A DNA stretch of 33,209 nt from Spirochaetota bacterium. Its GTDB lineage: Bacteria; Spirochaetota; UBA4802; UBA5550. Positions within the stretch are counted from its first letter, which is position 1, and each line of letters starts with the position of its first letter. The notes beneath the pieces are model-generated. The model had not been told where the DNA came from. It saw only the letters and a list, made by a program, of their open reading frames with translations, and searched no databases. Location: NCBI GenBank assembly GCA_003246895.1, contig QKCL01000045.1:1-33209 (forward strand). Reading direction: 5' to 3'. Shown here piece by piece: positions 1-33,209 of this stretch. The position numbers were made by a program, and so were the translations under genes.

Positions 1-97
1 ATATTCCCATCTCTCTGGCTACTTCAGGAACACTCCGGTTCTCAGGAGGTAATACTTTACGCAACACTGATTCTTTCATCCTTCGACTGTATTTCAT
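1..97 (-). CDS. IS3-type transposase OrfA, N-terminal fragment (cut by window edge)
   Basis: Only the first 32 codons are in the window. The reverse strand starts with MKYSRRMKESVLRKVLPPEN and continues SVPEVAREMGI, the usual opening of the helix-turn-helix OrfA subunit of IS3-family transposases, which binds the element's terminal repeats. The ATG (positions 95-97) follows an AGGAG ribosome binding site at about seven bases. The rest of OrfA and the catalytic OrfB would lie to the left of the window, so it cannot be said whether the element is intact. The assignment rests on the characteristic N-terminus alone. Confidence 0.7.
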   Translation of the reverse strand, partial: MKYSRRMKESVLRKVLPPENRSVPEVAREMGI

Positions 98-139
98 AGC
101 TTTCTCCTAAATATTTTAGGCGACAACTATGTTGACACT
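1..139 (-). mobile_element. Edge of an IS3-family insertion sequence
   Basis: The transposase start at 97 is preceded on the minus strand by TGTCAACATAGTTGTCGCC (from about 139 inward), which could be the left terminal repeat. The opposite end and any target-site duplication are outside the window, so the boundary at 139 is an estimate. The low-GC sequence to the right of this point is the probable insertion flank. Confidence 0.45.
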
Positions 140-417
140 GAGGGCCTTCTGTTTCATTGGAATGTGTTTCGGGGTCTTCAAAATTGTGGGCCCACAGGTC
201 TGTTAGTTTCATGTTCCGGCAATTACTCTGTGTGTTTTGGTTTGCCATTTAAGTTGTAAAACTTCAAATATGTATTTCCTGACTATCCTGAACAGAGTGT
301 CAAAAAGAGTTCATCGATGTGTCGAAGGGCGTCACCATCATTTCTATAATGATATTGCCGCATGAACTACAAATCAATTTTTTTCGCACCAAAGGTCCAA
401 GAATTAACTCCGATCAT
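98..417. other. Gene-poor flank of the insertion sequence
   Basis: I see no convincing gene here. A short open frame on the minus strand starting at 248 (MANQNTQSNCRNMK...) has no ribosome binding site and runs into the presumed insertion-sequence end, so it could be the 5' stump of a gene interrupted by the insertion, or chance. Other short frames between 250 and 400 are broken by stops. The stretch is AT-rich like the genes to its right. Confidence 0.4.
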
Positions 418-1017
418 TCATTCTTTTCTATTTATACACGAAAATATTTTATTAATTGTAACAATAAATAATCCAAGGAATACAATCCCATAAATTACAA
501 TAAAAAACGGTAAAAATATCATGAACCAGGCGACTGAAAAGAAGCTTATTTCTAAATAAATTGGCAATGTATCTCTTTTATAATTTTTGGAAAAGACATA
601 TTTTCCAAAGTTAACACTGTACTTATAACAAGTTATATCCTGTACATCTTTTTCGTTATTAACTAAAGAAGTTTGACGAAAAAAGAACTCAGGTATATTA
701 TCACTATCAATATCATAAATTTCATAGTGGTTCCAGGATTCATCACCATAAATTTTCTGAACCAAATTACCATCTTTCCGGAATATCAAATAGACTCTAT
801 AACCTGAATGAATATTAAATTCATTATATTGTTTTTTGACTATTCGATTAACTGGAATTTTTTCATTTCTATATTTAATAATCAAATTTTTGTAAAGAGC
901 CGTTGATTGAACAGGCTCGTGAAACGTATTATATATTATAACAACAATTGGCAGTAGTGCAATTCCAAATATTACAAACAATAACCATATCTTAGATAAT
1001 AATTTTTTAGAGTTCAT
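418..1017 (-). CDS. Membrane protein of unknown function, possible immunity protein
   Basis: A 199-residue protein I do not recognise. Residues about 8-30 form one membrane segment and about 152-192 a long hydrophobic stretch able to form two more; the middle (35-150) is polar and contains an acidic DIDSDNIPE stretch, similar to the DxDxDG-type loops of calcium-binding repeats. The start ATG has a GAAGG ribosome binding site at about six bases. The gene is clearly more AT-rich than the metabolic genes further right, suggesting transfer. It lies 33 bp downstream of a fragment that looks like the end of a larger secreted or RHS-type protein, which is where an immunity gene for a contact-dependent toxin normally sits. 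That role is inference from position only. Confidence 0.55.
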   Translation of the reverse strand: MNSKKLLSKIWLLFVIFGIALLPIVVIIYNTFHEPVQSTALYKNLIIKYRNEKIPVNRIVKKQYNEFNIHSGYRVYLIFRKDGNLVQKIYGDESWNHYEIYDIDSDNIPEFFFRQTSLVNNEKDVQDITCYKYSVNFGKYVFSKNYKRDTLPIYLEISFFSVAWFMIFLPFFIVIYGIVFLGLFIVTINKIFSCINRKE

Positions 1018-1050
1018 ACAAAACCTTCATAAAATCATTTAATCTGCTAT

Positions 1051-1290
1051 TCACATATTAATTGATTTATTTTGACTATTACCCCATCTCTTTAATGGTT
1101 CACCTATATTTTTTTCAATCAAACCTCTCACTGACCCACTACCATTATTATAGTTTTCCCAATCTCCTTTCAGAACATTAATATCTCCATTACCTACAGC
1201 GTTCTTATTCTTATTGTATAAATTATTAGCCATTCGCTTAGGTGTGTGTACTCCCCCCATTTTCAAGAGATGTTTTAAGCAGAAACTATG
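1051..1290 (-). pseudogene. C-terminal remnant of a larger protein, possibly a polymorphic toxin tail
   Basis: The frame is open from a stop at 1291-1293 to the stop at 1051. The readable part begins MGGVHTPKRMANNLYNKNKN and ends with VRGLIEKNIGEPLKRWGNSQ and a short tail. No start codon with a ribosome binding site exists: the ATG at 1260 and the TTG at 1266 both lack one, so this looks like the detached 3' end of a longer gene rather than a small gene. Soluble, Asn/Gly/Lys-rich tails of this type, followed directly by a small gene, resemble the toxin tips of RHS or CdiA-like proteins. I cannot name a toxin family. It could also be a decayed phage or secreted-protein gene. Confidence 0.35.
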
Positions 1291-1509
1291 CTACCTTAAT
1301 TACCGAAGGGTAGTATCTATTTCTTCATCCCTTCCTTCCATTGCCTGCAATGGTCTCCGGCACACCCTTACCATGTATCTCCCCCATTTTTCAAGCTATT
1401 ATTTAACCATAACAAGAGAGCCCCCCCTTAAACATTTACACAAAATTTTCCATTTAATGTTAATGTTCCATCCCCTGTTTTTCGTTATATATACAAATGG
1501 AGGCTCCAT

Positions 1510-1956
1510 ATGGCAAGTGTTCAGCTTAACCCGGGATTCACTAACTTTTCAGGAAGGATGGGAAACATTGTCCTTTACCGTATAGGCACAGACATCTTTG
1601 CGCGCCGTTACGTTGTTCCCAAAAACCCCGACACTGTAAATCAGAGGGCAAACCGAAGCCTCTTTGCCTCGGCTATTAAGGCATGGCAATGCCTTCCCAT
1701 TGAGGAAAAGAACGGTTACAACAGAATCTCTTCAAAGAAAAGAAACTCCCGGAACGGATACTGCCTCTTCATCTCCATGTTCATAAAACAGAACTCTGTA
1801 AATCCGGAAGCCTCCAGCAAACCGGTAAAGGCTCTTCCCTCCGCTATTCCCGGTGTATACAAAGCCTTTACCTTCGATGCCTCTCCGTTAGGGGTTCGAT
1901 TCCGCTTCGATTCCGCCGGTGTCACGGAAAAAGCTGGCATAATACATACCGGATAG
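1510..1956 (+). CDS. DUF6266-like hypothetical protein
   Basis: 148 residues with a very good ribosome binding site (GGAGG seven bases before the ATG). The N-terminal half carries the hallmarks of a family of small proteins I associate with spirochaetes and Bacteroidetes: a glycine-rich GRMGNIVLYRIG start, RRYVVPKNPDTVNQRANRSL, an Ala-Trp segment (IKAWQCLP) followed by EEKNGYNRI, and GYCLFISMFIK, matching the family pattern NPDT..Q...R, AW..L, GYNLF. No function is known for the family. The C-terminal 50 residues look less typical and the protein ends early compared with what I recall, so a truncated tail is possible. A terminator-like hairpin follows about 135 bp downstream. Confidence 0.6.
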   Translation: MASVQLNPGFTNFSGRMGNIVLYRIGTDIFARRYVVPKNPDTVNQRANRSLFASAIKAWQCLPIEEKNGYNRISSKKRNSRNGYCLFISMFIKQNSVNPEASSKPVKALPSAIPGVYKAFTFDASPLGVRFRFDSAGVTEKAGIIHTG

Positions 1957-2286
1957 CCGAAAAATAGCTGCCTTAGGTAAAAAAACTGCTGACCTGAGAC
2001 AAACCCGCCATGGAAGGTGGATTTGAGGACGGCCGAGGACAGTCACGGAAGCGTCCGCAGGCCGGATATTATAGTTCATTCCAGTAAAAGGCAAGCCGCC
2101 CCAGGGCGTCTGACTGGGCGGCTTTTTTGCGCAGCTTTTTGTGTCGCTGACAAAAAGCTGCATTTTCACCCTCTGGAGTCTTGCAAAACTCCGGAACACT
2201 TTACATTCAGTGACATGATGTAATCAGAGAAACAGATCAGGAACCTGCACTGTGCCTGCACTTCCGCAGTTCAGGAGTTCAGAAGT
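1957..2286. other. Non-coding stretch with three hairpins
   Basis: No gene is supported here. Besides the terminator at 2093-2128, positions 2131-2142 (GCAGCTTTTTGT) and 2150-2161 form a perfect 12-bp inverted repeat with a 7-base loop, and 2172-2179 pairs with 2188-2195 (8 bp, one G-U) around an 8-base loop. The rest (for example 1990-2070) is GC-richer and shows a short echo of the upstream gene's end: GTCACGGA at 1920 recurs as AGTCACGGA near 2041. An open frame at 2017-2223 has no ribosome binding site and crosses the hairpins. Confidence 0.5.
2093..2128 (+). terminator. Rho-independent terminator after the DUF6266-like gene
   Basis: GCCGCCC (2095-2101) pairs with GGGCGGC (2116-2122) around a 14-base loop, flanked by AA and followed by TTTTTT. 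This is a classic intrinsic terminator on the plus strand. Confidence 0.8.
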
Positions 2287-2778
2287 TCACCTCTCCTTCC
2301 TTTTTAACCCCACTCTCCCCCATGCCATTAGCATCAGCCCGGCGAAGAAAAGTATTAAATGTGTGTAACTGAAGAACACAGACCTGCTGCGGTACTCAAC
2401 TGCCTTTGCGAGTATCATCTCATGTATGTCATGCCTGTAGTATACCAGAACCTCATCCCCGGGAGAAAGGCTCTTCACAAGCTCACCCGAAAGGAAGAGT
2501 GTGGTGCACACTGTTTTGTCATTCTCTTTAAACTCCTCCGAGGTCACACAGACCATGTCATCTGTCCTTGTGAGCCTGCCCTCGCCCACTGCGGTTCTCG
2601 TGAGCTTTGACTTGCCCTGTACCCGTGCCTTTATCTCCCTGCCTCTGGTCATGAACTGGTTTATATCGTATGAATGTATGTAATAGGCAATACCGGTAAT
2701 TATTCCCCCCAGTACAAGGAGAAGCCCCAGACCCTGTGTAAGGCATCCTCCGCCCTTTCTTCTGCATTTTCCCGACAT
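2287..2778 (-). CDS. DUF3592-like membrane protein
   Basis: 163 residues. A membrane segment near the N-terminus (about 12-34) and another near the C-terminus (about 132-152) enclose a polar middle of beta-type sequence with LSPGDEVLVYYRHD, the layout and the 'GDEVxVxYxP' signature of DUF3592 proteins, which are membrane-anchored and of unknown function. A basic N-terminus with two cysteines (MSGKCRRKGGGC) precedes the first segment. The ATG has GGGAG about eight bases upstream. It stands alone on the minus strand between two plus-strand genes. Confidence 0.6.
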   Translation of the reverse strand: MSGKCRRKGGGCLTQGLGLLLVLGGIITGIAYYIHSYDINQFMTRGREIKARVQGKSKLTRTAVGEGRLTRTDDMVCVTSEEFKENDKTVCTTLFLSGELVKSLSPGDEVLVYYRHDIHEMILAKAVEYRSRSVFFSYTHLILFFAGLMLMAWGRVGLKRKER

Positions 2779-2942
2779 GGCTCCACTCCCTTTTTCACAA
2801 TCTCTGCGCCCCTAAAACCATGATACTATAAAACATAATATATCCGTCCAATTCAAGGGCCTGCACTGAATTTATCCATGGACCTCTATTACATGAATAT
2901 ACACTCATCTGCCTCACCCTGTAAAACTGGTTGAAATTTCAG

Positions 2943-2959
2943 GAGCATGTTATATGCTC
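2943..2959. promoter_or_regulatory. Inverted repeat upstream of the PhzF-family gene
   Basis: GAGCAT (2943-2948) and ATGCTC (2954-2959) are perfect arms around a 5-base spacer, 25 bp before the start codon of the next gene. This could be an operator or a small mRNA hairpin; there is no independent support. Confidence 0.25.
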
Positions 2960-2984
2960 TCCACAACTGAACCGGAGGCACTTC

Positions 2985-3764
2985 ATGAAAATTTATCAGG
3001 TCGACGCATTCACAGATGTAGTATTCAGGGGCAACCCCGCTGCAGTATGCCCCCTTGCAGACTGGCCACAGGACACAATACTCCAGAACATAGCCATGGA
3101 GAACAACCTGTCGGAAACCGCCTTTTATGTAAAGAGAAACGGCGTCCATGAAATACGGTGGTTTACCCCAACAGTTGAAATAGACCTCTGCGGCCACGCG
3201 ACCCTGGCCTCTGCATTTGTCATGTTCAGTAAAGAGGGTTATGGAGGAGACAGAATTGACTTCATCTCGCCCAGAACCGGCGCCATTTCAGTTGAAAGGG
3301 AGGGAGATTACCTGACCCTTGACTTCCCCACAGACACTTTCAATTCAGCTGAACTGAATGAAGATCTCCTTCAATGCTTTAATACTGAACCTGTTGAAGC
3401 ATACAAAGGGGCATGGGACTACATGCTGGTATTTGAGAATGAAAAACAGATCAGGGACATTGTTCCATACATGGACAGAATCAGAAGCCTCAATGCCCGT
3501 GGCGTAATAGTAACCGCGCCGGGTGAGTCAGCCGACTTTGTCTCAAGATTCTTCGCCCCCCGTTCCGGAATAGATGAGGATCCTGTAACAGGTTCATCCC
3601 ACACAACGCTGACCCCATACTGGTCAGGGAGGCTTTCAAAAAATGAACTCACGGCAATGCAGCTCTCAAAGAGGGGAGGATTTCTCCGCTGTAAAAATGC
3701 CGGAGACAGAACCCGAATCAGCGGAAAGTGTTCCCTATACATGACCGGTGAAATCCACATATAA
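2985..3764 (+). CDS. PhzF-family isomerase/epimerase
   Basis: 259 residues counted from the ATG at 2985, chosen because GGAGG sits six bases upstream and because MKIYQVDAFTDVVFRGNPAA is the canonical N-terminus; an in-frame ATG at 2931 adds residues foreign to the family. PhzF proteins are cytosolic enzymes with two similar halves. Visible hallmarks are the general acid/base glutamate in NNLSETAF (Glu44), DLCGHATLAS at about 67-76 and GIDEDPVTGSSH at about 195-206, the active-site loop of the second half. The family includes the phenazine enzyme PhzF and many homologues of unknown substrate such as E. coli YddE; no phenazine genes are nearby, so the substrate is unknown. The next gene follows 23 bp later, suggesting one transcript. 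Confidence 0.88.
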   Translation: MKIYQVDAFTDVVFRGNPAAVCPLADWPQDTILQNIAMENNLSETAFYVKRNGVHEIRWFTPTVEIDLCGHATLASAFVMFSKEGYGGDRIDFISPRTGAISVEREGDYLTLDFPTDTFNSAELNEDLLQCFNTEPVEAYKGAWDYMLVFENEKQIRDIVPYMDRIRSLNARGVIVTAPGESADFVSRFFAPRSGIDEDPVTGSSHTTLTPYWSGRLSKNELTAMQLSKRGGFLRCKNAGDRTRISGKCSLYMTGEIHI

Positions 3765-3787
3765 AATAAAGCCCCGGTGAGAACACA

Positions 3788-4390
3788 ATGAAGATCATTA
3801 ACTTTCTCTACAGATACTGGCCCATAATTGGAATCACTGCAGTTCCGGTTCTTGCTGTTTACCTTTATATGAACCGGAACACAAACAGTGTCACTGAAAA
3901 TATTCTCACACTCAATCTGATATTTCTCTTTATCCACCAGTTCGAGGAGTATGTCTTTCCCGGACGCTTCCCCCGGATGCTCAACAGTGTAATGTTCAGA
4001 AGCGCCATTCCGGATTCATATCCCCTGAACCGTGTTTCGGCGTTTACTGTTAACGTCATAATGGGCTGGGCAGCATACGCAGGAGCCGTTCTTTTAAGCG
4101 ACTTAATGATCGCAGCAATAGCGGTAATGTCAGCGACCCTTGGCAATGCCTGTGCACATATTCTCCTCTTCAACATAAGGGGAAAAAGGCATTATAACCC
4201 GGGAATGGCAAGTTCGCTTCTGCTCTTTCTTCCGCTGTCGATCTATTTCTTTTACCATGCGGTATCACTGAAACTTGCTTCACCATTTGAATGGGCAGGG
4301 GGGCTTTCGCTGGGTATCATCATTGGCACAGGTTCCATTTTTCTGGCAATAGACTTTTTGAAAAACAAGAAAGGCCATGGATGGCAGTAG
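3788..4390 (+). CDS. HXXEE-domain integral membrane protein
   Basis: 200 residues, largely hydrophobic, with about five or six membrane segments. It carries the name-giving HQFEE motif (His50, Glu53, Glu54) at the end of the second segment, followed by a conserved downstream histidine (NACAHILLFNIRG) and YNPGMASS. This pattern defines the HXXEE domain, whose function is unknown; the paired His/Glu residues inside the membrane suggest metal binding or catalysis. It sits 23 bp behind the PhzF-family gene and probably shares its transcript. Nothing in the sequence shows a functional link between the two. Confidence 0.8.
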   Translation: MKIINFLYRYWPIIGITAVPVLAVYLYMNRNTNSVTENILTLNLIFLFIHQFEEYVFPGRFPRMLNSVMFRSAIPDSYPLNRVSAFTVNVIMGWAAYAGAVLLSDLMIAAIAVMSATLGNACAHILLFNIRGKRHYNPGMASSLLLFLPLSIYFFYHAVSLKLASPFEWAGGLSLGIIIGTGSIFLAIDFLKNKKGHGWQ

Positions 4391-4485
4391 AAACCGTGAC
4401 TCTTTTCTTATAAATAATAATTTCTTTATTTCTTATGAAGAAACAGATTCTATAATGAATTCATCAATTATCAGGGAGAGGCAAA

Positions 4486-5058
4486 ATGCTTGTTACATTA
4501 CTGAACGGAGAGAACAGCCCCGGTGAACTGGCAAATTATGCGGCCATTCTGGAGAACAGGTTCCGGGAAAGGAACCACGAAGTGCGCACAGTAAACCTTT
4601 CGGAGAAGATGATTCTGCCCTGCACGGGCTGTTTCAAATGCTGGGTAAAGACTCCGGGCAGATGCATAATCAAAGACCATGCCAATGAGATAAGTGAAAT
4701 GTTCATCAATTCTGATCTTATGGTTTTCCTTTCGCCTGTGGTTTTCGGCACATACTCCTCACAGATGAAAAAGTCCCTGGACAGAATGATCTGCCTCATC
4801 TCCCCCTTTTTCATGAAGATTGAAGGAGAGGTCCACCACCGGCCCAGATACAAAAAGTACCCGTCAATTCTCGCCATAGGCGTAATGGACATATACGCCT
4901 GCGAACATGCTGAGACTTTTAAAACAATAGTCAGGCGCAACAGCATAAACTTCCATGCACCTGCATGTGAAAGTGCTGTCTTTACAGATACCGGAGGCAT
5001 GGAAAGAGAAGCGTCTTTTATACTTGATAGGCTGGAGAAAGAACATGGTAAAAAATAA
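4486..5058 (+). CDS. NADPH-dependent FMN reductase / iron-sulfur flavoprotein family
   Basis: 190 residues with a flavodoxin-like fold: an N-terminal beta strand and loop (LVTLLNGENSPGELANYA) and a central VFLSPVVFGTYSSQMKKSLDR, the FMN-binding signature of this family. Cysteines 46, 49, 52 and 60 form CX2CX2CX7C, the compact cysteine motif of archaeal-type iron-sulfur flavoproteins, so a [4Fe-4S] cluster next to FMN is plausible. The ribosome binding site is AGGGAGAGG. Upstream, TTTCTT-ATG-AAGAAA (4429-4443) is an inverted repeat that could be an operator. The gene's end overlaps the start of a second flavoprotein gene by 14 bases, implying translational coupling. Likely role: electron transfer or reduction of an unknown substrate in the cytoplasm. 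Confidence 0.8.
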   Translation: MLVTLLNGENSPGELANYAAILENRFRERNHEVRTVNLSEKMILPCTGCFKCWVKTPGRCIIKDHANEISEMFINSDLMVFLSPVVFGTYSSQMKKSLDRMICLISPFFMKIEGEVHHRPRYKKYPSILAIGVMDIYACEHAETFKTIVRRNSINFHAPACESAVFTDTGGMEREASFILDRLEKEHGKK

Positions 5059-5725
5059 TGCACTGCTCCTAATTGGCAGCCCCAAAAAGAACAGGAGCAC
5101 ATCAGCATCCCTGGGAAGGTCCCTCATGGATAGGCTTCGTGGTTCCGGTTTCAGTACCCGTGAAATCAGCGGCAGGCCATATCTTGGATCCCATAAAAAA
5201 GACAATGAACTCATTGAGGCTTTCGAATGGGCTGACCTTGTTGTCTTCTCCTTTCCGCTCTATGTTGATACTCTCCCGGCGCCGGTCACAGCGGCACTTG
5301 AAATTCTGAAAGACCATGCGGACAGCAGAGGAAACCTCCGCAATAAAAGAATACTCGCAATTGTGAACTGCGGGTTCCCTGAAAAGGAACATAACATGTA
5401 TGCAATCGAGGTATTGAAAAACTTTGCAGCATACTTCGAAATGGAATGGGCAGGAGGATTCTCCATCGGCATGGGCGGAGTCATTGACGGCAAGTCCATA
5501 GAGGCCAGGGGAATGACTGCTCCCATAGCAGAAGCAATGGACCTCATATGCAGCTCAGTAATAAAAAAAGAATCTGTTCCGGAAATGGCATATTCACTCA
5601 TTGAAAAACCGCTCATACCCGGGAAGTGGTTATATACATTCATGGGTAATCTATCATGGAAACTTCAGGCCCTTAAAAACGGTGTTTTCTGCAGATTAAG
5701 ATCCCGGCCGTTTATTAAAAGCTAG
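5045..5725 (+). CDS. NAD(P)H-dependent flavin oxidoreductase, flavodoxin family
   Basis: 226 residues from the ATG at 5045, which overlaps the preceding gene by 14 bases and has GGAG eight bases upstream. The start ALLLIGSPKKNRSTSASLG is the phosphate-binding loop for FMN in flavodoxin-fold reductases, and WADLVVFSFPLYVDTLPAPV is the second FMN contact region. Unlike its partner it lacks a cysteine cluster. The last 40 residues (YTFMGNLSWKLQALKNGVF) are basic and partly hydrophobic, perhaps for membrane contact. The overlap with the iron-sulfur flavoprotein-like gene suggests the two act together, one carrying Fe-S plus flavin and the other flavin only. The substrate is unknown. Confidence 0.75.
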   Translation: MVKNNALLLIGSPKKNRSTSASLGRSLMDRLRGSGFSTREISGRPYLGSHKKDNELIEAFEWADLVVFSFPLYVDTLPAPVTAALEILKDHADSRGNLRNKRILAIVNCGFPEKEHNMYAIEVLKNFAAYFEMEWAGGFSIGMGGVIDGKSIEARGMTAPIAEAMDLICSSVIKKESVPEMAYSLIEKPLIPGKWLYTFMGNLSWKLQALKNGVFCRLRSRPFIKS

Positions 5726-5818
5726 TCCGGAAACAGAGGGTTCGTTTACTGCCGAAACACCTTATCGTGAAATTTAACATCCATGAAACAATCAGACACT
5801 AATTCCGCGCTTCTGCTC

Positions 5819-5847
5819 TTGACTTTGCATTTATATGCATAACAATA
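5819..5847 (+). promoter_or_regulatory. Possible promoter and palindrome before the Mop gene
   Basis: TTGACT (5819-5824) could be a -35 box with ACAATA at 5842-5847 as a weak -10, 17 bp apart. The spacer holds TGCAT (5826-5830) and ATGCA (5835-5839), a perfect inverted repeat that a repressor could use. It is not the known ModE site as I remember it. Confidence 0.3.
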
Positions 5848-5875
5848 CAAAAAAAACTACTTAAAGAGGTGCATA

Positions 5876-6085
5876 ATGGAAATAAGCGCTCGCAACAAGA
5901 TGAAAGGAAAAGTTACCAGTGTTTCAAAGGGAGCAGTCAATGCAGAAGTGACAATTCAGCTTCCGGGCGGTGACGAAATCGTATCGATCGTGACAAACTC
6001 TTCAGTTGAAAAACTCAAAATAGAAGTGGGAAAGGAAGCCTATGCAATAGTCAAAGCCTCCAATGTAATGCTCGGCGTTGACTAG
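5876..6085 (+). CDS. mop: Molybdate-binding Mop (molbindin) protein, single TOBE domain
   Basis: 69 residues, the normal size of a single-domain molbindin. The sequence MEISARNKMKGKVTSVSKGA followed by VNAEVTIQLPGGDEIVSIVT and AYAIVKASNVMLGVD is a full TOBE/Mop domain. These small cytosolic proteins assemble into rings that bind molybdate or tungstate and buffer it for cofactor synthesis. AGAGG lies six bases before the ATG. It is a single-gene unit between two intergenic spaces and ends before a strong hairpin. It is notable that a molybdate protein lies about 5 kb from a gene set resembling the Mo-Cu 'orange protein' system; the link is suggestive only. Confidence 0.9.
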   Translation: MEISARNKMKGKVTSVSKGAVNAEVTIQLPGGDEIVSIVTNSSVEKLKIEVGKEAYAIVKASNVMLGVD

Positions 6086-6092
6086 AAAGTTT

Positions 6093-6136
6093 TATGAAAA
6101 TCCTGTGATATTCACCAGTACCGCAGGATTTTCATA
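6093..6136. terminator. Hairpin between convergent mop and plsB
   Basis: TATGAAAATCCTG (6093-6105) pairs perfectly with 6124-6136 (13 bp) around an 18-base loop. It lies between two convergent genes and, with A/T runs inside the arms, can act in both directions, although a distinct T tail is missing. Confidence 0.6.
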
Positions 6137-6144
6137 AGCAGCCG

Positions 6145-8739
6145 TTACTTCAGCCCGTCCAGATACCCCTGAACTCTTTCAAGTATCAACTCAGCCCTTT
6201 CTCCTGCCAGAGTCTTCACATAATCCCTGTCCTTGCGTTTCTCAAACTCAACAAGCCCCATGTCAACCATCTTCTCTATTGAATTATTGAAATTGGAATC
6301 TGAAATCGCCTCTGAGCAGTCTATGATATCGAGATGATACATCTTCACAGCCTCATCCCTTATTTTTGCAACAAAGTCCTTTTTTACAAACTTTCTGTTT
6401 TTGTGTTTAATTATGACCTTGATAACTATCAGTTTGGATTCCAGATAATCTCTCAGGGTACCGGCAAGGAACCTGAGGTTTTCCCACTGTTCTTTTCCTG
6501 TCTTTATCCCCTTTGAATCGGAGGAGATAATGCCCTGCTCCTTCATGAATTCAATGGACTTTTCATAGAGCCCTGCTGATTCATCAAGAAGTTCGGGATA
6601 GTCAAATTCCCGTGAGAAAAGCTCCTTCACCTCATTAAAACTTTCCCTGAGAGCCTTTGCGCTGACTCTGCCCTTTTTCGCAGATGAGATAACTGCAAGG
6701 GCCAGCATATTTACAGGAAGAGTAAAGTAGAGAATACTGTTCTTGTAAAAGTTTATGCGGATTCTCTCCTCGTCGCTTAGTGAATAGAGCTCGCGTTCAG
6801 CATCCTCTGAATCCTCAAACTCAATCTTCTTTATTATTCCGTCGTCCATGTATGAATCGAGCACATTTGAAAGCGCTGCGGCCATGTTTTCATCATTTTC
6901 AAGTACAGGGGCAATGCGCGCTCCGAAACTTCTCACCGTGTTTCTAAGAAGAAACATTCTCTCAAGGACCATGTCTTCCGGGAACCCGCGCTTTGACGTA
7001 TAGAGAATCGCGGCGGAAACAAGGGCAAAGGGGGTCACCATTACTATCTCGTTTATCTTTCTTATTATGTGTGAACCAAGTGCTGAAATAAACTCTCCGT
7101 TGCAGTCTTTACCGTGACCGGCCATGAACTCATCCCTGTATTCCTTCATACTGAAGGGTTCATTCACGGCAAAGTAAACCTTGCCGTAACGCTTCCTGAT
7201 GAGCTTCCGGCTTTTTAGAAAAGACGAGGCCGACTCCTTTGTCTTCTCCCTGCCACGGAGCTCCTTCTTGTAGGATGTTTCTTCCATGATCCTGTCGTAG
7301 TTAACAGTAATGGGGACTATAATCAGATCCTTGCCGTAGCCTTCATCAACGGACTCTATTAGATATTTGACAATCCCCATCTTGGGTGATATTATCTTGC
7401 CGGTTCTTGAGCGCCCACCCTCAATGAAAAATTCGATGGAGTGCCCCTCCTGAACAAGGGTCTTCACATACTGTTTGAATACAGATGCGTAAAGGTTTTT
7501 ACCCTTGAATGATCGCCTCATGAAGAATGCCCCGGACTTTCTGAAAAGCGTCCCCAGGGGGAAGAATGAAAGGTTGGCTCCCGCAACAATATGGGGCGGT
7601 ATGAAGTTGTTATGGAACAGCAGATTTGAAATTATAACATAATCAAGATGGCTCTTGTGGCTGGGCACAAATACAAGGGTCCCCTTCTTTGTCCAGTCCC
7701 TGATCTTTTTAAAGTCTTCAGTACTGAAATGGAATCCGTCAAAGACCTTTTTAAAGAACCAGTTGCTTATTACCCTGAAAAAGATTATCCACTGAATCGA
7801 AAAATCCGCTGCAATTTCCCTGTAGTACCTGTATGCCTCTTTACGGAGTTTCTGCCTGTCCTTGCCGGTTTCAAGCGTTTCATTTTCTATTACGCTTTTC
7901 ACATTCACATGGTCAAGGACCATCTCCATCATCTGCTGCCGCCCTTTCATGTGGGGCCCCAGAATGACTCTCTTCTCATGGTTATATGTATCAAAAAGTG
8001 TCTTCCGTATTTGATGAACAAGTTCATCCCTTTCCATTCCGGGGTTTGCCTTCATTATCTCCTTAAGGTTAAGGGGAGCGCAGACCCTCAAAAATCCCGC
8101 TGTGGTACTCTTTATGGTCCCTATGGCCGCCCTGATGATGCCGTTATCTCCCGTGGGGTTTATGGCAAAGAGAGAACCGTCCCTTTCAGGATTCTTGTTC
8201 CAGAACACAACCTGGGGAAATATATATACGGGTGAGTCTGTTTCCCTCTGGAGATCAAGGAGATATCCGATTGCATCGCTCCTGTTCTCCACATATCTCC
8301 TTCTGAAAAGAGGAACCGACATCATGGAGAATATGAGACTCCTGTTCTTCATGAGAGAGTTTCTGATAAATTCGCTGTCCGATACCAGACGGTCCGAAGA
8401 GGAACTGAAGATTTTGCGATAAAAAAGAACAATCCCCGCAACGAGGCCTATTATCCTGTGGACAATCCATGGCCTGAATCCCATGGAAAACATTGGCATG
8501 GGGTACCCGGCCTTTTCCAGAGTGGCAAGCTGGACATAGAGAGATGTCTGGGATGACTGCATGGATGCATAGACTATCTTTGCATCCTCTTCAAGTCCCC
8601 TGAGATGAAGAAGGCTCTCCTCATCAATTTTTATTCTTCTGAAGAAGAACCTGCACAGAAAAATATAAATACGCTGGTACGCTTTACCGAGTCTCCCTTT
8701 CGCAATAAAAGGGGAATAATATTCGTCCTGTTTTTTCAT
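6145..8739 (-). CDS. plsB: Glycerol-3-phosphate 1-O-acyltransferase (PlsB type)
   Basis: 864 residues, somewhat longer than the E. coli enzyme (about 807). It makes lysophosphatidic acid from glycerol-3-phosphate and an acyl thioester, the first step of phospholipid synthesis, at the inner membrane. The acyltransferase blocks are all visible: HKSHLD with the catalytic His361-X4-Asp366, the region around PLGTLFRKSGAFFMRRSF, FIEGGRSRTGK at about 438-448, and VPITVNYDRIMEE at about 475-487. The first 300 residues match the long PlsB N-terminal region, and the C-terminal 350 residues form the helical PlsB tail. The gene starts 2 bp after the stop codon of a STAS-domain gene, so the two are co-transcribed. 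Confidence 0.92.
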   Translation of the reverse strand: MKKQDEYYSPFIAKGRLGKAYQRIYIFLCRFFFRRIKIDEESLLHLRGLEEDAKIVYASMQSSQTSLYVQLATLEKAGYPMPMFSMGFRPWIVHRIIGLVAGIVLFYRKIFSSSSDRLVSDSEFIRNSLMKNRSLIFSMMSVPLFRRRYVENRSDAIGYLLDLQRETDSPVYIFPQVVFWNKNPERDGSLFAINPTGDNGIIRAAIGTIKSTTAGFLRVCAPLNLKEIMKANPGMERDELVHQIRKTLFDTYNHEKRVILGPHMKGRQQMMEMVLDHVNVKSVIENETLETGKDRQKLRKEAYRYYREIAADFSIQWIIFFRVISNWFFKKVFDGFHFSTEDFKKIRDWTKKGTLVFVPSHKSHLDYVIISNLLFHNNFIPPHIVAGANLSFFPLGTLFRKSGAFFMRRSFKGKNLYASVFKQYVKTLVQEGHSIEFFIEGGRSRTGKIISPKMGIVKYLIESVDEGYGKDLIIVPITVNYDRIMEETSYKKELRGREKTKESASSFLKSRKLIRKRYGKVYFAVNEPFSMKEYRDEFMAGHGKDCNGEFISALGSHIIRKINEIVMVTPFALVSAAILYTSKRGFPEDMVLERMFLLRNTVRSFGARIAPVLENDENMAAALSNVLDSYMDDGIIKKIEFEDSEDAERELYSLSDEERIRINFYKNSILYFTLPVNMLALAVISSAKKGRVSAKALRESFNEVKELFSREFDYPELLDESAGLYEKSIEFMKEQGIISSDSKGIKTGKEQWENLRFLAGTLRDYLESKLIVIKVIIKHKNRKFVKKDFVAKIRDEAVKMYHLDIIDCSEAISDSNFNNSIEKMVDMGLVEFEKRKDRDYVKTLAGERAELILERVQGYLDGLK

Positions 8740-8741
8740 GA

Positions 8742-9083
8742 TTAAACTCTCGAAGGTATATCTGTTTTATCCGGCACAACCGTGAAAAGGTCTGTCATTC
8801 CGACCATATCGAGAAGCTTCAGCACCTTTGTATTTTCAGTGACGAGAATACAGTCAATATGAATATCACTGAAATAGTTTCTTATGCTGATGAGTTCACC
8901 GAGGCCGTAGCTGTTTAAAAACCGGCAGGGGGTAATATCAAGGGCTATGCTGTCAATTCTTTCATTAAGGAGCTGTGAAATGTTCCGGCACAGAGACTGA
9001 AGGTCCGAATCCTCAAGACTTCCTTCGTCGTGGTTAAGCCGGACTACAACTGCATTATTGAAATATGTATATTCTAGCTCCAT
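8742..9083 (-). CDS. STAS-domain protein (anti-sigma-factor antagonist type)
   Basis: 113 residues from the ATG at 9083, which has AGAGG six bases upstream; the longer open frame to 9128 has no ribosome binding site. It is one STAS domain: ALDITPCRFLNSYGLGELIS matches the conserved 'D.S.....SxGLG.L' core, with Ser58 at the position phosphorylated in anti-sigma antagonists such as SpoIIAA. Such proteins bind a kinase or anti-sigma factor and act as a phosphorylation-controlled switch in the cytoplasm. No partner kinase is in the window. The tight spacing to plsB suggests that a switch protein and the first phospholipid enzyme are made together. Confidence 0.8.
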   Translation of the reverse strand: MELEYTYFNNAVVVRLNHDEGSLEDSDLQSLCRNISQLLNERIDSIALDITPCRFLNSYGLGELISIRNYFSDIHIDCILVTENTKVLKLLDMVGMTDLFTVVPDKTDIPSRV

Positions 9084-9250
9084 AATGCCCTCTGCACTTA
9101 ATAATAGAAGCCTGCTTTCAGCATGCAAGTAATTTTTTTATATATTAATTCACACAGTACCATTTTTTACAATTATGGACTATACCCTGTCAAAATGGCT
9201 TTACAACTTCCCCGGAAAGGGAATATTCTATATCCGCACAGGAGGATTCT

Positions 9251-10570
9251 TTGAAAAATCAGGACTGCGGTACTCTCATAAAAATTCTAGACAGCATAAT
9301 AGAGGGTGTTTTTACAGTGGACAGGGATTACCGCATAACATCCATGAACTCAGCGGCTGAAAAAATCCTGGGAATAAAGGAGAACGAGGCGCTGGGGAAA
9401 TACTGCAGGGACATTTTCAAGGCCGACATATGCAGCTTTTCCTGTGCCCTGAAGAAATCAATCGACACAGACAGTGCAATTTGCAACCGTACTGTGTACA
9501 TAGAAAACTCCCATGGGAAAAAAATCCCCATAAGCGTAAACACATCGGTAATCAAGGATACCCATGGCAACATTACAGGCGGTGTTGAATCATTCAGGGA
9601 CATAAGCGACATATACAGCCTTAGAAAAACAATAGAATCCGCCTATACATTTGAGGACATAGTAACAAAGAGCCGTTCCATGCAGGAAATTCTCTCCATT
9701 CTCCCTGACATTGCAAAAAGCGACAGCTCAGTAATAATTCAGGGGGAGAGCGGAACAGGCAAGGAACTCATTGCACATGCCCTCCACAATCTCAGCGACC
9801 GGTACTCGAAGAGGATTGTTCCCATAAACTGTGCGGCAATACCGGACAATCTCATTGAATCTGAACTCTTCGGATACAAAACAGGGGCCTTCACAGATGC
9901 CAGAAAGGACAAGGCCGGCAAAATTGCCGTTGCCGAAGGAGGAACGCTCTTCATTGATGAACTTGGTGAAATGTCCATGAACATACAGGTTAAACTGCTA
10001 CGGTTTCTCCAGGACAGGCGCTATGAACCTCTGGGAAGCCTCACACCTGTTGAGGCCGATGTCAGGGTCATTGCCGCAACAAACAGGGACCTGGAAGAGG
10101 ACATTAAAAACGGAAGGTTCAGGCAGGACCTCTACTACAGGCTCAACGTAATAAACATAAAGCTCCCCCCCTTAAGGGAGCGCCTTGAGGACATACCTCT
10201 CCTCGTTGACCACTTCATCTCCATGTACAACATAGTAAAGAACCGTCAGATTGAAGGGGTAACGGATGCTGTTATGCAGATTCTGCTGAACCACACCTTC
10301 CCCGGCAACATAAGGGAACTGGAGAACATCATAGAGCACGCATTCATACTCTGTAAAGGTGAATACATAAATGAAAGCCATCTCCCCCAGTATCTGGGCA
10401 GTATAAGCATCAGATATAAGCCTGAATCATCCCTGGAAGAGATGGAAAGGCTCCACATACTCAATATTCTCGAAAAAAGCGGCTGGAACAGAAAAAAAAC
10501 CGCGGAAATCCTTCAAATAAATAAATCCACACTATGGAGAAAGCTGAAAAAATACGGCCTTGACCAATAG
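9251..10570 (+). CDS. Sigma-54-dependent activator with Cys-rich PAS domain (OrpR-like)
   Basis: 439 residues from a TTG start with GGAGG five bases upstream. Domain order: PAS (about 8-120), AAA+ sigma-54 domain (about 135-375) and a Fis-type helix-turn-helix (about 408-436). The AAA+ part has Walker A GESGTGKE (165-172), GAFTDA at 212-217 in place of the usual GAFTGA sigma-54 contact loop, Walker B GGTLFIDELGEM and DLYYRLNV. The PAS domain holds Cys52, Cys61, Cys65 and Cys78 in a pattern (YCRDIF...CSFSCALKKS) suited to metal or redox sensing. It lies directly upstream of twin palindromes, a -24/-12 promoter and the NifX/ATPase operon. The Desulfovibrio ORP operons are likewise controlled by sigma-54 and an adjacent activator (DVU2106), so I expect this gene to switch on its neighbour. 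Confidence 0.9.
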   Translation: MKNQDCGTLIKILDSIIEGVFTVDRDYRITSMNSAAEKILGIKENEALGKYCRDIFKADICSFSCALKKSIDTDSAICNRTVYIENSHGKKIPISVNTSVIKDTHGNITGGVESFRDISDIYSLRKTIESAYTFEDIVTKSRSMQEILSILPDIAKSDSSVIIQGESGTGKELIAHALHNLSDRYSKRIVPINCAAIPDNLIESELFGYKTGAFTDARKDKAGKIAVAEGGTLFIDELGEMSMNIQVKLLRFLQDRRYEPLGSLTPVEADVRVIAATNRDLEEDIKNGRFRQDLYYRLNVINIKLPPLRERLEDIPLLVDHFISMYNIVKNRQIEGVTDAVMQILLNHTFPGNIRELENIIEHAFILCKGEYINESHLPQYLGSISIRYKPESSLEEMERLHILNILEKSGWNRKKTAEILQINKSTLWRKLKKYGLDQ

Positions 10571-10571
10571 T

Positions 10572-10619
10572 ATTGCATATTGCAATTACAACGGACAGCA
10601 AAACGTTGCAAAATACAAT
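10572..10619. promoter_or_regulatory. Twin palindromic activator sites for the sigma-54 regulator
   Basis: ATTGCA-TAT-TGCAAT (10572-10586) is a perfect palindrome. GTTGCA-AAA-TACAAT (10605-10619) is an imperfect second copy with the same 6-3-6 geometry. The centres are 33 bp apart, about three helical turns, so both face the same side of the DNA. They lie about 115-150 bp upstream of the -24/-12 promoter, the normal place for enhancer sites of sigma-54 activators. Confidence 0.7.
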
Positions 10620-10724
10620 CATTCCCCCATCAAAATGACTAATATACCGGACAAACTCCACTTTAAATAAACATAATCATGCTTTTGATCATAAAACATG
10701 CCGTAAAACCCTGAAATTCCACTT

Positions 10725-10739
10725 TGGCACGGTTCATGC
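10725..10739 (+). promoter_or_regulatory. Sigma-54 (-24/-12) promoter of the ORP-like operon
   Basis: TGGCAC (10725-10730), five bases, then ATGC (10736-10739) matches the sigma-54 consensus TGGCAC-N5-TTGC at nine of ten fixed positions. The expected start point is near 10751, about 24 bases before the first gene. It is downstream of a sigma-54 activator gene and its presumed sites, which strongly supports it. Confidence 0.82.
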
Positions 10740-10774
10740 GAAATAATATGCAAAACTTATACATGGGGGAACAT

Positions 10775-11143
10775 ATGAAAATTGCAGTAACAGCCACAGG
10801 CCATGATCTGGAATCATCAACAGACCCGAGATTCGGAAGAGCCCAGGGGTTCATAATATACGACTCTGAAACTGAAGAGTTCAGCTACGTTGACAACAAC
10901 CAGAACTATCAGTCAGTGCAGGGTGCCGGCATTCAGTCCGCAAAGCATGTCATAGATGCGGGAGCGGAAATACTCATTACAGGAAACATAGGACCAAAGG
11001 CCTACACTGCCCTGAATTCCGCAAATGTGACAATACTTCTATGCAGGGAATCGACAGTGAAAGACTCAATCGAGTCCTGGAAAAAAGGTGAGCTTGAAGA
11101 GACATCCCAGGCCAATGTTTCGGGCCACTGGGGAGGGATGTAG
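10775..11143 (+). CDS. NifX/NifB-type cofactor-binding protein (ORP-like)
   Basis: 122 residues from the ATG at 10775, next to GGGGGA; an earlier in-frame ATG lies at the sigma-54 promoter and is rejected. The protein is one dinitrogenase iron-molybdenum cofactor domain: KIAVTATGHDLESSTDPRFG and GFIIYDSET at the start, GAEILITGNIGPKAYTALN in the middle. This fold carries FeMo-cofactor precursors in NifX/NafY and a Mo-Cu-sulfide cluster in the Desulfovibrio orange protein ORP. It is the first gene of a sigma-54 operon and its stop codon abuts the ATG of the next gene. It has one cysteine (LCRES) and one histidine near each end, so bound metal cannot be predicted from residues alone. No nif structural genes are visible, so an ORP-like role is more likely than nitrogen fixation. 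Confidence 0.85.
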   Translation: MKIAVTATGHDLESSTDPRFGRAQGFIIYDSETEEFSYVDNNQNYQSVQGAGIQSAKHVIDAGAEILITGNIGPKAYTALNSANVTILLCRESTVKDSIESWKKGELEETSQANVSGHWGGM

Positions 11144-12010
11144 ATGCAGATAGCAATTGCCAGCGGCAAGGGCGGAACCGGAAAAACCACAATGTCTCTG
11201 GCCATATCACATTTTCTTTCATCACGGGGCAATGATGTGACACTCCTCGACTGCGACGTGGAAGAGCCCAATGCAGGCCTTTTCATGCATTCAGGGTCAC
11301 TTAAGGAAAGAAGAGTCACCACCCCTGTGCCTGAAATAGACCCGTCAAAATGCATAGGCTGCGGTGTATGCGAAGAGCTGTGCCAGTACAATGCCCTTGC
11401 GGTGCTGAAGGGAAAGGCGGTTATTTTCCCTGAACTGTGCCATTCATGCGGTGGGTGTGTCATAGCCTGCTCATCAGGTGCCATGAAGGAGAGGGATGTT
11501 GAGATAGGAACAATCTTTACAGGTTCAGACGGCTCCATCACCCATTTGACCGGAAAACTTGACATAGGCAAAATCCAGAGCCCCGGCCTCATAGGTGAAG
11601 TAAAAAAGGAAAAGAAAAACCACATTGGAAAAATAAACATAATAGACTCACCTCCCGGCAACTCCTGCCCCATGATTGAGACAGTAAGGGAATGCGACCA
11701 TGTATTTCTTGTGGCAGAGCCCAGCCCCTTCAGCATGAATGACCTGGAGCTGGCCATGGAGACACTGGATAAAATGGGCCTGAAATACAGCGTAATAGTG
11801 AACAAGGCAAAGGAAGGAGAGAATGAACTGACCGGTTTTCTGGAAAAGAGGAACACGGAAATAGCAGCAGTAATATCAGACTCCCTTGACCTTGCAGTGG
11901 CCTACTCTTCAGGAAACTTTATTGATTTACTCATTGAATCAGAAAAGGGGGAGTTCGAAAAAATAGAAGAAATAATAAACAGCCGCAGGAGGATAGTGGA
12001 ATGTCAATGA
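11144..12010 (+). CDS. MinD/ParA-superfamily ATPase with 2x[4Fe-4S] ferredoxin insert
   Basis: 288 residues. The N-terminal deviant Walker A is SGKGGTGKTT (7-16) and the switch region is INIIDSPPGNSCP. Inserted after the first strands is a bacterial ferredoxin module with Cys70, 73, 76, 80 and Cys99, 102, 105, 109, able to hold two [4Fe-4S] clusters. Proteins of this type are known as DVU2103/DVU2104 in the Desulfovibrio ORP complex and are common in anaerobes; they are thought to couple ATP hydrolysis to metal-cluster or electron transfer, not proven in detail. The gene starts on the base after the previous stop and overlaps the next start by 10 bases, so translation is coupled. Confidence 0.88.
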   Translation: MQIAIASGKGGTGKTTMSLAISHFLSSRGNDVTLLDCDVEEPNAGLFMHSGSLKERRVTTPVPEIDPSKCIGCGVCEELCQYNALAVLKGKAVIFPELCHSCGGCVIACSSGAMKERDVEIGTIFTGSDGSITHLTGKLDIGKIQSPGLIGEVKKEKKNHIGKINIIDSPPGNSCPMIETVRECDHVFLVAEPSPFSMNDLELAMETLDKMGLKYSVIVNKAKEGENELTGFLEKRNTEIAAVISDSLDLAVAYSSGNFIDLLIESEKGEFEKIEEIINSRRRIVECQ

Positions 12011-12876
12011 AGGAAATCGCCATTATAAGCGGCAAGGGCGGAACCGGAAAGACCAGTATTACCGCTGCCCTGGCAAGCTTCGAGGAAAAGTGTTCAATGA
12101 TTGACTGCGATGTTGATGCGGCAAACCTTGCCATCATTTCGGAGCATGAAGTGATCGAGGAAGAGAACTTCATGCAGGGGAAAAAATACACAATAAACAA
12201 AGACCTCTGCATTGAGTGCGGGAAATGTATCAGCCTGTGCCGGTTTGAAGCCATTTCAGATGACTATATAATTAATCCGGTATTCTGCGAGGGCTGCGGT
12301 GTATGTTCATTCTTCTGCATGGCAAGGGCTGTAAATAGCGAAGACAGGGATTCGGGAACAATATACACATCGAGAACTCCACGTGGGCCCTTCTTCCATG
12401 CAAGGCTTGGAATCGGTGAGGGCAACAGTGGAAAACTTGTGGCCCGACTCAGGGAAATGAACAGCATGAAACTCAGGAACAGGACAGATATCGGTGTCAC
12501 ATACCTTGACGGCCCTCCCGGAACAGGGTGCCCTGTAATTGCAACCATTTCAGGGGTAAAGGCAGTACTCATTGTTACTGAACCGAGCATCTCCGCCATA
12601 CACGATCTCGAAAGGATAAGCCAGCTCTGCAGGCATTTCAGAATTAAAATATTCCTCTGCATAAACAGGGCTGACATAAACACAGAACTGTCTGAAAAAA
12701 TCAGAAAGTTTTCAGCAGATAACGATATTGAACTCACCGGAGAAATCAGACATGACCCTCTGTTTCTCAAGGCCCAGAAAGAGGGCAAAAACCTTGTTGA
12801 ATTTGCATCAAATGATACAGCTGCGGAGCTGAAAAAAATTCACTCTGCGCTGTCAGATTTCATAACCAAAGGATAA
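12001..12876 (+). CDS. Second ferredoxin-containing MinD-type ATPase (paralogue)
   Basis: 291 residues with AGGAGG eight bases before the ATG at 12001; a second ATG at 12007 would give a four-base ATGA overlap. Walker A is SGKGGTGKTS (10-19). The ferredoxin insert has Cys70, 73, 76, 80 and Cys96, 99, 102, 106, and the switch region is VTYLDGPPGTGCP. The first cysteine set has the same residue numbers as in the preceding gene, and the overall layout is the same, so the pair arose by tandem duplication. They probably form a heterodimer, since MinD-type ATPases dimerise on ATP. Like its neighbour it resembles the DVU2103/DVU2104 pair of the ORP system. Confidence 0.88.
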   Translation: MSMKEIAIISGKGGTGKTSITAALASFEEKCSMIDCDVDAANLAIISEHEVIEEENFMQGKKYTINKDLCIECGKCISLCRFEAISDDYIINPVFCEGCGVCSFFCMARAVNSEDRDSGTIYTSRTPRGPFFHARLGIGEGNSGKLVARLREMNSMKLRNRTDIGVTYLDGPPGTGCPVIATISGVKAVLIVTEPSISAIHDLERISQLCRHFRIKIFLCINRADINTELSEKIRKFSADNDIELTGEIRHDPLFLKAQKEGKNLVEFASNDTAAELKKIHSALSDFITKG

Positions 12877-12881
12877 TTTAA

Positions 12882-13661
12882 ATGAGTGAAACAAGTCAAA
12901 ATAACAGTTTCGGGCAGGTATTCACTGTAATGTCCGGCAAGGGCGGAGTTGGGAAAAGCACTGTTGCGGCAAATATTGCTGCGGGTCTTGCATCAATGGG
13001 ATACAGAACAGGCCTCATGGATGTGGACCTTCACGGGCCAAGTATCCCTAAAATGCTCGGAATTGAAGGAGAATTTATTCACGGTCAGAACGGGAAAATT
13101 CTGCCCCTCCAGGTTAATGAAAACCTCAAGGCCCTGTCCATAGGACTCATGATGGAGAACAGGGACGAGGCCGTCATATGGAGAGGCCCTCTCATGCATA
13201 ACGCAATAAAGGAATTCATTCAGGAGGTAAACTGGGGGGAACTCGATTATTTCATCGTGGACTCGCCTCCAGGCACAGGAGATGTTCACCTTTCCCTGTC
13301 CCAGTTTCTGCCCAAAGAAAGTTCAGCCATAATGATCACCACTCCGCAGGATGTATCAGTTGCTGATGTAAAAAAATCCATCAGTTTCTGCAAGGCAGCG
13401 CATGTTCCGGTCACAGGCATAATCGAAAACATGAGCGGGTTCAAATGCCCTCACTGCTCGGAGATCATCGACATCTTTTCAAAGGGCGGAGGAGAATCAC
13501 TTTCGCGAACGCTGGACATCCCATTTCTGGGAAGAATCCCCATGGACAGAGCAATCTGTGAAATGGGAGACAATGGGAGCACCATGGCAGGGAGTGAAGA
13601 TCCCCATATAAAGCAAATAATTTCAGATATAATAACAAAACTGATCAGAAAGGAGAATTAA
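12882..13661 (+). CDS. Mrp/NBP35-family iron-sulfur cluster carrier ATPase
   Basis: 259 residues. MSGKGGVGKSTVAANIA (17-33) is the deviant Walker A of Mrp/ApbC, DVDLHGPSIPKMLG the family signature, FIVDSPPGTGD the switch, and FKCPHCSE supplies the CPHC (Cys189, Cys192) that holds a bridging [4Fe-4S] cluster at the dimer interface. Family members bind and hand on Fe-S clusters. It lies 5 bp after the paired ATPases, and the stop codon is followed at once by the ATG of a NifX-type gene. The Desulfovibrio ORP cluster also contains an Mrp (DVU2109) next to the NifX-type orp gene. It lacks the N-terminal DUF59 domain of longer Mrp proteins. Confidence 0.9.
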   Translation: MSETSQNNSFGQVFTVMSGKGGVGKSTVAANIAAGLASMGYRTGLMDVDLHGPSIPKMLGIEGEFIHGQNGKILPLQVNENLKALSIGLMMENRDEAVIWRGPLMHNAIKEFIQEVNWGELDYFIVDSPPGTGDVHLSLSQFLPKESSAIMITTPQDVSVADVKKSISFCKAAHVPVTGIIENMSGFKCPHCSEIIDIFSKGGGESLSRTLDIPFLGRIPMDRAICEMGDNGSTMAGSEDPHIKQIISDIITKLIRKEN

Positions 13662-14000
13662 ATGAAAATAGCAGTCCCATCAGCAGAAAACAGGCTCAGC
13701 ATGCACTTCGGCCACTGCAAGGAATTTGACATCTTTGAAGTGGACATGGACAGCAGGACAATACTCAAAAAAGAGTCACATACACCTCCCCCTCACGAAC
13801 CGGGAGTTCTGCCTGCATGGTTGTCGGAGATGAACGTCAACTTCATCATTGCAGGCGGAATGGGCCAGAGAGCCCTGCAGCTTTTTGAGGAAAAAAATAT
13901 CCATGTCATAGTGGGAGTACAGCCTGACCTCACCGAAAATGTGGTGAAAAACTATATGGAAGGCACCATTGAAAGCGGTGCAAATGTATGCGACCACTGA
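13662..14000 (+). CDS. Second NifX/NifB-type cofactor-binding protein
   Basis: 112 residues, a single dinitrogenase iron-molybdenum cofactor domain: MKIAVPSAENRLSMHFGHCK, then FDIFEVD, and FIIAGGMGQRALQLFEEKNI. The His-Phe-Gly-His-Cys segment (His15, His18, Cys19) differs from the first NifX-type protein of this operon, which has DPRFGRA there, so the two may bind different metals. Tail residues add VCDH. It is the last gene of the five-gene unit, starts directly after the Mrp stop codon, and is followed by a strong terminator. Confidence 0.85.
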   Translation: MKIAVPSAENRLSMHFGHCKEFDIFEVDMDSRTILKKESHTPPPHEPGVLPAWLSEMNVNFIIAGGMGQRALQLFEEKNIHVIVGVQPDLTENVVKNYMEGTIESGANVCDH

Positions 14001-14045
14001 TTTTTTATGGTCTTATCATCAACATGGCAGCATATTTTTAAAAAA

Positions 14046-14078
14046 CTCGCCGGTTTCACTTCATGAAACCGGCTTTTC
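14046..14078 (+). terminator. Rho-independent terminator of the ORP-like operon
   Basis: GCCGGTTTCA (14048-14057) pairs perfectly with TGAAACCGGC (14063-14072) around a 5-base loop, followed by TTTTC. It lies 47 bp after the last stop codon of the operon. Confidence 0.85.
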
Positions 14079-14148
14079 TTCACCTTTTTCTCTTGAATTT
14101 CCCGATAAAAAAATATATATCATATATAAAAAATGAGGTTTCCACAAG

Positions 14149-15645
14149 ATGATGAAAAGCCCCATATTATACTCCATACTTTTTGTTCTCATAAATATTT
14201 CATTTCTCAATGCATCACCTCTGGATGACGCCATAAAAATCATAAACACCAAAGACGATGAAATCTCAATGACAATGAACCGGGAAGAGGATACCATTAT
14301 CTTCTCAAGACGGGTCCCCGGAGGAAAGGCCAGCCTTTATATATCCAGGTACAGTAACGGGAAGTGGACTACACCTGAAATAATAAAAGAACTGAGTGCC
14401 GAAGACAGTGATGACAGATCCCCATTTCTATCGAAGGACGGCAATTTTATCCTTTTTTCATCCGACAGGAGCGAGAGTCTTGAAGATGAAACCGGAAAAT
14501 CCAGATCATACGATATCTATTACTCTGAAAAAATTGACGGGAAATGGTCCGAACCTCTTCAGATATTCGGAGCAATAAATACCAAGGCCGATGAGTTCAA
14601 CCCCTATCTTTCTGCCGATGAAAAAACCTTAATTTTTACCAGAGGCAAAATCAACCTGCCCAACAGAAGCAAGGTAATAAAAGTAGAGAACAAGGATGAC
14701 TTCTGGCAGGATGCCGAAACATTCTATATTCCATTTAACGATACCAACAGAAACTACATGTACAGGGATTCAGTTACACCCGGGGCATTTTTTCTTTCAG
14801 CCTTTGACAGCTCCGGCACAGGGAAAAGGGATATTGTTATGGTCAGGGGAACCACAAAGGAAAACATGGAGATAATAAACCCCGGGAAAAGCATAAACAC
14901 AACGGGCGATGAGATATCAATATGGGAAACAAAAAACAGGGAACTTATCGTTTCAAGCAACTTCAACGGAATTTCCGGCAGCTATGACTTCAGGATAATA
15001 AAAACTGAACCTGTGCTTTCGGAAAAAGATGAAAGGGAACTGGTTATCACAATAAAAAACATTAACGATTTCTCATCACCTCCCCGTCTCAAGGCCCTGC
15101 TTTTTGATACACCGGAAAGAACAGCCGCCCCTGTAAAAAGCGGAATCCTCTACCCGGATAAATCAGGGACAGTAAGGGTTGCACCTGACAATAACATAAA
15201 GCGCATACTGATAATTCCGGCAGACGACAATACGGAAGAATTCATTGCAGAATATATCTTCGGTTCCAAAAAAAAGATAAGCGGTTCAATTGTCCTGAAA
15301 AGCCGCAAGGGGGATGAGCCTTTCAGAGTGAAGCCGGTATTCTTCAGATACAACTCATCTGAAATACAGGTACACTATATACCATATCTTTACAGGCTGG
15401 TTGAGGAGCTGCGTCAATCTCCTGAAAAAAAAATTCTGCTCAGAGGCTATGCAGACGGTACAGGCAATAGAGGAGCAAATCTCCGCATGGGTATGAAAAG
15501 GGCCGAAAGAATCAAAAAGTACCTGACCTCAATGGGAATAGATTCAAAACGCATCATAGTGGAAAAAACAGGGGATCACAGAAGGAGCAGTTCAAAAAGC
15601 ACGGACCAGAATTCAAGGCGTGTAAATTTTAAATTCGGCGAGTAA
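14149..15645 (+). CDS. Outer-membrane PD40-repeat/OmpA-family protein
   Basis: 498 residues. A signal peptide ends near residue 22 (ISFLNASP). Residues about 30-300 contain WD40-like PD40 repeats (DRSPFLSKDGNFILFSSDRS, then DEFNPYLSADEKTLIFTRGK), as in the TolB propeller. Residues about 385-498 form an OmpA domain with FFRYNSSEI, LRGYADGTGNRGANLRMGMK and RRVNF; the Asp and Arg that bind diaminopimelate in peptidoglycan are in place. Such proteins tie the outer membrane to the cell wall and sense or bind proteins through the propeller. A GAGG ribosome binding site is about ten bases before the first of two adjacent ATGs. It is a single-gene unit; no partner is evident. Confidence 0.85.
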   Translation: MMKSPILYSILFVLINISFLNASPLDDAIKIINTKDDEISMTMNREEDTIIFSRRVPGGKASLYISRYSNGKWTTPEIIKELSAEDSDDRSPFLSKDGNFILFSSDRSESLEDETGKSRSYDIYYSEKIDGKWSEPLQIFGAINTKADEFNPYLSADEKTLIFTRGKINLPNRSKVIKVENKDDFWQDAETFYIPFNDTNRNYMYRDSVTPGAFFLSAFDSSGTGKRDIVMVRGTTKENMEIINPGKSINTTGDEISIWETKNRELIVSSNFNGISGSYDFRIIKTEPVLSEKDERELVITIKNINDFSSPPRLKALLFDTPERTAAPVKSGILYPDKSGTVRVAPDNNIKRILIIPADDNTEEFIAEYIFGSKKKISGSIVLKSRKGDEPFRVKPVFFRYNSSEIQVHYIPYLYRLVEELRQSPEKKILLRGYADGTGNRGANLRMGMKRAERIKKYLTSMGIDSKRIIVEKTGDHRRSSSKSTDQNSRRVNFKFGE

Positions 15646-15833
15646 AGCCCCGCTTTGTTCGAGGCACTGAGAAATAAGGAAAACCACCCGTTCGCTTTGC
15701 TCACTGGATAGACACAGACTGGAGAGAAAATGGACACGGATTATTCTGGAAATCAGCGGAATTACACCTTTCTTACAAGAAAATTATTGCGCTGAAAAAA
15801 GTGATCTCCCCAGACCGGAAGACTAAAAATGAA

Positions 15834-15913
15834 TTTTTTTTCACTTTTTCTGCATTTTTTTGAACTTTTTTTTACCGAACAAGACTGGCCAGGACTGGCC
15901 AGGACCGAACAAG
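15834..15913. repeat. Phased T-tracts followed by 10-bp A-B-B-A repeats
   Basis: Four T-runs (15834-15841, 15845-15849, 15855-15861, 15866-15873) have centres 9.5-11.5 bp apart, the spacing that causes intrinsic DNA bending. Directly after come four 10-bp units: ACCGAACAAG, ACTGGCCAGG, ACTGGCCAGG, ACCGAACAAG (15874-15913). All copies are exact and each unit is one helical turn. Confidence 0.85.
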
Positions 15914-16053
15914 TCCCTGACAACACCAAAGGCCGGTTTCGCAGTTTTGGCATAAAACATGCTTTAAGAAATACCATAAAATTTACTGAAAAAATACAGT
16001 TTTCTTCTGCAGCAATGAGCGGGAAGATCCGGTGCATACCGGAGGAAAATTCA

Positions 16054-16083
16054 TAAAAAATCCCGGACAGATGTCCGGGATTT
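16054..16083 (-). terminator. Rho-independent terminator of ahcY
   Basis: AAATCCCGGACA (16058-16069) and TGTCCGGGATTT (16072-16083) form a perfect 12-bp inverted repeat. On the minus strand the hairpin is followed by a run of six T, 24 bp after the ahcY stop codon. Confidence 0.88.
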
Positions 16084-16106
16084 CAACTTCATATATAAAA
16101 CCTTTT

Positions 16107-17537
16107 CTAGTATCTGTAATGCTCAGGTTTAAATGGACCCTCTTTGGAAACACCGATGTATTTTGCCTGTTCATCAGTGAGAGTTGTGAGTTTTACTCCA
16201 AGTTTTTCAAGGTGAAGCCTTGCAACCTCTTCATCAAGAACTTTCGGCAATGTAAAAACTGAAGGTTCATGTTTATTTGATGCAAGCTCTATCTGGGCAA
16301 GGGCCTGGTTTGTGAAACTGTTGCTCATTACAAAGCTTGGGTGGCCTGTTGCGCAGCCGAGGTTAACAAGCCTTCCTTCGGCAAGAATTATCACAGACCT
16401 TCCGGACTCCAGTGTCCATCTATCCACCTGGGGCTTGATTGTATCCTTTTTACACTTGCTGTTGCTTTCGAGGTAGTGCATTGCAATTTCGCTGTCAAAG
16501 TGTCCGATGTTGCACACTATGGCGCCGTCCTTCATCTTTTCCATGTGGGCACCTGTTATTACATCCATGTTGCCTGTTGCTGTAACAAAGATATCTCCTT
16601 CAGATGCTCCCCTCTCCATTGTAACAACCTCATAGCCTTCCATTGATGCCTGGAGTGCACAGATCGGGTCGATCTCGGTAACAAGAACCCTTGCACCGAA
16701 ATTTTTCATGGACTGGGCGCAGCCCTTGCCCACATCTCCGTAACCTGCAACCACCACAACCTTTCCTGCAACCATTACATCTGTGGCACGCTTGATTCCG
16801 TCTGCAAGTGATTCACGGCATCCGTAGAGGTTATCAAACTTGGATTTTGTAACAGAGTCGTTTACATTTATCGCAGGGAAGAGAAGCTCTCCTGCCTCGA
16901 ACATCTGATAGAGTCTGTGAACACCTGTTGTTGTCTCTTCTGAACATCCCCTGAAGTGCTTGATGTCCTCGTTCCATCTTTTCGGTGAACGGGCAACAGA
17001 CGCCGCAACCCTGTCCATTATTATCTGCATTTCTTTATGTGAATGCTTCTCGTTCAGTATTGAAGGGTCATTCTCTGCCCAGTAGCATTTATGCATGAAC
17101 AGGGTAGCATCCCCTCCGTCATCAACGAGAAGATCGGGTCCTGTACCGTCAGGCCATGTGAGAGCCATTTCTGTACACCACCAGTAATCCTCAAGTGTTT
17201 CACCCTTCCATGCAAATACAGCGGTTTTCCCGGCCTTTGCGATTGCTGCGGCAGCGTGGTCCTGTGTTGAGAAGATATTGCATGAAGCCCATCTCACATC
17301 TGCTCCAAGTTCCTCAAGGGTTTCAATGAGAACCGCAGTCTGTATTGTCATGTGAAGACTTCCCGAAACTTTCAGTCCCTTAAGGGGCTGCTGGGGGCCG
17401 TATTTCCTTCTCACTGCCATTAGCCCGGGCATTTCGCTTTCAGCTATATCAAGCTCCTTCCTGCCCCACTCGGCAAGAGAAATGTCTGCTATCTTGTATG
17501 GCAGGCTCAGATCAAGTTCCTGTACATTCGTACTCAT
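16107..17537 (-). CDS. ahcY: Adenosylhomocysteinase (SAH hydrolase)
   Basis: 476 residues, the size of the long bacterial form. It reversibly splits S-adenosylhomocysteine to adenosine and homocysteine with tightly bound NAD, removing the inhibitor left by methyltransferases. Visible hallmarks: [17 protein letters not shown] with the adenine-site His62, [15 protein letters not shown], the substrate loop [18 protein letters not shown], the NAD-binding [37 protein letters not shown], and the C-terminal KPEHYRY whose Lys/Tyr reach into the partner's NAD site. GGAGG lies six bases before the ATG. It is 25 bp downstream of a SahR-like regulator gene, the same arrangement as in SAM-cycle operons of Proteobacteria. 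Confidence 0.97.
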
Positions 17538-17562
17538 AGTATCCTCCGTAATTGTTAATTAA

Positions 17563-18477
17563 TTATATTTTAATGGAGGAGTATATGCCTATGCAGAACC
17601 CCTCCTTTATTTTAAAACTTTCCCTTTCAATACTGCCGAAACCGTGCTTCACAAGCAGACGGTTTATCATCTCTTCGGAGAAACCGAGCCACCTGTGTCC
17701 GAATCTCTCCCTGAAGGACTCATCACCGTGACTGTCGAATTCTGCGATAATCAGCTTCCCCCCGGAACGGACAATGCGAGAGGCCTCTCCAACGGCATCA
17801 CCGGGCCTGTCAAGAAAATGAAGGACCATATTTATCACTGCACAGTCAACCTCTCCGTCACGGACCGGAACTGATGAGAGTTCACCGGGCCTCAGGTCAA
17901 AACTCCCTCCGCTTATTTTAGAAAGCCTTTCCTCTGCAAGATCGAGCATCCTGGATGAGCGGTCCACTCCGATGACCTTTCTGTCACCCTTCATGACAAC
18001 TGAAAGGAGCTCACCGTCACCGCAACCAAGGTCGGCAATTTTGCTGCATGAATCAACTTTTCCGGCCACTGCTGATGACAGGTCAAAATCTCCCATGAGC
18101 TCCTCCCTTATTTCAGGCCACTGGGCTGCCATTGTATCGAAGAACTCCCGCCCCTCCCTGTCTCTCTGCTCAGTATAGAGCCGCAGCTGCGCCAGATCCC
18201 TGAGAAACTGATCTTCCGACTGAACTTCCGGAACAAGAAGCTCCCTGAACTTCACTGTGAAATCACTGTCACTGTGCCTGTAGAAAACCCAGAGGCCGTC
18301 TTTTCTGCATGAAAGAAGCCCCGAATCCGTGAGAATCCTTAGATGCCTGGACACACGGGACTGCCCCATGCCCAGAACCGACTGTATCTCATGGACATTG
18401 AGTTCATTTTCAGAGAGGAGATTGAAAATCCTCAACCTGCTCTCATCTGCCAGGGATTTCAAAATATTGATCATCAT
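17563..18477 (-). CDS. ArsR-family regulator fused to a SAM-methyltransferase-fold domain (SahR-like)
   Basis: 304 residues. Residues about 1-80 are an ArsR winged helix (LADESRLRIFNLL; recognition helix MGQSRVSRHLRILTDSGLL). Residues about 105-270 have a class I methyltransferase fold with motif I IADLGCGDGELL (147-158), VIGVDRSSRMLDLA and VINMVLHFLDRPGDAV. The same architecture is found in SahR, which represses SAM-cycle genes and lets go of DNA when S-adenosylhomocysteine rises. The gene directly precedes ahcY, which fits that role. Two adjacent ATGs begin the frame and no ribosome binding site precedes them; the promoter position suggests a leaderless mRNA. An alternative is a true methyltransferase with a regulatory domain. 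Confidence 0.85.
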   Translation of the reverse strand: MMINILKSLADESRLRIFNLLSENELNVHEIQSVLGMGQSRVSRHLRILTDSGLLSCRKDGLWVFYRHSDSDFTVKFRELLVPEVQSEDQFLRDLAQLRLYTEQRDREGREFFDTMAAQWPEIREELMGDFDLSSAVAGKVDSCSKIADLGCGDGELLSVVMKGDRKVIGVDRSSRMLDLAEERLSKISGGSFDLRPGELSSVPVRDGEVDCAVINMVLHFLDRPGDAVGEASRIVRSGGKLIIAEFDSHGDESFRERFGHRWLGFSEEMINRLLVKHGFGSIERESFKIKEGFCIGIYSSIKI

Positions 18478-18478
18478 A

Positions 18479-18515
18479 CTATATCAATATATCTTTATAT
18501 AGTCATATAAGTCAA
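18479..18515 (-). promoter_or_regulatory. Promoter overlapping a 24-bp palindrome, likely autoregulatory operator
   Basis: CTATAT (18479-18484) and ATATAG (18497-18502) are the outer arms of a 24-bp palindrome matching at ten of twelve base pairs. On the minus strand TTGACT (18515-18510) is a near-consensus -35, with TATATT (18491-18486) as -10 inside the palindrome, 18 bp away. The transcript would start within a few bases of the ATG, explaining the missing ribosome binding site. A regulator bound here would block the -10 box. Confidence 0.6.
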
Positions 18516-18562
18516 GAAAAATGATAAATTAATACTCATATTCAGGCAAAATTACCATTTTT

Positions 18563-18591
18563 TTGACCGCGACCGGCTACAGAGATAAATT
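18563..18591 (+). promoter_or_regulatory. Sigma-70-type promoter of pgk
   Basis: TTGACC (18563-18568), a 17-bp spacer, then TAAATT (18586-18591). It lies 40 bp before the chosen start codon and inside the longer open frame, which supports the start at 18632. Confidence 0.65.
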
Positions 18592-18631
18592 ATTCTCCAT
18601 AAACCCCTTAAAAAAGATGAAGGAGATTATC

Positions 18632-19945
18632 ATGACTGACCTGAACATAATGGACCTGCCCCTCATACAGAACGCCGAACTGAAAGACAAGGTCGTGCTA
18701 GTGCGGGTTGACCACAATGTTGTAAAAAAAGGAATCATACACGACCCCTACAGGATTGACGCAACAATCGGAACCCTTTACCACATAGTGGCCCGGGGCG
18801 GAAAAATAATCCTCATGACACATGTGGGCCGGCCCAGGGACAAAAAAGCCGGAACCATCACCACAGGTGAGGACACATCTGTTCAGCCCATAGTGGATTA
18901 TCTCCAGCAGAAACTTCACATAGAGTTTAAAATCCCAGATTTTTCCAGGGGGGAGAAGGGAGGCTACCGGGGAGTTGAGACATCCATCAATCACATGATA
19001 CGCGAACTCAGGGAGAACAGAATCGACGGCATATACCTGCCGAACACAAGATGGTTCCACGGAGAGGAATCAAAGGAGAGCGACGCGGATGATTTTGCAA
19101 ACCAGCTGGCGGGCCTTGCGGACATATTCGTAAACGACGCATTCGGCTCATGGCAGCCTCACGCCTCAACAGTGAGAGTAACAAAGTTCATGCCTTCATA
19201 TGCCGGCTTTCTAATGCAGAAGGAGATAGGAAACCTGGACAGGATATACTCTCCCCTTTCACCATTCATCGCCGTTGTGGCAGGCTCCAAGTTCGACACA
19301 AAGATAGACTCACTCTACTCACTCATTGAAAAGACCGACCACCTTGTTCTGGGCGGGGTCATATACAACGCCTATCTCTGTGCGAAATACGGAGTTACCA
19401 TAAAGGGCATTGAAGATGATGACCTTGAACACGCGAAAAAATTTGTACGGTACGCGGAAAAATTTCCGGGCAAACTTGTTGAACTGCCCTGGATCATTGA
19501 ATCTGACCTGCCTGACAACCGTGAACAGGGAAAATACAGAACTGTTGATGTGAGAAGCCTTAAAAATGGAGACACCCTCAACTATGTACTGGATATTGCC
19601 CAGGAAAGCTTCACAGACAAAAAGGTAGCTGAAACCTTTGAATCTGCGAAAACAATTTTCGTAAACGCCGTAATGGGTTTCACGCCGCACTTTAATGAAG
19701 GCACAATTGCCCTTGACCAGCTCATTGACGAGAACAGGGATGCGGTAAAGCTTTATGGAGGAGGAGACACCATGCAGGAACTCAAGCGCCTGCTCCCGGG
19801 ACTCTACATAGTGGCACTTGACTCTCCAAAGTACTATATCTTCACCGGAGGGGGTGCAGTTCTCAAGGCAATTGAAGGGGGAACAGTTCTGGGCCTGGAA
19901 CCCATCAGGTCACTCATTGAAAACAGAAAAAAATTTAATACTTGA
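18632..19945 (+). CDS. pgk: Divergent phosphoglycerate kinase
   Basis: 437 residues from the ATG at 18632, which has AAGGAG seven bases upstream; usual PGKs have 390-400. PGK transfers phosphate between 1,3-bisphosphoglycerate and ADP in glycolysis. Family motifs are clear: VLVRVDHNVV (Arg25, Asp27, Asn29), Arg41, THVGRPR (His64, Arg67), ADIFVNDAFG, AVVAGSKFDTKI, LYGGGDTMQEL and FTGGGAVLKAIEGG. Several are unusual: HNV instead of FNV, and FGSWQPHAST where the common form is FGTAHRAHAST, so the arginine that normally contacts 3-phosphoglycerate is missing, and NAVMGFTPHF where NGPMGVFE is usual. It may be a paralogue or a lineage-specific form with altered substrate contacts. The neighbouring YqeY gene lies about 55 bp downstream. 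Confidence 0.82.
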   Translation: MTDLNIMDLPLIQNAELKDKVVLVRVDHNVVKKGIIHDPYRIDATIGTLYHIVARGGKIILMTHVGRPRDKKAGTITTGEDTSVQPIVDYLQQKLHIEFKIPDFSRGEKGGYRGVETSINHMIRELRENRIDGIYLPNTRWFHGEESKESDADDFANQLAGLADIFVNDAFGSWQPHASTVRVTKFMPSYAGFLMQKEIGNLDRIYSPLSPFIAVVAGSKFDTKIDSLYSLIEKTDHLVLGGVIYNAYLCAKYGVTIKGIEDDDLEHAKKFVRYAEKFPGKLVELPWIIESDLPDNREQGKYRTVDVRSLKNGDTLNYVLDIAQESFTDKKVAETFESAKTIFVNAVMGFTPHFNEGTIALDQLIDENRDAVKLYGGGDTMQELKRLLPGLYIVALDSPKYYIFTGGGAVLKAIEGGTVLGLEPIRSLIENRKKFNT

Positions 19946-20000
19946 AATCTTTTGAGCCGGCTGAGTCAATAAGACAAAAAGAGAGATGGAGATAGACAAT

Positions 20001-20447
20001 ATGGGTTTTCTCGAAGAGATAAACAGTGCAATGAAAGAGGCCATGAAGTCCGGAGACAAGGTCACCTCCGGCACTCTGAAGATGCTTAAAACAGATATAA
20101 CATATGAAAAGACAAAAACCGGGGCTGACCTTACAGAGGAACAGATTCTCGAAGTGGTAATGCGCGCAGCGAAAAAGAGAAAGGAAGCCATCAGCGAATA
20201 CGAAAGGGCCGGAAGACAGGAACTCGCTGACGCCGAAAAGGCCGAGCTTGAAGTAATCTCCGGCTATCTTCCGGAACAGATGGGTGAGGATGCAATCTCA
20301 AAGGCAGTGGAGGAGATAATCGCCGGTTTCGGAGAAATAACACAGAAGGATTTCGGAAGGGTCATGGGAATGGCCATGCAGGAGCTGAAGGGAAAGGCAG
20401 ACGGAGCGGTGGTGAGAAAGATTCTCCAGAGCAAGCTGAAGGCATAA
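20001..20447 (+). CDS. yqeY: GatB/YqeY-domain protein
   Basis: 148 residues from the ATG at 20001; GFLEEINSAMKEAMKSGDK matches the family start, and this length is typical. An in-frame ATG at 19986 is possible. The all-helical protein contains LKMLKTDITYEKTKTG, VVMRAAKKRKEAISEY and GYLPEQM, the YqeY signature, and a C-terminal DFGRVMGMAMQELKGKADG related to the tRNA-binding tail of GatB. Its exact role is unknown; a link to tRNA-dependent amidation is assumed from the shared domain. It probably shares the pgk transcript. Confidence 0.9.
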   Translation: MGFLEEINSAMKEAMKSGDKVTSGTLKMLKTDITYEKTKTGADLTEEQILEVVMRAAKKRKEAISEYERAGRQELADAEKAELEVISGYLPEQMGEDAISKAVEEIIAGFGEITQKDFGRVMGMAMQELKGKADGAVVRKILQSKLKA

Positions 20448-20524
20448 TTTTTTCTCTTCTGCCGTTTGTACTGCCCCCGGTTTTTAAAAATCGATCCCGG
20501 TGAAGTCAAAAATATAATATTTTT

Positions 20525-20580
20525 AAAAAAATTGTAAAACAAATTTTTTTTATTGACTTCGTCAGACGGTGATTTACTAT
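20525..20580 (+). promoter_or_regulatory. 5S rRNA promoter with A/T-rich upstream element
   Basis: TTGACT (20553-20558), 16 bp, then TACTAT (20575-20580). Directly upstream, AAAAAAATTGT and ACAAATTTTTTT (20525-20550) form an imperfect inverted repeat that extends into a T8 tract. Upstream A/T elements of this type raise stable-RNA promoter strength by contact with the RNA polymerase alpha subunit. Confidence 0.6.
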
Positions 20581-20610
20581 GACATTAACTTAACGGAAAA
20601 GAAATTTTTT

Positions 20611-20728
20611 TCCTGGTGATTATAGAAAGAGAGCAATACCTGTTCCCATTCCGAACACAGAAGTCAAGTCTCTTATCGCTAATGGTACTGCATGGGTAGC
20701 TGTGTGGGAGAGTAAGACGTTGCCAGGT
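20611..20728 (+). rRNA. rrf: 5S ribosomal RNA, isolated
   Basis: About 116-118 nt. The ends pair (CCTGGTG with the 3' GCCAGG) and the body carries the conserved CCTGTTCCCATTCCGAACAC, AGTCAAG, TGGTACTGCATGGG and GTGTGGGAGAGTA. It stands alone: no 16S or 23S is nearby; its neighbours are yqeY upstream and lysA (minus) downstream. Dispersed rRNA genes are known in Leptospira among others. A terminator follows within 10 bp. Confidence 0.95.
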
Positions 20729-20735
20729 TAAATAT

Positions 20736-20768
20736 AAAAAAACGAGATACTTTGTATCTCGTTTTTTT
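20736..20768 (+). terminator. Rho-independent terminator of 5S rRNA
   Basis: AAAAAAACGAGATAC (20736-20750) and its exact reverse complement (20754-20768) enclose a 3-base loop and end in a run of seven T. The symmetrical A and T runs allow function in both directions. Confidence 0.92.
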
Positions 20769-20843
20769 ATGTCCATTTTTATGAATTCCATAGTAATCAA
20801 CTCTCACCAACCTTCATTTTACAGCTTTCAATGTTTTATATAA

Positions 20844-20993
20844 TCAGCATATCTCCCTGATGCTTTTTCCTGTATTATGAAACTCAATGAGAGAATCAAG
20901 ACTGGTTTGCTCCATGCTACGCACTGCCTCTTCTGTATAAAATGCAACATACTGTGTCATTATAACATTTGGGAACTGACGCAGGTAAGCCAT
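20844..20993 (-). pseudogene. C-terminal remnant of D-lactate dehydrogenase
   Basis: A 49-codon frame on the minus strand ends the sequence RQFPNVIMTQYVAFYTEEAV and continues SMEQTSLDSLIEFHNTGKS. This is the end of NAD-dependent D-2-hydroxyacid dehydrogenases of the D-lactate type (compare FPNVL.TPH.AFYTEEAL..I..TTL.N...F). The usual catalytic histidine in TPH is replaced (TQYVAF). The frame starts right after the lysA terminator, and nothing upstream encodes the rest of the protein, so it is a decayed fragment. A real small gene is unlikely: there is no ribosome binding site. Confidence 0.7.
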
Positions 20994-21019
20994 AAAAACA
21001 AGGGACCCGGACAGGTCCC
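20991..21019 (-). terminator. Rho-independent terminator of lysA
   Basis: On the minus strand GGGACC (21019-21014) pairs with GGTCCC (21007-21002) around a 6-base loop and is followed by TTGTTTTTA. It lies about 30 bp after the lysA stop codon and abuts the dehydrogenase remnant. Confidence 0.75.
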
Positions 21020-21047
21020 ACAAAGTTTACTTATTTTATTTAAAAAA

Positions 21048-22283
21048 CTAGAAATCAAGTGTCGCAAAGTAATCGTCCAGAGTCTCGGCCCTTCTGATCA
21101 TCTCAACAGACCCGTCCTCCCTGAGAAGTAGTTCAGCAGACCTGAGCTTACCGTTATAATTAAATCCCATTGCATGTCCATGGGCTCCGGCATCGTGTAT
21201 AACAACGAGGTCTCCCATTTCAATTTCAGGAAGCATTCTGTTTATTGCAAACTTGTCGTTGTTTTCACAGAGAGAGCCTGTCACATCGTATTCATGTGTA
21301 AGAGGAGAGTTCTCCTTTCCAAGAACTGTTATGTGGTGGTATGCGCCATAGAGTGCAGGCCGCATGAGGTTTGCCATACATGAATCAAGTCCGATGTAAC
21401 TCTTATAGATCTCCTTCCTGTGAATTGCCGTGGAAACCAGATACCCGTATGGTCCTGTTATGAGCCTTCCGCTTTCAAGACAGATTTTCAGAGACTTAAG
21501 ACCCCTCTTTACGATCTTCTCCTCATATGCCTCCCCTATCTTTGAACCGATATAATCAAGATCAAGGGGCTTGTCCTCGGGCCTGTATGGGATTCCGAGT
21601 CCTCCGCCTAGGTTTACAAATTCAAGGTCAATGCCGAGTTTTTCAGTTATTTCTGCAGCGAGGTCAAAGAGCAGTTCCGCAGTATCAACAAAATAATCCG
21701 GATTGAGTTCATTCGATGCAATCATGGTGTGCAGCCCGAAACGCTTCCCCCCCCTTTCCTTAGCCATTTTATATGCATCAAAAAGCTGATCCCTTGTTAG
21801 CCCATACTTGGCTTCTTCGGGAATTCCTATAATGGCATTTCCGCCCTTCAGCGGCCCGGGATTGTATCTAAATGAAAGAAGTTCAGGTAAACCTATACGG
21901 TCATGTATATAGTCGATATGGGTAATATCATCAAGGTTAAAAATAGCCCCCAGTTTTTTTGCATACTCATACTCGCTGATGGGAGTGTCATTTGATGTAA
22001 ACATTATGCTTTCACCGGTCACACCGGCCTTCTCGGAGAGAACAAGCTCCGCCACAGAACTGCAGTCCGCTCCAAAACCTTCCTCACTTAAAATACGAAG
22101 CAGTGAGGGATTCGGGGCAGCCTTGACCGCATAGTATTCCCTGAATTCCGGCGCCCATGAAAACGCCTTTATGAGCCTTCTGGCGTTTTCCCTCATACCC
22201 TTTTCATCATAAATATGAAATGGTGTGGGATACTTTTTTATAATCTCTTCTATTTTGGATTTATCAAAGGGCAATGTTTTCAT
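21048..22283 (-). CDS. lysA: Diaminopimelate decarboxylase-type PLP enzyme
   Basis: 411 residues from the ATG at 22283 (AAGGA about ten bases upstream); a longer frame to 22325 starts with TTG and has no ribosome binding site. It is a fold-III PLP decarboxylase that makes lysine from meso-diaminopimelate. Visible: YYAVKAAPNPSLLRIL with the PLP lysine Lys54, FVNLGGGLGIPY (phosphate loop, 222-233), CLESGRLITGPYGYL, LCENNDKFA (Cys339-Glu340) and DAGAHGHAMGFNYNG. The segment usually written HxHIGS reads HTMIASN here (185-191), so the PLP-stacking histidine is Met187; a known LysA-like subgroup has the same change. A related decarboxylase substrate (carboxynorspermidine, ornithine) cannot be excluded. 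A TTGACA lies at 22341-22336 upstream, a possible -35. Confidence 0.82.
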   Translation of the reverse strand: MKTLPFDKSKIEEIIKKYPTPFHIYDEKGMRENARRLIKAFSWAPEFREYYAVKAAPNPSLLRILSEEGFGADCSSVAELVLSEKAGVTGESIMFTSNDTPISEYEYAKKLGAIFNLDDITHIDYIHDRIGLPELLSFRYNPGPLKGGNAIIGIPEEAKYGLTRDQLFDAYKMAKERGGKRFGLHTMIASNELNPDYFVDTAELLFDLAAEITEKLGIDLEFVNLGGGLGIPYRPEDKPLDLDYIGSKIGEAYEEKIVKRGLKSLKICLESGRLITGPYGYLVSTAIHRKEIYKSYIGLDSCMANLMRPALYGAYHHITVLGKENSPLTHEYDVTGSLCENNDKFAINRMLPEIEMGDLVVIHDAGAHGHAMGFNYNGKLRSAELLLREDGSVEMIRRAETLDDYFATLDF

Positions 22284-22425
22284 ATACTCAGCATCCTTAA
22301 AAATATTTGAATCAGAATTAAACAAAAAAAGTTAGTGTCAACAAATAAACACAGCACAACAGCAATATTTACAAGACTGAAAACAAAAACTCTTCAGTAT
22401 GCATATCATAAAACGTACCTGTTTC

Positions 22426-22493
22426 AAAAAAAATTTATTTTTAAATAAAATAAATTTTTTTTGTTTGACACAACGAAAGCTAAAATGTTTATT
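22426..22493 (+). promoter_or_regulatory. tRNA-Asp promoter with 16-bp A/T inverted repeat
   Basis: TTGACA (22465-22470), a 17-bp spacer and TTTATT (22488-22493). Directly upstream 22426-22441 and 22447-22462 are perfect 16-bp inverted arms around TAAAT, all A/T, ending in T8. The layout matches the 5S promoter of this window. Confidence 0.6.
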
Positions 22494-22508
22494 GTTATTC
22501 AACAACAC

Positions 22509-22582
22509 GGGGTGTTAGCTCAGTTGGTTAGAGTACCTGCCTGTCACGCAGGGGGTCGCGAGTTCGAGTCTCGTACACCCCG
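22509..22582 (+). tRNA. tRNA-Asp (anticodon GUC)
   Basis: 74 nt with a 7-bp acceptor stem GGGGTGT/ACACCCC, D-arm TAGCTCAGTTGGTTAGAG, anticodon loop CTGTCAC giving GUC, T-arm GCGAGTTCGAGTCTCGT and discriminator G. CCA is not encoded. It is transcribed alone and followed by a terminator. Confidence 0.97.
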
Positions 22583-22591
22583 CAGCTAACG

Positions 22592-22622
22592 AAAAAAGAC
22601 CGGAACTTTCCGGTCTTTTTTT
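22592..22622 (+). terminator. Rho-independent terminator after tRNA-Asp
   Basis: GACCGGAA (22598-22605) pairs with TTCCGGTC (22608-22615), flanked by A6 and followed by T7. It can also stop transcription of the convergent 1002-aa gene that ends at 22644. Confidence 0.92.
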
Positions 22623-22643
22623 ATGCCTTAATTTATCAAATCA

Positions 22644-25600
22644 TTATTTTTTTCGTGAGATTACTTTTTCAACCGTCATCAACTCTCTGTCTGCAGATTC
22701 ATTATAGCCGCTGGAAATAAACCAGACCGTTTCGGCATACCATTTCAACTTTTCTCCCGATAATTTTTCGATGATTCTCCTGCCCAGAAGTTCAGAGACT
22801 TTTTCGAACTCCTTCTCCAGAAAATAACCATACGGGAAATTCTGACTGAAAACCAATTCAATTCCCGCAAGAGAAAGAATATCATGACAGACAAAAAGTT
22901 GTTCTGCCGAATATCCGGAAAACTCAGCAAAACTGCATTCAGAATACAGCGAAACGGCAAGCTTATCGTAAATTTTCTCCACCTTTACAAATCCAACATT
23001 TTGCATATTCAGGACCAGGCTCTGCTCATTCAGGTTTTTTATAAGTCCTCTATAGATTTCCGAAAATTTATCGTTCAATTTCGTGATTACACCGCAGTCA
23101 AGTTTTTCAGCGGCATACTGAGACAGAAGGTATATCGAATCCTTTGCCGCAACAAAAAGTCTGCCACCACAAAAAAGAATACTTTCAGCATAATAGATAA
23201 ACGACTCCTCCCCGTCTTTGTTCACTATTTGAATGCAGCGTGCATCAAAAACATCTTTTCCGTCACATGTGTAACCCCACATCATTGGCCTGTCTTTTTC
23301 GAGAAAGTATAAATTTTTTCCATCAAAACCGGGCCCTGTCATCATACCATTTTCGGACGACTTCAGGATTTTTAGACTTACCGGATTTTCCCTGTCTGAA
23401 ATATCAAGAATCCACTGAAGCCCTTCCACATTTATTATGAGCAGATCTCCAGACTGAACGACATCCGTGCAGAAGGGCCTCGGCACATCACAGGCCAGCA
23501 CACTCACAAATTCAGGTTCTTCACCATTTTTCAGCTTGTAAACCGCAAGCCCGGCATTTCCAGATGCAACATACAAGAAATCATCAACCATGATAATTCC
23601 TCTTGGCCATGCATAATCAATTACGGAGCTGCCGACACCGATCATACCTTTTAGCTTATATTCTCCTGAAAATTTATCATAGACCTCGGCTCCCGCAACA
23701 GTTGACACTATAATAAATTCTTCATTTCCATATATATAGTCAGGGGCTCCCGGAAAGAGCCGGTCAATCTCCGCGCAGATTGTTTTCTGGGACATATCAT
23801 AAACAGTTACCGGAGCCCCTTCCCCGGCAAGAAAAACCATATTTTCCCACAGAGAAACAGATCTCACTTTAATCCTGAAATCCATTACCAGTACTGATAT
23901 TAATTCACCTTCACTCTCACTGAGTTGATAAAGACAGCCTTTGCCTGTAACAAAATATACATCAGACTTATATGCAAAAATATTTCTGACATTTTCTCCA
24001 CCTGTACTAAATTCGCTGCCGAGAACCCATCTGCGTGGACTGTCCGATTGAATATTCATTTTCATCAGGCTTATGGAATCAGAGATTTCAGCATGGGGTT
24101 TAACAGGAGTATGCCTCTCTTCTATGAGTTTGTCATATTCTCTGGCACGATGGAGTATTTTTTTTCTATCCCGGAAAACTTCATGAATTTTATCAAATTC
24201 AGAAAAATGAATTTCTCCGGGAATAACCGGGTGCCCCGACGTCAACAGTGGGATCAATATCTCCATGGCCCGATTCTGATCAATATGGGCCATGCCATGT
24301 GCCAAGAACCAGTCATGATACCTGGATCTTTCGTCACTTTCAATATTCTCAAGGTCAGACAAAGCCTCATGAACATTACCCGTTGAAGCTTTTAAAAATA
24401 TTTGTCTGTAATAAAGTTCTGCCCTTTGCCATCCGGCAGAGTTTTCTCTCATTTTTTCAGAAATGAACTGACTGGCTGTTTCATAATCCCTGACCCCCAG
24501 AAGAATATCAAGATAAAGCCCCCACTCATTCCGCTGCATCGACTCACTTATCTGTTCAAAGCACTTTCCGGCGTATTCAAAGTCACCCTCACGGGCAAGT
24601 ATTTCAGCAGCCTGCTTTAAAGTAATATCATAGTATCTGCTTTCTTTGTAAAATTCCGGTACAAATGAATAGATAAAATCAGTTCCGTATTTTTTTACAG
24701 CAAATTCAAGATCCTTCCATCCAAAATCACCCCTGCTTTCATGGAGGAATCTACACCAGTTTTGAAACTCTTCCTTTTCATAAGGCGGAGGCATTGGGGG
24801 AACTTCCCTGTGAGCAGCAGGCCTCTTCTCCTGCAATTTCTTTGTAATATGAGCTGTAACAGAACCGGCATCATGAAGAATGTGTTTTTTATTGCTTCTG
24901 GCCCTGTTTAGCCTGAAGACATCTGAATCAAGGACTATGACAATCTCCCCCGGGGTGAGGTTTTTCTCAGTTGAAAAATACCTCATCCTTTCATAGGGAA
25001 TTTCATAAACCGAAGAATCTGTTTTAAATACTTTTTCCCACTCCCTTTCTATTTCATCTCCATGCATGAAAAAAATCAGGCCCTCTTCACCGGACATACA
25101 GTAACAATTAAGATCCGCTTTTTCATTTTTAACTTCCAGAAACAGAAGAGGATCACTGCCACTTATTCCATAAAAACAGATCAGTTCCGGATGTTCGCTG
25201 TCACTGATACCCATTACCTTAAATGACACCAGGTGATCAGAAATTTCCAGTATCATGCTACTGCACAGCTTTCTGCAGATATCAACCAGGGCCTCAAGGG
25301 ATGCATTTCTGACAAGATTATATTCAGATGAAAATAATTCATTTCTGAAAACTATTCTGTTGCCAAATACGGGATATTCATGCGGAGTATTTTCCATAAC
25401 AAATTTTGCACCATAGGGGATACCCTCAAGCGCATGAGAAAAATACACAGCTTCCTGAACAAATGCAGAATCATCCGCCTCATAATAGCCGAAATCTTCC
25501 CATGAATCATCAAACCATACGCAAATGCCATCTCCGGAATAATTCCACCCAAGTATGATTGAAACCGGCTTCAATGCCTTTTCCCTGATAAACGCAGAAA

Positions 25601-25652
25601 TTCTCTCATTAAGAGCTGAGGTCAGATTTCCAATAATCTTGCCATAATCCAT
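22644..25652 (-). CDS. Large multidomain protein of unknown function with LVIVD-like propeller
   Basis: 1002 residues; I do not recognise the protein as a whole. Residues about 1-290 look like a globular acidic domain (ILGWNYSGDGICVWFDDSWE; a far relation to DUF4303-type domains is possible). Residues about 300-515 are helical, TPR-like (AAEILAREGDFEYAGKCFEQ, YHDWFLAHGMAHIDQNRAME). Residues about 550-850 hold beta-propeller blades of the LVIVD kind (MVDDFLYVASGNAGLAVYKL, LLIINVEGLQWILDISDREN). Residues about 855-1002 form another globular domain (NFPYGYFLEKEFEKVSELLG). There is no signal peptide or membrane segment, so it is probably cytosolic. AGGGA lies before the ATG. It is alone on its strand. 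Roles in protein scaffolding or polymorphic-toxin immunity are conceivable, without evidence. Confidence 0.6.
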   Translation of the reverse strand: MDYGKIIGNLTSALNERISAFIREKALKPVSIILGWNYSGDGICVWFDDSWEDFGYYEADDSAFVQEAVYFSHALEGIPYGAKFVMENTPHEYPVFGNRIVFRNELFSSEYNLVRNASLEALVDICRKLCSSMILEISDHLVSFKVMGISDSEHPELICFYGISGSDPLLFLEVKNEKADLNCYCMSGEEGLIFFMHGDEIEREWEKVFKTDSSVYEIPYERMRYFSTEKNLTPGEIVIVLDSDVFRLNRARSNKKHILHDAGSVTAHITKKLQEKRPAAHREVPPMPPPYEKEEFQNWCRFLHESRGDFGWKDLEFAVKKYGTDFIYSFVPEFYKESRYYDITLKQAAEILAREGDFEYAGKCFEQISESMQRNEWGLYLDILLGVRDYETASQFISEKMRENSAGWQRAELYYRQIFLKASTGNVHEALSDLENIESDERSRYHDWFLAHGMAHIDQNRAMEILIPLLTSGHPVIPGEIHFSEFDKIHEVFRDRKKILHRAREYDKLIEERHTPVKPHAEISDSISLMKMNIQSDSPRRWVLGSEFSTGGENVRNIFAYKSDVYFVTGKGCLYQLSESEGELISVLVMDFRIKVRSVSLWENMVFLAGEGAPVTVYDMSQKTICAEIDRLFPGAPDYIYGNEEFIIVSTVAGAEVYDKFSGEYKLKGMIGVGSSVIDYAWPRGIIMVDDFLYVASGNAGLAVYKLKNGEEPEFVSVLACDVPRPFCTDVVQSGDLLIINVEGLQWILDISDRENPVSLKILKSSENGMMTGPGFDGKNLYFLEKDRPMMWGYTCDGKDVFDARCIQIVNKDGEESFIYYAESILFCGGRLFVAAKDSIYLLSQYAAEKLDCGVITKLNDKFSEIYRGLIKNLNEQSLVLNMQNVGFVKVEKIYDKLAVSLYSECSFAEFSGYSAEQLFVCHDILSLAGIELVFSQNFPYGYFLEKEFEKVSELLGRRIIEKLSGEKLKWYAETVWFISSGYNESADRELMTVEKVISRKK

Positions 25653-25946
25653 AGGCCATCCCTTTTAGATACACACCATAATATTTAATTAAATCCCTTG
25701 AAGTTTATTATCAATTAACCGTTACAATCAATAACATATGTTAAGGTTTTGCCGAAACAAGGGCGTAAAAAAAAATTTCAGCCACCCCTCATGTTAAATT
25801 TAATATATATGGCTCTCTAAAAACCGGTGTTTCAATAATTCAGAAATTCACAGATACCGGTTTTCAGATATTTCGGCCGTAGGGAGGCATTAGTATATCG
25901 GGTTTCAAATGCTTTCCCATACTTTGCTTATTTAAATGATAGCTAT
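25653..25946. other. 294-bp divergent intergenic region with inverted repeat
   Basis: It separates two divergent genes and must hold both promoters, but I cannot assign clear -35/-10 boxes. AAAACCGGT (25820-25828) and ACCGGTTTT (25856-25864) are perfect arms around a 27-base loop that could form an mRNA hairpin or bind a regulator. No known riboswitch pattern was recognised. Confidence 0.4.
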
Positions 25947-28115
25947 ATGAATATAAAATATAAAATTTCGAGCCGAAAATACAGCTGCCTCATAGTCATC
26001 AGTCTGCTGATTACCGCTCATTTTATAGGTTCAGCAGCAGAAAAAACAGAGATAAAAAGCAGCAAAATACTGACCGTCAAGGCCGCCCGAAACAACTACC
26101 CCTTCAGCTACTTTGACACTGAAGGCAATCCTGCAGGATTTCACATAGATATAATCAGGGAAATCGCACTGGTAATGAACCTTGAAATCGCAGTTGAATT
26201 AAACAGCTGGAACACCATAAGACAGGAACTTGAACACGACAGAATAGACATAGTCATGGGCATGATCAACAACAAACTTTCAAGGGAAAAGGTCCTCCTG
26301 ACAGACGCACATTATATAACATCCTACTATATTTTTGCAGGAATAGATTCTGATATTAATTCGGAAGGAGATCTGCGGGGAAGAAAAATAATAATTCAGG
26401 ACTACGACCTTGTTTATGACTACCTCATTATGAACAATGTCACAGACAGGATTATTACTGCCCCGGACTGGGAAAAATCACTCATAAAACTCTCAAATGG
26501 TGAAGGAGACTGCGTAATAATGCCAGTGCTCCAGGGAAACATCATACTGGGAAAAAAAGGCATAAAAAACATCACCTCGAGAGGTAACCCGCTCTTCCAG
26601 GAAAGCTATTCAATGGCTGTTACCAAAAAAAACAGCCAGCTACAGGCAGTACTCAATGACGGACTCAGAATAATCAGGCTCTCGGGAAAATACAACAGTA
26701 TATATGAAAAATGGTTCAGACATTCCCATGGCAGGAGCTTAATGGGCAGCAGAGCATTCTGGATTCTGGCAATAACTCTCCTGATCCTTGCAACAGCCAC
26801 AGTTGCATCAACGATCTGGTCAAAAACCCTGAAGGACAAAATAACCAGCCAGACAGAAAAACTGCGGATTGAACTTACCAAAAAAAACAGGATACAGAAA
26901 AAACTTGAAAATACACTTATTGAAAAAGAAGAAATGAATGCAATGGCAACCAGCGCGCGTATTGAAGCGGAAAAAGCCAGTGAGGCGAAGTCCAGATTCA
27001 TCGCGAAAGTCAGCCACGAGCTGCGAACCCCGCTCCACGGAATTATAGGCATGACCGGAATACTGTCAAAGACTGATATTACCCCGGAACAGAAAGACCT
27101 GATTTCAATAATCGAATCATCAGCCAAAAACCTTTTCAGGATAATAACTGATCTGCTGGACCTTTCAAAAATTGCTGCCGGTAAAATGCAGATTGAAAAA
27201 TCCTATTTTAACATAGAGGAACTCGGAAACATTGTACTTGCCGTAATGAAGCTCTACGCCGAAGAAAATGGACTGGATCTTTCCTGGGAAATACACAACG
27301 AAAACAGAATCATATATTCCGACAAGGAACGGATAAGCCAGATCATATACAATCTCCTTACAAACTCCATAAAATATACAAAAGCAGGTTCTGTTCACAT
27401 AAGCATAACCCAGGAAAGCGGATCCCTGAAAATTGAAGTAACAGACACCGGAATAGGCATCCCCAAAGACATGCAGGGCAGAATTTTTGAATCATTCACA
27501 CAGGTAAACCACGGAACCATTGCAAAAGACAGAAGTCTGGGGCTTGGCCTCTCCATTGTCAGGGAACTGGTAACTCTCCTGAATGGGAAAATAGACCTCT
27601 GGAGTGAACCTGAAAAAGGGAGCAGATTCACTGTCACAATTCCGGTTGAAATTTTCAACAAAGTGTCCGGCGAACGGGAAGAGCAGTTTTCCGAAAAGAC
27701 AGACACCTGCCAGACAGGCAGTTTCATGAAGGAGAGTAATGGGAAACTCAGACTTTTCATTGCAGATGACGAATCAGTAAACAGGCTCTTCCTGGAAAAG
27801 TCTCTGGAGAAAATGAACTGCATAATCGAAACAACAGACAATGGAACAGATGCCGTAAGAATGATAAAGAATAATGTTTACGATATTGTACTCATGGATA
27901 TTACAATGCCGGGCATGACCGGATTCGAGGCAACAGAGGCTATAAGGAAATATGAAAAGAACAACATGAAGAAGCCTGTACCAATCATTGCACTTACGGC
28001 CCATACAGAAGATTCCCTGAGAGAAAGATGTATTGAATACGGCATGAACGGGTGTGTTACAAAACCATTTTCAATCAGTCAGCTCATGGAAGAAATACAC
28101 TCAGTGATATTGTAG
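25947..28115 (+). CDS. Hybrid sensor histidine kinase with SBP_bac_3 sensor and receiver
   Basis: 722 residues. A hydrophobic segment (12-30) serves as signal anchor; residues about 41-257 are a periplasmic solute-binding domain of the amino-acid type (ILTVKAARNNYPFSYFDTEG, GFHIDIIREIALVMNLE); a membrane segment lies at 270-291, a coiled coil at about 295-345, then HisKA with VSHELRTPLHGI (His357), HATPase with NLLTNSIKYTKAG, DTGIGIP and GLGLSI, and a receiver domain with Asp651 in VLMDITMPG and a TKPF lysine. It should sense a small molecule outside the cell and phosphorylate its own receiver, then pass the phosphate on. No output domain, Hpt protein or response regulator lies nearby. The start has no strong ribosome binding site. 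Its stop is two bases from the stop of the convergent patatin gene. Confidence 0.92.
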   Translation: MNIKYKISSRKYSCLIVISLLITAHFIGSAAEKTEIKSSKILTVKAARNNYPFSYFDTEGNPAGFHIDIIREIALVMNLEIAVELNSWNTIRQELEHDRIDIVMGMINNKLSREKVLLTDAHYITSYYIFAGIDSDINSEGDLRGRKIIIQDYDLVYDYLIMNNVTDRIITAPDWEKSLIKLSNGEGDCVIMPVLQGNIILGKKGIKNITSRGNPLFQESYSMAVTKKNSQLQAVLNDGLRIIRLSGKYNSIYEKWFRHSHGRSLMGSRAFWILAITLLILATATVASTIWSKTLKDKITSQTEKLRIELTKKNRIQKKLENTLIEKEEMNAMATSARIEAEKASEAKSRFIAKVSHELRTPLHGIIGMTGILSKTDITPEQKDLISIIESSAKNLFRIITDLLDLSKIAAGKMQIEKSYFNIEELGNIVLAVMKLYAEENGLDLSWEIHNENRIIYSDKERISQIIYNLLTNSIKYTKAGSVHISITQESGSLKIEVTDTGIGIPKDMQGRIFESFTQVNHGTIAKDRSLGLGLSIVRELVTLLNGKIDLWSEPEKGSRFTVTIPVEIFNKVSGEREEQFSEKTDTCQTGSFMKESNGKLRLFIADDESVNRLFLEKSLEKMNCIIETTDNGTDAVRMIKNNVYDIVLMDITMPGMTGFEATEAIRKYEKNNMKKPVPIIALTAHTEDSLRERCIEYGMNGCVTKPFSISQLMEEIHSVIL

Positions 28116-28117
28116 CA

Positions 28118-29029
28118 TCACCTTCCGGCTCCGTAGAGAAAATTCTTTGCAGCCTCAATGCCCTGCTCAAATCCTTCAAGAATCTTTTTCTCATCCGTAG
28201 TAAGCCTTTCAACCCTGAAGTCCGAAGGAGGATAAATAAGATCAACCTTTGACCCCGGACGTTCAAGGTCATCAAGAAGTTTATTATACATCTTATATCT
28301 GCCGTCAAGGGCCTTGACAAAATGATGATGTTTCTTGTCACCATAATACAGTTCATACATTTTACGTATCCAGAAAGACTCCTCTTTTTTTCTGTATCCC
28401 CTGGGCCTGGTTAAAATGACCAGAATATCCTCCTCCCTGAATCCCTGGTCATAGGCCTTTTCTATGGGGATGGGGTCAAAGAGGCCTCCGTCAAGATATT
28501 TAAGATCCTTGTAAACAACAAAGCCCCTGTAAAGAACAGGCAGTGCTGCCGTGGCCTTGAGTACTGTAAGTATATCATCCCTGTGGGAATCAAAATAGAC
28601 TCTCTTTGGAAGCTCATTGGGCGTGCACAGTGTCCCTGTAATGTATACGGGGCATGTTTTTTTCAGGGCCTTAATGTCCAGCTTCTCATCCTGGAGAAGG
28701 ATAGTATTGATCATCCAGTCCAGGTCCATTATATGCCTGTCAAAACGGATAATATTGCCGAAATTGATAAATTCTCCGGTCAGGAGTTTTGTAAAAAACG
28801 CGTCCCTTGACAGATGGATCTGGCCCGAAGCATAGGTTGTGCCGGTGAGTGCTCCCGCAGAAGAACCGGAAATCATTTTCCATGGAAAATATTTTCTGTC
28901 ATGGAACCCCTGGAGCACTCCCGCCAGAAAGACCCCTCTCATACCGCCGCCCTCTATTATGAGAGCCTTTTTCTGGGGAAATCCGCTTCTCCCTGAATTA
29001 AATATGTTTTTTAAAAATTCAAAAGCCAT
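28118..29029 (-). CDS. Patatin-like phospholipase
   Basis: 303 residues from the ATG at 29029, preceded by AGAGAAGAG; a GTG 15 bases earlier is less likely. The catalytic machinery of patatins is complete: the oxyanion loop EGGGMRGVF (26-34), ISGSSAGAL with nucleophile Ser57, and YLDGGLFDPIPI with Asp180. The overall form resembles the bacterial YjjU/RssA branch. Patatins cleave fatty acids from lipids; no signal peptide is seen, so it acts inside the cell. It converges on the sensor kinase gene with two bases between the stop codons, so the two mRNAs may interfere. Confidence 0.88.
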   Translation of the reverse strand: MAFEFLKNIFNSGRSGFPQKKALIIEGGGMRGVFLAGVLQGFHDRKYFPWKMISGSSAGALTGTTYASGQIHLSRDAFFTKLLTGEFINFGNIIRFDRHIMDLDWMINTILLQDEKLDIKALKKTCPVYITGTLCTPNELPKRVYFDSHRDDILTVLKATAALPVLYRGFVVYKDLKYLDGGLFDPIPIEKAYDQGFREEDILVILTRPRGYRKKEESFWIRKMYELYYGDKKHHHFVKALDGRYKMYNKLLDDLERPGSKVDLIYPPSDFRVERLTTDEKKILEGFEQGIEAAKNFLYGAGR

Positions 29030-29168
29030 CTCTTCTCTCTGCACCCGGTTAATACTAAATACAGAATACCATATATAAAATCCATAAGTTTTCTGTAAGA
29101 AATTACCTAAAAATTATATTGCAATAATAAAAATAACCCCTATAATGCATTTCAGGAAGGAGCATACC

Positions 29169-30098
29169 ATGAAACAATGCATTGCAGTGATCATTCTTTT
29201 TATTCTGCCCTTTGCCGCACAATCTGAAAACAGGTTTTACGGCGACCATAAACAGAGAGTAATTGACCAGCACAATCAGGACCTCGCAAACAGAGACAGA
29301 GTCCTCAATGAAGTACGCGGTTTCATGAAGGAGATGAATCAAAGAGTATCCAGAACCTCGAGCCTGAAACTTTCAACCCCTCTTGATGAAAAATCCATTG
29401 AGGGTGTGCAGGAGATCACCGGACTTCACGAGGGCGGTGTCATCCTTCCGCGCATTTACGGATATGTAAACACCGAATCACTTAACATAAGAACAGACGG
29501 ATCCTCAGCCGGAAAGGTCATCGGCAGACTGAAATTCCGTGAAAAGGTCGAGATTCTTTACCAGTCCGAAAAAATCGACGACATCAGCGGCCACAAGTCC
29601 CCATGGCTACTTGTAAAACTCGATAACGGAAACGAAGGCTGGGCTTTCGGGTATTTTATCTCTGAAAACAGACCCATTGAAAAAGACAGACCCGCAGACA
29701 AAACCGACTGGAGGATGAAAATGCCTGCAAAGGGTTTCATAAGCAGCAATTACGGCTACAGAATTGACCCCATTACAAAAAAAAGAAAATCATTCCACAA
29801 AGGCATAGATATTGCAGCCCCCAAGGGGACTCCTGTTTATGCAGCCGCAGAGGGGACCGTTAACCTTGCAAAATACGTTACCTATGGATACGGAAACCTC
29901 ATAATTCTGAAACATAAGGACAGCCTGGCCACATATTACGGCCATCTCTCGTCCATTCTTGTGAGGCCCGGCGCCTCCATAAAAAAGGGTCAGCTCATCG
30001 GAAAAGTGGGGAGTACAGGAAGATCTACAGGCCCCCACCTTCACTTTGAAGTGAGAAAAGGGGAAAAAACTCTCAATCCCGCTGATTTTGTAAGATAG
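29169..30098 (+). CDS. Secreted SH3-domain M23 peptidase
   Basis: 309 residues from the ATG at 29169 (AGGAAGGAG six bases upstream). A signal peptide (AVIILFILPFAAQSEN) is followed by an SH3-like domain (about 97-165, SLNIRTDGSSAGKVIG, NEGWAFGYF) and an M23 metallopeptidase domain (about 186-309). The zinc ligands His210 and Asp214 (FHKGIDIAAPKG) and His292 (GPHLHFEV) and the catalytic His259 (YYGHL) and His290 are all present, so the enzyme should be active and cut peptidoglycan cross-links in the periplasm. SH3 domains help it bind the wall. It is transcribed alone; a weak GGCCC/GGGCC hairpin follows at about 30110. Confidence 0.92.
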   Translation: MKQCIAVIILFILPFAAQSENRFYGDHKQRVIDQHNQDLANRDRVLNEVRGFMKEMNQRVSRTSSLKLSTPLDEKSIEGVQEITGLHEGGVILPRIYGYVNTESLNIRTDGSSAGKVIGRLKFREKVEILYQSEKIDDISGHKSPWLLVKLDNGNEGWAFGYFISENRPIEKDRPADKTDWRMKMPAKGFISSNYGYRIDPITKKRKSFHKGIDIAAPKGTPVYAAAEGTVNLAKYVTYGYGNLIILKHKDSLATYYGHLSSILVRPGASIKKGQLIGKVGSTGRSTGPHLHFEVRKGEKTLNPADFVR

Positions 30099-30184
30099 CA
30101 CCAGGTAAACCGGCCCGAAAAGGGGCCTGCCATTACCGGAAAGTAAACTTTTTTGTAATAAATGTTCAGTGGGCCTTAAAATAT

Positions 30185-30212
30185 TTGCATTTTTTTTACA
30201 GAATGATAAATA
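30185..30212 (+). promoter_or_regulatory. Candidate promoter of the TAXI transporter operon
   Basis: TTGCAT (30185-30190), a 16-bp spacer and TAAATA (30207-30212), 41 bp upstream of the start codon. The pattern match is fair. Confidence 0.4.
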
Positions 30213-30253
30213 AAAGAATCGGATTTTGTGAAACAAAATAACCAGGAGGTTGT

Positions 30254-31252
30254 ATGAAAAAAATATCAGTCGTACTAGCCGCAATTTTTGTTTTCTCGCT
30301 TGCACTTACAGGTTGCGGAAGCAAGGGGGGAAAATTCGTTACCATCGGAACAGGAGGAGTAACAGGAGTTTACTATCCCACTGGTGGTGCAATTTCGAAA
30401 ATGATAAACGCAAAAAGCAAGGAGTACTCAATCCGTGCATCTGTTGAATCAACCGGGGGTTCTGTTTACAACATCAATGCAGTCGTAGGCGGAGACCTTG
30501 AATTCGGTATTGCGCAGTCAGACAGACAGTTTCAGGCTGTCAAGGGGCTCGCAGAATGGAAAGACAAGGGGCCGCAGTCAAAACTCAGATCAGTTTTTTC
30601 AATACACCCTGAGGCTCTGACTCTTGTTGCATCTGTGAAAAGCGGAATCAAGACAATCAAAGACCTTAAAGGAAAGAAGGTAAATCTCGGAAATCCAGGA
30701 TCAGGACAGCTGCAGAATTCAAAAGACGCACTTTCAGCATTCGGGCTGGATGAAAAATCTGTAAAGGCTGAATACATCAAGGCAGTTGAGGCAGCCGGAC
30801 TTCTTCAGGATGAAAAAATTGACGCATTCTTCTACACCGTTGGTCATCCAAACGGAAGCATAAAGGAAGCAACATCCGGAAGAATCAAGGTCAGACTTGT
30901 TGACATCGCAGGGAAGGAACTGGACGGCCTCATTTCCAAATATCCCTACTATGCAAGAGCACTCATCGAAATCAAAAACTATCCAAGCGCTGCGAACAAA
31001 AAGGACGTTAACACTCTTGGCGTCAAGGCCACACTCGTAACTTCATCTGATGTAAGTGCAGACGTGGTTTACGCAATAACAAAAGAAGTTTTTGAAAACC
31101 TGGACAAATTCAAGGAACTGCATCCTGCATATTCTGTACTCACAAAACAGAACATGCTTGAAGGTCTTTCTGCACCTGTACACCCCGGTGCCGCAAAGTA
31201 CTACAAGGAAGCAGGTCTTGACAAGTACATCAAACCTGAACTGTTAAAATAG
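30254..31252 (+). CDS. TAXI-family TRAP transporter solute-binding lipoprotein
   Basis: 332 residues with CAGGAGG before the ATG. The signal peptide ends in a lipobox LTGC (Cys21), so the mature protein is lipid-anchored on the periplasmic side. TIGTGGVTGVYYPTGGAISK is the signature start of TAXI proteins, followed by VESTGGSVYNINAV, DLEFGIAQSD, LKGKKVNLGNPGSG and DAFFYTVGHP. TAXI proteins catch small organic acids or amino acids and give them to a fused TRAP permease. That permease is encoded 76 bp downstream behind a hairpin, so the two form one importer driven by an ion gradient. The substrate cannot be predicted. Confidence 0.95.
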   Translation: MKKISVVLAAIFVFSLALTGCGSKGGKFVTIGTGGVTGVYYPTGGAISKMINAKSKEYSIRASVESTGGSVYNINAVVGGDLEFGIAQSDRQFQAVKGLAEWKDKGPQSKLRSVFSIHPEALTLVASVKSGIKTIKDLKGKKVNLGNPGSGQLQNSKDALSAFGLDEKSVKAEYIKAVEAAGLLQDEKIDAFFYTVGHPNGSIKEATSGRIKVRLVDIAGKELDGLISKYPYYARALIEIKNYPSAANKKDVNTLGVKATLVTSSDVSADVVYAITKEVFENLDKFKELHPAYSVLTKQNMLEGLSAPVHPGAAKYYKEAGLDKYIKPELLK

Positions 31253-31260
31253 AATATTCA

Positions 31261-31290
31261 TTCCGGCTCCCCCGGAGGGGGCCGGAATTT
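31261..31290 (+). terminator. Intercistronic hairpin between binding protein and permease
   Basis: TTCCGGCTCCC (31261-31271) pairs with 31277-31287 (11 bp, one G-U) around a 5-base loop, then TTTT. Placed between two genes of one transporter it probably lets only part of the transcripts continue, so that more binding protein than permease is made, or it protects the upstream mRNA end. Confidence 0.65.
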
Positions 31291-31328
31291 TACAACCGTT
31301 AATGAAATAATATCTTAAAGGGATGCTT

Positions 31329-33209
31329 ATGTTTAAGAGGAAAAAGCTTGAAAAGAACATTGAGGAGATGATAAACGAAGAGAGCGCAGCAATACGTCTC
31401 CTTGGGAAAAAAGAAAACCTTCTGATTGCATCGATTGCCATAATGTGGGCACTGTTTCAGCTTTCAATTGCAGGCTGGCTCATACTGGACAGTGTCAAGA
31501 TTAGGGCAATCCATCTGTTCTTTGCAATAGTGCTTATTTATCTTAACGTACCCATGATTAAAAAATCCAACAGGTTCGGGCCTCTCTCTGAAGTCAGAAA
31601 AATTCCGCTAATTGACTATGCCCTTGCTTTCGGTTCAGGGTTTCTGGCGCTCTATGTTATGCTCGACTGGGAAGGTATATCCCTGAGGATGGGAGCTCTC
31701 CTGCCAAGAGATCTTCTGCTTGGAGGAATCCTCATTCTGCTTCTCCTTGAAGCCACACGAAGGGCAATAGGCCCCGCGCTTCCTCTTATTGCGGTTGTCT
31801 TTGCAATGTATTCATTCTTTGCACCCTACATGCCTTCATTTATGGCCACAAAGGCAGTGTCATTCAACAAGTTTGTCAACCAGATCGCATTGTCCACTGA
31901 GGGGGTATACGGAATTCCCCTTGGAGTTTCTGCCACCATAGTATATCTTTTTGTGCTCCTTGGGTCCATGCTTGACAGGGCCGGAGCGGGTAATTTTTTC
32001 ACAACAATTTCGCTTTCCCTTCTCGGGAAATACAAGGGCGGCCCGGCAAAGGCGGCTGTAGTTTCTTCCGGTTTTTCAGGTCTCATATCAGGATCAAGTA
32101 TTGCAAACATCGTAACAACAGGTACATTCACAATTCCCCTTATGAAAAAGGTCGGCTATCCGGCAAGAAAGGCGGCCGCAATTGAGGTTGCAGCAAGTAC
32201 GGACGGACAGCTCATGCCGCCCATTATGGGAGCTGCGGCATTCATAATTGCTGAATACTGCAATGTGCCGTATATAGAAGTAGTCAAGGCTGCGGCGATT
32301 CCTGCATTTGTTTCATACGGAGCACTTTTCTTTGTCACACATCTTGAAGCATCAAAGCTGGGCATGACCGGACTTCCCAAAGAGGACATACCAAGTTTCA
32401 GAAAAACAATGAAGGAAGGGTGGCACTACACCATACCCATTGCCTGGCTTGTATATGAACTTGTTGTACTGAGACATTCGGCTGAACTTTCAGCCTACCA
32501 CGCAATCCTTGTGCTCATTCCATCAATACTTTATCAGGAAATATCAAGGGCTATCAAGGAAGGGAATCATTTCAGCGAAGGAATCATAAGCACACTGAAG
32601 ATAGTAAAGAACGGCCTCATAGGCGGTTCCAAGAACATGGTAATTGTGGCACTTGCCACAGCTTCCGCAGGAATAATAGTAGGCATTGTGGGAATGGGGC
32701 TCGGCGGAATGATAACGCAGATTGTGGAAATCCTTGCCCAGGGCAATGTCTTTCTCCTGCTCATTATAACTGCAATCGCAAGCCTTCTTCTGGGAATGGG
32801 GCTTCCCACAACGGCGACATATATAGTAATGGCATCTTTAACAGCTCCAATAATTGTACATGTAGGAGCATCCTACGGCATGGTAATACCTCTCATTGCA
32901 AGTCATCTGTTCTGCTTCTATTTCGGAATACTTGCAGATGATACCCCTCCAGTGGGGCTTGCATCATATGCGGCAGCTGCCATAGCAAAATCAGACCCCA
33001 TACGCACAGGGCTTCAGGGCTTCACCTACGACATGCGAACCGCAATAATTCCATTCTTTTTCGTATTCAATTCAGACCTCATTCTCCAGGGAATAAACTC
33101 ATGGCCTCTCGGACTGTTCATATTCTTCATGGCACTGCTGGGGTCAGCCGCATTCACATCAGTCGTACAGGGATGGCTTATAACAAACAATAAAATATGG
33201 GAAGTACCC
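31329..33209 (+). CDS. TRAP transporter fused permease (4TM/12TM), 3' end outside window
   Basis: 627 codons are visible, open to the window edge; the ATG has an AAAGGGA site six to seven bases upstream. The N-terminal part (about 35-145) holds the small-subunit-like membrane segments (AIMWALFQLSIAGWLIL, AIHLFFAIVLIYLNVPMI) and the rest is the DctM-type large domain: GVSATIVYLFVLLGSML, GPAKAAVVSSGFSGLISGSS, STDGQLMPPIMGAAAFI, LLLGMGLPTTATYIVMASL and FYFGILADDTPPVGLASYAA. These are the ion and substrate-binding motifs of fused TRAP permeases that work with TAXI proteins, encoded directly upstream. Only the last segments are missing. Confidence 0.95.
   Translation, partial: MFKRKKLEKNIEEMINEESAAIRLLGKKENLLIASIAIMWALFQLSIAGWLILDSVKIRAIHLFFAIVLIYLNVPMIKKSNRFGPLSEVRKIPLIDYALAFGSGFLALYVMLDWEGISLRMGALLPRDLLLGGILILLLLEATRRAIGPALPLIAVVFAMYSFFAPYMPSFMATKAVSFNKFVNQIALSTEGVYGIPLGVSATIVYLFVLLGSMLDRAGAGNFFTTISLSLLGKYKGGPAKAAVVSSGFSGLISGSSIANIVTTGTFTIPLMKKVGYPARKAAAIEVAASTDGQLMPPIMGAAAFIIAEYCNVPYIEVVKAAAIPAFVSYGALFFVTHLEASKLGMTGLPKEDIPSFRKTMKEGWHYTIPIAWLVYELVVLRHSAELSAYHAILVLIPSILYQEISRAIKEGNHFSEGIISTLKIVKNGLIGGSKNMVIVALATASAGIIVGIVGMGLGGMITQIVEILAQGNVFLLLIITAIASLLLGMGLPTTATYIVMASLTAPIIVHVGASYGMVIPLIASHLFCFYFGILADDTPPVGLASYAAAAIAKSDPIRTGLQGFTYDMRTAIIPFFFVFNSDLILQGINSWPLGLFIFFMALLGSAAFTSVVQGWLITNNKIWEVP

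Follow-up and report, generated by a model that had tools for sequence, protein, structure and literature searches.

The stretch of Spirochaetota DNA analyzed here (33,209 nucleotides, hereafter the window) contains a short region, between the gene of a predicted sigma-54-dependent activator and an operon of predicted iron-sulfur proteins, in which two ATTGCA-N3-TGCAAT palindromes are followed by a -24/-12 element. This arrangement raises the question of whether the palindromes are the sites through which the neighboring activator switches on the downstream operon, or whether they serve another protein or none.

Palindromes, promoter element and operon

Re-reading of the sequence returned exactly the letters and coordinates that an earlier note on this DNA had reported for both palindromes and for the promoter element (Table 1), and bore out its 6-3-6 geometry, its 33-bp distance between the two sites and its nine-of-ten match to TGGCAC-N5-TTGC. 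Site 1 starts 2 bp past the stop codon of the activator gene, and site 2 deviates from ATTGCA-N3-TGCAAT at two of 12 positions, one of them in the 10-base core. The promoter element reads TGGCAC-N5-ATGC and retains GG-N10-GC, the GG and GC being the defining letters of a sigma-54 promoter. Transcription would be expected to start at ~10750-10752, which would put the box centers at approximately -172 and -139 relative to a start near 10750. Overlap with the promoter ruled out the TTG start of the open reading frame at 10724 in favor of the ATG at 10775, which is preceded by GGGGG.

Table 1. Features of the activator-operon region, in window coordinates (a dot marks features listed without a strand).
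Feature	Positions	Strand	Description and basis
Activator gene	9251..10570	+	PAS (~18-120), AAA+ sigma-54 activator domain with GAFTDA loop, Fis-type HTH; Pfam, translation
Codons of Cys52, Cys61 and Cys65	9404..9445	+	C-x8-C-x3-C in PAS domain; homologue alignment
Predicted upstream activator site 1	10572..10586	.	ATTGCATATTGCAAT; perfect palindrome, 0 mismatches; conserved in orthologues
Predicted upstream activator site 2	10605..10619	.	GTTGCAAAATACAAT; weaker copy; orthologue partner sites at 31-33 bp
Spacer between sites and promoter	10620..10724	.	34% G+C; proposed place of DNA loop
Predicted sigma-54 promoter, -24/-12 element	10725..10739	+	TGGCACGGTTCATGC; conserved at same place in orthologues; rpoN in genome
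Likely ribosome-binding site of first operon gene	10765..10769	+	GGGGG; from sequence
First operon gene, NifX/NifB-type	10775..11143	+	Nitro_FeMo-Co protein, 122 aa; Pfam
MinD/ParA-type ATPase	11144..12010	+	Ferredoxin (Fer4) insert; Pfam
Second MinD/ParA-type ATPase	12001..12876	+	Ferredoxin insert; Pfam
Mrp/NBP35 iron-sulfur carrier	12882..13661	+	N-terminal half of MrpORP; ParA/NUBPL 3.5e-94, MrpORP model 1.3e-102
ORP (Nitro_FeMo-Co) domain gene	13662..14000	+	C-terminal part of MrpORP; MrpORP model positions 265-364, 1.4e-36

Judged by its gene content, the operon at 10775-14000 is an orange-protein (orp) cluster, predicted to encode iron-sulfur cluster carrier proteins. When joined, its last two genes (12882-14000) surpass the cut-off of the MrpORP model, and a single stop codon (13659-13661) separates them; MrpORP is thus split in the window, whereas it is one open frame of 425 residues in a deltaproteobacterium described below (L124), as in Desulfovibrio. 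The other side of the activator gene is occupied by a STAS gene and a plsB-like gene. By analogy with characterized relatives, the product of the activator gene can be classed as a single-component enhancer-binding protein of the DVU2106/OrpR type, which very probably regulates the operon. The source genome encodes the sigma factor required (rpoN, Sigma54_DBD 5.1e-57).

Conservation and co-occurrence of the twin sites

We compared the region across 46 genomes of the order (Spirochaetia), source genome included, 43 of which encode sigma-54. Orthologues of the activator, mostly 58-62% identical, are present in 25 genomes, and 21 of these also have the NifX-type operon gene. The earlier note had made its proposal dependent on finding the palindromes next to orthologous operons, and 19 of the 21 do have a pair of TTGCA-N3-TGCAA boxes upstream of the operon, at a spacing of 31-33 bp (mostly 32). 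A -24/-12 element then follows in nearly all of the 19 (the candidate in G042 has three mismatches), so that the comparison with relatives that the note had called for recovers the 6-3-6 geometry, the spacing and the promoter elements, in other phyla too. The two exceptions are a genome with a single box and a -24/-12 element (G028) and one in which twins with a four-base center (6-4-6) precede a perfect -24/-12 element (G026). Twins are also present at a contig end in two genomes outside the 21 (G018 and G029).

The sites keep to the operon and to the activator. In four genomes where the operon does not follow the activator gene (G014, G016, G017 and G019), the twins precede the operon and are absent after the activator, and a fifth (G004) has one pair after the activator and another before the operon. 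Nine genomes have the operon gene without a full activator; one of them, with only 110 bases upstream (G044), is uninformative, and among the remaining eight the twins occur in a single genome (G025). Genomes devoid of the enhancer-binding protein keep rpoN while the twin sites are gone. Twin sites and activator thus co-occur across the order (Fisher P = 1.7e-4, or 2.3e-5 if the activator remnant of G025 is counted as an activator), with P-values that are approximate because the genomes share ancestry. The exact twin pattern has nine matches in the 46 genomes, each adjoining the activator or the operon, and its reversed control has none. G025 retains a broken activator fragment of 206 residues along with the boxes and a promoter-like element, the latter two now separated by 452 bp that include repeat-like sequence.

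A scan of public genomes with a relaxed twin pattern, which is not a global census and whose listed matches are mostly unrelated or due to chance, extended the arrangement beyond the phylum. Among the matches listed, Deltaproteobacteria bacterium B119_G9 (L124) combines the activator, two perfect boxes 32 bp apart, a -24/-12 element, the NifX-like gene, both ATPases and a fused MrpORP, and a member of the Planctomycetota (L047) combines the activator, boxes 33 bp apart, a -24/-12 element and the NifX-like gene. Within 30 homologous loci of the Desulfobacterota, the strict twin is rare, with one exact pair (L254), and TTGCA-rich palindromes often follow the activator gene in other arrangements. 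Since the strict twin is rare there and other TTGCA arrangements are present, the half-site is, on this comparative evidence, old and its arrangement variable.

Together, these results make it highly likely that the adjacent DVU2106/OrpR-type activator uses the twin palindromes as its upstream activating sites and that the sigma-54 promoter under their control is the element at 10725-10739. The points that speak against this reading are the weakness of site 2, with its two mismatches, the identity of the palindrome with the LuxO box (see below), the varied arrangements in the Desulfobacterota and a spacer lacking a strict IHF site.

Site code and alternative readings

The collected sites share the core TTGCAWWWTGCAA, which was partly selected for, with A and T flanks and 95% A/T in the central three positions. 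The same letters make up the LuxO box, whose consensus is given as TTGCA-N3-TGCAA or TTGCAWWWTGCAA (PMC3352281), and positions 10573-10585 match it exactly. As in the window, the LuxO boxes of the Vibrio qrr genes have an A/T center and lie before sigma-54 promoters (PMC3352281, PMC10162802), and the Fis-type HTH that recognizes them ends in (S)TL/IxRK. LuxO differs in being a two-component receiver protein that acts on small RNA genes; the activator of the window has a PAS domain and no receiver domain detectable with Pfam, and its putative target is an iron-sulfur operon. Twin copies also adjoin unrelated Fis-type activators, among the matches listed, in Bacteroidota, Aliivibrio and others, and these activators have a similar recognition helix, mostly (S/T)TL(W/Y)RK or near it. 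Because the half-site code is that of the LuxO box and adjoins other activators, the letters alone cannot name the activator; as far as they can be read, they define a class of activators and no single protein. The proposal in the earlier note that the palindromes are a specific site for the adjacent activator is supported by every comparative test applied here; its pairing of the two follows from co-occurrence and position and is backed by conservation, and it is weaker in the specificity it ascribed to the letters.

A site code of this breadth, together with the four further enhancer-binding proteins encoded in the genome, leaves room for the twin sites to be real and yet bound by one of those other proteins. 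We consider this improbable: across the order the sites track the presence of the activator and adjoin its gene or its operon, and they have disappeared from genomes that lack the enhancer-binding protein despite the presence of rpoN. It is still harder to see the palindromes as an end-of-gene feature of the activator, such as a terminator-like hairpin or a repeat, unrelated to the promoter. The proximity of site 1 to the stop codon, repeated in many orthologues, would fit such a feature, but the stems are not G+C-rich, no T run follows, the spacing of 31-33 bp is maintained, and the twins stay with the operon in the four genomes where the activator is elsewhere, all of which makes this reading very unlikely.

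Chance was assessed with 20,000 dinucleotide-preserving shuffles of the 204-bp stretch at 10571-10774. A perfect palindrome arose in seven shuffles, and a pair of palindromes with up to two mismatches each, 28-36 bp apart, arose in none. The separate parts prove little, because loose counts of either motif are at chance level: the -24/-12 element alone has 31 matches with up to two mismatches in the window versus 27 expected, and the number of three-mismatch palindromes in the window is likewise unremarkable. The case for a real feature rests on the combination of the parts and on their conservation. Accidental palindromes and a promoter look-alike in an A+T-rich intergenic stretch would account for each part singly, but hardly at all for a pair that no shuffle reproduced and that recurs in 19 of 21 genomes and two other phyla. 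The genomes in which activator and operon are separated contradict the end-of-gene reading, and the conservation of the sites refutes the chance reading.

At the scale of the 3.57-Mb genome, the perfect ATTGCA-N3-TGCAAT occurs once, as site 1. The earlier note had expected the motif to lead to the remainder of the activator's regulon, an expectation that the genome did not bear out: the scan yielded 12 further copies with one mismatch, every one within a long open frame, and the strict motif marked no target other than the operon at 10775-14000. None of the 12 has a second site of up to three mismatches beside it anywhere in the genome, and the one copy with a weak -24/-12-like match (two mismatches, 56 bp away) lies within an open frame of 612 codons. 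Judged by the strict motif, the regulon seems to hold little or nothing beyond the operon at 10775-14000. A single target operon at this stringency is in line with DVU2106, for which two adjacent operons are listed as targets (PMC4641369).

The Desulfovibrio system, mechanism and signal

Regulation of the orp genes by DVU2106 in Desulfovibrio vulgaris Hildenborough was reportedly described by Fievet in 2011, and the D. vulgaris promoters are said to need IHF in E. coli assays. In contrast to this IHF dependence, the spacer of the window (10620-10724) contains no strict IHF consensus (WATCARNNNNTTR) and only two matches with one mismatch. In D. vulgaris, transcription of the two divergent orp operons depends on sigma-54 polymerase and on DVU2106, which binds palindromes at -131 and -88 (PMC3897727), and DVU2106 is a single-component activator with a GAFTDA loop (PMC4641369). 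The window resembles this system in having a single-component GAFTDA enhancer-binding protein beside orp genes, palindromic sites upstream of a predicted sigma-54 promoter (a likeness drawn from the described layout) and NifX-like, MinD/ferredoxin and MrpORP target genes. As in the MrpORP of Desulfovibrio, an Mrp/NBP35 ATPase and a Di-Nase (ORP) domain are present in the same cluster (PMC6345978), but here as two adjacent genes. The layout also differs, in that the two divergent operons of D. vulgaris flank the activator gene, whereas the window has one co-directional operon with the activator directly upstream; we treated the divergent layout as a feature of the type case and not of the mechanism. 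DVU2106 reportedly exerts negative control on its own promoter through an overlapping site, for which the window has no clear counterpart; a TTGCA-N3-TGCAA core with one mismatch at 9116-9128, ~120 bp before the activator start, is at chance level, yet lies where an autoregulatory site would be expected.

If the twin palindromes are bound by the adjacent activator, the membership of this protein in its family suggests how binding, looping and activation would proceed. Activator dimers would bind both boxes on the same face of the helix, approximately three turns apart, and nucleate an AAA+ hexamer. Looping of the 34% G+C spacer, over ~130 bp of A+T-rich DNA in all, would bring the hexamer to the sigma-54 polymerase ~140-170 bp downstream, where ATP hydrolysis would open the promoter of the orp operon. 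The neighboring regulator would thus very probably turn on the orp iron-sulfur operon through a switch kept across distantly related anaerobes.

The predicted transcript appears to differ among relatives. In approximately 17 of them, 11-14 nt (exactly 13 in most) separate the GC of the -12 element from the downstream first ATG of the operon, and a sigma-54 start would therefore yield a leaderless mRNA. A leaderless start is thus probable in most relatives. The first operon gene of the window differs from that of the leaderless relatives and has a GGGGG leader.

The signal to which the activator responds may be the iron-sulfur or redox state, read by its PAS domain. Cys52 and Cys65 are present in all 59 aligned homologues, which span several phyla, and Cys61 in 58 of them, and from this conservation we infer that the C-x8-C-x3-C motif is a candidate Fe-S or redox sensing site. 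Such sensing is plausible because the three cysteines are kept in 58 of 59 homologues of a regulator of iron-sulfur carrier genes. Comparison of the PAS domain with solved structures returned no close match, only weak ones to a sensor kinase. As a tentative model, possible but somewhat doubtful as a whole, the PAS cysteines would hold a cluster or form a switch, making the activator an Fe-S/redox sensor in a feedback loop for iron-sulfur supply that is read out through the twin TTGCA-N3-TGCAA sites and, in most relatives, through a conserved leaderless sigma-54 transcript.

Only anaerobes have the orp cluster, and what is known of its control comes from one species. The comparison made here defines a putative recognition site of two TTGCAWWWTGCAA boxes ~32 bp apart, extends this arrangement beyond Desulfovibrio-type bacteria into the Spirochaetia and the Planctomycetota, and points, with the strict motif, to only one operon in the source genome. 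If the PAS cysteines are indeed a sensor site, iron-sulfur state would be linked to the synthesis of iron-sulfur carriers.

A different regulator gene accompanies the NifX-type genes in some genomes. In a genome without the enhancer-binding protein (G010, locus L207), the NifX-type gene is immediately preceded by a DUF134 helix-turn-helix gene, and in another (G051, locus L031) a DUF134 gene is found near NifX-type genes beside a distant homologue of the activator. On gene order, it looks as if the DUF134 regulator and the activator could replace each other in some lineages.
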